From Peptococcaceae bacterium BRH_c4a (GTDB taxonomy: Bacteria > Bacillota > Desulfotomaculia > Desulfotomaculales > Desulfocucumaceae), in assembly GCA_000961585.1 (NCBI GenBank), contig LADN01000035.1:1-64000 (forward strand): 64,000 nt of DNA, read 5' to 3'. The position numbers and the translations under genes are program-made. A model generated the notes under the pieces. The model was not told the origin of the DNA. It saw only the letters and a list, made by a program, of their open reading frames with translations, and did not search any database. Numbering within the stretch: position 1 is the stretch's first letter; each line of letters opens with the position of its first letter. Shown one piece after another: positions 1 to 64,000 of this stretch.

Positions 1-122
1 GACCCTCAAGAGACCCCACAGCGACATGCAGTGAGGGGGAGTGATTTAAGTCCGTGCGGAATGTACCGGAGGCTGCTACTGTCTCTTAACGACCGAGCCT
101 ACGAATTTGGAGGTTAGATGTT

Positions 123-212
123 GGAAGTCGGAAGTCGGATTAAGCTAGAAATGGCTCTGTGGTCATTTCCTACAAGTTTTCTAACCTCTAACCTCTGGTC
201 TCCCACCTCCAA
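123..212. repeat. Two 7-bp tandem repeat tracts in the R1 loop
   Basis: At 123-141 the unit GGAAGTC repeats, and at 181-212 the unit CTAACCT repeats with decay. Both have period 7 but unrelated sequence. They sit in the copy-specific loop of element R1. Confidence 0.7.
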
Positions 213-377
213 AATGGTCGGCATTCCGTTGGCGACCGAGTTTAGAGACAGTTGCAGCAGGAGGTAATGCAGGCCGGACTTAAATCGCTCCGCCTACCCA
301 TTAGCGACAATGCAGCGACCCTCAAGTGACCCCGGAGCGACCCCAGAAAAACTCTGGGCTTGCATAAAAATGCTTTG

Positions 378-417
378 GTGCTTCAGTACTTCAGCGCTTT
401 AATGCTTTAATGTGTCA
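378..417. repeat. 8-bp degenerate tandem repeat
   Basis: Five units of period 8 (GTGCTTCA, GTACTTCA, GCGCTTTA, ATGCTTTA, ATGTGTCA). A related period-8 tract occupies the same place in R1 copy 2 at 22264-22295. Confidence 0.7.
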
Positions 418-433
418 TATACTTTCCTAAACG

Positions 434-458
434 ATAAAAAAACGCCCTAACGGGCGTT
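434..458 (-). terminator. Rho-independent terminator after ftsZ
   Basis: The inverted repeat AACGCCC/GGGCGTT with loop TAAC is followed, on the minus strand, by a run of T. It ends transcription coming from ftsZ. R1 copy 2 carries a matching terminator at 22312-22333. Confidence 0.8.
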
Positions 459-513
459 GCCGGCTAAGGAAAAGGGACACACCTCTCCAGTGTGACTGAG
501 TTCTGAGTTATCA

Positions 514-541
514 TGGCTGATAGCTGACAGCTGATAGCTGT
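514..541. repeat. 7-bp tandem repeat just after ftsZ stop
   Basis: Four units of period 7 (TGGCTGA, TAGCTGA, CAGCTGA, TAGCTGT) end seven bases from the ftsZ stop codon. Confidence 0.75.
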
Positions 542-547
542 TTCAGT

Positions 548-1597
548 TTACTTTCTCCGTAGAAATGCCGGGATATCAAGGTCGTCATTGCCGCTGAAGG
601 ATTTTATCTCAACCTCCTGCCTGACCCTTTCCCTCCTGGGCGTTTTTTGATCAAACCCGGTAGCTATGACGGTTACCCTGACCTCGTCCTCCAGCCTTTC
701 ATCAATCACAGCTCCGAATATAATATTGGCCTCGGGATCAGCGGCCTGGGCTATTATTTCAGCAGCCTCATTGACCTCGAAGAGACCCAGGGAAGACCCT
801 CCGGTTATATTTAGCAGAACACCCCTGGCCCCCTCTATTGAAGTTTCCAGCAGGGGGCTGGATATGGCCATCCTGGCTGCCTCGGCCGCCCTGTTTTCAC
901 CTGCGGCTATGCCTATGCCCATCAGGGCGGATCCGGTATCCTTCATAATTGTTTTTACATCGGCGAAATCCAGGTTAATAAGACCGGGGACTGCAATCAG
1001 GTCGGATATCCCCTGTACACCCTGGCGTAATACGTCATCGGCTATGCGGAAAGCTTCAACTATCGAGGTATGCTTGTCAATGACCTGGAGCAGTCTGTCA
1101 TTGGGAATAGTAATCAGTGTATCCACCTTTGCCTTAAGGTTTTGAGTGCCGCTGTCGGCCTGAATCATCCTTTTCCGGCCCTCAAAGGTGAATGGTTTTG
1201 TTACCACACCCACGGTCAGGGCTCCCATTTCCTTGGCCACTTCGGCCACCAAGGGGGCAGCTCCGGTACCGGTACCTCCGCCCATGCCGGCAGTGACAAA
1301 AACCATATCGGCCCCTTTAAGGCATTTTATTATTTCATCCCGGCTTTCCTCGGCGGCTTTTTGCCCTATTTCCGGGTTGGCCCCGGCCCCGAGGCCCTTG
1401 GTGAGTTTTGTGCCTATCTGTATTTTTACCGAGGTCTGGGACAATTGTAATGCCTGGGCGTCAGTATTCACAGATATGAATTCGACCCCTTTCAGACCGG
1501 AGGTGATCATTCTGTTGACGGCATTGTTGCCTCCGCCCCCTACCCCGATTACCTTTATGCTGGCAAACTGGTCAAGGTCGAGCTCAAAATCAACCAT
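548..1597 (-). CDS. ftsZ: Cell division GTPase FtsZ
   Basis: FtsZ polymerises into the cytoplasmic Z ring that scaffolds division. The protein has the tubulin-type G box GGGTGTG (about residues 106-112), the N-terminal nucleotide-binding motif [10 protein letters not shown], and the C-terminal tail DIPAFLRRK that binds FtsA and other partners. The length of 349 residues is normal for the family. An upstream ATG at 1603 lies only 2 bases from the GGGAGGA ribosome site. The ATG at 1597 has 8 bases of spacing and gives MVDFELD, so I prefer it. It is the last gene of the dcw cluster, 35 bases after ftsA, and is followed by a terminator. Confidence 0.98.
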
Positions 1598-1632
1598 TAG
1601 CATAATCCTCCCTCTTTAATAAAACTGGCAAA

Positions 1633-2874
1633 TTATTTTGAGACCCTGAAAATACCCCTGACCTTACTCCACAAATCGGGTGGTGACTGATAGATGACTT
1701 TTTCAGTATTGCTTCTTTTTAAGAAATACCTCAGTAAACCCACCGCTCCTGCCATATTGACCGTAAGATCAGAATTTGCTGCTTTTTCATTTTCTTTAAT
1801 ACCGTACTGACCGGGATCCAAATATCCCAACTGCGCTTTACAGCCAGTATGCTTAGACGCAAACACATCCACTCCCTTCAGCATACTTCCGCCCCCGGTA
1901 AGTATCAATCCCCCCGGAAGGTCACCATGACCGGACAGCCTGCCAATGGAAGACATAGCAATGTCTAAAATCTCACAAACCCGGGCCTCAATAACACTGT
2001 AGGCGGTTTTTACCAAAATGTCGTTATGTCCCGATCCACTTAACCGGGGAACTGCAAGGGTTGCGTCTCCTCTTTCCCCTATCGCCAATCCTATATTCCT
2101 TTTTACCTCCTCGGCCCCTTCCAGGGTTGTCCTCAGGCAAATAGCCAGGTCACTGGTGATATGGTCACTGCCCAACGGAAATACGTCAAACCCCAGGGGA
2201 TTGCCGTGGTTATACAGCGTTATGCAGGTACTGGATGATCCTATATCAATAAGGGCAGCCCCCAGTTGCCTTTCTGCCCTATTTACAACAATCTCGCCGG
2301 CTGCCATGGGAGATGGCAGGAAATCCGCAATTTTTACCCCTGCCTTATGTACCGCCTCCACCAGTCTGTCCATCATGCCGTTATCCGCCGTAACAATCAG
2401 GGATTCCAGATCCAACCTGGAACACAACAGGCCGGAAGGTTCTCCAACGACCGGAGACCCGTCAACTATATACTCGACGGGAAGCGACTGAATCACTCTG
2501 CGCCCCAAAGGCATATCGGAAACCAGCGCCAGGCGCTGGACCCTTTCAATGTCCTGGGGAGTAATTCTCCTTCCCTTGCCAATTACATTTCCTGAGCTTT
2601 TTTTATGAAACTCCACCGTATGGCCGGGAAAGCCTATGTAAGCCGTTTCCACCTTTACCCCGGCTTCGGCTTGAACCGTTTTCAATGCCTCATCTATGCA
2701 CTGGGACAGGGAGGCAAGGTCATTTACCTGTCCCTTGCGAAAACCCATAGTACATGCATAACCAATCTTCACTCCCCCGGCAAGGGGGTCAGAAAGCGCC
2801 TTGGCGCCGGAAACAGCAGCCACTGCAGCAACAATACGAGAAGAACCTATATCCAGGCCGGCTACAGCTTCCAT
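1633..2874 (-). CDS. ftsA: Cell division protein FtsA
   Basis: This actin-fold ATPase tethers FtsZ to the membrane. At 413 residues it shows the phosphate-1 motif GLDIGSSRI near the N terminus, the second domain motif ALIDIGSSSTCI and the adenosine motif GLILTGGGSMLKG. The C-terminal end (about residues 385-413) contains basic and hydrophobic residues suited to an amphipathic membrane anchor. The start has a good ribosome site (AGGAAAG, about 5 bases away). It lies directly upstream of ftsZ, as in most Firmicutes. Confidence 0.96.
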   Translation of the reverse strand: MEAVAGLDIGSSRIVAAVAAVSGAKALSDPLAGGVKIGYACTMGFRKGQVNDLASLSQCIDEALKTVQAEAGVKVETAYIGFPGHTVEFHKKSSGNVIGKGRRITPQDIERVQRLALVSDMPLGRRVIQSLPVEYIVDGSPVVGEPSGLLCSRLDLESLIVTADNGMMDRLVEAVHKAGVKIADFLPSPMAAGEIVVNRAERQLGAALIDIGSSSTCITLYNHGNPLGFDVFPLGSDHITSDLAICLRTTLEGAEEVKRNIGLAIGERGDATLAVPRLSGSGHNDILVKTAYSVIEARVCEILDIAMSSIGRLSGHGDLPGGLILTGGGSMLKGVDVFASKHTGCKAQLGYLDPGQYGIKENEKAANSDLTVNMAGAVGLLRYFLKRSNTEKVIYQSPPDLWSKVRGIFRVSK

Positions 2875-3003
2875 TATCTTTCCTTTCTTTCTGATAGCTT
2901 AATCAATTATAAGTACCTTGGTTGCTTTTCGCCCAATGACGACCATACTTTACTTTAGCTGTAAAATTCAACACTATTTGCGATTTCCCTTTTGCCTGGA
3001 GAT

Positions 3004-3354
3004 TTATTTTTTTAACAAATGCCTTCGGATAATGGCCAGGTTCTGGAACAGCCGGACTCCGAAAGCCACTACGGCCGCCAAATATAAATCAATCCCCAGC
3101 CTCTCTCCGAAGAAGGCCAGTCCTGCCGCCAGCAGCGCATTACTGAAAAAACCCGTTATGAATATCCTGTTGTCGTAATGGTCCTCCATGGCTGCCCTGA
3201 TTCCTCCGAATACCGAGTCAAGCGCAGCCAGGGCTGCCACCGACATGTATTTTGCATAAGCCTGGGGTACCATGAAGGGAAGGTTAAGTCCCACAGTAAT
3301 ACCTATGCCCAGTCCCAGGACTGCCAGCCATAATCCTATCCACATATCCTTCAT
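3004..3354 (-). CDS. sbp: Small basic protein Sbp (DUF1290)
   Basis: A 116-residue membrane protein with three to four hydrophobic segments, matching the DUF1290/Sbp family found beside the DUF881 genes and ftsAZ in spore-forming Firmicutes. Its biochemical role is not established. Its start overlaps the stop of the preceding DUF881 gene by 4 bases (ATGA), which indicates translational coupling. A second in-frame ATG lies three codons downstream. The 129-bp gap to ftsA contains no obvious gene. Confidence 0.85.
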   Translation of the reverse strand: MKDMWIGLWLAVLGLGIGITVGLNLPFMVPQAYAKYMSVAALAALDSVFGGIRAAMEDHYDNRIFITGFFSNALLAAGLAFFGERLGIDLYLAAVVAFGVRLFQNLAIIRRHLLKK

Positions 3355-4049
3355 CCTTTCACGGCCTTGGCGTAGCTGTACTGCAAATTATTGCCGTAGC
3401 CTGGAACCGTTACACTGTTCAAGGTCTGAGTCTTTACAACTATGCCCAGATCCCTGAAATAATCTGCCAGTCCGCCGCTGATTTCCAGTGAGCTTCTAAG
3501 CTTTTCCGGGCTCCCGATGGCCAGTATATGAAACGGTGGCTCTGTCCGGTCCAGGTTAACATTTATAAAACTTCCGGCCTGCCTCACCTCGGAAGTTGAA
3601 ATCAATCGGTGGCCGTTTACGGAGATGGCCTCGGCCCCGGCCCCTTTTAAATCATTGGCAACTTTAAGCAGGTCTTCATCCCTTATTATAGAGATAGCCG
3701 ATCTCCTGGACGGCGAAGGAGGATTGTCCAGCATGACCTCTATTCCCGAGCCTGTGACGGTGGTTATGCCAGCCATCATCCTGGATTTTTTCAGCTCGTC
3801 CAGTATTGCCTCCTGAGCTTGGGAATGGCCTTTCTTGGCCTGTTCCAGCTTGTAACCCAGGTCTTCTATTTCCCTGTCCAGTTTAATATTGTCTTTTTCC
3901 AGCTTACTCAATTCGGCAACCAGTTCCTGTGCCCGGTCGGCGGGAACACTCTGTTCTATAAGACGGTTGGAGCGGAACTGGATGGCCAGCATAATTCCCA
4001 GAATCATGGTTATTACGCTTATGGAGAGATACATTGACCTTTTACTCAT
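3351..4049 (-). CDS. DUF881 family protein (second copy)
   Basis: A membrane-anchored protein with one N-terminal transmembrane helix, then a coiled coil (about residues 35-70) rich in E, K and L, then the globular DUF881 domain. It resembles B. subtilis YlxW/YlxX. The ORF can be extended to 4082, but the ATG at 4049 follows AAGGT and overlaps the previous gene by only 8 bases, giving 232 residues. It is a paralogue of the upstream gene, sharing motifs such as DEDxLKVxNxLxxAGAEA. The role is unknown; the position between ftsQ and ftsA suggests a link with division or sporulation septation. Confidence 0.85.
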   Translation of the reverse strand: MSKRSMYLSISVITMILGIMLAIQFRSNRLIEQSVPADRAQELVAELSKLEKDNIKLDREIEDLGYKLEQAKKGHSQAQEAILDELKKSRMMAGITTVTGSGIEVMLDNPPSPSRRSAISIIRDEDLLKVANDLKGAGAEAISVNGHRLISTSEVRQAGSFINVNLDRTEPPFHILAIGSPEKLRSSLEISGGLADYFRDLGIVVKTQTLNSVTVPGYGNNLQYSYAKAVKG

Positions 4050-4764
4050 GTACCTTACGATCCTCCGCAGTTGGCTTGGCATAATCGAAGCTTATGGTAC
4101 CTGAAAGAGCCGGTATGTTAACCTGGGAAACCTTTTTTATACTGACCTGAATCCCCCAGAACTGCAAGTTCTCAATCACTCCGCCCCTCATTTTGAGGGA
4201 GTTTGACAGGTTCTCCTGGTTGCCTATGGCACTGATTACAAAGGGCGGGGTTAGACGCTGGTTTCGATTGATCAATATGGTGGGGCCGGTACACCGGATC
4301 TCGCTGGTGGCTAAAACCCTCTGGTCATTGATGGCCAGCGCCTCGGCCCCAGCCGCCCTTAACTCGTTCAGGACTTTGAGAATGTCTTCATCATGAAGTA
4401 CATACAGGTTGGGGTTTTCCCCGGGTTTTACCACAGCATTGCTGTCATTCAGAGTAACCTCAATACCCGGCCCGTATACCCCCGAGAGACCGGCCTCAAT
4501 ACGGGACCTTACCAGTTCCTCTCTGAGAGCGCCCAGTTCAACCCCGGCCGCCATTTTATCCAGTTCAGCCCGCATCTTGCTGATCTGATCCTGCTTCTTA
4601 TCGCGATCGGCCCTGGCCTCACCGATCTTTGCCCCCACAGCCTGAACCCTGTGTATCTGGGGGGTCTTGAGGGTTTCTTTGGTAACCTTGAACTGAACCG
4701 AAAGAAGCACCCCCAAAACCAGGCCTACCAGGGCCAGAGCGAAATGATATGGTTTTAAGCGCAA
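4042..4764 (-). CDS. DUF881 family protein (first copy)
   Basis: A 240-residue protein with an N-terminal transmembrane helix, a coiled coil (about residues 45-75, with KMRAELDKMAAG) and a DUF881 domain. The start is TTG, with GGGGGGT about 8 bases upstream. The tandem DUF881 pair plus Sbp between ftsQ and ftsA is a known Clostridia and Bacilli arrangement (ylxW-ylxX-sbp). No enzymatic motif is seen. Confidence 0.85.
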   Translation of the reverse strand: MRLKPYHFALALVGLVLGVLLSVQFKVTKETLKTPQIHRVQAVGAKIGEARADRDKKQDQISKMRAELDKMAAGVELGALREELVRSRIEAGLSGVYGPGIEVTLNDSNAVVKPGENPNLYVLHDEDILKVLNELRAAGAEALAINDQRVLATSEIRCTGPTILINRNQRLTPPFVISAIGNQENLSNSLKMRGGVIENLQFWGIQVSIKKVSQVNIPALSGTISFDYAKPTAEDRKVHE

Positions 4765-4799
4765 AAGGAGCTACCCCCCCTGAAATATAACATGCATAC

Positions 4800-5534
4800 T
4801 CATTCAATATATTTCACTACCGGTGAACCAGTGAACGAAAGGTCAATATACTCTATTCTCTTATCCTTTGTCTTAAGGCTTCCCAATATTTTGACCAGCA
4901 CTTCGCCTTTTTGTTTAAGATCTGTCTGAGCGCCAAGGCGGCACTGGACACCGTCCAATGTATATACAACAGCCTGATCTCTATCTGTGTATACCTCCGA
5001 AAGCAGCTGCAGCAACTCCCCGGGGAAGCCCCTGACCACCTCCAGGGCCGTTCCCAGCTTTTCCGACTTGACCTGACCTCCCGGCGATGGCGCCTCAAAC
5101 TCAAGACCTGTGATCACAGGCAATCCATTAAGCCCAACATTCCCTTTCTGAATGTAAAAACCTTCATCGTCAACCTGGATAAAACCGCTATCAACCGGCA
5201 AAAGCGCAACGGGCTTTCTTTCCTCAACTATTATTTCCACCGTCCGGGGCAGATGCCTGGACATATCAACGCTTTTTATCATGGAGATTACTTTGATCTT
5301 TTCAGCCGCAGACTTCAAGTCCAGTTTAAATATATTCTCCCCGGGATTTATGCCTGCCGCCAAAACAATGTTTTCCCGGCTCAAAGACGTATTTCCAGTT
5401 ACTATTATTTCCCGCACTTCAAAAACTGAAGACCGGGCCAGAACGTAAGCGGTTGTCAGAAAAATCATCAGGAAAAAAATTCTTTGCAATAAACTATGCC
5501 TGGAGGGCCTCCTGACCCGGTTTGAACTGGCCAA
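4800..5534 (-). CDS. ftsQ: Cell division protein FtsQ/DivIB
   Basis: A bitopic membrane protein of the divisome: a basic cytoplasmic start (RVRRPSRHS), one transmembrane helix (about 15-35), then the POTRA domain beginning near FEVREIIVTGNTSLS and an FtsQ/DivIB beta domain. The 244 residues fit the family. Translation probably starts at TTG behind a GGAAGTGG site. It lies between murA and the DUF881 genes. It interacts with FtsL and DivIC-type proteins at the septum. Confidence 0.92.
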   Translation of the reverse strand: MASSNRVRRPSRHSLLQRIFFLMIFLTTAYVLARSSVFEVREIIVTGNTSLSRENIVLAAGINPGENIFKLDLKSAAEKIKVISMIKSVDMSRHLPRTVEIIVEERKPVALLPVDSGFIQVDDEGFYIQKGNVGLNGLPVITGLEFEAPSPGGQVKSEKLGTALEVVRGFPGELLQLLSEVYTDRDQAVVYTLDGVQCRLGAQTDLKQKGEVLVKILGSLKTKDKRIEYIDLSFTGSPVVKYIE

Positions 5535-5625
5535 ATTACCACTTCCCGCACCGAATGTTATGACACATATTATATTATATCAGCCCCTAAAAACTTGTCC
5601 ATCCAAAAACCAAAAAAGAGCCACA

Positions 5626-6879
5626 TTAACTGTGCACTCTAATAATTCTTGCTCCCAGGGAGCCGTATTTTTTTTCCAGGCGGTCATAACCCCGGTCTAT
5701 ATGTTCTATGTTTTCTATCACCGTTCCGTCCTCGGCCACCAGCGCCGCCAGTATAAGGGCGGCTCCGGCCCTTAAGTCCGAGGCCTCCACCACGGCCCCG
5801 CTGAGCTTGGGAACACCTTTTATAATGGTGGTCTGTCCCTCTACTTTTATGTCTGCTCCCATTCTCCGCAGCTCGCTGACATGTTTAAATCTGTTTTCAA
5901 ATATTGTCTCAGTAATTATACTGGTTCCCTGGGCCACCGTCATCAGGGCCATAAACTGGGGCTGCATGTCAGTGGCAAATCCCGGGTAAGGAAGGGTTCT
6001 GATGTCCACTGCACTAACAGACTGACCGCCTTTCACCCTTACACTGTCTTCCCCTATGGTAACCAATGCCCCGGTCTCCCTCAGTTTTGCCGTGACGGCC
6101 TCAAAGTGCTCGGGTATGACGTTTGTTACAATCATGTCTCCTCCGGTAATGGCGGCGGCTACCATCAGTGTTCCGGCCTCGATGCGGTCCGGAATCACCG
6201 TGTGCTCAGCCGGCCCCAGGGAAGAAACCCCTTTTATCTTTATTACATCTGTCCCTGCCCCTTTGACATCCGCCCCCATACGGTTGAGGAAATTCTGCAG
6301 GTCTACTATCTCCGGCTCTTTAGCGGCATTTTTGATAAGTGTTGTGCCTTTTGCCAGCACTGCGGCCATCATCAGGTTCTCAGTGGCCCCTACGCTGGGC
6401 ATATCCATGTAAATCTCTGCCCCTGAAAGCAAATCGCTTTCTGCCGTTATGAACCCGTATTTTTCTTTTATAACCGCCCCCATTGCCTGAAGCCCCTTCA
6501 AATGAAGGTTCATGGGCCTGGTTCCTATATTGCAGCCCCCCGGGTGGCTTATGATGACCTTTTTAAACCTGGCCAGCAATGGGCCCAGAACAAGATTGGA
6601 AGCTCTCATCTTTCTCATCAGGTCTTCGTTAACTTCAAAATACTCTATGCTGGCTGTATCAACATATACCGAACACCCTGCCCTTCTCACTCTGGCGCCC
6701 AGGAACTGCAGAACCTCCAACATCACCGATATATCCGTAAGATTGGGAACGTCATGAATTATGCTTTCTCCGGATCCTAACAAGCATGCAGCCAGAATAG
6801 GTAAAGAGGCATTTTTGCTGCCGCTGGCCCTTGCCTTCCCCTGCAGCCGGTTTCCACCCACAATCATATATTTTTGCAT
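5626..6879 (-). CDS. murA: UDP-GlcNAc enolpyruvyl transferase MurA
   Basis: First committed step of peptidoglycan synthesis: transfer of enolpyruvate from PEP to UDP-GlcNAc. The 417-residue protein has the EPSP-synthase fold and the mobile loop HPGGCNIGTRP, with the catalytic, fosfomycin-sensitive cysteine at about residue 116. The start has a textbook site (GGAGG, 7 bases upstream). It sits inside the dcw cluster between murB and ftsQ, an arrangement seen in several Clostridia but not in E. coli. Confidence 0.97.
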   Translation of the reverse strand: MQKYMIVGGNRLQGKARASGSKNASLPILAACLLGSGESIIHDVPNLTDISVMLEVLQFLGARVRRAGCSVYVDTASIEYFEVNEDLMRKMRASNLVLGPLLARFKKVIISHPGGCNIGTRPMNLHLKGLQAMGAVIKEKYGFITAESDLLSGAEIYMDMPSVGATENLMMAAVLAKGTTLIKNAAKEPEIVDLQNFLNRMGADVKGAGTDVIKIKGVSSLGPAEHTVIPDRIEAGTLMVAAAITGGDMIVTNVIPEHFEAVTAKLRETGALVTIGEDSVRVKGGQSVSAVDIRTLPYPGFATDMQPQFMALMTVAQGTSIITETIFENRFKHVSELRRMGADIKVEGQTTIIKGVPKLSGAVVEASDLRAGAALILAALVAEDGTVIENIEHIDRGYDRLEKKYGSLGARIIRVHS

Positions 6880-6894
6880 GTTGATACCTCCGCC

Positions 6895-7806
6895 TCAGTC
6901 CCAACCCAAAACCTTAACCTCCAATTCCAGGTTTATGCCCGAACGTTCCAGCACCCTGCTCTTAACTGCGGCAATGAGATCCAGCACTTCTCCGGCTGTA
7001 GCCTTCCCCAGGTTGACTATAAAGTTGGTATGTTTGACAGAAACCTGGGCATCACCTACTCTCATGCCCCGGCATCCTGCCTCGTCTATCAGCTTACCTG
7101 CATAATTTCCGGGCGGGTTCTTAAACACACTTCCGGAATTGGGGTATTCCAGCGGCTGTTTGGCTTTCCTGCTACTGATGTATTTCTCCATATCAGCGGC
7201 AATGAGGTCCCTGTCACGGGGACTGCCAACGAAAACAGCCTCAACTGCAATAAGGTTCTTGCCCTGAAGCGCGCTCTTCCTGTATCCCCATTCCATCTGC
7301 CCGTTTTCCAGGTGTAATTCTTCTCCTGTAAAATCTATACATGTAACCCGGCTAACCAGATCACTGACGGATGACCCATATGCTCCGGCATTCATTACCA
7401 CAGCCCCGCCAACGGTGCCGGGTATGCCCGCAATAAATTCAAATCCACCAATGCCGGCATCCCTTACCGCCGAGACCAGTCGGGAAAGTCTCAATCCTCC
7501 CCCTGCGGTAATCAGCTGGCCGTCAATTTTTATATCCGAAAGCCCACTGCCCACCTGGATAACAATACCCTTTATTCCGCCGTCCTTCACCAGTATATTG
7601 GTGCCCGCCCCTATAACGGTAACCGGTATGCCAAGGCGGCAGGCGTATTTCAGTATCACCTTCAGGCCTTCAACTCCCCGGGGCTCCGCAAACACTTCGG
7701 CCGGCCCGCCAATCCTCCAACTGGTGTGCAGACTCATGGGTTCCCGGAAGATCAGGCTGCCTTCAAAAAGATCCCTTAACTCACCACAAGAAGCAGGATC
7801 AAGCAT
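6895..7806 (-). CDS. murB: UDP-N-acetylenolpyruvoylglucosamine reductase MurB
   Basis: An FAD enzyme that reduces the MurA product to UDP-MurNAc using NADPH. The 303-residue sequence has the FAD-binding core VIGAGTNILV, the motif IPGTVGGAVVMNAGAYG, and NSGSVFKNP with the catalytic serine, typical of type II (short) MurB. The ATG overlaps the murC stop by 8 bases, so murC and murB are translationally coupled. Confidence 0.97.
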   Translation of the reverse strand: MLDPASCGELRDLFEGSLIFREPMSLHTSWRIGGPAEVFAEPRGVEGLKVILKYACRLGIPVTVIGAGTNILVKDGGIKGIVIQVGSGLSDIKIDGQLITAGGGLRLSRLVSAVRDAGIGGFEFIAGIPGTVGGAVVMNAGAYGSSVSDLVSRVTCIDFTGEELHLENGQMEWGYRKSALQGKNLIAVEAVFVGSPRDRDLIAADMEKYISSRKAKQPLEYPNSGSVFKNPPGNYAGKLIDEAGCRGMRVGDAQVSVKHTNFIVNLGKATAGEVLDLIAAVKSRVLERSGINLELEVKVLGWD

Positions 7807-9217
7807 TCAGATCCCCCCCGGTCGCTTGCAGCCGCTTCACCAGCTCCATACCGGCAGTCCAGATATTACCCGCTCCCATGGTCAGTATCAGATCACCGGG
7901 TCTGACAAAACCGGCCAGGTAATCCACTATTTCCTCCCGCGAACCCAGGTAAACCACATCTTCCTGTCCGTTCCTTTCCATGGCGTCCACAATTATACCG
8001 GCATTTACACCCTCAATGGGCTTCTCCCCGGCGCCGTATATTTCGTTGATTATTACCACGTCTGAATCCAGAAAGGCCGATCCGAACTCTTCTCTTAATA
8101 AAGACGTCCTGCTGTACCGGTGGGGCTGGAACACAGTTATTATCCTATTGGCGCCCACCTGTTTGGCCGCCTTCAGGGTTGCCTTTATTTCGCTGGGATG
8201 ATGGGCATAGTCATCCACCACCCTTATTCCCGATGTATTACCCAGGAGTTGGAAACGTCGGCCGGCTCCCCTGAACCCCTTCAGGGGGCTGGCAACTTCC
8301 TCGAAATCAAGGCCTGCGAACATACCCGCAGCCACAACGGCCAGTGCGTTCAGCATATTGTGCTGGCCCGGCACCGTCAGAACCAGCGTTCCCAGATGCC
8401 TTCCCCGGTGATAGACCTCTCCCTTGGAGGACATTCCGTTAAGGTAAATATCCCTGATTAGATAATCCGCCTCGGTGCTGTTCACTCCATAAGTGGTAAG
8501 CGGGCCCCGGTACCCCCCAATAACTTCCCGGACTCCGGGGTCGTCAAGGCAGACCACAGCCATTCCGTCGTCCGGAACCTTTGATAAAAATGTCCTGAAG
8601 GCTTCTTTTATGCGCTCCACAGAACCGTAATAGTCCAGGTGATCATTTTCAACATTGGTTATAATGGAAATCATAGGGGCCAGCTTTAAAAAGGAACCGT
8701 CACTTTCATCAGCTTCCGCCACAATATACTTACCCAGGCCCAGCTTGGCGTTTCCGCCAATATCGTTCAATTCACCTCCGATTACTATGGTGGGGTCAAG
8801 ACCGTTCTTTTCCAAGACCAGGGCCGCCATGGAAGTGGTTGTGGTCTTTCCATGGGCGCCAGCCACCGCAATTCCGTACTGCCTTTCCATAAGAAGGGCC
8901 AACATTTCGCCACGGTGTATTATTGGTATCTCTTTTTCTATTGCCCTGACCAATTCAGGATTTTCAGGCCTTATTGCTGTGGAAACCACCACCAGGTCCG
9001 CTCCTTCAACATTCCCGGCTGAGTGGCCCAAATAACACACAGCCCCCATTGCTTCGAGCCTGTTTGTAATATTGGTTGTGTTCAGGTCGGACCCGCTTAC
9101 CCTGTGACCTAGTTCCACCAGTATCCTGGCCAGCCCGCTCATGCCGGCCCCGCCGATACCAACAAAATGAATCCTTTCAGGAATGTAATGCAATCCAATA
9201 TCAACCCCCTTTTGCAA
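7799..9217 (-). CDS. murC: UDP-MurNAc:L-alanine ligase MurC
   Basis: ATP-dependent addition of L-alanine to UDP-MurNAc. The protein has the N-terminal Rossmann motif HFVGIGGAGMSGLA, the ATP loop GAHGKTTTTSM and the Mur-ligase C-terminal domain with DDYAHHPSEI. The listed start is TTG without a good ribosome site. Another TTG eight codons downstream follows the GGGGG run better and would shorten it slightly. It is separated from murG by 327 bases, so it may have its own promoter. Confidence 0.96.
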   Translation of the reverse strand: MQKGVDIGLHYIPERIHFVGIGGAGMSGLARILVELGHRVSGSDLNTTNITNRLEAMGAVCYLGHSAGNVEGADLVVVSTAIRPENPELVRAIEKEIPIIHRGEMLALLMERQYGIAVAGAHGKTTTTSMAALVLEKNGLDPTIVIGGELNDIGGNAKLGLGKYIVAEADESDGSFLKLAPMISIITNVENDHLDYYGSVERIKEAFRTFLSKVPDDGMAVVCLDDPGVREVIGGYRGPLTTYGVNSTEADYLIRDIYLNGMSSKGEVYHRGRHLGTLVLTVPGQHNMLNALAVVAAGMFAGLDFEEVASPLKGFRGAGRRFQLLGNTSGIRVVDDYAHHPSEIKATLKAAKQVGANRIITVFQPHRYSRTSLLREEFGSAFLDSDVVIINEIYGAGEKPIEGVNAGIIVDAMERNGQEDVVYLGSREEIVDYLAGFVRPGDLILTMGAGNIWTAGMELVKRLQATGGDLNA

Positions 9218-9544
9218 AGAAATGAAGCTGCTATGCGGTTTTCAGCCCTGACGATAGAATATTGTATGCTCCCGGGCCAAAAGGTGTTACCAGCGCCTGT
9301 GAATGGTTGTCCGCCAGACTTGACTATTTACAAAGTCTGACACTGTAAAACCTCTTATATACGGTTATACGGTGGTAATAACCGGTATTAACCGAAGCCC
9401 CCATTGAAAATGTTAAAACCAGGCCTTACAATAAGCCCGGCAATAGCCTTACAAGTAAATTTAACTGTGTTTGATTTCGCATGCAATCACTTTTTTTCTT
9501 GACAGCTTACACCAATAACCGGGTATGCTGCCTTACCTTCCGTT
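9218..9544. other. 327-bp gap between murG and murC
   Basis: No convincing gene. It contains the small inverted repeat TTTACA/TGTAAA around 9328-9351 and AT-rich stretches (about 9355-9395) that could hold a minus-strand promoter for murC, but no clear -35/-10 pair was found. It is the largest interruption in the dcw cluster. Confidence 0.5.
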
Positions 9545-10675
9545 TTAAAAGGATTTGCCCTGTTTCCGCTTATTATCCAATAAATACTGTACACAGTCAA
9601 GGATATCCTCCATAGCCCCCGGCCTGCCCAGTTTTTTGCTGGCGCATGACATCTTCTCCAGTGTTCCGGGGCTGCTCACCAGTCTTTCAATCTCCGAAAC
9701 CAGCAAATCACTACTCAGTTCACTGTCCCTTACCACCACCGCCGCACCTTTTCTTTCCAGTGCCCGGGCATTGTATTCCTGGTGGTTTTCAGCCGCATAG
9801 GGATAGGGAATAAGTATTGAAGGCATTCCGACGGCGGTTAACTCCGCCAGAGTTGCGGCCCCGGCCCTGCAAATGGCCAGGTCTGCGGCGGAAAGGGCGC
9901 TGGGCATATCATGCATATAGGAAACAATGGTAATATTACCATTATGGGGTATTTTCATACTCCCTGCCGCAGCTATGAACTCTTTATAATTATTGGGGCC
10001 GGTCACATGCAGAAAATGCATCCCCGGATAACCCGAAAAATGCTCCAGGACGGGCAGCATAGCGATGTTTATACTCCTGGCGCCCTGGCTTCCCCCAAAA
10101 GAAAGGATCAGCAGCCCCCCCGGAGGCAAACCAATATCTATTCTCCCCTTTTCCCGGTTTTTCATAAAAACTTCCTTCCTCACCGGAAGGCCTGTGGTTT
10201 TTACAGCCACCCTGGCGGGAAAGAATTTCCTTGATTCCTCAAAGGTTACCGCCACATAGCCGGAAAATCTGGACAATATTCTGTTTGTAATACCCGGCAG
10301 GGCGTTTTGTTCATGGATAAGGGCGGGTATTCCCAGCAAGGCGGCGGCAAGAACCACCGGACCGCACACATAGCCGCCTGTGCCTATAACAGCAGACGGC
10401 CTTATTTCCCTAAGGTAACCCAGGGATCTTTTTATTCCCGCCGCCGCCTTCCAGCCAACCAGTACATTTGAAGGAGAAAACCCCCGCTTTAATCCGGCCA
10501 GAGGTATAGCCCTGAAGGGAAGCCCCTCCTTGGGCACTATTTCCGACTCCAAACCCAGGGTGCCCCCTATATAAAAAACCTGGGCTTGAAACCTGTCCTT
10601 CAACCCCCGGGCAATGGCCAGGGCCGGATATATATGCCCACCTGTGCCGCCGCCGGTAACTACAAAACTCAACAA
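9545..10675 (-). CDS. murG: Lipid II glycosyltransferase MurG
   Basis: Transfers GlcNAc from UDP-GlcNAc to lipid I at the inner membrane face. It has the GT28 motif VVTGGGTGGHIYPALA at the start, a second glycine-rich loop SFGGSQGARSIN and the UDP-binding segment ICRAGAATLAELTAVG. The reading frame extends upstream to 10714, overlapping ftsW. However, TTG codons at 10675 and 10672 follow GGAGG by 7 to 10 bases and give the canonical N terminus, so I choose 10675 (376 residues). Confidence 0.95.
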   Translation of the reverse strand: MLSFVVTGGGTGGHIYPALAIARGLKDRFQAQVFYIGGTLGLESEIVPKEGLPFRAIPLAGLKRGFSPSNVLVGWKAAAGIKRSLGYLREIRPSAVIGTGGYVCGPVVLAAALLGIPALIHEQNALPGITNRILSRFSGYVAVTFEESRKFFPARVAVKTTGLPVRKEVFMKNREKGRIDIGLPPGGLLILSFGGSQGARSINIAMLPVLEHFSGYPGMHFLHVTGPNNYKEFIAAAGSMKIPHNGNITIVSYMHDMPSALSAADLAICRAGAATLAELTAVGMPSILIPYPYAAENHQEYNARALERKGAAVVVRDSELSSDLLVSEIERLVSSPGTLEKMSCASKKLGRPGAMEDILDCVQYLLDNKRKQGKSF

Positions 10676-10697
10676 AAAAGCACCTCCGTGGATCAAG

Positions 10698-11804
10698 CTA
10701 TTTCGGCGTGGCATACCTGGATATGTTGAGCAGCACTCCCACCCCCATCAGCGTAAACACCAGTGATGTGCCGCCATAACTGACGAAGGGCAGGGTAATG
10801 CCGGTAATGGGCAGTGAACTGGTTACCACACCAATGTTAATGATTGCCTGCAGGGCTATTCCGGAAACAATCCCGGACGCCAAAAGGCTGGCGAAGGGGT
10901 CAGGTGAGGTAATGGCAACCTTGAATCCCCTCCAGACAAAAAGAATAAACAAAAGTATGACCAGACATCCCCCGATAAACCCCAGTTCCTCCCCTATGAC
11001 AGCGAAAATGAAATCAGTCTGCCTTTCCGGGAGGTACAGGAATTTTGAGTGCCTTCCCTGACCCAGCCCGGTTCCCAGCAGACCTCCGGATCCAATGGAC
11101 ATAAGGGAATTAAGAATATGCCAGCCTGCCCCTGCGGGATCCCCTTCGGGATTAAGAAAGGCAAAGAATCTGTCTCTCCTGTAATCCTCGGCAAAAATAG
11201 CGGCCATTACCGATCCCACTCCAAGTATTGCCACTGTGGACAGGGTGCTAATCTTTACCCCGGCACAGAACAGCATAATAAATATTGTTCCCACCAGGGT
11301 TATGGCCGTTCCCAGGTCCGGCTCAGCCAGGATCAGCCCCGCCGATATAGCCATCAGCATCAAATAGGGCAGGACACCTTCCCTGAAGTTCAATATCTTA
11401 TGCTTCTTAATAGAAAGGCTGGTAGCTACAAAGATGATTATACAAAGCTTTGCCAACTCTGATGGCTGAAAGCTGGTAAAACCGAGATTAATCCAGCGCT
11501 GGGCTCCCAACCGGGAACTGCCCAGAGGTGTCAGCACCATTGCCAGCAGCAGGAACGCCAGCAGCAAAAGCGCAACCGACCAGCGCTTTAGCTTCCAGTA
11601 GTCGTATTTCATCATGAAAATCATTACCGGAACACCGATGAGAGCGTTAATCAACTGTCCGACCAAAAAATGAAACGGGTTATTAAAGGGGGGAAACATG
11701 GCATAATAGCTGCTGGAGCTGAAAACCATCACTATACCGATACTGAGCAGCATCATGACGGCAATAAACAGTATGAAATCCGGAGCCTTCCTTTTTAAAG
11801 ACAC
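10698..11804 (-). CDS. ftsW: SEDS glycosyltransferase FtsW/SpoVE
   Basis: A polytopic SEDS-family peptidoglycan polymerase with about ten transmembrane segments, working with the class B PBP of the same cluster. Family motifs visible are GSSRLGAQRWINLG, QPSELAKL and the C-terminal region PFVSYGGTSL. At 368 residues it is of SpoVE/FtsW size. The position next to murG resembles the B. subtilis spoVE-murG order, so it may serve vegetative division, spore cortex synthesis, or both. The start is GTG behind a purine-rich GGTGGCAGG site. Confidence 0.93.
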   Translation of the reverse strand: MSLKRKAPDFILFIAVMMLLSIGIVMVFSSSSYYAMFPPFNNPFHFLVGQLINALIGVPVMIFMMKYDYWKLKRWSVALLLLAFLLLAMVLTPLGSSRLGAQRWINLGFTSFQPSELAKLCIIIFVATSLSIKKHKILNFREGVLPYLMLMAISAGLILAEPDLGTAITLVGTIFIMLFCAGVKISTLSTVAILGVGSVMAAIFAEDYRRDRFFAFLNPEGDPAGAGWHILNSLMSIGSGGLLGTGLGQGRHSKFLYLPERQTDFIFAVIGEELGFIGGCLVILLFILFVWRGFKVAITSPDPFASLLASGIVSGIALQAIINIGVVTSSLPITGITLPFVSYGGTSLVFTLMGVGVLLNISRYATPK

Positions 11805-11822
11805 CCTGCCACCCCCAGTTTA

Positions 11823-11850
11823 GTCGTCGGTCGTCAGTCGTCGGGCGTCG
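11823..11850. repeat. 7-bp tandem repeat between murD and ftsW
   Basis: Four units of period 7 (GTCGTCG, GTCGTCA, GTCGTCG, GGCGTCG), with an inverted partial unit (CAGACGAC) following. It lies in the 112-bp gap inside the dcw operon. Confidence 0.8.
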
Positions 11851-11916
11851 GAACAGACGACATATACTGTGTGCAAATATCAGCCGTTCCTTGTTATGCC
11901 GACCGGTGGCCGACAA

Positions 11917-13275
11917 CTACAAACCTGCGAATTCCCTTACAATTTTTTTAAACAGGTCTCCTCTTTCCTCGAAATTATTGAACATGTCCCAGCTTGCACA
12001 GGCCGGAGAAAGGAGCACCACATCACCGGGCCTGGCCGCTGACCTGGCCAGCAGCACGGCATCCCCGAAACTCTGCGCCCTCAAAATATTTTTTATACCA
12101 GCCCTTTCGGCCGCCCCCGCCATCTCGTCGGCACACTGGCCAAGGACAACCATGGCCCTGGCTTTTTCCGCCGCCACACTGGTAAACTGGCTGAAATCAT
12201 TATCCTTGTTCTTGCCCCCGGCAATTATCACCAGAGGATTGCGGTAAGCCTCCACCGCCTTTATGCTGGCATCGGGGTTTGTTCCCTTGGAGTCGTTTAT
12301 ATATCTGACTCCGTCTATTTCAGCCACAAATTCCAACCTATGGGCCACCCCGGCAAACCTTCCCAGGGTTGCCGCCATACTGGTTTCAGGCACCCCCATG
12401 ACCAGTCCTGCCGCCACAGCCGCCAGAGCATTCTCAACATTGTGCAATCCCGGTATCTTCAAATCTTCCGTGCTCGCAACCTGCCTTGATTCCCCTGCGT
12501 GGACGGCCTTAATATTTTGGTTGTGGACAAACACCCCTTCTTTTAAGGTATGCCGCCGGCTGAAAAATATTACACTCCCCTGTCCCTGGCCCCTCATTCC
12601 CCTGGTCAGGTCATCATCAAAATTCAACACCAGAAAGTCGCCTTTCCGCTGATTCTTAGAAATATTACCCTTGGCTGCGGCATACCCCTCCATGTCTTTA
12701 TGCCTGTCCAGATGGTCCGGAGTAAGGTTCAGTATAATGCCCACCCTTGGGCGGAACTGATCGACAGTTTCCAGCTGGAAGCTGGAAACCTCGGCTACAA
12801 TTATGTCCCTTGGCCCATAGGCCTCCACTTCTTCCACCAGTGGGATTCCTATATTTCCCGCCACCAAAACGCGGTAGCCGGCATCCCTGAATATTTCTCC
12901 CACCAGGGTAGTGGTGGTGGTTTTTCCGTTGGTGCCGGTAATAGCTATTATGGGAGCCCTGGAAAATCTGTAGGCCAGTTCCAGCTCGCCTATCACCGGT
13001 ATTCCGGCCTCACCGGCCCCGGTGACCGCAGGAATGTTTAAAGGAACCCCCGGGCTCATAACCACCAGATCAAATTTCCCAATTTCCCCGGGATAACCTC
13101 CCAGGAAGAGAGTAACCCCGGCTTCCGCCAGTTTGTCCAACTGCGATCCGAATTTTTCAGGCTCCCGTGTATCAGTAAGAGTAACCGCCGATCCCTTCCC
13201 TGCCAGAAAACGGGCCACGGCTAAACCGCTCTTACCGGCGCCTACCACCAGAACCCTATTATCCTTAAGCTCCAT
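11917..13275 (-). CDS. murD: UDP-MurNAc-L-Ala:D-glutamate ligase MurD
   Basis: Adds D-glutamate to UDP-MurNAc-L-Ala at the expense of ATP. It has the N-terminal Rossmann motif VVGAGKSGLAVARFL, the ATP loop ITGTNGKTTTTTL and the C-terminal motifs INDSKGTNPDAS and LLSPACASWDMF. The 452 residues match the family. It follows mraY by 29 bases and precedes ftsW with a 112-bp gap that holds a heptamer repeat. Confidence 0.97.
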   Translation of the reverse strand: MELKDNRVLVVGAGKSGLAVARFLAGKGSAVTLTDTREPEKFGSQLDKLAEAGVTLFLGGYPGEIGKFDLVVMSPGVPLNIPAVTGAGEAGIPVIGELELAYRFSRAPIIAITGTNGKTTTTTLVGEIFRDAGYRVLVAGNIGIPLVEEVEAYGPRDIIVAEVSSFQLETVDQFRPRVGIILNLTPDHLDRHKDMEGYAAAKGNISKNQRKGDFLVLNFDDDLTRGMRGQGQGSVIFFSRRHTLKEGVFVHNQNIKAVHAGESRQVASTEDLKIPGLHNVENALAAVAAGLVMGVPETSMAATLGRFAGVAHRLEFVAEIDGVRYINDSKGTNPDASIKAVEAYRNPLVIIAGGKNKDNDFSQFTSVAAEKARAMVVLGQCADEMAGAAERAGIKNILRAQSFGDAVLLARSAARPGDVVLLSPACASWDMFNNFEERGDLFKKIVREFAGL

Positions 13276-13304
13276 ACAAAAAGCACCTCACCAGTTTTAT
13301 CAGC

Positions 13305-14300
13305 TTACAGCCTGTACAGTCCGGCCACACCTATCAGCGAAAACAAAAGTGCAGCGGTAACAAAGTTTATTACTATGCGGTTTTCACTCCAACTACCCAG
13401 TTCGAAATGATGGTGCAGGGGACTCATCCTCAATACCCTCCGGTGAAATACCTGAAAAGAAAAAACCTGCACTATCACAGACAGTGTTTCAAGAACATAA
13501 ATGCCGCCTACTATAAAGAGGAACAGCTCGCTCCTGGTAAGGATGGCGGCGGCCCCCAGGGCCCCGCCCAAAGCCAGAGACCCGGTATCGCCCATAAAAA
13601 CCCTGGCAGGGTGGCGGTTGAAGACCAAAAAGCCCAGGCAGCCCCCGGCCACTGCGGCCATTACCAGAGCCACCCCGGTTTTTCCTGAAAACATTGAAAT
13701 AATCACAAAGGCCATGGACGTAACCGCCGTAACACCCGCTGCCAGCCCGTCAAGTCCGTCCGTCAGATTAACGCCGTTGGTGGTTCCCAACATCACCAGC
13801 ACCGTAAAGAGGGTGAACCCCCACATCCCTAAATCAATGGTTTTGCCCCCTTCGGAAAACAGACCGCTGAAAGGAATAACTATATCGGTGCCCCTTCCCA
13901 GTGTTGACACGGCCAACACCGCCAGTACAGCGGCAATAAGTATCTGCCCCACCAGTTTCTCCCTGGCTCTTAGCCCCAGGGGCCTCTTCAGGGCAATTTT
14001 AATAAAGTCGTCTATAAAGCCAATAAGTCCGTATCCCAAAGTAACGGCCAAAACCAATATACCCTCGGGATGTTTTGATGAAAAAAACAAACCTGCCCCG
14101 GCTATGCCCGTTAAAAAAATCACACCCCCCATGGTAGGCGTGCCCCTTTTGGAAAAGTGGCTGGCCGGGCCGTCATTACGAACATTTTGCCCGAATTTAA
14201 ATTTTACTAAAGCGGGAATGGCAAAAGGAGCCAGCAAAAATGTTATTATAAAGGATAATAGCAAAGGTTTTCCCACAACAGACCAGATATTTTCCATCAT
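13305..14300 (-). CDS. mraY: Phospho-MurNAc-pentapeptide translocase MraY
   Basis: Integral membrane enzyme that makes lipid I from UDP-MurNAc-pentapeptide and undecaprenyl phosphate. About ten transmembrane helices are visible. Key motifs are GTPTMGG, the aspartate pair in GFIDDFIK, NLTDGLDGLA, FMGDTGSLALGG and the histidine loop MSPLHHHFE. The 331 residues are typical. Confidence 0.97.
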   Translation of the reverse strand: MMENIWSVVGKPLLLSFIITFLLAPFAIPALVKFKFGQNVRNDGPASHFSKRGTPTMGGVIFLTGIAGAGLFFSSKHPEGILVLAVTLGYGLIGFIDDFIKIALKRPLGLRAREKLVGQILIAAVLAVLAVSTLGRGTDIVIPFSGLFSEGGKTIDLGMWGFTLFTVLVMLGTTNGVNLTDGLDGLAAGVTAVTSMAFVIISMFSGKTGVALVMAAVAGGCLGFLVFNRHPARVFMGDTGSLALGGALGAAAILTRSELFLFIVGGIYVLETLSVIVQVFSFQVFHRRVLRMSPLHHHFELGSWSENRIVINFVTAALLFSLIGVAGLYRL

Positions 14301-14385
14301 CCCCGGCCGACTCTACACGGCCCCTCCTACATAAAATTATATATCAATAAGCATATGCAAAAAGCGGTAAATGTTTCCTTTGGAC

Positions 14386-14413
14386 AGCTATAAGCTATAA
14401 GCGGTAAGCTTTA
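14386..14413. repeat. 7-bp tandem repeat reaching into the murF stop codon
   Basis: Four units of period 7 (AGCTATA, AGCTATA, AGCGGTA, AGCTTTA). The last unit contains the murF stop codon (14411-14413). Confidence 0.8.
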
Positions 14414-15805
14414 GGCTTTTTGCCAGGCATTCTCCCTTAGTGCCAGTATAAATTCCTCCATTTTCATACCCCTGGACCCCTTAACCAGAATCACATCGCT
14501 GGGTCTGATAATATTTTTTAATGACCAGGCGGCCTCCCTCGGTGATGTAAAGTAATGTATCTGCTGAGGAGACATTCCTGCCTCACTGGCGCCGGCCCCG
14601 ATGTGCCTTGCCCGCTCACCCACCGGCACCAGCAAATCAACCCCGGCCTCCCGGGCTGCCCTGCCCACCTCACGGTGACCCGGCTCACTTTTATCACCCA
14701 ACTCCAGCATATCACCCAGCACGGCAATTTTCCTGGAATTCTCGCCGGCAGTTTCTGCAAGCGCCTGAATTGCAGCCTTGGCAGATGAGGGGTTGGCGTT
14801 ATACGAGTCATCTATTACGGTTATTCCATCAAACCTGGATATTTCAAGGCGCATGGCTGTGAGATTGGCCCCTGACAGCCCAGCCCTGATATCCCCTTCT
14901 TCCATTCCCAGTTCCAGCCCGACAGCAATGGCGGCCAAGCTATTAATCACATTGTGCCTTCCCGGCAGCGGCACAAAATACTCCGTCTCCCTGTCACGGT
15001 GTACAGCGGTAAAACGGTTGCCGCCATCCACCGGGGCAATATCACGAACCCACAGATCCAGCCCCTGATCCTCTCCATAGAACACAACTTTTCCCTGACA
15101 CCGCAACGCCTCCCTCTGCATGTAGGGGCTGTCCCCATGAAGTACCGCAAACCCCCCTTCCCCGATGTAATCAAGTATTTCCCCTTTGGCCCGGGCTATA
15201 TTGTCAACCGATCCCAGAATTTCAAAGTGTGCCTCACCTATATTGGTTATTACCGCACCGTTGGGCAGTGCAATACGTCCCAGAAAATCCAGCTCTCCCT
15301 GCCCCCTCATGGCCATTTCCACAACGGCCGCCTGATGTCTTTCATCCAACCTCAGAAGGGTAAGAGGCAATCCCAGTTCGTTATTAAAATTGCCCTCTGT
15401 TTTTAAAGTATGGAATTTAGCGGATAACACACTGTACAGCAAATCCTTGGTGCTGGTTTTTCCGGAACTGCCGGTCACCCCAATCACCGGAGCGGCAGAA
15501 AGCTTCCGGTTGTACCTGGCCAGATCCTGCAGTGCCGCCTGAGTGTCCTCTACCATAAGAACCGGAATTTCAGGTGGTATTAAACCCACCTCCCTTTCCA
15601 GAACCACCCCCAGGGCGCCTGCCTCCAAGGTCCTGGGGACAAAATCATGCCCGTCAAAGCGATCCCCCCGCAAGGCAAAGAAAAGATCGCCCTGCTTAAC
15701 TTTACGGGAATCTATGGAAACCGTCCTGAAAACCCTATCCTCTCCATGATTAACTATTTGCCCGGAGATAGCCCCGGCTATTTGCATAATGTTAAGCGGA
15801 AACAT
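14411..15805 (-). CDS. murF: UDP-MurNAc-tripeptide:D-Ala-D-Ala ligase MurF
   Basis: Completes the pentapeptide by adding D-Ala-D-Ala. The 464-residue Mur ligase has the ATP loop GVTGSSGKTSTKDL, the central segment TNIGEAHFE and the C-terminal DDSYNANPSSAKAA. It follows murE by 24 bases. The stop codon is embedded in a heptamer repeat. Confidence 0.97.
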   Translation of the reverse strand: MFPLNIMQIAGAISGQIVNHGEDRVFRTVSIDSRKVKQGDLFFALRGDRFDGHDFVPRTLEAGALGVVLEREVGLIPPEIPVLMVEDTQAALQDLARYNRKLSAAPVIGVTGSSGKTSTKDLLYSVLSAKFHTLKTEGNFNNELGLPLTLLRLDERHQAAVVEMAMRGQGELDFLGRIALPNGAVITNIGEAHFEILGSVDNIARAKGEILDYIGEGGFAVLHGDSPYMQREALRCQGKVVFYGEDQGLDLWVRDIAPVDGGNRFTAVHRDRETEYFVPLPGRHNVINSLAAIAVGLELGMEEGDIRAGLSGANLTAMRLEISRFDGITVIDDSYNANPSSAKAAIQALAETAGENSRKIAVLGDMLELGDKSEPGHREVGRAAREAGVDLLVPVGERARHIGAGASEAGMSPQQIHYFTSPREAAWSLKNIIRPSDVILVKGSRGMKMEEFILALRENAWQKA

Positions 15806-15829
15806 GGGATTCCTCCAAATAATTTTGTT

Positions 15830-17311
15830 TTATAATGCCTCCAAAGCCTTTCCCACTTCCTCACGGTCGTCAAAATGGTTCTTCTGTGCGCCAACTATCT
15901 GGTAGCCCTCATGCCCCTTACCGGCAATAACCACCATATCCCCGGCCCTGGCCCCGGCCACGGCTGCCCTGATAGCCTCGCGCCTGTCCGGAATAACCCT
16001 GTATTTCCCCGGGCCCTTCACCCTTTTCAACCCCTCTTCAACATCTTCTATTATCCGGAGAGGGTCCTCGCTCCTGGGGTTATCCGAAGTAATAATGGGC
16101 ATGTCACTATACCGCCCGGCTATTTCGCCCATAATTGGCCTCTTTGTGCGGTCCCGGTCCCCGCCGCAGCCGAAAACGGTTATCAGCCTTCCGCCAGTGA
16201 TGTCTTTAGCCGCCTTTAGTATATTTTCCAGACCGTCGGGGGTATGGGCGTAATCCACCACCACGGTAAAATCCTGTCCCCGGTTCACCAGCTCAAATCT
16301 TCCGGGAACACCTTTTACCGTTTCCAGGGCCTCTTTAACCTCCCTGGGGCTTAAGCCTCCGGCCACCCCCACGGAATAAGCGGCCAGAGTATTATATACA
16401 TTGAAAAGACCGGTGATCTTCATATTCAGATATACAGGGCCGTATATTTTACTCTGGGCAGCAAAGGAGCACCCATTACCCGTCACCTGGATATCAACAG
16501 CTCTTATATCAGCATTTTCTGATAAGCCGTAGGTTATCACAGGCACCCTGACCTCAGATACTATCCTTTTGGCATTGGGGTCATCCCCATTAACCACCAC
16601 ATACTTGGGTCCCTTTTTTACACCTGCGCCGATGCACCTGAACAGTTTTGCCTTGGCCTCAAAATACTCCTCCATGTCCTGGTGAAAATCCAGATGATCC
16701 TGAGTAAGATTGGTAAAAACCGCCACGTCGTATTCGCAGCCCATTACCCTTTCCAGAGAAAGGGCATGGGAGCTTACCTCTATGACACCCAGATCCACAC
16801 CTTCCTCCACCATATCCCTTAAAAGCTTCTGCAGATCTGTGGACTCCGGGGTGGTATGACTGACATTCAGCTTCCTGTCCCCGATGTAATTGGCTATGGT
16901 TCCTATCAATCCGATCTTTTGACCGGCAGACCTGTAAATAGTAGCGATCAGGTTGGTGGTGGTGGTTTTGCCGTTTGTGCCGGTGACACCAACCATCCTC
17001 ATTTGCCGGCAGGGGTTTCCGTAGAATTCCGCAGACACCTGGGCAAGCCCGGTCCTGGTATTGTCAGTAAGCACCCTGGTCACCCCCGGGGGCACTTCCA
17101 CTTCCTGCTGGACCATTATCGCAGCGGCTCCGGCCTCAACCGCCTGGCTGACATAATAATGCCCGTCAGTTTTATAGCCTTCAACGGCCACAAACAAATC
17201 ACCCGGCTCAACGCACCTGGAATCGTAGGCTATGCCCTTTATATCCACCATCTTATTACCTGCAATTTTGTAAACCACAGTACTTTTTATTAAATCTTTC
17301 AGGTACAACAA
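15830..17311 (-). CDS. murE: UDP-MurNAc-tripeptide synthetase MurE
   Basis: Adds the third amino acid to UDP-MurNAc-L-Ala-D-Glu. It has the ATP loop GVTGTNGKTTTTN and C-terminal DYAHTPDGLENIL. The residues DNPRSEDP (DNPR) are those that select meso-diaminopimelate rather than lysine, so this is probably the mDAP enzyme (EC 6.3.2.13). The open frame begins at 17398. A TTG at 17311 follows AGGAAAGGGG and gives the usual N terminus LLYLKDLI, so I place the start there (493 residues). Confidence 0.95.
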   Translation of the reverse strand: MLYLKDLIKSTVVYKIAGNKMVDIKGIAYDSRCVEPGDLFVAVEGYKTDGHYYVSQAVEAGAAAIMVQQEVEVPPGVTRVLTDNTRTGLAQVSAEFYGNPCRQMRMVGVTGTNGKTTTTNLIATIYRSAGQKIGLIGTIANYIGDRKLNVSHTTPESTDLQKLLRDMVEEGVDLGVIEVSSHALSLERVMGCEYDVAVFTNLTQDHLDFHQDMEEYFEAKAKLFRCIGAGVKKGPKYVVVNGDDPNAKRIVSEVRVPVITYGLSENADIRAVDIQVTGNGCSFAAQSKIYGPVYLNMKITGLFNVYNTLAAYSVGVAGGLSPREVKEALETVKGVPGRFELVNRGQDFTVVVDYAHTPDGLENILKAAKDITGGRLITVFGCGGDRDRTKRPIMGEIAGRYSDMPIITSDNPRSEDPLRIIEDVEEGLKRVKGPGKYRVIPDRREAIRAAVAGARAGDMVVIAGKGHEGYQIVGAQKNHFDDREEVGKALEAL

Positions 17312-17445
17312 ACCCGTCCCCTTTCCTACAGGTATTATATCCCAACGGGCTGTCATTTTAAGCCTGCGGGGCTTGATACGTCCGGCAGGCTTAAACATTT
17401 CGGCTATACATATTTATGTCGCAAGACTGAAATTCAGCTCAAAAA

Positions 17446-19632
17446 TTAATCCATTATCATTTCTCCGCGGGCCCAACTGGGGGCAACTTCCGGCACACTG
17501 GTCCGGCTCTGGCCGGGAGGCCTGAATTCAACCCTTAGAGCGGTTCCCCTGGCCACCCTGCTGCCGGGCTGAATGCTTTGGGATCTGGCCAGCCCCGTTC
17601 CTGCCGGCTCCAAAACCAAACCTATACTTTCCAGAAGATCCCGGACCTCTTTCTCGGTTAGACCGTTTAAGTTGGGCACGGTCACCCCTTCTTCTCCCAA
17701 ACCGGCTTTAGGCGGGTTTAAGTCCAGCAGCACGCTTACATCATTCATGGCCTCAGCCCCGCCCCTTGGAACCTGGCTGTAAACCATGGACCCGTAGCCC
17801 CGCGTCTGGAATGAGAGACCCTGGGACCTTAGTATTCTCACAGCTTCATTTACCGGGTAATTAACTACGTTAGGAACATTCACCTTCACCCTGGGAGCCT
17901 CATACCAGGCGGCTGGATTGGGAGGCTTGATAATACCGGAGTTTTCCGGTATTCCCAAATAGTGCAGGGTGTCCTGCATTATGGACTGAAATACCGGTGC
18001 AGCTATCATTCCACCGTAATATACTCCACCCTGGGGCTCAGCTATCATTATCAGCACAGCCACCCGGGGATTTTCCACCGGGGCAAAGCCTGAAAAGGAC
18101 GCCACGTACCTGCCGCTTACATATCCCCCGCTTTCACCCACCACCTGGGCGGTGCCGGTCTTTCCCGCCACCCGGTAGCCTTCCACAAAAGCGTTTTTAC
18201 CTGTGCCCCTGGCCACCACATTTTCCAGCAGCCCCTTAACCCCATCGGCGGCTTCCCTGGTAATTACAGTGCGTATAGGCTCCGGCTTAAATGTTTTGAC
18301 CACCTTTCCCCGGTTATCCCTCACCTCTTTAACCAGAAGAGGCTTCAGAAGGGTTCCGCCATTGGCCACCGCGCAGGTGGCCGACAACAACTGAATTGGG
18401 GTAACGGCCACCGACTGCCCGATGGACATGGTGGCAATATTCAGATTGGTTGCTTCCTTTTGATTTATTGTAATACCCTTTGCCTCACCTGCCAGATCAA
18501 TTCCGGTTTTTCCGCCAAAACCGAAGGCATCCAAATATTTATAAAACCTTTCCCGGCCCAGCCTGAGCCCCACCTCAACAAAACCGGGGTTGCACGAATT
18601 CATTACCACCTCTTCAAAACTGAGGCTTCCATGTCCCCCACCCTTCCAGCATTTTATTCTCCTGTCTGCAACCTTGACAAAGCCAGGATCAAAAAAACGG
18701 TCGGTGGTCTTTACAGCCTTTTCATTAATGGCAGCTGAAGTGGTAATAATTTTAAAAGTGGAACCGGGTTCGTAATTATACCAGATGGCTGGATTGCGAT
18801 CCCAGACATGCCTGGGAACATCATTCCAATTATTTGAGTTAAAGGTGGGGCGGTTACCCATGGCCAGAATTTCACCTGTCTGGGGATCCATGGCAATGGC
18901 CACCGCCAGTTTGGGGCTGTATTTGGCCACCACCTTGTCCAGTTCCCGCTCCACGAAATACTGTATGTTCATATCCAGGGTAAGCACCAGTCCGTTCCCC
19001 TGCCGGGGAGGGGAGTACCTGTGCAAGGGGTCCGGAACACTGCGCCCGGCTGCATCGTGCTCAACCAGTATTCTGCCGGGGATTCCCTTTAAAACCTCAT
19101 CATAGCTTTTTTCTATCCCCATCAGACCCTGGTTATCCACCCCGGTAAAGCCCAGAAGGTGCGGAGCCAGAGTTTCATGCCTGTAAAAGCGTCTGCTTTC
19201 TTCAACCAGGTGGATGCCTTCCAATTTCAAATCCCTTATTTTGGCGGCAGATTCCGGTTTAATCTTTCTTTTTATCCATTCGTAGCAGGATTTTTTGGAC
19301 AGTATCTGCAGAAGTCTATCCCTATCCATTTCCAGTACGGGAGCCAGCAAATCCGCCGCCTGATCCGGATTTTCAACCTGGTAGGGGATGGCGTAAACTG
19401 AATCGGTACTGACACTGCTGACCAGTTCGTGGCCATTTCTGTCGTAAATAGTCCCTCTTTTGGCCTCAACGGGCACATCTCTCATCCGTACCTCCAATGC
19501 CTTCTCCTGGAGGTAATCAGCCTTCACAAATTGTATCCAGGCTAGCCTGAAGATAAGTCCCGCAAAGGCTATGGCACAAAGCAAAAAAAGCCAGGTGAGC
19601 CGTTTGCGGATAAGTATGCCGGTAGTGCGCAT
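17446..19632 (-). CDS. Class B penicillin-binding protein, SpoVD/FtsI type, with two PASTA domains
   Basis: A bitopic transpeptidase that cross-links septal or spore peptidoglycan. It has an N-terminal transmembrane helix (about 12-34), the dimerisation segment starting RGTIYDRNG, the catalytic SxxK in EPGSTFK (Ser about 291), the SxN in MNSCN and the KTG in AGKTGTAQ. Two PASTA repeats follow (starting near VNVPNVVNY and VTVPNLNGL). SpoVD usually has one PASTA domain and PBP2B/2X two, so the name is left open. It works with the FtsW/SpoVE protein encoded downstream. Confidence 0.93.
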   Translation of the reverse strand: MRTTGILIRKRLTWLFLLCAIAFAGLIFRLAWIQFVKADYLQEKALEVRMRDVPVEAKRGTIYDRNGHELVSSVSTDSVYAIPYQVENPDQAADLLAPVLEMDRDRLLQILSKKSCYEWIKRKIKPESAAKIRDLKLEGIHLVEESRRFYRHETLAPHLLGFTGVDNQGLMGIEKSYDEVLKGIPGRILVEHDAAGRSVPDPLHRYSPPRQGNGLVLTLDMNIQYFVERELDKVVAKYSPKLAVAIAMDPQTGEILAMGNRPTFNSNNWNDVPRHVWDRNPAIWYNYEPGSTFKIITTSAAINEKAVKTTDRFFDPGFVKVADRRIKCWKGGGHGSLSFEEVVMNSCNPGFVEVGLRLGRERFYKYLDAFGFGGKTGIDLAGEAKGITINQKEATNLNIATMSIGQSVAVTPIQLLSATCAVANGGTLLKPLLVKEVRDNRGKVVKTFKPEPIRTVITREAADGVKGLLENVVARGTGKNAFVEGYRVAGKTGTAQVVGESGGYVSGRYVASFSGFAPVENPRVAVLIMIAEPQGGVYYGGMIAAPVFQSIMQDTLHYLGIPENSGIIKPPNPAAWYEAPRVKVNVPNVVNYPVNEAVRILRSQGLSFQTRGYGSMVYSQVPRGGAEAMNDVSVLLDLNPPKAGLGEEGVTVPNLNGLTEKEVRDLLESIGLVLEPAGTGLARSQSIQPGSRVARGTALRVEFRPPGQSRTSVPEVAPSWARGEMIMD

Positions 19633-19677
19633 ACAATTTCCTCCTCCGACCTTAGCCCCCCCGGAAAAGTCACACCC

Positions 19678-20187
19678 TTAACTCCCCTTGATGCCCATCA
19701 GATAAGCAAAAGCCTGTACAACCTTGCTTCTGCCTGAGTTTTCCCGGGCCTCTGCCTGCTTTTCACCCTTGGAGCTGTCCGGGCCGCTCACCACTGCGGC
19801 GGCATTATTCCTGCCGCCCTCTCTGGTTAGATCAGCCCTTACCACTACTACATCCTTACTGCCGGGCTTGACCATCTTCAACTTATTGGTTGCCATATAC
19901 TCAATCCTGTCCAGAGAATTGAGCCTGTCAACCTCTTCCTCCAGAGAGATGGTCTCCTGGCGAATGGTTGCCAAATCACTGCCCAGGCTATATGTCTTAT
20001 AACCTGCAACAAGCACCTGGGAATAGTAATAGGCAATGATCATGCCGGTAAGGAAGGTCAGCAATACCAGCCCTAAAAGAGAGAGCTTTCCTTTTCGGGG
20101 GAGCCGGCTCCGCCTGGGCTGCCGGTTCACCCGGCTGTCCTCTTCGGGCAGGCTGTAATGATCGTACCGCTCTTGCGCTACTACCAA
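19678..20187 (-). CDS. ftsL: FtsL-like septum protein
   Basis: A 169-residue bitopic protein: a basic cytoplasmic N terminus, one transmembrane helix (about 35-57), then a short leucine-zipper-like coiled coil (about 70-100). This is the FtsL/DivIC layout, and its place between rsmH and the PBP gene is where ftsL lies in Firmicutes. The C-terminal tail, rich in charged residues, is longer than usual. The start is TTG with GGAGGG upstream. Confidence 0.85.
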   Translation of the reverse strand: MVVAQERYDHYSLPEEDSRVNRQPRRSRLPRKGKLSLLGLVLLTFLTGMIIAYYYSQVLVAGYKTYSLGSDLATIRQETISLEEEVDRLNSLDRIEYMATNKLKMVKPGSKDVVVVRADLTREGGRNNAAAVVSGPDSSKGEKQAEARENSGRSKVVQAFAYLMGIKGS

Positions 20188-20294
20188 AGCTTATTCACCC
20201 TCCACCTTGTTTAGAACAGTAAGCATTATTCGGGGGCCTGACCAGACAGTGCAGTCCAACAATCCAAACCCCGAAGATAATCATCCTTACCGGC

Positions 20295-21260
20295 TTAAAC
20301 GCATTTTTCCGCTATCCTTAGACGGGCGCTCCTGGCCCTTGGGTTTTCCTCCAACTCCGCCGCCAAAGGAGTAATACCGCCAGACTTGACCAATCTCACC
20401 AGGGGCTTTTTCCCACAGACACATTGCGGGAAATCCCTGGGGCACATGCATTTCTGGGACATTTCCCGGAATGTTTCCTTGACAATACGATCCTCCAGGG
20501 AATGAAAAGTTATTACACAGGCGCGCCCCCCGGGCTTCAGGCGGTCCACCGCACCCCTGAGGGCGCCGCTTATAATTTCCAGCTCGTCATTTACAGCTAT
20601 GCGAAGGGCCTGGAAGGTTCTTTTGGCGGGGTGGGGCCCCTCCCTCCTGTATCTGGCAGGGATGGCGGCCTTTATAACATCCACCAGCTGGCCGGTGGTG
20701 ACAATGGGGGCCTTTTCCCTTTCCCGGACAATGAACAAGGCTATTCTTCCGGCAAATCGCTCTTCGCCATATTTACCAATTATGCGGGAAAGATACTCCT
20801 CGGACATGGAATTCACCAATTCTCCGGCGGTGATTCCGGTGTCCCTGTTCATACGCATGTCCAGGGGAGCGTTGCGCTGATAGCTGAAACCCCTTTCGGG
20901 GTTGTCAATCTGATATGAGCTTACCCCCAGGTCAAATAAAATACCATCCACCTGCTGAATACCCAGGCGGTCCAAAACCCCGGGCATATTTACAAAGTTG
21001 CTTTGCACCAGCGTTACCCTGTCCCCAAATTGAGCCAGCCTTCGGTAGGCCGCAGCTATGGCCTCACCGTCCTGGTCCAGGCCGATAAGCCTCCCTCCGG
21101 GCGATGACAGCTCTAAAATATCCTGGCTGTGACCGGCGCCACCCACGGTACAATCCACGTAGGCGCCGTTTTTTTTAATATTGAGGCCCTCCAGCACCTC
21201 CTTTAAAAGGACAGGCCGGTGCGAAAAACCATATTCTCCGTTTTCCGTATCAGGTGGCAT
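20295..21260 (-). CDS. rsmH: 16S rRNA (cytosine-1402 N4) methyltransferase RsmH
   Basis: SAM-dependent methyltransferase (formerly MraW) acting on C1402 of 16S rRNA. The sequence shows the entry motif [13 protein letters not shown], the SAM loop [22 protein letters not shown] and the C-terminal [14 protein letters not shown]. It also has a C-terminal cysteine cluster ([14 protein letters not shown]). The 321 residues fit the family. It is the second gene of the dcw cluster. Confidence 0.97.
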
Positions 21261-21277
21261 TATTCAAATCCCACACC

Positions 21278-21715
21278 TCATATACCCAGATCAAATTCCT
21301 CAATCTTTTCAGCGATTTGCTCGGCCGAGGCCGACGCCGTCCGGCTGTATTCCTCCCAACGCTGCCGGGACCAAATCTCCACCCTGGAAGATATGCCTAT
21401 TATCATGGTTTCCTTTTCCAGTCCGGCATATTCCCTCAAACTGGAGGGGATCAATATTCTTCCCTGTTTGTCCACATCACACTCAGTTGCCCCTGAGAAA
21501 AAAAACCGCATAAAGGCCCGGGTATCCGCCTTGGTAAAGGGAAGGGAACGCATTTTTTGCTCAATGGCCGTCCATTCCTTGGGAGGATAAACAAACAGGC
21601 ATCCGTCCAATCCCTTCGTCAAGATGAATGTATCACCCAGGCCTTCGCGGAAGCGGGCAGGTATAAAAAGCCGGCCTTTTGAATCGATGCTATGCTGGTA
21701 TTCACCTATGAACAA
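21278..21715 (-). CDS. mraZ: Transcriptional regulator MraZ
   Basis: A 145-residue protein with two SpoVT/AbrB-like halves; the typical segments are [14 protein letters not shown] and [16 protein letters not shown]. MraZ forms a ring and represses the dcw promoter by binding repeated boxes. Here such boxes lie immediately upstream (21724-21783). Translation starts at TTG, and the last box overlaps the GGGGTG ribosome site. It is the first gene of the cluster. Confidence 0.96.
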
Positions 21716-21723
21716 TATCTTTC

Positions 21724-21783
21724 ACCCCACCAATAGCCACCGATTCACCACTTTGATCCACTTTAAGTCACTTTCCCCCACTT
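21724..21783 (-). promoter_or_regulatory. Six MraZ operator boxes with 10-bp period
   Basis: On the minus strand six direct repeats follow one another exactly every 10 bp: AAGTGGGGGA, AAGTGACTTA, AAGTGGATCA, AAGTGGTGAA, TCGGTGGCTA, TTGGTGGGGT. The core and spacing match known MraZ boxes (TGGGN with 5-bp spacers in E. coli, AAAGTG boxes in Mollicutes). A possible -10 (TAGAAT, 21784-21789) touches the first box, which suits autorepression. Confidence 0.85.
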
Positions 21784-21850
21784 ATTCTATCCAGCACACA
21801 GTATTTCCTTCTTTTCTCAAGAAAATTTTTTATCATTTAAAATAAAAATA

Positions 21851-21884
21851 ACCGCCTTGCCGGCGGTGCCGTCTTGCAGACGGC
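21851..21884. repeat. Two tandem hairpins with TTGCM loops
   Basis: ACCGCC-TTGCC-GGCGGT is followed directly by GCCGTC-TTGCA-GACGGC. The first hairpin matches the terminator hairpin at 22319-22333, so R1 copy 2 is bracketed by similar stems. They could end minus-strand transcripts that pass the toxin-antitoxin locus. Confidence 0.6.
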
Positions 21885-21890
21885 GGAATC

Positions 21891-21911
21891 CAGAAGCCAG
21901 AAGCCAGAATT
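21891..21911. repeat. 7-bp tandem repeat at the edge of R1 copy 2
   Basis: Three units of period 7 (CAGAAGC, CAGAAGC, CAGAATT). Confidence 0.7.
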
Positions 21912-22295
21912 GTGACAGCCTGCCTTAAAAGCGACCCTCAAGCGACCCCACAGCGACATGCAGTGAGGGGGAGTGATTTAAGTCCGTGCGGAATGTACCG
22001 GAGGCTGCTACTGTCTCTTAACGACCGAGCCTACGTAATGCCGAGCCGGCTGCAGGACGCAGCCGGAAGCCGGAATCGATGCAAGGATGCGGCGTTGGAG
22101 GCGGTCGGCATTCCGTTGGCGACCGAGTCTAGAGACAGTTGCAGCAGGAGGTAATGCAGGCCGGACTTAAATCGCTCCGCCTACCCATTAGCGACAATGC
22201 AGCGACCCTCAAGTGACCCAGGAGCGACCCCGGAAAAACTCTGGGCTGCATAAAAATGCTTTGGCGATTTAGCGCTTTAATACTTTAATATGGCA
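21912..22295. repeat. Long inverted-repeat element R1, copy 2
   Basis: This copy is complete. The left arm (about 21968-22043) pairs imperfectly but along most of its length with the right arm (about 22103-22178). Both arms share the core GATTTAAGTCCG near the base, CTGTCTCT mid-stem and AATGCCGA near the loop. Flanks carry the direct repeat GCGACCCTCAAG. It ends in a period-8 tract (22264-22295) and a minus-strand terminator. A structured RNA or a non-autonomous mobile element are both possible. Confidence 0.8.
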
Positions 22296-22311
22296 CATGC
22301 TTTCCTAGGCG

Positions 22312-22333
22312 AAAAAACCCGCCTTGCCGGCGG
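22312..22333 (-). terminator. Terminator after the relE-type toxin gene
   Basis: On the minus strand the stem CCGCC/GGCGG is followed by G and six T. It lies 56 bases after the toxin stop codon. Confidence 0.75.
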
Positions 22334-22388
22334 TGATAGCGATGACGGGGTATGCTTATGCTGCCCGGCCTCCAGCCTTTTGTACCTG

Positions 22389-22706
22389 CTAAAGTAAATT
22401 TTCGTACTGCTGTGCGCCATAAAGCACACGCATAATAACAACCTGTTTTTCTGCCTCGTCAATCAGGTAAAAGACAATATAGTTTTTTACAGTCAGCTTA
22501 CGGTAGCCACGGCTGCTTAGAATATCATCCGTAACAGTGCTGCCCGAATAAGGAAAATCCTTGAGCCTCATGATTGAGGTTTCGATATCATCCATCAGGT
22601 CATTGGCGGCTTTTGGGGCAGCAAGGTGTTCTGAAATATGCCGGTATATCCCGTCTAAATCATCATTGGTGATTTGGGTAAACTTCAGCTTATAACTATT
22701 TTCCAT
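22389..22706 (-). CDS. RelE/ParE-family toxin
   Basis: A 105-residue protein with the RelE/ParE fold signature: an N-terminal FTQITNDDLDGIYRHISE helix, the segment MRLKDFPYSGS, RGYRKLTVKNYIVFYLI, and C-terminal VVIMRVLYGAQQYENLL. Members act as mRNA interferases on the ribosome or as gyrase inhibitors; the sequence does not decide which. It overlaps its antitoxin gene by 11 bases. Confidence 0.9.
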   Translation of the reverse strand: MENSYKLKFTQITNDDLDGIYRHISEHLAAPKAANDLMDDIETSIMRLKDFPYSGSTVTDDILSSRGYRKLTVKNYIVFYLIDEAEKQVVIMRVLYGAQQYENLL

Positions 22707-22959
22707 ACTTTTCTCTCAAACGCTTGAATACCTGCTCGCCTTCTAACAGGGGAACACCGTCTGCAATTTGCTTTTCGGCTTTGCCCAGCTTTTTATAAAC
22801 ATCCGCAAGCGCTAACTGTCTTTCATAGGTTTCCATGCTCATAATCACTAAATCGCCATATCCGTTTTTAGTGATGAACACAGGTTCCGATTGGTTGTGA
22901 CAAATTTCTGAAATTTTGCTTGTATTCCTTAATTCAGCTATTGGCCTTATCTGTGGCAT
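22696..22959 (-). CDS. Phd/YefM-family antitoxin
   Basis: An 87-residue partner of the RelE-type toxin. The N-terminal domain has the Phd/YefM signature (IRPIAELRN, EPVFITKNGYGDLVIMSMETYE) that binds DNA as a dimer. The C-terminal half, VPLLEGEQVFKRLREKYGK, would wrap the toxin. An inverted repeat overlapping its promoter suits autorepression. Confidence 0.9.
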   Translation of the reverse strand: MPQIRPIAELRNTSKISEICHNQSEPVFITKNGYGDLVIMSMETYERQLALADVYKKLGKAEKQIADGVPLLEGEQVFKRLREKYGK

Positions 22960-22979
22960 AAAATCAACTCCCTTGCCAT

Positions 22980-23020
22980 AATCACAACATAATTATAGCA
23001 TAATAATGTTGTGATTTCAA
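22980..23020 (-). promoter_or_regulatory. Toxin-antitoxin promoter with overlapping operator
   Basis: On the minus strand a -35 TTGAAA (23015-23020) and a -10 TATAAT (22992-22997) are 17 bp apart. Perfect 11-bp inverted repeats (AATCACAACAT at 22980-22990 and its complement at 23006-23016) flank the -10 and overlap the -35, as expected for antitoxin autorepression. Confidence 0.85.
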
Positions 23021-23214
23021 ACAGACAAGCGGGGATGGTTCTTGCCTTGTCTGGTATAATTTGCCATATGCAGTTATTGCCAACAACAATTTAGCTTACT
23101 TCCTTCTGTACCAGTCCATCATTGCCAGAATTAAGTGCAGACACCATAATTGTCCTCCGTTGCACATTGTGCTACATTGTGTTATATTTTTATTAAGCGG
23201 AGGCGTGCCAAACA

Positions 23215-23520
23215 ATGAAAATTAGTAAAATTCGGTGGACACGGGACCGTGTAGATCATATTGCAAAACATAGAATAATGCCTCACGAAGTTGAAGAAGC
23301 CGCCTTTGATGATCCTTTTTCTATTGTAAAAAAAGTGGGGATTTCTATCCGTAATCGAAATGAATATATTTACCGTCTCTTGGGTAAATCTGAAGCAGGA
23401 AAGTATATTGCTTTCTTCTTTATACCAAAAAATAATGGAATCGCCTACCCTGTTACAGCCAGGGAAATGGATCAATCTGAGAGGAGGTTTTATAACCTTG
23501 TCCGAAGCAAGAAAAGTTAA
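23215..23520 (+). CDS. BrnT-family toxin
   Basis: A 101-residue protein resembling BrnT/DUF497 ribonuclease toxins: N-terminal WTRDRVDHIAKHRIMPHEVEEAAFDDP, then a strand-rich core (RNEYIYRLLGKSEAGKYIAFFFI) and VTAREMDQSERRFYN near the end, where BrnT carries conserved R, E and R residues. It is followed by an overlapping antitoxin gene, the usual brnTA order. It is divergent from the RelBE-type pair. Confidence 0.88.
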   Translation: MKISKIRWTRDRVDHIAKHRIMPHEVEEAAFDDPFSIVKKVGISIRNRNEYIYRLLGKSEAGKYIAFFFIPKNNGIAYPVTAREMDQSERRFYNLVRSKKS

Positions 23521-23794
23521 AAAGAGGACTAAACCAAAATTTAATAACATAGACGAAATAGCAGATTTTTTTGACCTCACCGACAGTCGGGAATTGGATT
23601 GGGAAGATACTAAACTAAAGTTTGAAAGACCTAAAATGAAACACGTCTCTATACGGATCCCTGAAGAAGATTTGATAATTATTCGTGAAAGAGCAAGTGA
23701 TCTCGGAATAGGACATACAGCGATGATAAGGATGATTCTTCACCGATCCGTTAATCAGAACAGAAAAAGCAGAAAGCTGCGAAAACTTTTATAG
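23498..23794 (+). CDS. CopG/BrnA-type ribbon-helix-helix antitoxin
   Basis: About 98 residues if translation starts at TTG 23498, which follows AGGAGG by 10 bases; the frame is open further upstream. The C-terminal part MKHVSIRIPEEDLIIIRERASDLGIGH is a ribbon-helix-helix DNA-binding motif as in CopG antitoxins. The N-terminal half with DFFDLTDSRELDWED would bind the toxin. It overlaps the toxin gene by 23 bases. Confidence 0.85.
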   Translation: MSEARKVKKRTKPKFNNIDEIADFFDLTDSRELDWEDTKLKFERPKMKHVSIRIPEEDLIIIRERASDLGIGHTAMIRMILHRSVNQNRKSRKLRKLL

Positions 23795-23878
23795 CAATTA
23801 ATCCGTGGGCTAGAGGTGACATGCATTTGCAAGGGCTTAGCTTTACTGAATGGTGGAAATCTGTGCAACAGGGGACGG

Positions 23879-24682
23879 TTATATCCGGGCCTTGATCCTC
23901 TTCCTTTCCCTGAAAAGGGTTACCTCCCGGTAACCGGCCTCTCTCAGAAGCGCTGCTGCCTCGTTAAAATTTGCCCCCACCAGATCCGGGCAGTGGGCAT
24001 CCGATCCGGTTGACACAGGTACTCCTTCACTGCGGCAAAGCCTTAGAAACTCAAGGGACGGATAAATCTCACCAGCCGGAACCCTGAGGCCGGAAGTGTT
24101 TACCTCCACGCATACCCCGGTCTGGGCAAAGGCCCTGGCAGCCTGCCGATATAGTTCCAGCGGGGCCGGACTCAGGCGATAACCAAATTTTTTCACCAGG
24201 TCCGGATGGGCAATAACATCAAAAAGTCCTGACTTTGCTGAGCCGCATATAAGATCAAAATATTGCCGGTAAATCTCCCCCAGATCACGCCTGCTGTATT
24301 CATCGGTCAGGCCGGGATTGTCGAACCCCCACCCGTCAATATAGTGCACCGACCCGATGATGTAATCAAAGGGGTATTCCGATATAAATTTTGCCGCCTC
24401 TTTTTCCCACCCCGGTATATAATCCACCTCCACCCCCAGGCCAATGCCAATGGAAGGGTTGGTCTCCCGGAGCTGCAATACCCGGGACACATATCCGGGA
24501 AAACTGGTCTCATCCATGGCCAGTCCGGCATCCCTCAGGTGGGCCGCGAGCCAGTACATGGGCACATGATCTGAAAATCCTATTTCGGGAAGACCCTTTT
24601 TGAGGGCCTCTTCCACATAACCGGTCATTTCTCCGCTGGCATGGCCGCAAAGGGAGGTGTGCATATGATAATCAGGCATCAT
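23879..24682 (-). CDS. PHP-domain histidinol-phosphatase (HisJ-like)
   Basis: A 267-residue PHP-superfamily phosphoesterase. The metal-binding residues appear in DYHMHTSLCGHASG near the N terminus, GFSDHVPM, IIGSVHYIDGWGF, VIAHPDLVKKFGY and GSDAHCPDLVG. This pattern fits HisJ/HisK histidinol-phosphate phosphatases of Firmicutes, the last phosphate-removing step of histidine synthesis, but no his genes are near, so the substrate is uncertain. The ATG overlaps the previous stop (ATGA). Confidence 0.85.
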   Translation of the reverse strand: MMPDYHMHTSLCGHASGEMTGYVEEALKKGLPEIGFSDHVPMYWLAAHLRDAGLAMDETSFPGYVSRVLQLRETNPSIGIGLGVEVDYIPGWEKEAAKFISEYPFDYIIGSVHYIDGWGFDNPGLTDEYSRRDLGEIYRQYFDLICGSAKSGLFDVIAHPDLVKKFGYRLSPAPLELYRQAARAFAQTGVCVEVNTSGLRVPAGEIYPSLEFLRLCRSEGVPVSTGSDAHCPDLVGANFNEAAALLREAGYREVTLFRERKRIKARI

Positions 24683-25755
24683 CCCCGGGCCAACTCCCTG
24701 ACCGCACCGGAAACTTCCCGGGCCAGGCTGTATATATGGACGGCCAGGGCGGGGTCCAAAAGCCCTGTTCCACAGGCCGGAGTAATCATTGTGCGCATCA
24801 GCAGATCATGCCGGGGTATTCCCCTTTGCAACAGTTGATCCCATAAATCATGGAGTCTTTTTACCAGGCTTTCACAGTTTTCATCAAAGGCCTTTTCGTT
24901 GGTGGGCACTATCCCCTGGGCCAGGATACCACCCCTTTGAATAAAGTCTTTCAATTCAGGGGCGAAGGGTATAAGGGATTCTCCGAAATTATAGGCATCA
25001 AGATTTACTATGTCCAGACGGCACTGATAGAGTATAGACCAGTCTATGGCATCGCATGAGTGAACCCCGCACAGAGCCCCCGCAGCGTGAATCTGTTCGG
25101 ATATCTCATTGAGATCCCTTTCAATCATCTCCCTGCTAACCGTTATATACCCCGACTTGCCATACACGCTTATACCGGGCTCATCCACAAATATTATGGC
25201 CGGCCTGCCCAGGGAGGACAATTTTTGGGCCTGCCAGCGGCCGTGCAGCGCCAGTGTTTTTACCAGAACATCCCTCAGTTGATCCTCATAATATGCCAGC
25301 CTTCCCTTGTCGTCCTTCAACTGAAAGCCTATGGTAAGAGGACCGGCCAGATGACCCTTGAAAAAAATTGCCTCCTGGGGCCCCTTTTCATGCACATGTT
25401 TAATAAAGGCATAAAAACCCGAGGCGGCCTTTTCCGGCAGCGCAAAAGCCTCCAGCGCCCCGGCATCCCCTTCCATGGCCGCCATGTAAAGGGTGTAGAA
25501 CTCCGCAAGGCACTCTGCCCACCGGTGGTTTTCGGTATCAAAAAAGGCCCTGTTATTTTCAATGGTGATCAGCCCCATATTTACCAAAGGTGACAGAAAC
25601 TGAAAAACAAAACCTTCCTGGGGACCTTTTTGGGGCATCTGGGGCCAATAGGGTATTTCTGGCGTATTACTAAAAATAAGAGACAGGGCCCGATCCGAGT
25701 CTGCGTAAGGGACACTGCCTATGCCGGTAAGCAGCCCCGCCGGTTTAAAATCCAC
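24679..25755 (-). CDS. MetE/UroD-superfamily methyltransferase-like protein
   Basis: A 358-residue protein like the C-terminal half of cobalamin-independent methionine synthase. The Zn-ligand-like residues are in CGVHSCDAIDWS (His, Cys) and TPACGTGLLDP (Cys), and IIFVDEPGISVYG supplies the usual acidic residue. It lacks the N-terminal domain of full MetE. Stand-alone proteins of this type occur widely in anaerobes and may use a methyl-corrinoid or other methyl donor. It forms a two-gene unit with the PHP protein. Confidence 0.75.
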   Translation of the reverse strand: MDFKPAGLLTGIGSVPYADSDRALSLIFSNTPEIPYWPQMPQKGPQEGFVFQFLSPLVNMGLITIENNRAFFDTENHRWAECLAEFYTLYMAAMEGDAGALEAFALPEKAASGFYAFIKHVHEKGPQEAIFFKGHLAGPLTIGFQLKDDKGRLAYYEDQLRDVLVKTLALHGRWQAQKLSSLGRPAIIFVDEPGISVYGKSGYITVSREMIERDLNEISEQIHAAGALCGVHSCDAIDWSILYQCRLDIVNLDAYNFGESLIPFAPELKDFIQRGGILAQGIVPTNEKAFDENCESLVKRLHDLWDQLLQRGIPRHDLLMRTMITPACGTGLLDPALAVHIYSLAREVSGAVRELARG

Positions 25756-26127
25756 TTAAAACACCACCTCATCAATGTTTTGCGCCACAACAGAAAACAC
25801 TGGACTTTTCAGCCCAATGTTAACAGGTACTGACAATTAAAGCTATTATATCCCAGACCACCGGTGCAGTAAAGAACCCTCCCTGCGGGCGGGTTAGAAT
25901 TCAGAATCCAGACAACCGGGCCGCAAAAAAACGGCCATCAAAGAGAATGAAAATTTGCCACAGAGGACACAGAGGGCACTGAGAAGTAATTATAGTGGCT
26001 TTTTTATAATTATAATTTGAACCTTTTTCAACCGGTCTATTTCATACTTTGTGTTTTTTTAATCTCTGTGTTCTTCTTAACCCCTCTGTGATCTCTGTGG
26101 CTAATAAAGCTTATAGCTTATGGCTTT
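25756..26127. repeat. 372-bp gap with heptamers and inverted CACAGAGG repeats
   Basis: No gene seen. At 25897-25914 AGAATTC and AGAATCC repeat with period 7. At 25958-25986 a 9-bp-period CACAGAGG-type array occurs, and at 26071-26100 the same array lies in inverted orientation, so the two could pair. At 26108-26128 AGCTTAT repeats with period 7 up to the stop codon of the next gene. The word GAGAATGAAAA (25943) recurs near 30327 and 62270. Confidence 0.7.
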
Positions 26128-28920
26128 TCAGGCACAGGTTTCTCTTTTTTTACTCTTATTTACTACATCCAGATAAACCCTGGCAGTGTCGGAGGCTATT
26201 TGTTTCCAGCTATATTGTCCCAAAACCTTGTTGTAGGCATTTTTCCTGAGATTTTCGGCGTGCCTGGGGTCATCAAGTATTTCTGTTACATACCGGGCAA
26301 GAATATCTGCCCTTCCCGGCGGGACCTTTATTCCGTCTATGCCGTGGCTTATTATCTCCGCAAGGCCCCCCGTCTCCGAAACCACCACCGGGATTCCCGC
26401 CGCCATGGCCTCCAGGGCCACAATACCAAAAGGCTCATAGGTACTGGGGAAAACGGCCACCGAGGACTCCGCCAGGAGTCTGTTTCTGCCCTCGTCATTG
26501 ACAAAGCCTATGAAATCCACACTATCGGACACACCCAGACGGTGGGCAAGATTCCTTAGATCTTCTTCATAGGGGCCTTTACCGGCCACGGTCAAAACTG
26601 CTCCGGGGTGTTTTCCTTTAATCATGGGAAGAGCTTCAATAAGCACCTGCACCCCCTTTTCAGGCACCAGCCTCCCCAAAAACATTATTTTTGGGCACCT
26701 GCCGGTCATCTGTTCAACTGCTTCATACTTTACAACCAGGTTTTTCACATCAACCCCATTTGGTATTATCCTTATCCCCCCCGGGGCTTCCCCGAAAAGC
26801 CTTAACACTTCCCTGGCCATGTATTGGCTGCAGCATATAAGCCCATCAGCCCTGGAAACCAGGTCTCGCTCAGCACCGTGTATCTGACTTTGCAAGTCTG
26901 TAAATATCCCTCTGTTGCGCCCATACTCAGTAGCGTGAATGGTCACCACCAGCGGAAGGCCGCTTTTTTCAGCAATATCCCTGGCCGCATCACGCACCAG
27001 CCAGTCATGAGCATGCACAAGGCTATAATAACCCCCTGATAAGCCGGTTTCCTCAACCAACCTGACCATACCGGAATTAAGACATTTGAGCCACTCCAGA
27101 AAATCAGCGGCCTGCAGTTCTTTTTGATCCACCCTGTGCACGCACACCCCTGTGTCGTCCACCGCATACAGAGGTTCACCCCTGGCCGGGCAGGTAAAAA
27201 CATGCACTTCAATCCCCAGTTGAGACAAGGCCCGGGAAAGATCATACACATGTCTGCCCAACCCCCCCACGGTGCGAGGCGGGTATTCCCAGGACAGCAT
27301 GATCACCCTCATTTTTGAATGGCTGAACAGCACTGGACAAACTCTAACCGAACGGAATACCGTGTAATCCAGGTCAGGAAAAATATTGTTTTTGCTTTCC
27401 AATTGATTCAGAAATGCAGTATCCACCGATTCCGACTCAATCTGGCCGGACAGTGTTAAAAAGTTTTTCAAATGACCGGTAACTCTTTCGGTGGCATAAC
27501 CCACTGTGGTTTCTTCCTTGAGGATGAAGGCCCAGTCACTGCTCTGGGCCAACAGTAACTCCCTTCCAGCCTGGTTCAGCGCCCTTCTCTCCACACCCCC
27601 GGGCGATCGATAAATGTTAGCCATTTCCGTCATTCTGGATTCAGCCACATGCTGATGCTTATATATCCAATCGTTTCTGGGGTTAAGCCAAACGTAGCTG
27701 AAACCACCCTCACCCCAACTGCTCATGGGAAGATCCGCCATCTGGCTGTCAGGGTAAACAGACAGATAATCCCCGGGAGATATCGTTTTAATTCCACCAA
27801 CGGAATCCGCAAGCCGGAGAACATTTTCCAGCCATACAGGTCCTTCATGCCACCAGTGACCGAATAGCTCCGCATCATAAGGAGCCAATACCAGCGGTGT
27901 TCTTTCCATCCTGCCGGAGGCCTTCTGAAATTGCAGCGCCCGTGACCTCACAAAATCCATGGCATGTATTTCCGCTATCCTTAGAGCCCTATGGGGATTA
28001 TATACTTCCTTATGATCTTCCCCGCCTGTAATCCTATAATATTTATAGCCGGTATCCACCCTTATTTTTCCATCCGGAAGGTAGGGCCTCAGATACTCTC
28101 CCTCCAAATCGTGAGCGATGTCCCGGTAAAACTCCCGGTAGGCCGGGTGTCCGGGATAACCCATTCTCCTTTCCCACACCTGCCGCGAGCTTTCCGGATC
28201 CCGGCCGAAAACCGCCAGCCCCGACCGGCACCTGACGGGTGAATATATTCCGCATTCAGGTTCAGGCACAGAGGATAAAAGTCCATGGGTATCCGCCATA
28301 AAATATTTAACCCCGGCGTCCTTTAACAAATCATCAATACCCTTGTCATAGGCGCACTCGGGAAGCCAGAAGCCCGGCGGCAACCGTCCGAATAATTTCT
28401 CAAACAGGCCAAGGCCCACCTCAATCTGGGCCCTTCTTCCTTCCCGGCTGTGAACCAGCGGCAAAAAACCGTGCGTGGCAGCGGTGGTAATAAGTTCCAG
28501 ACCGCCTTTATCAGAAAGATCCCTGAATTTTAACCATAAGTTACCACCGCTGCCCAGAAAATACCTCCGGACATTTTCTAAATGCCGAAGGTATTTTACC
28601 GAAAGATTATTAATATCCCTGTTATTTTTAGTTCTTTCAGTTTCAGCAACCCCCAGTTCAATCATCCGGTCCAGGTATGCTGAATACTTCTCCTTAAGAA
28701 GATCATCAGTCAACATGGAAAGCAGTGTGGGAGAAAGAGAAAGTGTCAGGCGAAAGTTCACACCTTCGCCCACCAACCTCTCAAATGACCACAGCAGGGG
28801 AATATAGCACTCGCTACAGGACTCAAACAGCCAGCGCTCCTCCAAAAAATCGTCGACCTCCGGGTGGCGCACAAAGGGCAGGTGAGCATGTAAAACCAGC
28901 GCAAGGTAACCGTTAGCCAA
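26128..28920 (-). CDS. GH57 alpha-glucan branching enzyme fused to GT4 glycosyltransferase
   Basis: A 930-residue two-domain protein. Residues 1 to about 530 are GH57: HAHLPFVRHP at 11-20, the nucleophile motif WLPECAY at about 185-191 and YDAELFGHWW with the second catalytic acid, then the DUF1957-type C-terminal region of GH57 branching enzymes. From about residue 537 a complete GT4/GT5-like glycosyltransferase begins (LSWEYPPRTVGGLGRHV) with donor-binding FLGRLVPEKG and PSTYEPFGIVALEAMAAG. It would both extend and branch an alpha-glucan. No internal stop separates the halves. Confidence 0.9.
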   Translation of the reverse strand: MANGYLALVLHAHLPFVRHPEVDDFLEERWLFESCSECYIPLLWSFERLVGEGVNFRLTLSLSPTLLSMLTDDLLKEKYSAYLDRMIELGVAETERTKNNRDINNLSVKYLRHLENVRRYFLGSGGNLWLKFRDLSDKGGLELITTAATHGFLPLVHSREGRRAQIEVGLGLFEKLFGRLPPGFWLPECAYDKGIDDLLKDAGVKYFMADTHGLLSSVPEPECGIYSPVRCRSGLAVFGRDPESSRQVWERRMGYPGHPAYREFYRDIAHDLEGEYLRPYLPDGKIRVDTGYKYYRITGGEDHKEVYNPHRALRIAEIHAMDFVRSRALQFQKASGRMERTPLVLAPYDAELFGHWWHEGPVWLENVLRLADSVGGIKTISPGDYLSVYPDSQMADLPMSSWGEGGFSYVWLNPRNDWIYKHQHVAESRMTEMANIYRSPGGVERRALNQAGRELLLAQSSDWAFILKEETTVGYATERVTGHLKNFLTLSGQIESESVDTAFLNQLESKNNIFPDLDYTVFRSVRVCPVLFSHSKMRVIMLSWEYPPRTVGGLGRHVYDLSRALSQLGIEVHVFTCPARGEPLYAVDDTGVCVHRVDQKELQAADFLEWLKCLNSGMVRLVEETGLSGGYYSLVHAHDWLVRDAARDIAEKSGLPLVVTIHATEYGRNRGIFTDLQSQIHGAERDLVSRADGLICCSQYMAREVLRLFGEAPGGIRIIPNGVDVKNLVVKYEAVEQMTGRCPKIMFLGRLVPEKGVQVLIEALPMIKGKHPGAVLTVAGKGPYEEDLRNLAHRLGVSDSVDFIGFVNDEGRNRLLAESSVAVFPSTYEPFGIVALEAMAAGIPVVVSETGGLAEIISHGIDGIKVPPGRADILARYVTEILDDPRHAENLRKNAYNKVLGQYSWKQIASDTARVYLDVVNKSKKRETCA

Positions 28921-28937
28921 ACCCAGACCTCCTTCAA

Positions 28938-29474
28938 TTAACCGGCTGATTGAGTATCATACCCCATGTAAAAAGGCATAGTCTGAACAACATCCATCAG
29001 CTCAAGGTTTATATCCATCTTTACCCCGGCGGCCTTTTTCACTGTCTGGTAAAGGTCAAAGGCCCTCGCCAGCTGGTCAGGGACGGCTTTTTGTTTAGGG
29101 GCCGTGTCGGATCTGGGCATAGGAGGAGTAACAATCTTATCTGATTTAATTAACGGGAAAAAAATTCCGTCCGTAAGTTTAACCCCAATTTCGAAACAAT
29201 ATAATGAGCCAGGTTCCAAATCATCAAAATACCAGTTCATGGTGAAGGGCAGAGGCTTTATTTCGCTGACCAAATCATAATCATAGTCGGAATTCTGGTT
29301 CTCCCGGACAGAATACAGCCTGATAAAAGCTTCTCCCGCCCTTGTCACGGTTTCCCACCGGCTTAATGACAGCTCCCAGTAAACAAAAACTTTCCTGGGC
29401 CCCTGACAAAAAAACCCAATTATATTCCTGTCATATAATTGGGGCAGTGACTCTTCGCAGGCAATCAAGAACAT
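28938..29474 (-). CDS. DUF4912 domain protein
   Basis: A 178-residue protein with the DUF4912 pattern: LPQLYDRNIIGFFCQGPRKVFVYWELS, an arginine-containing strand segment IRLYSV, and a beta-sandwich-like remainder (NWYFDDLEPGSLYCFEIGV). The domain is of unknown function and often lies beside GH57/glycogen genes, as here (17 bases upstream of the GH57-GT4 gene). A carbohydrate-binding or regulatory role for this enzyme is an inference. Confidence 0.8.
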   Translation of the reverse strand: MFLIACEESLPQLYDRNIIGFFCQGPRKVFVYWELSLSRWETVTRAGEAFIRLYSVRENQNSDYDYDLVSEIKPLPFTMNWYFDDLEPGSLYCFEIGVKLTDGIFFPLIKSDKIVTPPMPRSDTAPKQKAVPDQLARAFDLYQTVKKAAGVKMDINLELMDVVQTMPFYMGYDTQSAG

Positions 29475-29596
29475 CCCTCTTTTCCATATTTAGTAACACT
29501 TGTCAAATATTACCATATGGCCACCGGTATTTCAACTCTTGCTGCTTATAACACATTGACATATACCACATCGTTCACATATATGCCTAAAAAATT

Positions 29597-30037
29597 TTAC
29601 CCTTTGCAATTTTTGCAATGACCAAATATTTTCAACTGGTGGTTGTGCACCTCGAAGTCCATATCCCGCTTAACCCGAGTTTCAAGATCTTCCAGCAGGT
29701 CCTCCTCCACCTCCAATATTGCCCCGCATTTCACACAAATCAGGTGATGATGATGGTGACCTGCCGCCTCACCGTCACCAAATTCGTATCTTTTACGGCC
29801 GTCACCAAAATCCATGCTGTGTATTATATCAAATTCGCAAAAAAGCTCCAGCGTACGGTAAACAGTAGCCAGACCCGCATCCGGCGCCTTTATCTTAACC
29901 AGGTTATATACCTCCTCGGCGCTGAGATGCTTGTCCTTGTTTTCCAGCAATACTCTCAGTATATACTCTCTGCGGGAGGTAAGCTTATGCTCCTTGGCTT
30001 TAAGTTTTTCCTCCACATCGTATATAACCTTGTTCAT
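29597..30037 (-). CDS. Fur-family metalloregulator
   Basis: A 146-residue Fur/PerR-type repressor: a winged helix (LTSRREYILRVLLENKDKHLSAEEVY, GLATVYRTLELF), the metal-sensing histidine segment EAAGHHHHHLICVKCG, and a second CxxC (HCKNCKG) for structural zinc. The residues fit Fur or PerR. The excellent Fur box before feoAB favours an iron role. A second ATG (30037) has better spacing from GGGG than the ATG at 30043. Confidence 0.9.
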   Translation of the reverse strand: MNKVIYDVEEKLKAKEHKLTSRREYILRVLLENKDKHLSAEEVYNLVKIKAPDAGLATVYRTLELFCEFDIIHSMDFGDGRKRYEFGDGEAAGHHHHHLICVKCGAILEVEEDLLEDLETRVKRDMDFEVHNHQLKIFGHCKNCKG

Positions 30038-30068
30038 TACCATCCACCCCGGATACTATTTTATTGTA

Positions 30069-30098
30069 AGTATATTAGAGCCAAGTTTGACATGTCAA
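30069..30098 (-). promoter_or_regulatory. Promoter of the fur-type gene
   Basis: Minus strand: -35 TTGACA (30093-30098), 18-bp spacer, -10 TATACT (30069-30074). The -35 lies in the perfect palindrome TTGACATGTCAA (30087-30098), a possible operator. Confidence 0.75.
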
Positions 30099-30106
30099 TT
30101 TAAATA

Positions 30107-30130
30107 TAAAAAAAGCCGCCCTGACGGGCT
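30107..30130 (-). terminator. Terminator downstream of dacF
   Basis: On the minus strand the stem AGCC(A)GCCC/GGGCGGCT is followed by seven T. It separates the DacF-type gene from the fur promoter. Confidence 0.7.
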
Positions 30131-30143
30131 GGCTGGAATACAA

Positions 30144-30382
30144 GGAGACAGGAGACAGAATTGTGGCAGTCTGCTTTAATAGCGACCCTAAAGCTGCATG
30201 CATAGAGGGGGATCGACCCCAGAGTGGGAAGTTGTTTTTTATCAGTGACCTCTGTGGCAATAAAGATTATAGCTTACAGCTTACGGCTATTTTCAGAGTA
30301 GTTGGCCATGCCGCCAGCGGCACCACGGAGAATGAAAATACCCTCCGGCTTTCCCCATTCTGTCTCCCGTCTCCCGTCTCCT
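30144..30382. repeat. Truncated R1 remnant and three heptamer tracts
   Basis: From 30156 the words CAGAATTGTG, GCAGTCTGC and AGCGACCCT reproduce the left end of R1 copy 2 (21905 onwards), then the similarity breaks off near 30225. Heptamer tracts are GGAGACA (30144-30160), AGCTTAC (30271-30291) and GTCTCCC (30362-30382). A word GGCACCACGGAGAATG (30319-30334) has a near copy at 62261. No gene is seen between 30038 and 30388. Confidence 0.7.
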
Positions 30383-30388
30383 GGCGAA

Positions 30389-31618
30389 TCAACCCCACTT
30401 CCTCCTTCTCAGCATGTAACGGCGGCGGCGGGCTCTGGCCTTGTACCTGAGAGTGAAATAAATTAACCCCAGAACAATCGGCCCGTACCACCACCGGAAA
30501 AAAGGCATCTTGTCCACATCCCGGTCAGACAAAAGGTCTATACTGCCCACAGTCTTACCATCCCTGGTAAAATACATGGCGCCCACCTTCTGACCTTTAG
30601 TTACCGGCGCAGAAATATGGCCGTCAATGGTTACTTTTTTCTCGATCAGGTGATTATCGTTAAGCGGCACATTGAAAGAAAATGGCGCTGAGGTCACAAC
30701 TCCGATGTCCTCCGCCTCACCCTTCTGCACCTTTGCCCTGGCCACCTCGGATCCCTGATCCACCAGAACAACCTGCCTGAATTCATTAAAGCCATAATTA
30801 AGGAGGGCTACGGAATCCTGATAAACTCCAGAGTTTTCAGTCTTCATAACCACACTCAGAAGTTCGCGTCCGCTTCTTTTGGCACTGGACACAAGACACC
30901 GCCTGGCCTCGTCGGTATACCCGGTTTTAACCCCGGTGATTCCCGGGTACTCATAGGAGAAGCCCGGCCACATGAGCTTGTTGAGATTGACAAAATCCAC
31001 CTGGGGAATACCGTTGACCGGCCTAGGCAGAAATCTCTCGGTCTTGTAATGATAAGTCCCCACAATTTTCCTGAAGGCGCTGTTCTTCATGGCCTCCCGG
31101 GCAATAATAGCCAGATCTCCGGCGGTGGAGTAGTGGTTTGGGTCATGCAGACCGTGAGGATTGGCAAAATGAGTGTTTAATGCTCCCATGGCCTGGGCTT
31201 CAATATTCATGGCCCGCACAAACTCCTCCGCCGAGCCTCCGATATGTTCGGCCAGAGCAAAGGCTGCATCATTAGAGGATGGCAGAAGAAGGGCGTAAAG
31301 AAGATCCTCCAGAGTCAGAACCTCCTCCTCCTGCAGACCCACCGAAGAGCCCCCCACTAAAACCGCCTCCCGGGAGACCTTTACCCTGTCCCTCAAGTCC
31401 CCTTTCCTTATTGCAATAAGCCCGGTCATCATCTTGGTGGTGCTGGCAGGATACACCCTTTTATCCATGTTCTTCTGGTACAAAATCTGACCGCTTTCCA
31501 TATCCATCAACACCGCAGCCTCGGCCGAAACATCCGGCGCCGCCCATGCCACCTGCGGGAATAACCCGCTAAAAAACAATGGAAAAATTACAAACAAGCA
31601 CAGAATTCTTCTAGTCAT
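30389..31618 (-). CDS. dacF: D-alanyl-D-alanine carboxypeptidase, DacF/PBP5 type
   Basis: A secreted low-molecular-weight PBP that trims the terminal D-Ala of peptidoglycan. ATG at 31618 follows GGGGGAAGG and begins a signal peptide ending near AWA-APD. Catalytic motifs are PASTTKMM (SxxK), SSNDAA (SxN) and GVKTGYT (KTG). A PBP5 C-terminal domain and a C-terminal membrane anchor (WWYGPIVLGLIYFTL) with a basic tail follow. The frame is open 15 codons further upstream. In spore formers DacF acts on cortex cross-linking; vegetative DacA is the alternative. Confidence 0.9.
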   Translation of the reverse strand: MTRRILCLFVIFPLFFSGLFPQVAWAAPDVSAEAAVLMDMESGQILYQKNMDKRVYPASTTKMMTGLIAIRKGDLRDRVKVSREAVLVGGSSVGLQEEEVLTLEDLLYALLLPSSNDAAFALAEHIGGSAEEFVRAMNIEAQAMGALNTHFANPHGLHDPNHYSTAGDLAIIAREAMKNSAFRKIVGTYHYKTERFLPRPVNGIPQVDFVNLNKLMWPGFSYEYPGITGVKTGYTDEARRCLVSSAKRSGRELLSVVMKTENSGVYQDSVALLNYGFNEFRQVVLVDQGSEVARAKVQKGEAEDIGVVTSAPFSFNVPLNDNHLIEKKVTIDGHISAPVTKGQKVGAMYFTRDGKTVGSIDLLSDRDVDKMPFFRWWYGPIVLGLIYFTLRYKARARRRRYMLRRRKWG

Positions 31619-31688
31619 GCCTTCCCCCGCTATGGTTATGTAGACTTTATGCAGATAAAACAAACGGATTAATGTATTCTATATTAAC

Positions 31689-33656
31689 TCAGCATACCCT
31701 TTTAACAATACTTGCCACGGCCAGCACAACACAAACAAGCATTGCCGGTACAACCATCATCAGTAACGGGGCAGCCTCTCCGCCCACCGCCGTAAAAAAG
31801 CCCAGCATCCTTGCCGCCAGACCCCCAATCATGAAGGCCAGCGCCAAAACTGAAAACCATATTACCATTCCCTCTTTCCAGCCTCGCTCCTTAAAAATAA
31901 TCATCACAGAAGCTATGCAGGGAACAAAAAGAGTAAGACTTACCATGGCCACAAACTGATCCTCCGTGGACATGGGCAGGCCTAAAATTCCCGCAGTCCC
32001 GAAATCCCTGCGGATTAGCCCCATGATAAAGGCACTGGCCGATTCCCTGGGCAGATTAAGCCACCCCACTGTAATGGGATCCATGGAATTTTGTATCAGT
32101 TCCAGCGTCCCGGTTACTCTCAATATGCTGAGAAAAAGTGATCCACCCACAAAAAGAGGAAAGGCCTCCTTTATAAACTGCCACGATCGCAGCCAGGTTT
32201 TTATAAGGACGTTGTCCGCCCTGGGCACACGCAGGTGCGGCAGATCAAGCAGCAGCGGGGCTGAGAATCCGGGCAGGGCTGCTGCCATAACCACCCCGGC
32301 GGTCACCATTACCACCAGTATTATAAACACATACAGCACAAAGTAAGTAAACCCCAGCCTTGACATAATGGCCGTCACAAAAGCCAGCTGCGCTGAGCAT
32401 GGAACAGCCAGGGCCAGCAGAAATATTGCTATCCTTCTCTCCCGATCGGTGGGAAGAAGGCGGGTGGTAATGGTTGCCGCAGTAACACAGCCAAAGCCCA
32501 GTACCAGAGGTATCACAGCCAGGCCGTTTAAACCAATGAGCCCCAGGAGTCTGTCCATCAAAATGGCCACCCGGGGCAAATAGCCACTGTCCTCCAACAG
32601 AGAAAGCACCAAAAAAAAGCCTATTACCAGCGGAACCAGAAGCCCCAGAACATATGTAACCGCCATGGTAAGAAGGCCGAACTGTCCGGTAAGTATTACA
32701 CCCAATGGTGAGTCAAGATCCATGAAGGCAGCTAGATTGTTCCTCACAAAGGGCTCATAATAGCCCTCCATAACGGTTCCCTCAGTAAAATCCACCACCA
32801 CCTGGGCGAAAAAAACACCCACCACCAGGTACATCAGTGTCATTACCAGAAACAGCACAGGAAACCCGGTGAGGGGCCTGATCATTATACTCCCCAGCAG
32901 ATCCGGAAAATTCCCCGGAGACTGCAGATCACTGCTGACAAGATCAACTATTTGGTTTACCCTCTCCCGCCTTTTATTGTAGAGATAAATGCGATCATTG
33001 CCGGGAGGCAAATCCAGCATTGCGGAAATGGAGGCATCTCCCTCAAGCAGCAGAAGAGCCATTGCCTCCGAGGTTCCCAGCTCACCGGCCATTTCCGAGA
33101 GTCTTCCCTGCAAAACAGGATCCCTGCACCCGCTGCGGGCCCCGGGCAAAGCTTTCGCCAGGGCTCCTACACCAGTCCTCTCCACCGCCACTGTCGGAAT
33201 AACAGGCACACCCAGAATACCCTCCAGTGCCTCCCTGTTTACATCCAACCCGTATCTGGCCGTTTCATCAGACATATTGAGAGCTATCAGCACCGGCAAA
33301 CCAAGATCTATCAAGTGAAGGGTCAGAAAAAGATCCCTCTCCAGATGGCCGGCATCCACCACGTCTATAACCACATCAGCCGTCAGAACCAGATCCCGCA
33401 CCAACTCCTCAGCCCCGGTAAATGAGGAGATTCCATATACTCCCGGAGTGTCGATTATAATATTCTTACCTATGCGCCCATAACAAACATCCACCGTTGT
33501 TCCGGGAAAATTGCTGACATCCCCGTAAATACCGGAAAGACCATTAAATAACGCGGTTTTCCCCACATTGGGGTTTCCCACCACAACAATATAACGGGTG
33601 TCTTCTCCCACCACGGCCTTATTACCAAAATCACGGCAGTTCAATAAAAAAATCAC
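31689..33656 (-). CDS. feoB: Ferrous iron transporter FeoB
   Basis: A 655-residue membrane GTPase for Fe(II) uptake. The G domain shows GNPNVGKT (G1), a G2 threonine in NFPGTTVD, DTPG (G3) and NMSD (G4). After the cytosolic helical domain comes the membrane part with two Gate repeats and the cysteine motif AVPCSAQLAFVTA. It lies 3 bases after feoA. No feoC is present downstream. Confidence 0.96.
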   Translation of the reverse strand: MIFLLNCRDFGNKAVVGEDTRYIVVVGNPNVGKTALFNGLSGIYGDVSNFPGTTVDVCYGRIGKNIIIDTPGVYGISSFTGAEELVRDLVLTADVVIDVVDAGHLERDLFLTLHLIDLGLPVLIALNMSDETARYGLDVNREALEGILGVPVIPTVAVERTGVGALAKALPGARSGCRDPVLQGRLSEMAGELGTSEAMALLLLEGDASISAMLDLPPGNDRIYLYNKRRERVNQIVDLVSSDLQSPGNFPDLLGSIMIRPLTGFPVLFLVMTLMYLVVGVFFAQVVVDFTEGTVMEGYYEPFVRNNLAAFMDLDSPLGVILTGQFGLLTMAVTYVLGLLVPLVIGFFLVLSLLEDSGYLPRVAILMDRLLGLIGLNGLAVIPLVLGFGCVTAATITTRLLPTDRERRIAIFLLALAVPCSAQLAFVTAIMSRLGFTYFVLYVFIILVVMVTAGVVMAAALPGFSAPLLLDLPHLRVPRADNVLIKTWLRSWQFIKEAFPLFVGGSLFLSILRVTGTLELIQNSMDPITVGWLNLPRESASAFIMGLIRRDFGTAGILGLPMSTEDQFVAMVSLTLFVPCIASVMIIFKERGWKEGMVIWFSVLALAFMIGGLAARMLGFFTAVGGEAAPLLMMVVPAMLVCVVLAVASIVKRVC

Positions 33657-33659
33657 CTT

Positions 33660-33884
33660 TCATAAAAACAGCGGCTCGACACCTATAAGACAGGCCAGGT
33701 TTCTTCCTATGGCTATTTCCTGCCTGTTTCTGGATATTACCACGGGACCTGACGGCAGTACCTCCCGGCAGGTAACCACAGTTCCCTCGCAAATACCAAA
33801 ACGTATTACCTGCGATCTGATTAAATCATCAGGCAGGTATATTATCCTTATCTTTTGGCCCCTTCTGGCCTTATCCAGCGTCAC
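33660..33884 (-). CDS. feoA: FeoA
   Basis: A small SH3-like cytosolic partner of FeoB. The frame extends upstream to 33917, but GTG at 33884 follows GGAGGG by 6 bases and gives MTLDKARRGQKIRI and the usual 74-residue length. The upstream extension would also run through the Fur box. Typical elements are the central RFGICEGTVV and final AIGRNLACLIGV. Confidence 0.92.
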   Translation of the reverse strand: MTLDKARRGQKIRIIYLPDDLIRSQVIRFGICEGTVVTCREVLPSGPVVISRNRQEIAIGRNLACLIGVEPLFL

Positions 33885-33901
33885 CAAAAGCCCTCCAATA
33901 A

Positions 33902-33916
33902 TGATAACCATTATCA
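33902..33916 (-). promoter_or_regulatory. Fur box before feoAB
   Basis: TGATAATGGTTATCA on the minus strand matches the 7-1-7 Fur palindrome TGATAATnATTATCA with one mismatch. It lies between the promoter and the feoA ribosome site. The Fur-type regulator encoded at 29597-30037 is the likely ligand. Confidence 0.85.
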
Positions 33917-33950
33917 ATGCAATTAAAAAAGGAGCCGTTTACAATAACTA

Positions 33951-33979
33951 ATTATATTTTATACCCCAATCAAAATCAA
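33951..33979 (-). promoter_or_regulatory. feoAB promoter
   Basis: Minus strand: -35 TTGATT (33974-33979), 17-bp spacer, -10 TATAAT (33951-33956). Transcription would start near 33943, about 30 bases before the Fur box. Confidence 0.75.
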
Positions 33980-34051
33980 CAAAAAATGCCCTTCTATTTT
34001 TGCAGAAGGCCGGGAATAATAAATACAGTATAAATCAAAGGAGGATCATAA

Positions 34052-34201
34052 ATGGTTAACATCAACGCCCGGGAAATGGAAGTCGCTCCCCTTAATACAG
34101 ATCAGATGGATAACCTGCTGCAGGCTGAAAAAACCATTAACAAAGACACTAAATCGGGTGAAATATATCTTCTGGCGGTACAGAGGAGTCATCGGTCGTA
34201 G
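34052..34201 (+). CDS. 49-residue small protein
   Basis: An ORF with a very strong ribosome site (AAAGGAGG, 6 bases from ATG). The product begins MVNINAREMEVAPLNTDQMD and continues with a helix-forming stretch ending in GEIYLLAVQR. I do not recognise a characterised family. The last residues (RSHRS) and the stop codon run into a GGTATTT heptamer tract, so the original 3' end may have been replaced. It is cytoplasmic with no membrane segment, and is followed by a strong terminator. Confidence 0.7.
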   Translation: MVNINAREMEVAPLNTDQMDNLLQAEKTINKDTKSGEIYLLAVQRSHRS

Positions 34202-34221
34202 GTATTTGGTATTTGGTATTT
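34201..34221. repeat. 7-bp tandem repeat at a stop codon
   Basis: Three perfect units of GGTATTT begin at the last base of the stop codon of the 49-residue ORF. Confidence 0.85.
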
Positions 34222-34278
34222 AGTGCTTTGTTGCTTGAACAGGTGCAAAATGACTACTGCTTCTGATGTCTGACGGCC

Positions 34279-34322
34279 AAAAAGCCCGGTTGGGGGTGAT
34301 AATAACCCCCACCGGGCTTTTT
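34279..34322. terminator. Bidirectional terminator
   Basis: Perfect arms AAAAGCCCGGT-GGGGGT and their complement around loop GATAATA, with A tracts before and T tracts after. It serves the small plus-strand ORF and the convergent GH18 gene. Confidence 0.9.
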
Positions 34323-34335
34323 ATTTAATTTTACT

Positions 34336-35574
34336 TTACAGTTTCTTTTTCACCGTATCCCAGAAGGAGGCGTCCTCAAAACCCAAACGCCATAAAGCTA
34401 TGCCCCCCAGGTTATATTTTTCAACCAGTACCAGTTTTATGGCCAGGCTATACTTGTTTTCAAACCAAACCTTGTGCTGGACAAATCCTTTCTTGTATGT
34501 AAGGTACGGGACACTGTAGTTGTTATCCCATTTAACGTTACCGTACTGTTCAATCAACCGGGACATACTATTCCACTTAACGGCCTTTCCCTTTTGCCCG
34601 CTGGGCCAGTCATAGCCGTAGGCGGGGATTCCCATCAATATCTTGTGTGGCGGGATAACACCGGTGGAGTAATCCAGCACCCGGATCAGCCAGGGAATCG
34701 ACGCCACCGGGCCCGGAGGTCCTCCTCCCCAGTGTTCGTCATAGGTCATAAGGACAACATAGTCAGCCAGCCTGCCGATGGTTTTGAAATCATAGGCCCC
34801 GTTCCAGTTGCTGCCGTTATCCGAGGTCTTTGCCGGAACGGCCACCGTAAGAAGTTTTGACTGTCCCAGCCGGCTGTCCAGTTCCTCAAGAAATGAGTTA
34901 AAAGCCTTCTTTCCCGCCGGAGGAATACCCTCAAAATCTATATTAACACCATCATAACCATTTTTCTTAATCTCATTAACAATATTATCAATCAGTTGTT
35001 TCCTGTACCTGTCGGATATAGCGTTGTAGGCTGAATGAATGTCAATGCTTCCGGAAATGTTATGTACAACCATCAGTGTCTTGATACCCTTTGACCTGGC
35101 CAGTTTTATCCCTTCGGAAGACACGCTTCCCTTCAGGTTACCTTTTTGGTCCACTGTAAAATCAAACATGGCCGACTGATTAATTAACTGGCTGTTTTTT
35201 GCCAATGAGTCACGGGAAAGCCTGTCCCCCGGGTAATCAACGGTATAATAGCCCAAAACCACCCTGGCCGGCTTCTTGCCGTAAAGAATACTCCACTCCC
35301 TGCTTCCCACCTGCCCGTTTACAGTCAGACCGAATTTTTTTTCCAGGGCTGTCACCGAATTATATGTAATCCACCCAAAGTACCCGGTAACCTTCTGACC
35401 AGCCGGAAAGAAACCCTTTTCCTTTAGTTTGCTCTGCAGATGGGACACCTGTTCCCCCCTGCTGCCCACCTTTAAAACTTCCTGGTCTCCGCTGTCCGCA
35501 AAAACGGCCCCGGACGGAATTAAAACTATCAGTAATGCCAGAAGAAACAAATAAAGCCTAAACTTCCTTCCCAT
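34336..35574 (-). CDS. Secreted GH18 hydrolase with peptidoglycan-binding domain
   Basis: A 412-residue protein: signal peptide (about 1-26), a PG_binding_1 domain (VLKVGSRGEQVSHLQSKLKEKG, about 35-95), then a GH18 catalytic domain. The catalytic motif is DGVNIDFEG (DxxDxDxE type, with the acid E). The C-terminal signature GGIALWRLGFED also fits. Such proteins (YaaH/SleL/YdhD type) cut spore cortex or cell-wall glycan as N-acetylglucosaminidases. SleL uses LysM domains instead, so this is a relative rather than SleL itself. Confidence 0.88.
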   Translation of the reverse strand: MGRKFRLYLFLLALLIVLIPSGAVFADSGDQEVLKVGSRGEQVSHLQSKLKEKGFFPAGQKVTGYFGWITYNSVTALEKKFGLTVNGQVGSREWSILYGKKPARVVLGYYTVDYPGDRLSRDSLAKNSQLINQSAMFDFTVDQKGNLKGSVSSEGIKLARSKGIKTLMVVHNISGSIDIHSAYNAISDRYRKQLIDNIVNEIKKNGYDGVNIDFEGIPPAGKKAFNSFLEELDSRLGQSKLLTVAVPAKTSDNGSNWNGAYDFKTIGRLADYVVLMTYDEHWGGGPPGPVASIPWLIRVLDYSTGVIPPHKILMGIPAYGYDWPSGQKGKAVKWNSMSRLIEQYGNVKWDNNYSVPYLTYKKGFVQHKVWFENKYSLAIKLVLVEKYNLGGIALWRLGFEDASFWDTVKKKL

Positions 35575-35715
35575 TCTTTCCTCCCATCATTCTATCTTAT
35601 TTTACATCTTTCGACATCTAATATGGTAACAGGAAAACCTCCTCATTGGTATACTTGAATTTTTCCAACGCCACCACGGAATGTAAATGAGGGCATATTC
35701 TGGACAAAAAGGCAC

Positions 35716-36987
35716 ATGGAAACCTGCTTTAGCGACTATAATAATAAAATGGTTAAAAAAGGGATAGTATCCGGAAAGCCCCCAGCCACAGGTATCTTAT
35801 GCGAAAAAAAAATACTGCCGAAACTAAACGCGGAGGATTATGCCCTTCTGGCCGTCCTGTTTCTGTCTGAATTTACCAGAAGCGCCTTTTTTATCAGTTT
35901 CTTGCCTTTATACACAACCGAAAGGCTGGGATGGACCATAGCAACTGCCGGCGCAGCCGCATCAGCGCATTTTTTCACCGAAACCCTGCTGAAATTCTTT
36001 GCCGGCTGGCAGCTTGACAGAATCGGCAGACCGCTTCTACAGGCCGGCCTCATGGTTGGCCTTTTGTCCCTGGTGGCGGTCAGGGCATACTCCCACCCGG
36101 CGCTGCTTATAATAGCATCAGGTCTTTTCGGTCTTGGGCTTTCCCCTCTGTGGACAGGGGTGATCACCCAGGTGGCCCCCGTAAACAAGGAAAACCGCTC
36201 CTCCCGCATCAGCCTGGTGTTTATTGCATGGCTGGCGGGAATTGGCAGCGGCCTGTCGGCAATAAACTTTTTCATATCCATAAGTTACGATTTTGCCTAT
36301 ACAATTATAATTTGTTTCCTACTGTCGGCATTAATTGTCACCCGGCTGCTTTTACCACCGGTGTCAGTCCATAAAAAGGATAAAACTTCAACGGGAACCA
36401 TAATCACCGCCTTCAGGGAAATAATCTCAAACAAGAACTTCTCCCGGGCTATTCTGCCCGGAATGTTTTTACAGACAATGTCGGCCAGCATGCTGCTCCC
36501 TGTTTTTCCAATATTCGCCACCAAAAGAATAGGGCTGAGTCCTGACGGCTATGGACTTCTTCTCCTGGCGGGAGGTTCTGCAACTATGCTGGCACTTATT
36601 CCCATGGGCAAGCTGGCAGACAGAATGAATATAAAGATTATGCTGTTCACAGGATTCCTGTCATCTTCCGCCGCCCTAACCGGGCTGGCCCTGACCAGAG
36701 ACAGGCACGCCGCCTTCATCCTGGTGCTGGTTTTGGGATTAGCTTACGGGGCCGTACTCCCGGCCTGGAATTCACTCCTTGCAGGCTCCATACCACCAAA
36801 GCAGCAGGCCACAGGCTGGGGTTTATTCTCGGCTGTTGAGGGCTTGGGCATGTCTGCCGGACCTGTAATCGGAGGTTTTTTAGCCGGGGGATTGAGTGCT
36901 TCTCAGGCACTGCTGGGGGCTGCGGGAATACTGTCCCTGATGGCTTTTTTTTACCTTATATATCCCGTTGCAAACTGCAAATATTAA
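35716..36987 (+). CDS. Major facilitator superfamily transporter
   Basis: A 423-residue membrane protein with about twelve transmembrane segments. The loop 2-3 motif appears as KFFAGWQLDRIGRPLL and its repeat in the second half as GKLADRMNIKIML. An unusual 40-residue polar N-terminal extension (residues 1 to about 38) precedes the first helix, so a start at the in-frame ATG 35749 or later is possible. The substrate is unknown. It is followed 94 bases later by the glcD-type gene. Confidence 0.85.
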   Translation: METCFSDYNNKMVKKGIVSGKPPATGILCEKKILPKLNAEDYALLAVLFLSEFTRSAFFISFLPLYTTERLGWTIATAGAAASAHFFTETLLKFFAGWQLDRIGRPLLQAGLMVGLLSLVAVRAYSHPALLIIASGLFGLGLSPLWTGVITQVAPVNKENRSSRISLVFIAWLAGIGSGLSAINFFISISYDFAYTIIICFLLSALIVTRLLLPPVSVHKKDKTSTGTIITAFREIISNKNFSRAILPGMFLQTMSASMLLPVFPIFATKRIGLSPDGYGLLLLAGGSATMLALIPMGKLADRMNIKIMLFTGFLSSSAALTGLALTRDRHAAFILVLVLGLAYGAVLPAWNSLLAGSIPPKQQATGWGLFSAVEGLGMSAGPVIGGFLAGGLSASQALLGAAGILSLMAFFYLIYPVANCKY

Positions 36988-37080
36988 CTTTGTTCTTATG
37001 TTATAATGATAAAAGATTTCGGGACAAGCCCGGGTTTGGAATATGCCGATATGATTCGACCAAATAAATGATTAGCGGGG

Positions 37081-38490
37081 GTGCCCCAAATAAAAGACCA
37101 TTATCTTGCCAGGGCCATGAAAAAAATATTGGATCCCTCCAGAGTAATCGAGGACGATCTGGAAAGAACAATCTATTCCTGCGACAGTTCGTTTCTTTCA
37201 GCCCAAAGCCGCTACTTGCCGGATATAGTGCTACTTCCCCGATCCACCCGTGAGGTTTCTGAAATAATGATTTTTGCCTTTGAAAACAGCATACCAGTAA
37301 CCCCCCGGGGGGCAGGCAGCGGTGAAACATGCGGCTGCGTTCCGGCAAAGGGCGGCATTGTAATGGATCTTTCCACATGGAATACCGTTGAGGAAGTGGA
37401 TGCACAGAACATGCAGGCCATGGTTCGCCCGGGTGTGGTGCATTCCCGGCTAAATGAACACCTGGGAAGGTTCGGCCTCTTTTTTCCCCCAGACCCCGGA
37501 AGCACCCGAATGTGCACCATCGGTGGAATGGTTGCCAACAATTCCAGTGGCATGAGGGCGGTTAAATACGGCACTACCGAACAATATATACTGGGACTGG
37601 AGGTGGTTTTACCCAGTGGTGAAATCATCATCACCGGAGGTAAAAACTGCCGGTCTCTGAAAAATGTCAGCGGCATAAACCTGACAAAACTATTCGTCGG
37701 ATCCGAAGGAACCCTGGGGGTAATCACCCAAATACGGCTGCGGGTTTGGCCAAGGCCCAGGGCCAGGGGAATCGCCATGGCCTCCTTTGATAAACTGGAG
37801 CAGGCTCCGGTGGCCGTGCTGGATGTTTACAAGGCGGGGATACTCCCGTCAGGCATTGAAATTTTGGATCAGTCCGCCATTAGAGCAATAAACCTGTACC
37901 GCCCGGAAATAAATCTCCCCTCCTGTGAGGCCATACTCCTATTCGAGGTAGACGGCAATCCAGCTTCGGTTCACTGGGAAGGGGAACAAATAGCCGAGAT
38001 CATGAGAAAACAGCCGGCCAGGGTCGAATGGAGCACCGACCCCCAGCGTATGGCAGCCCTCTGGCAGGGAAGAAGCGTGGTGGCGGCCGCCGCTGCCAGA
38101 CTGAGGCCGGACGGCACCAGGGTTTTTGCCGGTGAAGACATATGTATTCCCTTAAACAAAGTGGCGGAATCCCTAAGAATAATAAAGTCCCTTGGTGAGG
38201 AATACCAAATCCAGGTTGTAGCTTACGGCCATATCGGCGACGGCAACATACACACCGCCCTGGTCATCAACCCCGACAATCCGGATGAGGTTGACCGTCT
38301 GGGCAAGCTGGTCGACAAAATACACCGGCTGGCTATAGATCTGGGAGGAACCACCACCGGAGAACACGGGGTAGGCATGGTACGATCGGCCTATTCCCTG
38401 CTGGAACACGGAAACACACTGGAGCAGATGCGAATTGTAAAGACCGCCCTCGATCCCAAGGGAATAATGAATCCAGGCAAAATTTATTAA
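37081..38490 (+). CDS. FAD-linked 2-hydroxyacid dehydrogenase, GlcD type
   Basis: A 469-residue flavoprotein of the FAD_binding_4 / FAD-oxidase_C family. The PP-loop region is VTPRGAGSGETCGC, followed by the FAD motif GSTRMCTIGGMVANNSSGMRAVKYGTT, and the C-terminal signature AYGHIGDGNIHTALVINP and TTGEHGVGM. It would oxidise glycolate, D-lactate or a related hydroxyacid. The start is GTG at 37081; an ATG at 37120 is an alternative. The Fe-S partner follows 12 bases later. Confidence 0.9.
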   Translation: MPQIKDHYLARAMKKILDPSRVIEDDLERTIYSCDSSFLSAQSRYLPDIVLLPRSTREVSEIMIFAFENSIPVTPRGAGSGETCGCVPAKGGIVMDLSTWNTVEEVDAQNMQAMVRPGVVHSRLNEHLGRFGLFFPPDPGSTRMCTIGGMVANNSSGMRAVKYGTTEQYILGLEVVLPSGEIIITGGKNCRSLKNVSGINLTKLFVGSEGTLGVITQIRLRVWPRPRARGIAMASFDKLEQAPVAVLDVYKAGILPSGIEILDQSAIRAINLYRPEINLPSCEAILLFEVDGNPASVHWEGEQIAEIMRKQPARVEWSTDPQRMAALWQGRSVVAAAAARLRPDGTRVFAGEDICIPLNKVAESLRIIKSLGEEYQIQVVAYGHIGDGNIHTALVINPDNPDEVDRLGKLVDKIHRLAIDLGGTTTGEHGVGMVRSAYSLLEHGNTLEQMRIVKTALDPKGIMNPGKIY

Positions 38491-38502
38491 CCAGGTGAAG
38501 GT

Positions 38503-39681
38503 ATGTCATTATTAGAAGACAATGTAATGGGTGAATATCTTAAAAAATGCGTTCGCTGCGGACAGTGCAGGTATGTTTGCCCGGTGCTGGAGGTGGCCGG
38601 AAAGGAATCCGCCTCCCCCAGAGGAAAGGTTTTTCTGGCCGGTCTTCTACAGCGGGGAGAAGTCAAGCCGGGCCCTCAAGCCGACAGGATTTTGTCACTC
38701 TGCCTCACCTGCGGAGCCTGCGCAGCCGAATGCCCCTCAGGACTTCCGGTTGATACAATAATAAAGTCCGCCCGGAACCTTTCAGCGTCCGTTCACCCCC
38801 ACAGCCCGCACAGAATTATGCAGCGCAGCCTTTTTTCAAAACTCCGGACGCTGGAGAAATTCCCCGGCTTTATGCCGCTTTTGAGATATGCTATGGCCAG
38901 GGAATACGGTCTTAAACCCGGAAGTCCGGCCAGGTCGGTTCTTCCCGTAATAACAAGCCCAAAAAGAAGAAAACCCCGGATCAGGGTAGGCTACTTCCTG
39001 GGCTGTGCCACAAATTATATACTGCCGGGCATAGCCAGAAGTGTTGTGGGCGTGCTGACCCACTTGGGCTGCGAGGTGGTCATACCTCCCACCTCCCACT
39101 GCTGCGGAATCCCTCTGGTTACCGCCGGTGAGGCAGAAGCCGCCGCCAGGTTGCTGGAAATAAACCGAAGATCCTTTAAAAGCTTTAAACTTGACGCCGT
39201 GGTTACTGACTGTTCCTCCTGCAGCTTTCACCTTACCGATGTGGGATTGTATTCAGTAAATTCACAGCCCGTATACGAATTCAGCGAATTCCTGGTAAGC
39301 GCGCTGAATCCGGATAAGCCCCACGGACCGCTGTCGGGTGCGGCTGTTGCCTGCCACAGTCCCTGCCACTTTAGGCATGGAAGAAAACTATCCCGGCAGA
39401 TCCGCCAGATAATTGACATCATCCCCGGCATAAAAGTGGTTGATATACCCGGCGGAAACTCCTGCTGCGGCGGCGGAGGAACCTTCTCCCTGACGCACCG
39501 ATCCTTAAGCGATGATATACTCCAGCGGTACACCGGCAGAATAAAGTCCGCCGGCATACAAAAGCTGGTCACCGTCTGCCCTTCCTGCATAATGCAGATC
39601 AGCAGAGGCCTAAGGTCTCAGGAAATACCGGTATGTCACCCGGCCGAAATGCTTCACGCCTCATATCGACTACCAGGCTGA
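38503..39681 (+). CDS. Fe-S oxidoreductase, GlcF type, with CCG domains
   Basis: A 392-residue electron-transfer subunit. Two [4Fe-4S] motifs lie at the N terminus (CVRCGQCRYVCP and CLTCGACAAECP), followed by two CCG domains: GCATNYILPG with HCCGIPLVTAGE, and CHSPCHFRHG with NSCCGGGG. The CCG domains resemble HdrB/GlpC. With the upstream flavoprotein it forms a hydroxyacid oxidase that passes electrons to a quinone or another carrier. Confidence 0.9.
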   Translation: MSLLEDNVMGEYLKKCVRCGQCRYVCPVLEVAGKESASPRGKVFLAGLLQRGEVKPGPQADRILSLCLTCGACAAECPSGLPVDTIIKSARNLSASVHPHSPHRIMQRSLFSKLRTLEKFPGFMPLLRYAMAREYGLKPGSPARSVLPVITSPKRRKPRIRVGYFLGCATNYILPGIARSVVGVLTHLGCEVVIPPTSHCCGIPLVTAGEAEAAARLLEINRRSFKSFKLDAVVTDCSSCSFHLTDVGLYSVNSQPVYEFSEFLVSALNPDKPHGPLSGAAVACHSPCHFRHGRKLSRQIRQIIDIIPGIKVVDIPGGNSCCGGGGTFSLTHRSLSDDILQRYTGRIKSAGIQKLVTVCPSCIMQISRGLRSQEIPVCHPAEMLHASYRLPG

Positions 39682-39838
39682 GAACAATATAAACATCATC
39701 AAATGCTGAAACCCCCCTGAATTAAAAAAGAGGATTTTCAACGCTTGAATAGAAATAAAACAGTTACATGCGGCAACTGTAGCACTCTAGGCCGGATATC
39801 ACTTCATTTCCAGCGGCATCACCAGGAGGTAACCGTAA

Positions 39839-41353
39839 ATGAATCTCCCCCTTAAGCTTGCCGAACATGGTCAACTTTGCCCTGAAAAGGAAGCCCTTGT
39901 ATACCAGAATCGACGGCTTTCTTATCAAGAGCTTAACTCCATGGTGAATAAACTGGCCAACGGCCTCAGGCAGATGGGCATTTTACCCGGTGACAGGGTA
40001 ATGCTTGCCCTTGAAAACTGCCCGGAGTTCGTTATGGCTTATTATGCCATAATAAAAATGGGGGGCATAGTGGTTCCGGTTGACCCCCAGTACACTATGA
40101 ATGAAATGGGCTTCATAGCTCTCAGCGCCCAGCCCACCGCCATTATAACAAATTATAAACTGATCCCGCTTATAAATAAACTTTTCAGTGAAATTACGAT
40201 TAAAAAAGTCGTCACCGGCTGCCGGGACTCGGAAGAAGATGTGGAGATCTTTGATAAAATACTGGAATTATCCTCTGATCAATACATCCCGGGCAAGCCT
40301 GCCGGAAGAGACGATGTTATTGAAATACTTTTCACCCCCGGCGCCACCGGAGCCTTCAAAGGGGCCATGCTGACCCACCATAACCTGTATAGCAACGCTT
40401 CCACCTTTGGCCAGATTTACAAGATAACAGCTTCCGATCGCTCCCTTCTCATTGCCCCGGCATATCTGTCGGCAGGTCAGACCTGCATTATGAATACCAC
40501 AATTGTGGCGGGGGCCACCCTGGTCATTCATGACCGCTGGAAAGGCCCGGAACCGCTGCTGGAAGCAATACAAAACGAGAAAATAACCTTCTATTTTGGG
40601 CCGCCCACCATGTACGCCCTTCTGGTCAAGTATTCGTTCATTGATAAGTTCGATCTGGGGTCATGGAGACTGGCGTTTACCGGAGGAGCGCCAACCCCCG
40701 CAGAAACATTTAAGGTTTTTGAGGAAAAATTCGGATTCCACCTGATAGAGGTTTACGGCCTCTCGGAAACATCTCCAATAATAACAACCATACCTTTGGA
40801 CGGAATGCAAAAGCTATGTTCGATAGGGGTTCCCATACCCTCAGTTGAGGTTAAAGTTGTGGATTACGAGGACCGGGAGGTTCCAGCAAACCAAATCGGC
40901 GAAATAATTGTAAAGGGACCCAGCGTCATGAAAGGCTACTATAACCACCCGGAAGAAACGGACTGGGTTATGAGAAACGGGTGGTTCCACACCGGAGATC
41001 TGGCCTATATGGATAAAGACGGATACCTGTTTATAGTGGATAGAAAAAAAGATATCATCATAAGGGGAGGCATAAACATCCGCCCCAGAGAAATAGAGGA
41101 AGTGCTTTACACCCACCCGGCTATTTTTGATACTGCCGTAACAGGTGTCCCCGACCCCATTATGGGTGAAGAAGTTATGGCCTTTATTCTGCTAAGAGAA
41201 AATAACCAGGCTACCCCGGAAGAAATACAGACATTTTGCTCCGATAAGCTGGCCCGCTACAAAATTCCCAAACACGTCAGGTTTGTGGAGAACCTGCCCA
41301 AAACCACTTCGGGAAAATTATTAAAGAAAGAACTTCAAAAGATGATCTGCTGA
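39839..41353 (+). CDS. AMP-forming acyl-CoA ligase
   Basis: A 504-residue adenylate-forming enzyme. The core motifs YGLSETSPII, TGDLAYMDKDGYL, DRKKDIIIRGGINI and the C-terminal lysine segment PKTTSGKLLKKEL are intact. The P-loop, usually TSGTTGxPKG, reads TPGATGAFKG, an unusual variant that may lower or alter ATP handling. A long- or medium-chain fatty acid substrate is likely but unproven. It has a strong AGGAGG site and ends only 7 bases from the convergent DASS gene, with no terminator between. Confidence 0.9.
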   Translation: MNLPLKLAEHGQLCPEKEALVYQNRRLSYQELNSMVNKLANGLRQMGILPGDRVMLALENCPEFVMAYYAIIKMGGIVVPVDPQYTMNEMGFIALSAQPTAIITNYKLIPLINKLFSEITIKKVVTGCRDSEEDVEIFDKILELSSDQYIPGKPAGRDDVIEILFTPGATGAFKGAMLTHHNLYSNASTFGQIYKITASDRSLLIAPAYLSAGQTCIMNTTIVAGATLVIHDRWKGPEPLLEAIQNEKITFYFGPPTMYALLVKYSFIDKFDLGSWRLAFTGGAPTPAETFKVFEEKFGFHLIEVYGLSETSPIITTIPLDGMQKLCSIGVPIPSVEVKVVDYEDREVPANQIGEIIVKGPSVMKGYYNHPEETDWVMRNGWFHTGDLAYMDKDGYLFIVDRKKDIIIRGGINIRPREIEEVLYTHPAIFDTAVTGVPDPIMGEEVMAFILLRENNQATPEEIQTFCSDKLARYKIPKHVRFVENLPKTTSGKLLKKELQKMIC

Positions 41354-41360
41354 AAACCTA

Positions 41361-42872
41361 CTACCAGATACCCAGATGACGCCACCATATCAGGGCCAGA
41401 ATCATTACCGTTAAAAACAGTGAAAACAGGAAAAGCGGCCCCCCAGCCTTTAAAAAATCACTCCCCTTTAAGAAACCAGACCCGTATACAATTGCGTTAG
41501 CCGGGGTAGATATCACGAGGAGGTAAGAAAAAGCGGAACCCAATGAAGTTGCAACACCAATGGCATAGAGGGAAGTATCGGACATTTCGGCTGCTTTAAG
41601 AAAAACAGGTCCCAGCACCGCTACTGTTGGCCCGTCTGCCATGGTGTTGGTAGATAAGGCGGTAATAGTCGTGGTAACCGCCAAAAGAGGCAGACCGTCC
41701 ATAATACCAAAAGTTGAAGCCACGGCTAATAGTTTCTTTGCCAACCAGGTTGCCGCTCCGGTTGCCATCAGCATCTTCCCCATGGAAATGGCCCCTGCAT
41801 AAAGCACAACCACGCCCCATTGAGTTTTTTTATGCAGATAACTCCAGTCAACCAGCCCTAAGACTGCTGCCACAATAATCCCCATCATGACAATATTCCC
41901 GGCGCCAAATTTTTGACTAAAAACTACCCAACTGACTAGGACGCCAATAAATATTGCAAACGCCATTTTCGCTTGCGTAGTCATCGGCCCGTCGGCTTCC
42001 ATCTCTTCTTTAATTGTCTCCATAACACTTTCCAAGTCTGTAATTTCCGGCTTGTAAAGCTTTAGAAGCCAGATGACAACTACGGGTATCATTATAATTG
42101 TAAATGGCATGGCCATCAACATCCAGTTCCCATAACCTATATTTATACCCAAATTATTAAGGAAGCTAATCATTAGAGCATTTCGCGCACCGCCGGACGG
42201 GGAAGCCACCCCGCCAATTATTACACCGTAGGATATAGCCAACATAATTAACTTGGCCAATTTAGGCACTTTCTTTACGCCACCGCTTAAGGAGACTATT
42301 CCAACCCCTATAGGAAGCATGATAGTGACCGTGGCGTGCTCTGTTACAAATCCAGCACTAATGGCGCAAAAGGCCACCATACCCAGTACCACCCTATCAA
42401 TCCTGGTGCCGGACAGCTTTAGCATATACAGGGCAATCTTGTTATGGATATTATACTTTACCAACACACTACCCATCATTAATACACCCATAATAAAAAC
42501 TACTGCATCGTCCATGAAAGATCGCGGGACTTCATGAAAGCCTCCAATCCCCGCCATTATCTGGTAGGAGCCGATGATCATCGCCGTCATAGGTAGTGGC
42601 AAAGCTTCTGTAGTGAAACAGACAATAATAAACAACCAAAGCCCCAGCGCATATTTGCCGTTTTCAGTTAATCCCTCGGGAGTTGGCATCAAACAGATGG
42701 TTGCTGTCAGGGAGACTGCCAATAACAGCCACCTTTTCTCATAAATAAAATTATAGATTTCCTTATAAGGGCTTACATTCTTATCTTTTCCACCCTCTTC
42801 TCCCTTGGCATAAATGGCTTGATCTTCCTTTTTTCTAAAAGAGTTTAATTCGTAAACCTTTCGCCTGCTCAT
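41361..42872 (-). CDS. DASS-family anion:sodium symporter
   Basis: A 503-residue transporter of the divalent anion:Na+ symporter (SLC13/CitT) family with about eleven transmembrane segments. Two family hairpins are visible (IIGGVASPSGGARNALMIS and ALSTNTMADGPT), followed by the C-terminal signature VISTPANAIVYGSG. Members carry dicarboxylates or sulfate, so in this organism sulfate, succinate or malate are candidates. ATG 42872 follows AGGAGGGGGA, better than the GTG at 42908. A duplicated operator lies upstream. Confidence 0.88.
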   Translation of the reverse strand: MSRRKVYELNSFRKKEDQAIYAKGEEGGKDKNVSPYKEIYNFIYEKRWLLLAVSLTATICLMPTPEGLTENGKYALGLWLFIIVCFTTEALPLPMTAMIIGSYQIMAGIGGFHEVPRSFMDDAVVFIMGVLMMGSVLVKYNIHNKIALYMLKLSGTRIDRVVLGMVAFCAISAGFVTEHATVTIMLPIGVGIVSLSGGVKKVPKLAKLIMLAISYGVIIGGVASPSGGARNALMISFLNNLGINIGYGNWMLMAMPFTIIMIPVVVIWLLKLYKPEITDLESVMETIKEEMEADGPMTTQAKMAFAIFIGVLVSWVVFSQKFGAGNIVMMGIIVAAVLGLVDWSYLHKKTQWGVVVLYAGAISMGKMLMATGAATWLAKKLLAVASTFGIMDGLPLLAVTTTITALSTNTMADGPTVAVLGPVFLKAAEMSDTSLYAIGVATSLGSAFSYLLVISTPANAIVYGSGFLKGSDFLKAGGPLFLFSLFLTVMILALIWWRHLGIW

Positions 42873-42920
42873 TCTCCCCCTCCTGACCACTACCGTTTTT
42901 GTCCCCACCGGAGAATATTA

Positions 42921-42980
42921 ATAGGATTAATCCTATCACTAATCACCACCATAATTTTTTTTATGATGAATTCTATCACT
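42921..42980 (-). promoter_or_regulatory. Duplicated operator before the DASS gene
   Basis: Two 16-bp direct repeats, GATTAATCCTATCACT (42925-42940) and GATGAATTCTATCACT (42965-42980), agree at 14 of 16 positions and are exactly 40 bp apart. The proximal one overlaps a perfect 16-bp palindrome ATAGGATTAATCCTAT (42921-42936). This looks like a cooperative regulator site about 50 bases upstream of the start. Confidence 0.65.
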
Positions 42981-43012
42981 CCTACTCTTTGAGCACAATA
43001 AATATCCCCAAA

Positions 43013-43040
43013 ATAAAAAACGCAACCCCTAAAGTTGCGA
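43013..43040 (-). terminator. Terminator after the unknown 146-residue gene
   Basis: Minus strand: CGCAAC-TTTAGGG-GTTGCG followed by six T. Confidence 0.8.
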
Positions 43041-43096
43041 TCATTAATAATTTCATTTATTATAAACCCTATTTTTAAAATACTAGCAATAAAAAA

Positions 43097-43537
43097 TCAT
43101 GCATACCTGTATGCTGCGGAAAAATGCGCCATATACATCGGACCTGTCATCTCCCAGTAATATTCAGGCGCCCTTCCGTTTTTCTGCACCTCGTCTATTG
43201 ATATTGGATGGGTACTGATTATAAGGGAACCGCACTCATCTATGCCAATCCTTTCACCGGGACTGACAATTCTGTACGCTCCCTGGTATTTAAGCCTTTG
43301 AAATACATAAACATAACAATCTCCACTGTATAAAGAGGTAATTTTATTCATATTATTAAAGTCTCTAATAGCGGTGTCAGGCACGAGACCGTAACTAAAA
43401 TCTGCATGGTACAAACGGGCAAAGTGATTAATTTCCTTATTTACTAATAAACACCTTAGAAATTCCCAGATTTTTTTTAGGGGCACCGGCAGTTCACCTT
43501 CTAACCCAGGTTCATATCCACGGGATGCTACAGACAT
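43097..43537 (-). CDS. Protein of unknown function, 146 residues
   Basis: Not recognised. ATG 43537 follows GAGGTG by 7 bases and gives MSVASRGYEPG; the frame extends to 43597. The protein is soluble and aromatic-rich, without signal peptide, membrane helix or cysteine motif. Notable stretches are LLVNKEINHFARLYHADFSY, YSGDCYVYVFQRLKYQGAY and PISIDEVQKNGRAPEYYWEM. It has its own terminator and lies between the DASS transporter and the Rex-type promoter, so it is probably monocistronic. Confidence 0.75.
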   Translation of the reverse strand: MSVASRGYEPGLEGELPVPLKKIWEFLRCLLVNKEINHFARLYHADFSYGLVPDTAIRDFNNMNKITSLYSGDCYVYVFQRLKYQGAYRIVSPGERIGIDECGSLIISTHPISIDEVQKNGRAPEYYWEMTGPMYMAHFSAAYRYA

Positions 43538-44006
43538 ATTAATCACCTCAATCAAAGTAACCTTTATATGTTTCAAATCTATTTTTTGAATATTCAAACA
43601 TTCTTTATTAAAATATAATTTGTCACCACATATAATTCAAGTGTGTTTATAGTGAAAGCCATATGCTTGATATTTTTATGATGGTCAGCAAATTCCTTGT
43701 TATTTTTGTCACTATATAGACTGGCTTTTTCCAGCAATCTGCCCTGACTCCACTGACAAAATTTCTAAACAACACTCCACATTCATTTCCATATACACCA
43801 GAGATGCCGCAGGAATCCTTGAATTTACAGCAAAACAATTTATTTATTATTTGTCTGAATTTTTAAACTTTTAGATTTCATGTTGTGAAATATTGCACAA
43901 CATGAATGACTATGCTATAGTTAATTAAAGAAAATAAAAAATGCATAACAGGCAATGCTCAAATATTACATGCTTAAAACATTCGATAAATATAGTAGAG
44001 ATAAAC
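43538..44006. other. AT-rich gap upstream of the transposase-like gene
   Basis: No gene supported. It contains the Rex-type palindrome and plus-strand promoter listed separately (43877-43921). A short minus-strand frame at 43647-43838 lacks a ribosome site. Confidence 0.6.
43877..43921 (+). promoter_or_regulatory. Promoter overlapped by a Rex-type palindrome
   Basis: Perfect 11-bp arms TTCATGTTGTG (43877-43887) and CACAACATGAA (43896-43906) surround loop AAATATTG. The inner 18 bases TTGTGAAATATTGCACAA match the Rex consensus TTGTGAAnnnnTTCACAA except at one position. The same DNA forms a promoter: -35 TTGCAC (43893-43898), 17-bp spacer, -10 TATAGT (43916-43921), reading right. Bound Rex (an NADH/NAD sensor) would block it. 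Rex control of sulfate-reduction genes is known in Desulfovibrio. A different CRP/FNR-type factor is an alternative. Confidence 0.6.
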
Positions 44007-44037
44007 CGTAGTGAAAAATACCGGTAAGTATAGAGCA

Positions 44038-44058
44038 CAAGTTTACCACAAACTTGTG
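44038..44058. repeat. Hairpin before the transposase-like gene
   Basis: ACAAGTTT (44038-44045) and AAACTTGT (44051-44058) are perfect inverted repeats in the leader, 28 bases before the start codon. It may limit read-through translation, as leader hairpins do in some insertion sequences. Confidence 0.6.
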
Positions 44059-44085
44059 TGACAATGAACTAAAGGTGGTGTCACC

Positions 44086-45735
44086 ATGTTTTTCCGAAAA
44101 ATAACCAGCCGCACTAAAGGCAAAGAATATACTTACTTAAAACTAATCGAGAATTACAGAGAAGGCAACAAAGTAAAACAGAGAGTGATTGCCAATCTGG
44201 GCAACCTTGAGAGTCTAACCCCAGAGAAGGTGCAGGTATTGATATCCGGTCTCTCAAGAATCTGCGGTGTTTCCCATAGCTCTACCCAGCTTGAAGCCAA
44301 GAAAGTATTGCGCTACGGAGAAGTTTTGGCTATTCATAGTATATGGGATACGCTTCGTTTAACGACGGCCATCGAAAAAGCCATTGAAAATCAAATGAAT
44401 GATTTTAATGTACCCCTCTTAGTAGAATTAATGACTCTGGACCAGATGATTAAACCTCCAAGCAAGCAGGCTATTAATGACTGGTACGAATTCCTTGGCC
44501 TGCCTGAAATGGAAAATAACGAACTATACCCTCATTATTTTTATAACACACTGGACACTCTGGCAGAAGCAAAGTACCACATTGAAGGGAACATTTTTAA
44601 AAATATAACACGCTTATTTCCTATAAACACAGATTTTGCTTTTTGCCGTTTGTCTACCTGCACATTCGAGCCTCCCTCCCGCCCTGAACTCCAGTCGACC
44701 ATTTACGGCAAATACATTCTGGAGGAACCGGATGACATTAAAAAAGTAGACTTCGGGATAGTGGCAAGCAGTGACGGAATACCCTTTGGTCACTGGGTGT
44801 TTCAAAGTCTCCAATTGGACTTCAGAGATATGCTGAAATATTTAAAAAATAACTACGGCATTAAAAAATGCATCTATATAGGCGATCGCAATGTAACTGC
44901 CAACACAACCCTGGAACTTCTAGTAGCACATGGCTATGAGTATATTGCAAGTCGTAAGCTATGGTACAATCAAGAACGAGATTTACTATACCGAGAACAG
45001 ATTATCAGAAAAAAAGGCTTCACTGAGTTAAATGAAAGACTTTGGTTTAAAGAAGTAACATCGGGTGATGTGCGCCACCTTTTATGCTATGACCTTCAAA
45101 GCGCAAAGCATAAGGGCGATTTGCTTGAAGATCAACTTAGAACCGTTGAACATAATTTTAATAACATGCAAAAAACCATTAACGAAAGACCACATAAATC
45201 AAACAAGCCCGCATTTAACAAAAACTCGCCTGTCTTTAAAAACAGCTATTGCATCAAATATTTTGAGTGGTACTACAATGAAAGCACCCGGCAGTTATAC
45301 TACCAACGCAAGGATGATCTTATTGAACTGGAACACCAACAAGCAGGGATGTTTCTCCTGGAAACAAACTCAAGGCTTTTGAGCGGAAAGAAAATTCTGG
45401 AGTCGTATATTAACACGGCCCAACTGGGGGAACCCTTCCGCATCAACAACAGTTTCTCAGCCTTACCAAGCCCGTTTTATGTAGATACAAACATATCAGC
45501 CAACATCTTTATATGCCTGCTGGCGGCAATTCTCGAAAAAACCATGTCACAACTACTTAACCGGGCGGGAATAAACCTTCACCCTCGTCAAGCACTGGAA
45601 TTACTAGAAGAGATCAAGTTGTTCGTATACCAACTTGACGACCAGGAGGTGAAATCTATAACAAAAATACCCAAAGATCAAGAGGCAATTCTAAGGGCAA
45701 TTGGAGTAGATACTCTGCAGCGTACAATAATTTAA
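44086..45735 (+). CDS. IS1634-like transposase, catalytic residues apparently lost
   Basis: An uninterrupted 549-residue relative of IS1634-type DDE transposases, with the N-terminal signature GKEYTYLKLIENYREGNKVKQRVIANLG. Placing family motifs by eye: the first-Asp segment (usually YDVTTLYFE) reads FCRLSTCTFE, with R for D. The second (ADRGM type) reads YIGDRNVTANTTL and keeps D. The glutamate segment (usually QVEExFRxLK) reads QLGEPFRINN, with G for E and N for K. The start has an AGGTGG site. It is either an inactive transposase, a domesticated protein, or a divergent subgroup whose active site I misplaced. Confidence 0.75.
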   Translation: MFFRKITSRTKGKEYTYLKLIENYREGNKVKQRVIANLGNLESLTPEKVQVLISGLSRICGVSHSSTQLEAKKVLRYGEVLAIHSIWDTLRLTTAIEKAIENQMNDFNVPLLVELMTLDQMIKPPSKQAINDWYEFLGLPEMENNELYPHYFYNTLDTLAEAKYHIEGNIFKNITRLFPINTDFAFCRLSTCTFEPPSRPELQSTIYGKYILEEPDDIKKVDFGIVASSDGIPFGHWVFQSLQLDFRDMLKYLKNNYGIKKCIYIGDRNVTANTTLELLVAHGYEYIASRKLWYNQERDLLYREQIIRKKGFTELNERLWFKEVTSGDVRHLLCYDLQSAKHKGDLLEDQLRTVEHNFNNMQKTINERPHKSNKPAFNKNSPVFKNSYCIKYFEWYYNESTRQLYYQRKDDLIELEHQQAGMFLLETNSRLLSGKKILESYINTAQLGEPFRINNSFSALPSPFYVDTNISANIFICLLAAILEKTMSQLLNRAGINLHPRQALELLEEIKLFVYQLDDQEVKSITKIPKDQEAILRAIGVDTLQRTII

Positions 45736-46073
45736 CATGCCCTTCCGGCTACCCGTAGTGACAATTTATCTGCGCCTACAAAGAACTGGCTTGAAATTCA
45801 GCCAATCAGTTGCGACCTGATTGGCAACCATTAAAAAACCATAAGTGGGACTCTTTGAATGTAATTATAGCATGACACATCTAATATTACAAGGCTTTAT
45901 TTAACATTGTTGTCACTACGCGAGCGAATGGCTGAAGAGTATCTGCCTGTCAATTTCAGAGGGGGTGAGGTAAAAAAAGCATACGGCACAAGCAAAAAAG
46001 TAAAATATGGGGTAGTGACTAACTTTAAATTTTATATTCATGTGAGTGTTTATTGAGGGAGGTTAGAAAAAAA
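45736..46073. other. Gap between transposase-like gene and tauE operon
   Basis: It holds the perfect hairpin GCCAATCAG/CTGATTGGC (45801-45825) and the 11-bp inverted repeat CGTAGTGACAA (45754-45764 with 45910-45920). A further GTAGTGAC occurs at 46014. A frame at 45928-46056 (42 codons) has no ribosome site and is not called. Confidence 0.6.
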
Positions 46074-47369
46074 ATGAGATTTTTTTATGATTCCTTGATG
46101 GCAGCGTCCAGAGCGCACGCCCGATGGGAGATTGAAATATCCAATACCATTTTTAGAGACAGAAAAAAAATGTTAATATTGTTGGTTCTCTTTTTACCGC
46201 TTCTAATACCTGCCGTAGTGCATGCGGCAGGAACCCTACCAGGTTTTATAGGAGGGAAATCTGCGTACGGACCGTCATTCTATACTCCTGAAATATTTTA
46301 CGGTTCTATGGCTGTGGGTCTTATCGCGGGCTTAATCACCGGCTGCATAGGCGCCGGCGGAGGCTTTGTGATTACCCCGGCGCTGATGAGCCTGGGAGTT
46401 AAGGGTATTCTTGCTGTTGGTACTGATATGTTTCACATTTTTGCAAAGGCCATCATGGGAACAACCATACACAAAAAACTCGGCAATGTGCACGTAGGTT
46501 TGGCCATAGCATTTCTGGTGGGTTCAGGTTTTGGGGTCACCGGCGGAGGAATTCTAAACCGGGAGTTGTTCAATTATAACCCGGTTTTAAGCAACCTGGT
46601 GATAAGCGCTATCTACGTCGTTATGCTGGGATTCCTGGGTTTCTATGCCCTATATGACTATCTTAAAGCCGTAAAAAGCACATCATCCCCGGATCACGGC
46701 GATGCCCACGGCGGTCCCTCAGGCTTGACCAACCTGGCCGTAAAGGTACAGTCCATTAACATTCCACCGATGATTACCTTCGATGAAGACATTACTCCTG
46801 GCGGAAGGAAGGTTTCCGGCGTATTCGTGGCCATTTGCGGCGCTGTTGTAGGCTTCATGGCAGCCATATTGGGCGTTGGCGGCGGCTTCCTGACCTTCCC
46901 GGCGTTCGTTTACGTGCTTGGAGTATCGTCCTTCACCACTGTCGGCACCGACATTTTACAAATAATTTTCACCGCAGGCTACGGCTCCATCTCGCAATAC
47001 GCCGTATACGGCTACGTTTTCTACACCCTGGCAATGGGCATGCTGATCGGATCCCTGGTAGGCGTTCAACTGGGCGCTATCACAACCAAGGTTGTGCCCG
47101 GCGTTAAAATCAGGGCGTTTTATGCAGTTGCCATTCTTGCAGGCTTCATCAACAGACTCTTTTCCCTGCCGGAAAGCCTTGCAAAGATGGAATACATCAA
47201 GATGGCCCCTTCTACTACAAAAGCTATAGAAACTGCCGGATCCATAATATTTTTCGGCATAGTGGGTGTTTTTGCGGTCTGGATTATACTTACATTCATT
47301 CGCAATTTACCAAAGCTCCGGGCGGAGTCACAGGCTACCGCAGCCCCAGGGAAAGGAGTGAGCCGCTAA
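46074..47369 (+). CDS. TauE/SafE-family anion permease
   Basis: A 431-residue membrane protein of the sulfite exporter TauE/SafE family (COG0730). It has two homologous halves with glycine-rich motifs: LITGCIGAGGGFVITPALMSLGV and AAILGVGGGFLTFPAFVYVLGV, each followed by VGTDxxxIxF. A basic, probably cytoplasmic N-terminal extension precedes a first helix that ends near VVHAAG. Relatives in sulfate reducers are proposed to move sulfate, sulfite or sulfonates. ATG 46074 follows GGGAGG. It heads a three-gene operon. Confidence 0.88.
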   Translation: MRFFYDSLMAASRAHARWEIEISNTIFRDRKKMLILLVLFLPLLIPAVVHAAGTLPGFIGGKSAYGPSFYTPEIFYGSMAVGLIAGLITGCIGAGGGFVITPALMSLGVKGILAVGTDMFHIFAKAIMGTTIHKKLGNVHVGLAIAFLVGSGFGVTGGGILNRELFNYNPVLSNLVISAIYVVMLGFLGFYALYDYLKAVKSTSSPDHGDAHGGPSGLTNLAVKVQSINIPPMITFDEDITPGGRKVSGVFVAICGAVVGFMAAILGVGGGFLTFPAFVYVLGVSSFTTVGTDILQIIFTAGYGSISQYAVYGYVFYTLAMGMLIGSLVGVQLGAITTKVVPGVKIRAFYAVAILAGFINRLFSLPESLAKMEYIKMAPSTTKAIETAGSIIFFGIVGVFAVWIILTFIRNLPKLRAESQATAAPGKGVSR

Positions 47370-47370
47370 T

Positions 47371-48081
47371 ATGATAAGGAATAGTAAAACATTCATAATA
47401 GGGTTAGTTCTGATGATATCTTTTTGTGGAGTATTCGCCTACATAATGTCGCCCTCCTTTGAAGGCGGCAGAAACGGCCTCCAGTACTCCGACGACATGT
47501 TCAACTCACTTTCCAAGGGATCTGCTTATTTTATTGGTGAGGAAAAAAGGAAGGCTGAAAAACAGGTTGGCAGCAGTATCGATGTCACCATAAAGGCTTC
47601 CGACAAGGCAGAAGCTGAAAAATGGGGCAAGTTATTCTCAATAGCCAGTGCTTCAGTTATGATTGACGCCGAGAAGGTATCCATTAAAGGCGACCTTGGC
47701 AAAATGATGACCGCAACTCTGGACGATAGCGACGCCATGTATAACAACAATTCAGCTAAACTTAAAAACAAGTACGGTTACGAAGCCCGGGAAACCATGT
47801 ACGCCTGGTACAGCGCTTTCAAAAAAGTTGACACAGAGTTAAAGAACCAGAAGAAATTTAAAGAATCCGGCGCTATTGGCAGCTTTATGAAAAAAGCTGT
47901 AGAACCTTCCTACAACTACTACAATATTGAAATCAAATATGTTAGAGACAATGTCGGTACAGTTGTATTTATGCTTGTTTTCTACGTTGTCTACACACTA
48001 TGGTACGGTTTCGCAATTTATTACCTGTTCGATGGGTTAGGCATCAGCGTAACCAAGGCTGCCAAGAAATCAGAAGCTTAG
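47371..48081 (+). CDS. Membrane protein of unknown function in the tauE operon
   Basis: A 236-residue protein with one N-terminal helix (about 8-26) and one C-terminal helix (about 197-220), so most of it (about 27-195) would lie on one face of the membrane, probably outside. That loop is lysine-, serine- and aspartate-rich with no cysteine motif. It begins one base after the tauE stop, so the two are very likely cotranslated. I recognise no family; a periplasmic-side partner or regulator of the permease is an inference. Confidence 0.8.
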   Translation: MIRNSKTFIIGLVLMISFCGVFAYIMSPSFEGGRNGLQYSDDMFNSLSKGSAYFIGEEKRKAEKQVGSSIDVTIKASDKAEAEKWGKLFSIASASVMIDAEKVSIKGDLGKMMTATLDDSDAMYNNNSAKLKNKYGYEARETMYAWYSAFKKVDTELKNQKKFKESGAIGSFMKKAVEPSYNYYNIEIKYVRDNVGTVVFMLVFYVVYTLWYGFAIYYLFDGLGISVTKAAKKSEA

Positions 48082-48111
48082 AAAGCGAATAAAAAAATGG
48101 AGGTATGAAAA

Positions 48112-48648
48112 ATGGAAAAATCAGTTAAGGACATCATGATCCCCATAGAGAAATTTCCCACCATACCTGCTGGGAGCAGCGTAAAAGAGGTGTTGGGTGT
48201 ATTGAGAAAAGCTATGGAGTCTGGAAATAACGCCACTCTTCTGGTAATGGAAAATAATACACTGGCAGGAATTCTTAGCTTTAGAGAAATTCTGCAGGCT
48301 GTAAACCCGGTGGTCTTCAAAGAGGGCATCTATCGCGGCTGGTCGGTTACGGAGGAATTGTCGGTACCGTTATTCCTGAATGGTTTTTTTACTGAAAAAT
48401 GCAGGGAAATTTCAAACCTTGAGGTAAGGGATGTTATGAGGCCGGCAAACCAGTTTCTAAACTTAAAGGATACTCTGATGAAGGCCTTGCACGCTTTTGT
48501 CACAAATGGATTTGAAGCCGTTCCTGTTTGGCAGGACGGACGCATAGTAGGAATGGTCGGCCCTATGGAAGTAATTGGTGAAATGGCTGCTATTTTAACA
48601 GAAATCTCTTACGATATACGTGACGGGAAAAAGCTAGTAGCAGGGTAA
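48112..48648 (+). CDS. CBS-domain pair protein
   Basis: A 178-residue soluble protein with two CBS motifs: VKDIMIPIEKFPTIPAGSSVKEVL near the N terminus and VRDVMRPANQFLNLKDTLMKAL with GFEAVPVWQDGRIVGMVG in the second half. Such Bateman modules bind adenine nucleotides or SAM. In an operon with an anion permease it could sense ATP, AMP or APS and gate transport; that is inference. The ribosome site is GGAGG. A terminator follows. Confidence 0.88.
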   Translation: MEKSVKDIMIPIEKFPTIPAGSSVKEVLGVLRKAMESGNNATLLVMENNTLAGILSFREILQAVNPVVFKEGIYRGWSVTEELSVPLFLNGFFTEKCREISNLEVRDVMRPANQFLNLKDTLMKALHAFVTNGFEAVPVWQDGRIVGMVGPMEVIGEMAAILTEISYDIRDGKKLVAG

Positions 48649-48701
48649 GCGGGAATACTTAACTACTTATACCCCCCCAGATTTCAGCAAAAATAAAAAT
48701 C

Positions 48702-48729
48702 AGTCACCCTTCATGGGTGGCTTTTTTTA
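48702..48729 (+). terminator. Terminator of the tauE operon
   Basis: AGTCACCC-TTCAT-GGGTGGCT stem followed by a T run. Confidence 0.9.
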
Positions 48730-49020
48730 AGCAAAAATGATGATAGCAATTTTTGCGTTCGCCCTGCCTAACGCCAAGTCAGATGCTTCAAGTGCTGGCA
48801 AGCCGATAAAGTAACTTAATAATCATTAGAGCTGTCAGACACCGCTGCGAGTTGTGAATTATTAGACTATACATAAATACCGATCAGTTGTTTTTTTATG
48901 CATTTGACAATTATATTCTTGAATAAAAAACTCAACTGTAAGATTATATTATTAAACAACGAACACTGACAATAAATCAGGTTGTTTTCGGAAGATAGAA
49001 AATTGAAGGAGGATTAAAAT
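48730..49020. other. Gap upstream of the 51-residue ORF
   Basis: No gene. TTGACA at 48904-48909 is a good -35, but no well-spaced -10 follows. CAGTTG and CAACTG words form a distant inverted repeat. No known riboswitch pattern was recognised. Confidence 0.5.
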
Positions 49021-49176
49021 ATGAACAGCCTGACAAAATTATTAAAAGGAATTTCGGACAGGTTTATGGATTATGCAAATATAGGGTTTCGCTATATCGA
49101 TGTACCCAACTACAACGAAAAGCTTTATTACAGTGAAACTATAGTAAAAACGAACAAGAAAAGAATTTCCGCTTAA
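49021..49176 (+). CDS. 51-residue small protein
   Basis: An ORF with a strong site (GAAGGAGG, 7 bases before ATG), its own upstream gap and its own terminator, all of which support a real gene. The product starts MNSLTKLLKGISDRFMDYAN, contains GFRYIDVPNYNEKLYYS and ends in a basic tail (KTNKKRISA). It has no cysteines and no membrane helix; the first 20 residues could form an amphipathic helix. No family recognised. Confidence 0.7.
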   Translation: MNSLTKLLKGISDRFMDYANIGFRYIDVPNYNEKLYYSETIVKTNKKRISA

Positions 49177-49236
49177 AAAACTTATATAATATTAACAATT
49201 TTATTGACAGAATCTAACAATAAATACAATTAGTTC

Positions 49237-49270
49237 TAGCTCTTTTTAACGGCTAGAGCTATTTTTTTTT
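49237..49270 (+). terminator. Terminator after the 51-residue ORF
   Basis: TAGCTCT (49237-49243) pairs with AGAGCTA (49255-49261), followed by nine T. Confidence 0.85.
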
Positions 49271-49430
49271 AAAACTATAAACACTCTCGCACTTTTTATT
49301 TAGCTGTGTAAAAATACTGAATCAGCCTATATATCATATGTATTCCCTGACTACCTTTCTTTCCAAATTAAAAAGATAATTAGGAGGATTTTTTGCGTTA
49401 CTGGAGAAAATAAGTTCGGGGGGTGATTAG

Positions 49431-49781
49431 ATGTCTAAAATTGAACAGGCTTTGGAGAAGTGCCTTGAACTGGGTAAAATATTGGCCCAGACAGACGAAT
49501 ATAAGGCAATGAAGCAGGCTGAACATGATTTGTTGCATGACGCCGAGGCTCGCAGGCTGGTGGAGGACTTGCAGCAGGTACAACAGGAGCAGCTTAAAAA
49601 ACAGATGACCGGCGTGGACCTTTCAGCGGAAGAGAAAAAACAATTACAGGAAACTGAGCAAGTCGCCATACAACATCCGGTTGTAAGGGCTTCCCATATG
49701 GCCAATGCCGGCTTCCAGGATTTAATGAAGGAAATCAGCAAAAAAATCCGTGAGGGTATCAAAGTTCATTCAGTGGAATAA
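49431..49781 (+). CDS. YlbF/YmcA-family regulator
   Basis: A 116-residue all-helical protein of the Com_YlbF (DUF964) family. Typical features are the N-terminal helix IEQALEKCLELGKILAQTDEYKAMKQAE, heptad-like QQVQQEQLKKQM, and HPVVRASHMANAGFQDLMKEI. In B. subtilis YlbF, YmcA and YaaT affect RNase Y-dependent mRNA processing, competence and sporulation. Only this member is present here. It is convergent with the hdrB-type gene across a perfect palindrome. Confidence 0.88.
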   Translation: MSKIEQALEKCLELGKILAQTDEYKAMKQAEHDLLHDAEARRLVEDLQQVQQEQLKKQMTGVDLSAEEKKQLQETEQVAIQHPVVRASHMANAGFQDLMKEISKKIREGIKVHSVE

Positions 49782-49795
49782 TAGCTTACCGTTAA

Positions 49796-49847
49796 ATGGG
49801 TAAAAATAAAAAATCAGGTTTAAACCTGATTTTTTATTTTTACCCAT
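49796..49847. terminator. 52-bp perfect palindrome, bidirectional terminator
   Basis: Two perfect 26-bp arms with no spacer; the centre is CAGGTTTAAACCTG, flanked by A6 and T6 runs. Transcribed either way it gives a stem followed by T-rich sequence. It separates convergent ylbF and the hdrB-type gene. Confidence 0.85.
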
Positions 49848-49940
49848 AAATCTTTTAAAATTTACTACACTAATCCGGTGCGCTTCCGGCTTCAGCCCCC
49901 CGAAAACGAACCGCCTCCCTTTAAAATCCATTTATCTCTT

Positions 49941-50822
49941 TTAAGGTTTAATCCCGTATTTGGACAGTGTGTCGAAGGGCGATACAATATTGTATTTCAG
50001 TGCCCAGGTATCCGGGGGCAGATCGAAGGCAATACTCATCAACTGGGTAATAAAGAGAACCGGAATGGATATATCCAGTTGATAACCCTTCTTTATCATA
50101 CCCTGATAAGCGTCAAGATTGAGCTGACACATGGGACAGGGCGTCACCATTAATTGGCCCCCATCTTCCAAGGCGGATTTGATCAGTTTGTAACCTGCAT
50201 CAATAGTTATTTCAGGCTTGGTTATGGAGTGGGAACTTCCGCAGCAACGGGCTTTCAAGGGAAACTTAACCGGTGTGGCGCCCAGGGCCTCGATAATCTT
50301 GTCAAAAAACACAGGCTGTTCCGGGTCGTCAAAGGTCCACGGAAATACCCTGGGGGTTTGACAGCCCACGTATCCCGCAACTCTCAGACCGGTTAGGGGC
50401 CTCTTGACCATGGATTTAATACGGTCAAGGCCTATGTCATTAATTATCCACTCAATCATCTGGCGGACTTTTAATGTGCCGTTATACCTGAGACCAGCCA
50501 CTCCCAGAGCCTCATTGGCCATAAGCTGGAAATGATCATCCTCGATAAACTTTTTATTGGTGATAGCCAGGTTCATATAACAGGAGCTGCACGGAACAAT
50601 AATATCCAGACCTTTTTGTTCGGCCAGGGCCAGGTTCCTGGCGGTCATAACCTGAGCCGGGTAGTGACCCACCACACCAGAGGCCACCGTGGCGCCACAG
50701 CAGTTCCAGTCGTGAATTTCTTCAATACCGATTCCCAGGGCCTTGGTAACCGCCTCAAAGGATTTCAGGTATGGGACAGCCGCTCCCTCCATAGAACAGC
50801 CCGGGTAAAAGCTGTATCTCAT
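49941..50822 (-). CDS. HdrB-like subunit of the Qmo-associated complex
   Basis: A 293-residue heterodisulfide reductase subunit B homologue. Both CCG modules are complete: GCSMEG with WNCCGATV and PCSSC, and GCQTPRVF with RCCGSSHS and PCPMC. These bind the non-cubane [4Fe-4S] clusters. In Gram-positive sulfate reducers HdrBC replaces the membrane subunit QmoC of the Qmo complex, and this gene ends the sat-apr-qmo-hdrC-hdrB operon. It overlaps hdrC by one base (TAATG). Confidence 0.92.
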   Translation of the reverse strand: MRYSFYPGCSMEGAAVPYLKSFEAVTKALGIGIEEIHDWNCCGATVASGVVGHYPAQVMTARNLALAEQKGLDIIVPCSSCYMNLAITNKKFIEDDHFQLMANEALGVAGLRYNGTLKVRQMIEWIINDIGLDRIKSMVKRPLTGLRVAGYVGCQTPRVFPWTFDDPEQPVFFDKIIEALGATPVKFPLKARCCGSSHSITKPEITIDAGYKLIKSALEDGGQLMVTPCPMCQLNLDAYQGMIKKGYQLDISIPVLFITQLMSIAFDLPPDTWALKYNIVSPFDTLSKYGIKP

Positions 50823-51424
50823 TACCTTCCCTCCTCTCTATGCATCTGGGCCTGGGCACGCTCAATTATTTGCTTCATGCTCTTTAACCCTTTAATGCTT
50901 TTGGGAGACTTCAAGGGCATACGGTTGTGTTTCAACATGGTCATTCCCAGATCTCTCATCTCAAAAAGACCTTTTGTCATCTCGCTCCACCCGCGCTTCA
51001 GGTAGTACCTTGCCATAAGGCCGCCTTCAAAGACCCGGCCCTTGTTCAGTATTTCCTGCCAGAAGGACTGGTAGAAAGTGGCCTGGGGTCTTTCGGTATA
51101 GCCCAGCTTAATGGCATGGCTTTTAAGGTCGTGCATCACGTCCGCCAGTGGAATACCTCTGGGGCAGCGAACTTTACACATAAGGCAGGTGCTGCACATC
51201 CACATTGTATTGGCTTTGAAAAATTCTTCCCTCTTGCCTACCCTCATCAATAGGAATAATTTACGCGGTGAGTAATCCATCTCTTCCCTGGTAGCGCAGG
51301 ATAATGCGCACATTCCACATTGCATGCACAACTTTACATGCTCACCGCTTTCAAGTGCGTAAATTTCCTTCGCAAAATCGGGATTGTATTTTACCGGCTC
51401 AGAGGAAACATTGAGATCGGTCAT
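50822..51424 (-). CDS. HdrC-like iron-sulfur subunit
   Basis: A 200-residue ferredoxin-like protein with two [4Fe-4S] motifs, CMQCGMCALSCA and CSTCLMCKVRCP, the pattern of HdrC. The C-terminal half is helical and basic. With HdrB it should receive electrons from, or give them to, QmoAB, so the complex is cytoplasmic or peripherally attached rather than quinone-reducing through QmoC. The gap to qmoB contains a strong hairpin. Confidence 0.92.
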   Translation of the reverse strand: MTDLNVSSEPVKYNPDFAKEIYALESGEHVKLCMQCGMCALSCATREEMDYSPRKLFLLMRVGKREEFFKANTMWMCSTCLMCKVRCPRGIPLADVMHDLKSHAIKLGYTERPQATFYQSFWQEILNKGRVFEGGLMARYYLKRGWSEMTKGLFEMRDLGMTMLKHNRMPLKSPKSIKGLKSMKQIIERAQAQMHREEGR

Positions 51425-51531
51425 TTTTATATGCTCCTTTGGCCAAATGTTTTTAAAACGAATGGTTCTGATTTAACAAAAATACTTAAATTTTACAATG
51501 AATGTCTGCTCATTGTTTTGAAAAGGAGCCA

Positions 51532-51550
51532 GGACGGCCTTAGGCCGTCC
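51532..51550. repeat. Hairpin between qmoB and hdrC
   Basis: GGACGGCC-TTA-GGCCGTCC is perfect over 8 bp. On the minus-strand transcript no T run follows directly, so it is more likely an mRNA-stabilising or processing hairpin than a full terminator. Confidence 0.7.
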
Positions 51551-51587
51551 CTTCCTCAATTTGATTCCTTCATTTTAAACCCTGATT

Positions 51588-53816
51588 CTAGAATCCCTTC
51601 ATGGGGTTGGGACCGAATTTCTCAATCTTATCTACGAAATCTCCCACTATTTTGGGTATCTTGTCATAATCCATTATGCTGACCTCGGTCATGTACACAC
51701 GATCTGACTCCAGGCCCATCCTGTCGAGAGTTTCCGACACTTTGGACAGTCTGATGCCGGCCAGTTCGCTTCCCTTCATGAAGTGGCACTGGTAGTCGTC
51801 CCCGTGTTTGCATCCCATCAGGAGAACTCCGTCTATACCTTTGGACATGGCGTCATTTACCCAGATCAGGTTCAGCGATCCCAGGCAGCGTACCGGTATA
51901 ATGCGTATCCACTTGCTGTAAGCGAGGCGGTTTATCCCGGCCATATCCAGGGCGGGGATGGCATCGTTTTCGCAAGCGAAAATGAGAACCCTCGGCTTCT
52001 CCTCGTCCTCCTCGGGAACCTCGATGGCCTTCAGCATGTTTCCTACCATGGGCACCGAGTAATTCTTAAAGGAAATGATTCTCTCCGGACAGGCCCCCAT
52101 GCAGGTTCCACACCTTCTGCAGCGGGTGGGGTTGGGCAGCGGGTTGCTCTTTTCGTCCTCGTTAATGGCGCCGAAGGGGCATTCCTCAGTGCAGCGCTTG
52201 CACTGTGTGCAGCGGTTCATCTGGAATTCCGGGTACGACAGATCACCGGAACGCGGGTGAACAGCCATGCCCCGGGCGGACATTTCCACGCACTGGATGG
52301 CCTTCAGGGCGGCCCCCGTGGCATCCTCCACCGCCTGAGCCATATCCATGGGCCTTCTTACGCTGCCGGCCGCATAGATACCGGTTCTGCGTGTTTCATA
52401 GGGGAAGCAGATAAAATGGGAATCCGGAAAACCATACTTAAGTGAAGGCAGTTCCGGGCCCTGCCTGTATTGCAGATTAAGAATGTTTGATTTAATAATG
52501 GGGGCAGGAGCGGGTGCGGCTTGATCTGAACCGGCCGCCACCTCGGCCTGGGCTTCCCCGCCAAGGGCCGGATCTTCAAAGGCTGTGGCCGGAACCATGC
52601 CATTGGCCAGCACCACCAGATCAATTTCGTCAGCCATGGTGGGGGATCCCATCAGCAGGTCATCTGCCTCAATGGTAATATTCCCTCCATCATCGGACAC
52701 TCCGGTGACGTCGGCCTTGATGAAAATTACACCTTCACTTTGAGCCTTCTTGTAGAAATGCTCATACTGGCCTGAAGACCTGATGTCCTTGTAGAAGACA
52801 TAGACTGCGGCCTCGGGGTTCTGCTCCTTTACATAAAGGGACTGTTTTATGGATTCAACGCAGCAGGCGGCCGAGCAGTAGGATAGATGTTCCTGGTCCC
52901 TGGAACCGGCACACTGTATAAAAGCCACCTTTTGTACGGCTTTTCCGTCCGAGGGGCGGGCTATACAACCCTTTTGGGCCAATTCTTCAAGCTGCGCCTG
53001 GGTGATTACGTTGGGGGATGCCCCAAACCCAAGATGCTCCAGTTTACCAGGATCATAGGGAACAGCGCCGGCGGCCAGCACAATGGCGCCTACTCGCTCG
53101 GTGGCGGCTGCGTCACCCTGTTTTATGGTTACATCAAACATTCCCGGAGATCCGGCCGTTTGTTCGATGGAAGCCAAGGTGTACACCTTGATGTTTGGGT
53201 TATCTTCAATTTTCTTAATCCTGCCCGCAAGGTCGGTTTCCTCCGGATTGGTATATGGAGGGCTCAAGGGGGCTATCTTGTATGACTTTTTAAGCCAGCC
53301 GCCCAGTGATTCCTCTTTCTCCACCAGCACCACTTCATATCCGGCAGCGGCTGCTTCCGTGGCCGAGGTCATACCGGCCAGACCGCCTCCCACAACCATA
53401 ATTCTTTTTGAAACTTCTTCACCAATAAAAGGTACAGGAGCTTCAAGATTCTTAAGCTTGGCCAGGGTTATGCGCATATAGTCCTCGGCCATGGCCTGGG
53501 TATCTTCGTCATCAGGCTCCTGGGTCCAGACAACCCGCTCACGAAGGTTGACTCTTTCCAAAACCACGGACGGACCGAAATCAAAAACATCATAGTTAAC
53601 ACGGCCCGAACAGCCGGCTATGACAACATAGTTTACCCCTTCTTCAGCTACATCCTTTTTAATAATATCCACGCCATCCTTGCCGCATAAAAAGGCGTCT
53701 GTCTTGCAGACCGGGGCCTTGTATTCCTTTGTGGCCACCTTGGAGAGGGCGCTTACATCAAGGGCGTCACCAATGCCACATCCCGAACAGATATATACTC
53801 CAATTTTCTTAGACAT
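51588..53816 (-). CDS. qmoB: QmoB, HdrA/MvhD-like subunit
   Basis: A 742-residue flavoprotein of the Qmo complex. Order: an HdrA-type N-terminal segment (ICSGCGIGDALDV), FAD-binding VVGGGLAGMTSATEA near residue 143, AFIQCAGSRDQEHLSYCSAACC, a two-cluster ferredoxin (CTQCKRCTEECPFG, CRRCGTCMGACPE), and a C-terminal MvhD-like domain (VRCLGSLNLIWV, LMGCKHGDDYQCHF). It passes electrons between HdrBC and AprBA. It overlaps qmoA by 8 bases. Confidence 0.95.
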   Translation of the reverse strand: MSKKIGVYICSGCGIGDALDVSALSKVATKEYKAPVCKTDAFLCGKDGVDIIKKDVAEEGVNYVVIAGCSGRVNYDVFDFGPSVVLERVNLRERVVWTQEPDDEDTQAMAEDYMRITLAKLKNLEAPVPFIGEEVSKRIMVVGGGLAGMTSATEAAAAGYEVVLVEKEESLGGWLKKSYKIAPLSPPYTNPEETDLAGRIKKIEDNPNIKVYTLASIEQTAGSPGMFDVTIKQGDAAATERVGAIVLAAGAVPYDPGKLEHLGFGASPNVITQAQLEELAQKGCIARPSDGKAVQKVAFIQCAGSRDQEHLSYCSAACCVESIKQSLYVKEQNPEAAVYVFYKDIRSSGQYEHFYKKAQSEGVIFIKADVTGVSDDGGNITIEADDLLMGSPTMADEIDLVVLANGMVPATAFEDPALGGEAQAEVAAGSDQAAPAPAPIIKSNILNLQYRQGPELPSLKYGFPDSHFICFPYETRRTGIYAAGSVRRPMDMAQAVEDATGAALKAIQCVEMSARGMAVHPRSGDLSYPEFQMNRCTQCKRCTEECPFGAINEDEKSNPLPNPTRCRRCGTCMGACPERIISFKNYSVPMVGNMLKAIEVPEEDEEKPRVLIFACENDAIPALDMAGINRLAYSKWIRIIPVRCLGSLNLIWVNDAMSKGIDGVLLMGCKHGDDYQCHFMKGSELAGIRLSKVSETLDRMGLESDRVYMTEVSIMDYDKIPKIVGDFVDKIEKFGPNPMKGF

Positions 53817-55065
53817 TGTTCTGCCCCCTCACTGATTGAATTGCCTTAAGCGCTGCAGCGGTAGCATCCTGAACCGAAGCGGCAACATCCAGAGGCTTTT
53901 TAACACATCCGGCGGCATGCACACCGGCTGTTTGAGGGCTGGCCACAAAACCGTCCTCGTCGTAGGAAATTTCGGCGGGTATTTTCTGTTCGGCGGTTGC
54001 CGGCGCCATACCGGTTGCTAAGACCACCATGTCGAACATTTCCCCGGTAAGCTGCTGGGCAATCTGGTCTTCAGCCATAACCGTCAAATTTCCTGTTGCC
54101 GGATCTTCCATGATTTCTCCGGCCTTACCCTTGATCAGGGTTATATTGGTTTCATTCTGGACCTTAACAAAAAAGTCTTCGTGTTTGCCCCTGCTCCTGA
54201 TATCAATGTAATACACACATATCCTGGCGTCGGGATATTGCTCCCTGACATAGGTTGTCTGTTTGAGGGTGGCCATGCAGCACACCGTTGAGCAGCAGTG
54301 CAGGTGGTTTTCGTCCCTTGAACCGGCACACTGTATAAAAGCAATGCTTTTTATCTCTTTACCATCCGAAGGGCGTACAATTTTTCCCCCGGTGGGGCCG
54401 TTAGCCGCTGCCAGCCTCTCCATGATCACGTTGGTTATAACGTTGGGATACCTGCCGAAACCGTAGTAACTGAGCTTCTGGGCGTCATAGGGCTTCCAGC
54501 CGGTGGCCCATACCACGGACCCCACATTGAGCTTCATTGTCTTTGGCTGCATATCAAGCTCCACCGCTTTGTACTGGCAGACCTCGGCGCACTTACTGCA
54601 GCCAGCCTCACAGGCCTTGGCGTCAATAACGTATTTCACGGGGAAGGCAAACTGGTGGGCCATGTGGACAGCCTTGGTTTTGTCAAGCCCGTAGTTAAAA
54701 TCGTTGGCCCTTTCTGCCGGGCATACCTCCGCGCACTTTCCGCAGGCAGTACAGTTTTCGTTCACATACTGGGGATTGAGCTTTACCGTTACATCAAAGT
54801 TCCCTTCCTGCCCGGTAATTTCTTCAACCTCAGCCATTGTGAAAAAACGGATGTTGGGGTTACTCCTGATTCTTCTAAAATTGATTTCCAGGCCGCAGTT
54901 GGGCGGGCAAAGCTTGGGGAAGTACTGGTTTATCTGGGTTACTTTACCTCCCAGATATGAGTTCTTTTCTACTATATAAACCTCGAAGCCCACCTCGGCA
55001 GCCTCAATGGCAGCGGTCAGGCCGCTGATTCCCCCGCCGACGACCAAAATGCTTTTGTTTACCAT
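53809..55065 (-). CDS. qmoA: QmoA, HdrA-like flavoprotein
   Basis: A 418-residue HdrA-like subunit. It begins with the FAD motif SILVVGGGISGLTAAIEA and carries the HdrA cysteine segment FPKLCPPNCGLE. It also has an inserted ferredoxin-like region (CTACGKCAEVCP and CEAGCSKCAEVCQ) and AFIQCAGSRDENHLHCCSTVCC. ATG 55065 follows GGAGA; the frame extends to 55116. It acts directly beside AprBA in the electron path. Confidence 0.95.
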   Translation of the reverse strand: MVNKSILVVGGGISGLTAAIEAAEVGFEVYIVEKNSYLGGKVTQINQYFPKLCPPNCGLEINFRRIRSNPNIRFFTMAEVEEITGQEGNFDVTVKLNPQYVNENCTACGKCAEVCPAERANDFNYGLDKTKAVHMAHQFAFPVKYVIDAKACEAGCSKCAEVCQYKAVELDMQPKTMKLNVGSVVWATGWKPYDAQKLSYYGFGRYPNVITNVIMERLAAANGPTGGKIVRPSDGKEIKSIAFIQCAGSRDENHLHCCSTVCCMATLKQTTYVREQYPDARICVYYIDIRSRGKHEDFFVKVQNETNITLIKGKAGEIMEDPATGNLTVMAEDQIAQQLTGEMFDMVVLATGMAPATAEQKIPAEISYDEDGFVASPQTAGVHAAGCVKKPLDVAASVQDATAAALKAIQSVRGQNNV

Positions 55066-55164
55066 TTTAAGATATCTCCATTCATTTATGAAGTTGGATA
55101 TGGATAATGGGACCAACTCATCCTGTCAATGTCAGTTCTGCTAAATAAACAAATCCAGGCACCT

Positions 55165-55311
55165 GAAAGAACGCCTGGAAAAACTGGTTAAAAGATGGTG
55201 TATTGCCGCCCAGTTCCCACAGGCGTTCTTTCTAACATCATCCACAAAAACCGGATAAAAGCCGACCTTCGTAGCGTCATGGGAACCCGTGGCCATAGGA
55301 CACGGGCTCCC
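55165..55311. repeat. Two hairpins between aprA and qmoA
   Basis: GAAAGAACGCCTG (55165-55177) pairs perfectly with its complement at 55220-55232, with a second short stem (ACTGG/CCAGT) inside. Next, GGGAACCCGTG (55281-55291) pairs with CACGGGCTCCC (55301-55311), one mismatch. They could stabilise the aprBA transcript or reduce read-through to qmo. No gene in this 308-bp gap. Confidence 0.75.
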
Positions 55312-55373
55312 AGCGCCGTGGAAGGCACATTAAAAAGTGATCCAATCTCTCCCCGGGTTAGGGTGAGACTAAA

Positions 55374-57263
55374 TTAGTCAACATTGAACAGGTTCAGAAC
55401 GGGCTTCTTGAATACGGACCACTCGTTGGTCTTGGGATCGTACTTGGTGTTTACGAAGCACAGCCAGTTCTCTTCGTCAATTTTCGGGAAATCAGCCCTG
55501 AAGTAGTATCCAGGCCACCTGGTCTCCTCACGGAACATGACTGCTCTGATGTGAGATTCCGCCTGCCAGATTCTATGCTTGTTTTCCCAAACCCTCATCA
55601 GCTCATGCAGGTTCCTGGCCGCCAGTTTCTCTGAGTCTTCCTTCAGGAAGTTCATCAGCACCATGGCGCGATCCAGAGACGACGCGTTGGTGGAGAAGTT
55701 GGATGACACCCCGCCGACATACTCGTCCATCATCTTCTGCAGCCTGAACATAAACATTTTGGGGAAGATGTAGTTCGGGTTCACATCGGGATCGGTGGTG
55801 TAATCTTTGTTCTGCTCGTAAATTTCAAAGGGCTTATAGGTCATTGCCTTCATAGCTTCCACAGTGGCGGCGTCAACGTTCGGCTGGGTGTTGTTGTCCA
55901 GAATGAACTTGATGGCTGCCTTGGCAGCGATACGGCCTTCCGCGTGTGATCCGGAGGAGAACTTGTGGCTGGATGCGCCGGAAGCGTCGCCGGCTGCAAA
56001 CAGACCCTTGACGGTGGTCATGTTGGCATAACCCCAGAAATATTCGGTACCGCCGGACAGATCCTCAGGACCGGACACCCAGGCGCCAGAAGCTCCGGAG
56101 TGGGAACCGATGAAGTACGGCTCGGTGGCAGCAATCTCGGAAGATGAATTTTCGGGCTCAACGTTGGTGGCCGCCCACAGCAGGGCTTGTGAAATGGTCA
56201 TGTCAAGGAAATCTTCCCAGGCTTCGGCTTCCAGTTCCTTCATTTTCTTCTTGAAGGCCTTCTGGTCACCTTCGTACTTTTTGGCTAAATTGGCGATGGC
56301 CTCATCTGTTCTCATGTAGATTGGCCCCTTGCCTGCAAAGAGGTCCAGCATGCCCAGGTAGTTACGCAGGTTTGCCGGAATGGGCTTCACGGCGCCGTAT
56401 TTGCCCCAGTTGTCCAGTTCGCTGCGGCGGGTAACCATATACTCCTCGCCGAAGGCGTTGGTGGCGCGGGATTTGAAGAGCAGGAACCATGCTCCCACCG
56501 GGCCGTAAGCATCCTTGAAGCGGATGGGAACAAAACGTACTTCCTGGCAGGTCATTTCTGCGCCGGCCTTGATGGTGAAGTATGCGGAAGAACCAGTGCT
56601 GAAAGGAGGATACCAGGAACGTCCCAGACCTTCACCAGTGGAGCGGGGTTTGAATACGCCGACGGCTCCGCCCATGGCAGCCATGACAGCCTTGGCCTTG
56701 AATACATAGAATTTGTTTTCCCGTACGCTGAAGCCTACAGCGCCGGAGATTCTGTCGCCATCAAGCAGGGGCTCGATGATGAATATACGCTCATAGATAT
56801 TGTCCATGCCCAGGGCGTTCTTGGCAGCTTCCGCCACGACAACCTTGTAGGACTCACCGTTGATCATGAGCTGCCAACGACCTTCGTTAACATATCCGCC
56901 GTTCTCGTCTCTCCAGAAGGGCAGACCCCATTTGTCGAAGAGGTGAACAGAGCTGTCAACGTGGCGGGCAATGTTGGCCACCAGGTCGTCCCTGGCTACG
57001 CCCATCAGGTCGTACTTAACGTACTTGATATAATCTTCTATGGTATTGGTGCCCTTTTGGACGCCAACGTACTGATTGATAGCGGAAAGGCCCATGCCCA
57101 CCGCACCGGAGCGAACCATGGCCGCCTTGTCAACCAGAGTTACCTTAACTCCGTGTTTTTTGCCCCAATAAGCTGCTTCCACAGCGGCGCCGCAGGCCGC
57201 CATGCCGCCGCCAACGATCAAAAGATCCGTTGTTATTTCTACAGTTTCAAAGTTTTCCGGCAT
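55374..57263 (-). CDS. aprA: Adenylylsulfate reductase alpha subunit AprA
   Basis: The catalytic FAD subunit that reduces APS to sulfite and AMP in the cytoplasm. At 629 residues it has the FAD motif LLIVGGGMAACGAAVEAA, the conserved EVRFVPIRFKDAYGP with the catalytic arginine, FIGSHSGASGAWVSGPEDL with the active-site histidine, and GLFAAGDASGASSHKFSSGSHAEG. It follows aprB by 51 bases. Confidence 0.98.
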   Translation of the reverse strand: MPENFETVEITTDLLIVGGGMAACGAAVEAAYWGKKHGVKVTLVDKAAMVRSGAVGMGLSAINQYVGVQKGTNTIEDYIKYVKYDLMGVARDDLVANIARHVDSSVHLFDKWGLPFWRDENGGYVNEGRWQLMINGESYKVVVAEAAKNALGMDNIYERIFIIEPLLDGDRISGAVGFSVRENKFYVFKAKAVMAAMGGAVGVFKPRSTGEGLGRSWYPPFSTGSSAYFTIKAGAEMTCQEVRFVPIRFKDAYGPVGAWFLLFKSRATNAFGEEYMVTRRSELDNWGKYGAVKPIPANLRNYLGMLDLFAGKGPIYMRTDEAIANLAKKYEGDQKAFKKKMKELEAEAWEDFLDMTISQALLWAATNVEPENSSSEIAATEPYFIGSHSGASGAWVSGPEDLSGGTEYFWGYANMTTVKGLFAAGDASGASSHKFSSGSHAEGRIAAKAAIKFILDNNTQPNVDAATVEAMKAMTYKPFEIYEQNKDYTTDPDVNPNYIFPKMFMFRLQKMMDEYVGGVSSNFSTNASSLDRAMVLMNFLKEDSEKLAARNLHELMRVWENKHRIWQAESHIRAVMFREETRWPGYYFRADFPKIDEENWLCFVNTKYDPKTNEWSVFKKPVLNLFNVD

Positions 57264-57314
57264 TTATATTAACCTCCTCCGAATTTGAGATACAAGTGGT
57301 TGGTTAACAAACCA

Positions 57315-57755
57315 TTACTTCTTGAAAGTCCAGACAGGCACTCCGATAGAAGTTGGCTCGGTATATAACTCAACGCTGTCAAGGCTTGCCTCGCCGTTGC
57401 CAAATCCGCCGTCGGGAACCGCAGAACCTTCCTCAGTGGTACGGATGGGGAATTTGAAGCGCTTGACCATTCCATTACGGAACTTGATGGTCCACATTAT
57501 ATCCTCAGAACCCCTCAGAGGAGTACAACTGGCACCCAGGGGAACAAAATCCTTGTAACCGCTCAGATCCATAGCCTGTTGCGGGCAGGCCTTGGCGCAG
57601 CAGAGGCACTCCCAGCAAGCCCAAGGGTCACGGTTATAGGCTTTCATTTTCTCTTTGTCCAGCACCATAAGATCATTGGGGCACGCATACATGCAAGCGG
57701 TTTTGTCTTGACCTTTGCATCCATCGCACTTTTCGGCCATTACAAAAGTTGGCAT
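57315..57755 (-). CDS. aprB: Adenylylsulfate reductase beta subunit AprB
   Basis: A 146-residue two-[4Fe-4S] ferredoxin subunit that passes electrons from Qmo to the AprA flavin. Motifs are CDGCKGQDKTACMYACP and CWECLCCAKACP. A C-terminal tail (about residues 85-146) is expected to wrap around AprA. The ribosome site is AGGAGG. Confidence 0.97.
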   Translation of the reverse strand: MPTFVMAEKCDGCKGQDKTACMYACPNDLMVLDKEKMKAYNRDPWACWECLCCAKACPQQAMDLSGYKDFVPLGASCTPLRGSEDIMWTIKFRNGMVKRFKFPIRTTEEGSAVPDGGFGNGEASLDSVELYTEPTSIGVPVWTFKK

Positions 57756-58045
57756 TAATTATACCTCCTATTCCCATTTTAAAGGCTATTAAGGTTCTTT
57801 TGAGGGCTTGCTCCGTATCACTCCGACCCGAAGCGGCCTCCCGTTCCCGGACCGCCGGGAATGTTTCCTTACGTTGAACATAGAAAACTACGCAGTCCCT
57901 CTGACACATTCTGTTCATGTAATTATGAACATATTATCCTCTCCCCGGGTACATACCACCTCCTCAATTTTCGCCAAAAGACAGAATAGCAAAACCCGGC
58001 TGAAATGATCCGTTACAGGCTCATATCAGCCTGTTTACTAACTTA
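57756..58045. promoter_or_regulatory. sat-aprB gap with a palindrome
   Basis: A 290-bp gap without a gene. TGTTCAT (57912-57918) and ATGAACA (57925-57931) are perfect inverted repeats 6 bases apart, a possible operator or small hairpin controlling aprBA separately from sat. No clear promoter hexamers next to it. Confidence 0.45.
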
Positions 58046-59221
58046 TTATTTATTGTCAAGCGCCTGGTAGTAACGGGTCAGTATTTCCAGAACTTCTTTG
58101 CGACCGAATTCCAGCGGGGGAAGTTCGCCTCTGCCGAACATTTCGCGAACCTTGGTGCCGCTGATGTTAATATGCTCTGACGGGTCGTGGGCGCAAGTTT
58201 TATCAGTGGCCATACCATCACACCTCTTGCAATAGAAAGAAGAAGTAACTTTAATGGGCTGGCAAAGTATTTCACCGGTCTTGAACTCATTAAAGATTTC
58301 CTGAGCCTGGTAAGCAGTGTAATAGCTGCCTACGCCGGCGTGGTCACGGCCAACCAGAAGGTGGCTGCAGCCGAAGTTTTGACGGAAGATGGCGTGCAGG
58401 ACAGCTTCTTTCGGACCAGCATAGCGCATTTCCATCGGATATACGCGCATTTCAATGGTAGCAGGGTTGAAGTAGTTTTCCATATGAGCTTTGTAGCACT
58501 CGAAACGTACTTCAGCGGGAATGTCGCCCTTCTTCAGTTTGCCAACGATGGGATGCAGGAACAGGCCATCGCAAACTTCGTTGCCAATCTTGCACAGGAA
58601 CTCGTGGGACCGGTGCAGGGGGTTACGGGTTTGGAACGCACAAACGGTGCTCCAGCCTTTAGACTCGAACAGAGCTCTGGTTTCAGCGGGGTGAGCATAG
58701 TAGCCCGCATATTTCTCATCATAACCTAATTCGGAAAAGGTTACAATGTCGCCACCGAGGTATACTTCGCCCTGAGCCATAACTTTTTGAACGCCGGGAT
58801 GGCCGCCGTCGTTGGTGAAGAAAGCAGTTTTGCACTCTTTTTCTTTGTCGTATCCATACTTGTCAGCAATGGTCATGATGGCAACGTATTCGCCGGACTC
58901 ATCGTCAACCAGGGCCACTTCAGAACCCACGGTGATGGCGTCAGCCTGTGCCTTGGTTGCCGCCAGGGTTACAGGCAGTGGCCAGGCTAAACCATTGGAC
59001 AAATGCATGTTATTAATTACGCCATCATAGTCTGCTTTTTTCATGAATCCAGTCAGTGGGGAGAATGCGCCCATACCGAGCATTAAACAGTCAGAAGTTT
59101 CACGAGAGCTCATACGGACTACCGATAAAGTTTTGGCTTTGGCCAGCAGTTCTTTGCGCTGCTCCTTTGGAGCCAATACAGGGGTCAGTTTTCCGCCATG
59201 CGGTGTCACTAATTTGGACAT
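58046..59221 (-). CDS. sat: Sulfate adenylyltransferase Sat
   Basis: ATP sulfurylase making APS from sulfate and ATP, the activation step of dissimilatory sulfate reduction. The 391-residue homo-oligomeric type has FQTRNPLHRSHEF (HxxH-like active site), LVGRDHAGVGSYY and the C-terminal zinc segment CKRCDGMATDKTCAH with SGTKVREMF. It has no APS kinase domain. The ATG overlaps the stop of a mini-ORF (TAATG) and has a GAGGAGG site. Confidence 0.98.
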   Translation of the reverse strand: MSKLVTPHGGKLTPVLAPKEQRKELLAKAKTLSVVRMSSRETSDCLMLGMGAFSPLTGFMKKADYDGVINNMHLSNGLAWPLPVTLAATKAQADAITVGSEVALVDDESGEYVAIMTIADKYGYDKEKECKTAFFTNDGGHPGVQKVMAQGEVYLGGDIVTFSELGYDEKYAGYYAHPAETRALFESKGWSTVCAFQTRNPLHRSHEFLCKIGNEVCDGLFLHPIVGKLKKGDIPAEVRFECYKAHMENYFNPATIEMRVYPMEMRYAGPKEAVLHAIFRQNFGCSHLLVGRDHAGVGSYYTAYQAQEIFNEFKTGEILCQPIKVTSSFYCKRCDGMATDKTCAHDPSEHINISGTKVREMFGRGELPPLEFGRKEVLEILTRYYQALDNK

Positions 59222-59322
59222 TAACAGGCCTCCTCTTTCTTAATAGTATATTTTTTTAACCCAATCTCCCCTCGTAAATCAGATCTATAAAAGGCGTCAT
59301 TCCGCCAATTATTTAACATCAT
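59221..59322 (-). CDS. 33-residue mini-ORF coupled to sat
   Basis: The frame ATGATG... ends in TAA overlapping the sat ATG as TAATG, and covers the sat ribosome site. The peptide MMLNNWRNDAFYRSDLRGEI continues for 13 more residues to KKEEAC. The frame stays open upstream to a strong AAAAGGAGG (59362-59370), whose best-spaced in-frame codon is ATA at 59350-59352. A leader peptide or small Sat partner is possible; a chance frame is not excluded. Confidence 0.4.
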   Translation of the reverse strand: MMLNNWRNDAFYRSDLRGEIGLKKYTIKKEEAC

Positions 59323-59827
59323 TTTCCCTGGTTTTTGTCGTCTATTTGCTATTTCAAATGTCCTCCTTTTGCTAGAATTCTATCGGGACAAGGAAGTAAA
59401 ATTACCCTACTCTTGCTCCTAACCGATCAGCGCCGGATTTTACCAGATAGGTTTCAAATATTGCTCCGGCAGAGACTCCCCTATAGTTACGCAACCGTTT
59501 AATACCGATTTTCAACCGTACAGCCTTGCTAATATACACTTCAGCAATAAATATCTTCGCCACTGAAGCATATTATCCTTTTTTTAAATTAAAACTATTT
59601 ATAATAATAACTTTCTAAATATTTCAAAATTTCTAAATATGCCCTTCACCCTTAATTACACAGCATATTTACCTGATTACTGTCTTACGAGGTATGCGTC
59701 CGAAAAAATCAACTGCCGAATGCATACCCCTGAGAAATATTTTAGCACTCCGCGGGGGCAATGTTAAATCACGGTTATTTATGCATTCAATAAGTAATAA
59801 TTATACTGTGCCATTTGGAGAATAACC
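59323..59827. other. Gap upstream of sat
   Basis: A 505-bp AT-rich region with no other gene. It holds the strong Shine-Dalgarno-like AAAAGGAGG (59362-59370) and a candidate minus-strand promoter listed separately. Confidence 0.6.
59598..59627 (-). promoter_or_regulatory. Candidate sat operon promoter
   Basis: Minus strand: -35 TTGAAA (59622-59627), 18-bp spacer, -10 TATAAA (59598-59603). The word ATATTTAGAAA occurs twice around the -35, a possible regulator site. The leader would be about 370 bases. Confidence 0.4.
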
Positions 59828-62203
59828 CTATACTATTACGGCAGATTTAAAAGGATTGGGTCCGATCAGCCTCAACCTGTCAACAAAGGATTTGGCTTCC
59901 CTGGCAAAATAATCAACTTCACCCAGCCTTATCCTTAAAAACTTCACTCTTTCCTGATCCATCCTCATGTCCCTGAGGGTTTCTCTAATATTGCCGAGGC
60001 GTTCCTCCGCCCGGTCGGAACCCGTAATATAATGACACTCATCAGACCGGCAGCCGGCCAGTATAAATCCGTCTACGCCGATTGATATACCATCCTTAAT
60101 CAATACCATATTTACTGATCCCGCACACCTAACGGAAATTATATGAATGTTGGCCGGGAAGTCTATTCCCCTGCGGCCCGCCTCCTGGACCACGGGATAG
60201 GCATCGTTTTCACACATGAAGGCGATTACCACCGGTTCCCCGGGAGCGGTTTCCTTTATTTTTCCGCCAATCATGGCTACCTGCTGCTTTATGCCAAAAC
60301 CCTGGGGCACAATGCACTGGCGAGGGCAGGACCCCATACAAATATGGCAGCCCCGGCAATATAATTCATTTGGGACCGGAAACCCCTGGTTATCCAGGTA
60401 AAACACCCCGTAAGGGCATTCCTCCACGCATCTTTTGCACTTGTCGCATTCCGACCTGTCGACTGCAGCCACCAAAGGCGAAACATAGACAGTATTGCCC
60501 CCGGTTTTTAATACCCTCCCGGCTGCCGCCAGGGAACTTTTTACCGTATTCCCCATATCCATGGGCTCCGTACAGCAGCCGGCGAAATATATACCCTGAT
60601 CAACAGATTCCAGAGGAAAACACTGCTTATGGCCGGCATAAAACCCTCCTGCGCTGATAAGGCCATATCTGTCAAGGTATTCCAACGAGCGTCCATGCTG
60701 CCGAATAATACCCGAACCATTCGGGGTTATTCCCACCGCCAGCACAACCAGATCGGCATCAATTTGAAAAATTCGTGCAGCCAGTGTATCCTCAGCCGTG
60801 ATTTTAAGTACGCCCGATGACTCCGCCCTAACCTCGGACGGATTTGTTCGTATGAACACCACCCCGGCCCTCTGTGCCCGAACATACAGATCCTCGTACT
60901 CGCCCGGAGTCCTTATGTCGTTGTATAATATATAAACCCTGTTTTTGTGATTTTTTTCCTTAATATAAAGAGCCTGTTTAATGGAGGCTGTGCAGCACAC
61001 CGATGAACACCAGCCCTGATGCCACACATCACGGCTTCCGGCGCACTGGATAAAAACGATACTCCTCGCCTCACTCCCGCTCCCGGGGCAAATAATCTCT
61101 CCCCCGGTGGGCCCGTCCTCCGCAGTCATCCTCTCCATCTGCATATTGGTTATTACTCCAGGTAAAACACCATAACCAAATCTCTCTATCCTTTCAGCCG
61201 GGTATGAACTCCAGCCCGTGGCCACCACCGCCGAACCGAATTTTATTCTTTTCTCTTCCGGCTGCCGGCTGAAGTCTATGGCCCCCGCCGGGCAAGCTCG
61301 CTTACAGGCGTCACATCCGTCTGGACAGTGCTTCCTTTCAATCAGGTATGTGCCTTCGGGATCCAGAGGGTAAGGCGAACGGGCGGCCTTATTCCTTCCA
61401 ATATTAAAATTATAGCTGTCAGCAGTCTCCACAGGACAGACATCAACGCATTTACCGCAGCCGTTGCAAAGTCCCTCCCGCACATACCGGGGGGTGGTTA
61501 CCACGGTGACCTCGTATCTGCCGGCACTCCCCTCTAACCGGGTAACTTCCGAAAGGGTCATGAGCCTGACTTTTCCGGTCTCGCGGATTTTTTGGTAAAG
61601 ATATGTCAAACCACACCTGGCATCACACATACGCGGAAAGATTTTATTTAAGCGCACAACATTGCCGCCCAGGTATGCTTCTCTCTCTATAAGGGTAACA
61701 TTGATACCTGCTTCAGCAATGTCAAGGGCGGCTGTAAGACCGGCAAGTCCCCCTCCCACCACAGCCACCTCCCTGTTTCCGGGTAGCGTAACCGGGATAT
61801 GAGGATCGGTCAACCTAGCCCTGGCAGTCCACATCCGAATCAGGTTTACCGCTTTTCTCAGGGCTCCATCCAAATTCCCCCGGTGCGGAAAGGCGCAGCC
61901 TTCCCTTATATCCACCCTTAGGACCATTTCTTCGGGAAGGCCGGTTTCGGCTGCCAGACTGGAGAATAATCCATCGTTGACGCCGTAAGGGCAGCCGGCC
62001 AGTATAACGCAGTCCAGACCTTTTAGCAGAATATCGTTCCTTATAAGGTCCCTGCCATCGTCACCACACAACCAGGGATGCAACTGCCTTGCTCCCACTG
62101 ATTTTTTTAATTTGGCCAGTTCTTCTTCCAACCGGGTAAAATTTATTACGTCAGATACCAAACCCTGGCAGCCGCATATAAATATCCCTATCTTTTTAGC
62201 CAC
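59828..62203 (-). CDS. Full-length HdrA-MvhD-type flavoprotein linked to Apr-like genes
   Basis: A 791-residue protein. Order: HdrA N-terminal segment (FICGCQGLVSDVINFTRLEEELA; WLCGDDGRD), FAD motif VVGGGLAGLTAALDIA near 150, and the HdrA segment FPRMCDARCGLTY. An inserted ferredoxin follows (CNGCGKCVDVCP; CPDGCDACKRACP), then AGSRDVWHQGWCSSVCC, a C-terminal ferredoxin (CDKCKRCVEECPYG; CRGCHICMGSCPR) and an MvhD-like domain (VRCAGSVNMVLI, LAGCRSDECHY). It unites features that in QmoA and QmoB are divided, so it is a complete HdrA rather than a Qmo subunit. It probably feeds electrons to the Apr-like pair upstream. Confidence 0.9.
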   Translation of the reverse strand: MAKKIGIFICGCQGLVSDVINFTRLEEELAKLKKSVGARQLHPWLCGDDGRDLIRNDILLKGLDCVILAGCPYGVNDGLFSSLAAETGLPEEMVLRVDIREGCAFPHRGNLDGALRKAVNLIRMWTARARLTDPHIPVTLPGNREVAVVGGGLAGLTAALDIAEAGINVTLIEREAYLGGNVVRLNKIFPRMCDARCGLTYLYQKIRETGKVRLMTLSEVTRLEGSAGRYEVTVVTTPRYVREGLCNGCGKCVDVCPVETADSYNFNIGRNKAARSPYPLDPEGTYLIERKHCPDGCDACKRACPAGAIDFSRQPEEKRIKFGSAVVATGWSSYPAERIERFGYGVLPGVITNMQMERMTAEDGPTGGEIICPGSGSEARSIVFIQCAGSRDVWHQGWCSSVCCTASIKQALYIKEKNHKNRVYILYNDIRTPGEYEDLYVRAQRAGVVFIRTNPSEVRAESSGVLKITAEDTLAARIFQIDADLVVLAVGITPNGSGIIRQHGRSLEYLDRYGLISAGGFYAGHKQCFPLESVDQGIYFAGCCTEPMDMGNTVKSSLAAAGRVLKTGGNTVYVSPLVAAVDRSECDKCKRCVEECPYGVFYLDNQGFPVPNELYCRGCHICMGSCPRQCIVPQGFGIKQQVAMIGGKIKETAPGEPVVIAFMCENDAYPVVQEAGRRGIDFPANIHIISVRCAGSVNMVLIKDGISIGVDGFILAGCRSDECHYITGSDRAEERLGNIRETLRDMRMDQERVKFLRIRLGEVDYFAREAKSFVDRLRLIGPNPFKSAVIV

Positions 62204-62259
62204 TTACAGCATCCTTTACCCGAAACAGCCTTCTAAATAATATTTCTCCAGACAGCCGG

Positions 62260-62280
62260 CGGCGCCACAGAGAATGAAAA
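62260..62280. repeat. Short dispersed repeat word
   Basis: The word CGGCGCCACAGAGAATG (62260-62276) is a near copy of one at 30318-30334; GAGAATGAAAA also occurs at 25943. It lies between the AprB-like and HdrA-like genes, inside a weak 62-codon frame. Confidence 0.55.
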
Positions 62281-62361
62281 CATTTAATTTTGTTAGCCTG
62301 CAGGAAACGCTTACGCATTCTGGATTCCGACAGAATAAGGTCTTCAGTATCATCTGTTTTA

Positions 62362-62706
62362 TCAATCTTCATCTTCATCGTCACCGCTTACCAGTGTTTT
62401 CATTACGAACCTCTCCACTTTGCCGTTACAGTCAATGGATGTCCAGGTGACGCTGTTTGTCCCCACCATGGGTATCAGTTTGCCCGGAAAATACGCCAAC
62501 TGGTACTGTAACACAGTCTGAATGGCCTGCCTGGGACATGCCTTTGTGCAAGTCATGCAGTCCCAGCAATCTCCGGGCTCACGAATAATGGCCTTCAGTG
62601 ACTCTTTATGCATAGTCATAAGATTGCCCGGGCATACCTGCTCACAAAGCGGTTCCTTTTCACCCTGGCAGCCATCGCATTTTGTGGGATCGACTTTTGG
62701 GGGCAT
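62362..62706 (-). CDS. AprB-like two-cluster ferredoxin
   Basis: A 114-residue paralogue of AprB. The cluster motifs CDGCQGEKEPLCEQVCP and CWDCMTCTKACP align with those of AprB (57315-57755) without gaps in the cysteine spacing. The C-terminal tail is about 30 residues shorter and ends in an acidic GDDEDED, so it cannot wrap the alpha subunit as AprB does. It has an AGGAGG site and lies 62 bases after the AprA-like gene. Confidence 0.9.
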   Translation of the reverse strand: MPPKVDPTKCDGCQGEKEPLCEQVCPGNLMTMHKESLKAIIREPGDCWDCMTCTKACPRQAIQTVLQYQLAYFPGKLIPMVGTNSVTWTSIDCNGKVERFVMKTLVSGDDEDED

Positions 62707-62735
62707 CTTAAATCCTCCTTACCTCCAAACCATAA

Positions 62736-62770
62736 AGCTGATAGCTTACCGCTTAGAGCTAACAGCTATT
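62736..62770. repeat. 7-bp tandem repeat at the AprA-like stop codon
   Basis: Five units of period 7 (AGCTGAT, AGCTTAC, CGCTTAG, AGCTAAC, AGCTATT). The last unit overlaps the stop codon of the AprA-like gene. Confidence 0.8.
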
Positions 62771-64000
62771 ATATGCTCTGCTTTCTGCGGTCACCCGGCA
62801 CCAATTGCTGATAGGGAACCTTGAAGCATTTTACCTCGTCAGTTTCAGCATCCCATCTGGAGTTTATAAAACAGTCATAATCCGGATTGGTTTCGGGGTA
62901 ATCAGTTCTGTTGACGTACCCCGGAAAACGGGTTTCTTTTCTGAAGCTTATGTGTTCGATAACCAGCTGGCATACATCCAGGCGGTTTATGACATCCCAG
63001 GCCAGCTGCAAATCATGCAGATCTCTGGCACACAAATATTGCAACTGATCATTTCTCATCCTCTTTATATGCTTACGGGCAATGCTCAGGTAAGTTTCAT
63101 TGACAAAGTACCAGTGGGTCCGGCCACCGCAATACTCATCCATTATTTTTTGCATGCGGGATTCCATATCCTTTGGGGATACGCCTCCGGACAATGTTCC
63201 GTCCGTCCACACACCCTCCGGGGACTTTTCCTCAAACCTTCTCATCGGGCCATAAGTTCTATTTTCCATGTCATCCAAAGTATCAGGATTGATTTCCAAC
63301 AGTTGGTAACTATTGTCCTTCAGGGCCTTTACCATGTGGCGGGCTGCAATCCTGCCACATGTCCAGGAACCTGATATAAACCTGCTGGGAGCTGCACCCA
63401 GGGCGTCACCGGACACATAAAGCCGGTCAACGGTTGTTTCCCGGGATATATCTCTGGTCCAGGCTCCGGACATACCTGCATGGGCCCCTACCAGGTGCGG
63501 ATCTCCCCCGTCCAGCTCTATTGGTTCCCTGGAGGGATCATGATCGTTGCAGCCCCAGTAAAGGACGATGGAGGGGCTCATATCCAGATACTGGCCCTTA
63601 AGGCCGATAACCTTGGCGGAATCTCCCCTGGTGGTATCCATATATATGGGGCTGCGATGGGCAAGGGTTTCCCTTTGGAAGGCCAGCATACGGATTGGGG
63701 TTGGGGCTGTGTGCCCTCCCCAGGAAAGATAGTAAGGGTCCTTTTCCATAAAGGAATCCCCAAGGGCGTTTACCATTGGAGCACCCATACCTATGGCTAG
63801 GGTGCCGGTGGGAGAAAAGGTGTCCTTGGTCCTCACCGGCACCAGGCGCATATCGAAGGAGGTCATTTCGGCCCCGGCCCGCTTGCACATGGCGTAGGAC
63901 GAACCGCAGTTAAAGGGGAAATACCATATCCTGTGGTGAGCATCTCTTCTGTTATTAGGCCGCCAAAGCCCTGCGGCGCCTCCGGTGCAAAGCAAGGTAA
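62769..64000 (-). CDS. AprA-like flavoprotein, N terminus beyond the window
   Basis: The C-terminal 410 or so residues of an AprA paralogue; the frame is open to the window edge. Shared with AprA are MRLVPVRTKDTFSPTG (catalytic arginine region), LVGAHAGMSGAW (active-site histidine) and YVSGDALGAAPSRFISGSWTCGRIAA. Different is the pocket loop after SPTG: AIGMGAPMVNALGDSF here against AWFLLFKSRATNAFGEEY in AprA. The region before the histidine motif is also about 20 to 40 residues shorter. It may reduce or oxidise a substrate other than APS. Confidence 0.85.
   Translation of the reverse strand, partial: TLLCTGGAAGLWRPNNRRDAHHRIWYFPFNCGSSYAMCKRAGAEMTSFDMRLVPVRTKDTFSPTGTLAIGMGAPMVNALGDSFMEKDPYYLSWGGHTAPTPIRMLAFQRETLAHRSPIYMDTTRGDSAKVIGLKGQYLDMSPSIVLYWGCNDHDPSREPIELDGGDPHLVGAHAGMSGAWTRDISRETTVDRLYVSGDALGAAPSRFISGSWTCGRIAARHMVKALKDNSYQLLEINPDTLDDMENRTYGPMRRFEEKSPEGVWTDGTLSGGVSPKDMESRMQKIMDEYCGGRTHWYFVNETYLSIARKHIKRMRNDQLQYLCARDLHDLQLAWDVINRLDVCQLVIEHISFRKETRFPGYVNRTDYPETNPDYDCFINSRWDAETDEVKCFKVPYQQLVPGDRRKQSI

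Follow-up and report, generated by a model that had tools for sequence, protein, structure and literature searches.

Transposase-derived regulators are well known in eukaryotes, and the Tn5 inhibitor is known to control transposition rather than host genes. The bacterial precedent that we found in the literature is the RNA-guided TldR group, nuclease-dead repressors derived from TnpB, for which regulation has been proven and a guide RNA is used (PMC13418256). We found no description of a catalytically dead family derived from IS1634 transposases in the open-access papers searched, and a review devoted to the sulfate transporters of sulfate reducers (PMC5840216), which places transporters near sat/aprAB, does not contain the word transposase. 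The gene described here lies at positions 44086–45735 (+ strand) of a 64,000-nucleotide stretch of contig LADN01000035.1 from Peptococcaceae bacterium BRH_c4a, the whole of which we call the window. On the evidence of its open reading frame, a profile match, alignment and dN/dS, it is a catalytically dead, IS1634-derived gene of 549 aa, and its product is a candidate DNA-binding regulator.

An IS1634-derived gene that has lost catalytic residues

The gene starts with an ATG behind a GGTGG-type ribosome site, and its 549-codon frame is unbroken, as the sequence-only reading of this DNA had noted when it described a full-length frame with a good ribosome site. The NCBIfam model NF033559 (IS1634 family transposase) covers residues 30–542 of the protein (E=3.4e-60; 204 bits, cut-off 100), and a Pfam search of the 549-aa sequence matched no family. 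In an alignment with intact IS1634 transposases, the first catalytic Asp is replaced by Arg188 (44647–44649, +), the catalytic Glu by Gly448 (45427–45429, +) and the conserved Lys after the Glu by Asn455 (45448–45450, +), the same three substitutions that had been picked out by eye in that reading; D267, at the position of the second Asp (44884–44886, +), is the only one of the four that remains. The reading had also proposed a profile alignment, a search for copies and dN/dS estimates. Profile alignment placed no intact D/D/E elsewhere in the 549-aa protein. In an intact IS1634-type ORF that the genome carries on a different contig (L003, G000:C66), D, D and E were all recovered, and this internal control indicates that the alignment does detect the triad where it is present. 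Neither a second copy of the gene nor identical transposed copies were found in its own genome. No inverted-repeat pair resembling element ends, such as active relatives have, was found around the gene (43590–46060).

The family was traced through 113 genomes of the host order; a search of the class gave the same 113. Matches at E<1e-60 are present in 32 of these genomes, each with exactly one full-length member and zero stops. Relatives occur in Desulfofundulus thermosubterraneus, Desulfofundulus australicus, Desulfocucumis palustris, a Desulfotomaculum, a Desulfovirgula MAG and Peptococcaceae MAGs including BICA1-7, whose orthologue is 67% identical to the window protein, and further families of the class hold distant members at ~20–27% identity. 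Among 398 genomes from across the phylum and outside the class, no family member scored above the threshold used; of two matches outside the class, one was a three-copy element and the other a sequence that groups with intact transposases in the tree. Within a set of 48 proteins, the first Asp is present in 0 of 33 dead relatives compared with 15 of 15 intact IS1634 transposases, and the Glu in 0 of 33 compared with 14 of 14. Many different residues fill these two positions in the dead relatives, and the second Asp is retained in 17 of the 33. A single branch of a maximum-likelihood tree parts the dead from the intact set (SH-aLRT 99, in a tree with a few long branches and a provisional root), consistent with a catalytic loss that arose once.

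Sequence change within the family is constrained. Nei-Gojobori dN/dS ranges from 0.06 to 0.29 among orthologue pairs with finite dS, and is 0.14 between the window gene and its closest orthologue (67% identical). The first 65 codons have a dN several-fold slower than the rest of the gene and, in a set of 38 full-length members with identities as low as ~20%, the 17 invariant columns all fall in residues 2–56; together, these two observations indicate that it is above all the N-terminal domain that the host keeps. This domain (residues 1–60; 44086–44265, +) is predicted to fold as beta-beta-beta-alpha, is the sole part with family-wide invariant residues and is common to a set of short paralogues described below. 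Its top Foldseek match, 3jtz, an integrase arm-type DNA-binding domain, is weak (E=0.1, VIA Z 3.3). For the model of the whole protein (pLDDT 79.6, pTM 0.74), Tn5 transposase is a structural match (Foldseek E=1e-5; VIA Z 13.4 for residues 85–492), as is the Tn5 inhibitor protein 1b7e (VIA Z 10.1). The match to Tn5 transposase indicates that the transposase body has been kept, though it cannot carry the triad. Comparison across genomes shows the dead IS1634-derived protein to be the product of a single-copy, vertically inherited host gene, whose catalytic Asp and Glu were lost in an ancestor of the class.

The transporter neighbourhood and a candidate operator

The next gene downstream in the window encodes a TauE/SafE-type anion transporter (PF01925; 46053–47369, +). 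It is followed by a gene for a 236-aa protein without a Pfam match (47371–48081, +), which stands beside TauE in many genomes of the class and is possibly a partner of the transporter, and by one for a CBS-domain protein (48112–48648, +) that is conserved in the neighbourhood. An SLC13/DASS transporter gene (PF00939; 41361–42908, −), likewise conserved, lies on the opposite side from TauE, as does a gene for a 166-aa protein without a Pfam match (43097–43597, −), which is conserved in several such neighbourhoods and preceded by an operator-like site. The neighbouring genes of the window then encode HdrB/HdrC-like, Qmo-like and further sulfate-reduction proteins. Across the family, TauE or SLC13 lies within three genes of the dead gene in 28 of 38 loci, including those of members at 20–25% identity, and several of the remaining 10 loci retain CBS, Hdr and Qmo genes within 10 kb; at L075–L078 neither transporter is nearby, and the CBS, Hdr and Qmo genes are also missing within 10 kb. 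In the f11 genomes (L094, L095, L098), the dead gene, TauE and the gene for the 236-aa protein form tandem units. Shorter proteins also exist (~310–340 aa where intact), whose recognisable similarity to the family is limited to the N-terminal domain. All 10 short paralogues examined stand first in an operon that includes an SLC13 transporter gene and, in most cases, one for a CitMHS or C8-type transporter, and a short paralogue in the window's own genome (G000:C97:65167-65346; L099 8921–9802 plus upstream sequence) lies directly upstream of SLC13 and CitMHS transporter genes.

An unbiased comparison of k-mers in the 350 bp upstream of the gene with those in the rest of the loci yielded two motifs, TTGTGAAATATTGCACAA and GTAGTGACAA. 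The second of these, our candidate operator, occurs twice in the spacer between the gene and TauE (45755–45764, +; 45910–45919, −), as a convergent pair ~155 bp apart. This spacer is poorly conserved between the window and its sister species BICA1-7 apart from islands, and both sites fall in identical islands, of 14 and 12 bp respectively, that are among the longest. A third, weaker operator-like site, GTAGTGACTA, precedes TauE (46012–46021, +), with its GTAGTG core kept in the sister species. Two more stand on the other side of the gene: a candidate operator GTGGTGACAA, a variant of GTAGTGACAA, upstream of the 166-aa ORF (43620–43629, −), and, ahead of the dead transposase gene itself, the operator-like site GTAGTGAAAA (44008–44017, +).

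The motif is concentrated around the gene. Over 23 representative loci, GTAGTGACA has 44 intergenic matches versus 4 genic ones, while 300 shuffled versions gave a mean of 0.45 intergenic matches and a maximum of 4. In 22 genomes, 17 of the 104 GTAGTGACAA sites found genome-wide lie within 3 kb of the gene versus 0.22 expected, a 77-fold excess, and two of the five sites in the window genome are those in the gene–TauE spacer. A strict site stands upstream of the TauE homologue in 15 of 19 gene-bearing loci (f11 left out) versus 4 of 21 elsewhere (Fisher p=0.0003), a test that ignores kinship among the genomes. All four exceptions are in genomes that carry a family member, and the TauE homologues of genomes that lack the family have no GTAGTGACAA in front of them. 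For the motif tests as a whole, the loci used for discovery and for testing largely overlap, and related genomes are non-independent. The motif recurs in most short-paralogue operons, where the identifiable common element is the N-terminal domain. Counted over whole genomes, GTAGTGACAA is no more frequent where the gene is present, which argues for a local operator and leaves a large regulon unsupported.

Convergent pairs of sites are ~90 or 156–176 bp apart, and other sites are direct or divergent; this mixture of orientations and spacings disfavours an RNA stem as the cause of the conservation. An Rfam search of 42900–46500 matched no RNA family. Another convergent GTAGTGACAA pair, 138 bp apart, was observed at L134 5405 and 5544 (G060:C25:10404 and 10542), on a contig in which we did not find the dead transposase gene. 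In the f11 genomes, strict GTAGTGACAA sites are mostly missing upstream of TauE despite the adjacent gene. The f11 operator may have drifted, and ATGACAAA was seen there by eye.

The other motif, TTGTGAAATATTGCACAA, overlaps a conserved promoter. This core also stands upstream of many orthologues, and it is similar to the HcpR consensus TTGTGANNNNNNTCACAA that has been described for sat and apsAB (PMC545781). In the window it is contained in a 30-bp near-perfect palindrome (TTCATGTTGTGAAAT/ATTGCACAACATGAA; 43877–43906), a CRP/FNR-type (HcpR-like) box over the TTGCAC-N17-TATAGT promoter of the dead transposase gene. Between this promoter and the gene lies a further palindrome, CACAAGTTT-ACCAC-AAACTTGTG (window 44036–44058), each arm of which is like the ends of active IS1634 elements; it was not seen upstream of the closest orthologue. 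Intact elements of the class have ends such as CTCAAGTTTGAAACTTT, and the candidate operator with its flank, CCGTAGTGACAACTTT, resembles these if two bases are skipped, scoring above all 2000 shuffles; because the ends are mutually related and the flank was picked by eye, we take this likeness as a lead only.

A proposed regulator and its alternatives

We consider it probable that the protein is a domesticated, catalytically dead DDE transposase that acts as a local DNA-binding regulator of what is presumably anion transport. An ancestral IS1634-family DDE transposase lost its catalytic Asp and Glu and stayed beside sulfur/anion transporter genes. Its N-terminal beta-beta-beta-alpha domain, which may derive from the part that recognised transposon ends, would bind the GTAGTGACAA sites that surround its own gene and the transporter operons next to it, and the Tn5-like remainder could serve as a dimerisation or scaffold body that bridges paired convergent sites. 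The simplest guess is repression through the bridging of the two convergent sites in the gene–TauE spacer. The HcpR-like box in the gene's own promoter may tie the level of the protein to sulfate-reduction physiology. The sequence-only reading had suggested that the frame is maintained because selection favours a different role in the transporter region, for instance DNA binding; the putative binding role agrees with the purifying selection seen in the dN/dS values, the family-wide loss of catalytic residues, the single copy, the neighbourhood, the conservation of the N-terminal domain and the candidate operator.

A broader proposal, which we put forward tentatively and with more doubt than conviction, is that a regulator family arose once in the class from a DDE transposase. 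It would have kept the end-binding domain as the recognition sequence turned into the operator GTAGTGACAA, still like IS1634 ends, and its full-length and truncated forms would each have an anion-transporter operon under their control, in part through the bridging of paired sites, much as the ancestral protein bridged transposon ends.

The protein might instead be domesticated for a structural, RNA-binding or protein-binding role, with GTAGTGACAA serving some other regulator of these operons as its operator. The Tn5-like fold has been kept whole, which goes beyond what a minimal regulator requires; the HcpR-like box implies that at least one further regulator probably acts at this locus, and most f11 loci are without strict motif sites. 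However, the motif tracks the N-terminal domain into the operons of the short paralogues, where no other common DNA-binding candidate was noticed, and it does not precede TauE in genomes that lack the family; moreover, invariance is restricted to that same domain. We regard such a role as unlikely, if worth keeping in mind.

It is much less probable that the protein inhibits related active IS1634 elements by occupying their ends, as the Tn5 inhibitor protein does. An inhibitor would have no need to adjoin transporters in so many lineages, and the active elements that were read showed no GTAGTGACA at their ends, even though the protein has the fold of Tn5 and of its inhibitor (1b7e, Z 10.1), some genomes with the gene also hold active IS1634 elements and the operator is slightly like IS1634 ends.

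That the protein remains a transposase, either with different acidic residues in the catalytic role or with an intact relative moving it in trans, we find scarcely credible. Although D267 is kept, other acidic residues are present and the same genome holds an intact IS1634-type ORF, no terminal inverted repeats bracket the gene, each carrying genome has one full-length copy, the first Asp and the Glu have been swapped for many different residues, and the gene neighbourhood is conserved rather than mobile. An ordinary decaying IS remnant that has yet to gain stops, of which the loss of catalytic residues would be the early look and the shortening of a few distant members (L159, L160) a further trace, is refuted by the selection and distribution results, namely dN/dS of ~0.1–0.2, an open frame in every orthologue, and conservation of both gene and neighbourhood across the class.

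Comparison with known systems

If the protein is indeed a domesticated regulator, Gram-positive sulfate reducers would gain a first candidate for a regulator of sulfate/anion transport, and the family would provide an intermediate stage at which the step from transposon end to operator could be tested directly. The complete genome G077 (L161–L164), of the Desulfofundulus group, carries several near-identical intact IS1634 copies with CTCAAGTTTGAAACTTT ends as well as a single dead member, and is a good test bed for cross-talk between the two.

With the IS1634 family transposases, the dead family shares a sequence match over nearly the whole length, the Tn5-like fold and the N-terminal region. 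It differs from them in the loss of the first Asp, the Glu and often the Lys, in its single copy, in having no terminal inverted repeats and in its conserved neighbourhood. As it lacks the defining features of catalysis and mobility, the dead family should not be filed as a transposase; the current profile scores its members as IS1634 transposases, and they are thus probably so annotated. The predicted fold is also like those of Tn5 transposase (1mus) and its inhibitor (1b7e), to which the dead family adds the N-terminal domain of residues 1–60 and from which it differs in having no catalytic triad. The eukaryotic ALP1 and ALP2 proteins (PMC7282668) are domesticated transposases without catalysis as well, but they come from other superfamilies and have chromatin roles.

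Closest in kind is TldR (PMC13418256), in which an inactivated transposon protein beside non-transposon bacterial genes is likewise used as a regulator. TldR derives from an RNA-guided nuclease, whereas the dead IS1634 family has its origin in an unrelated enzyme, a DDE transposase, and would recognise DNA directly, with no guide RNA apparent and with a regulatory role that is proposed here. If this role is correct, a bacterial regulator family derived from a DDE transposase and equipped with a candidate operator would represent, beside TldR, a new route to bacterial regulators.
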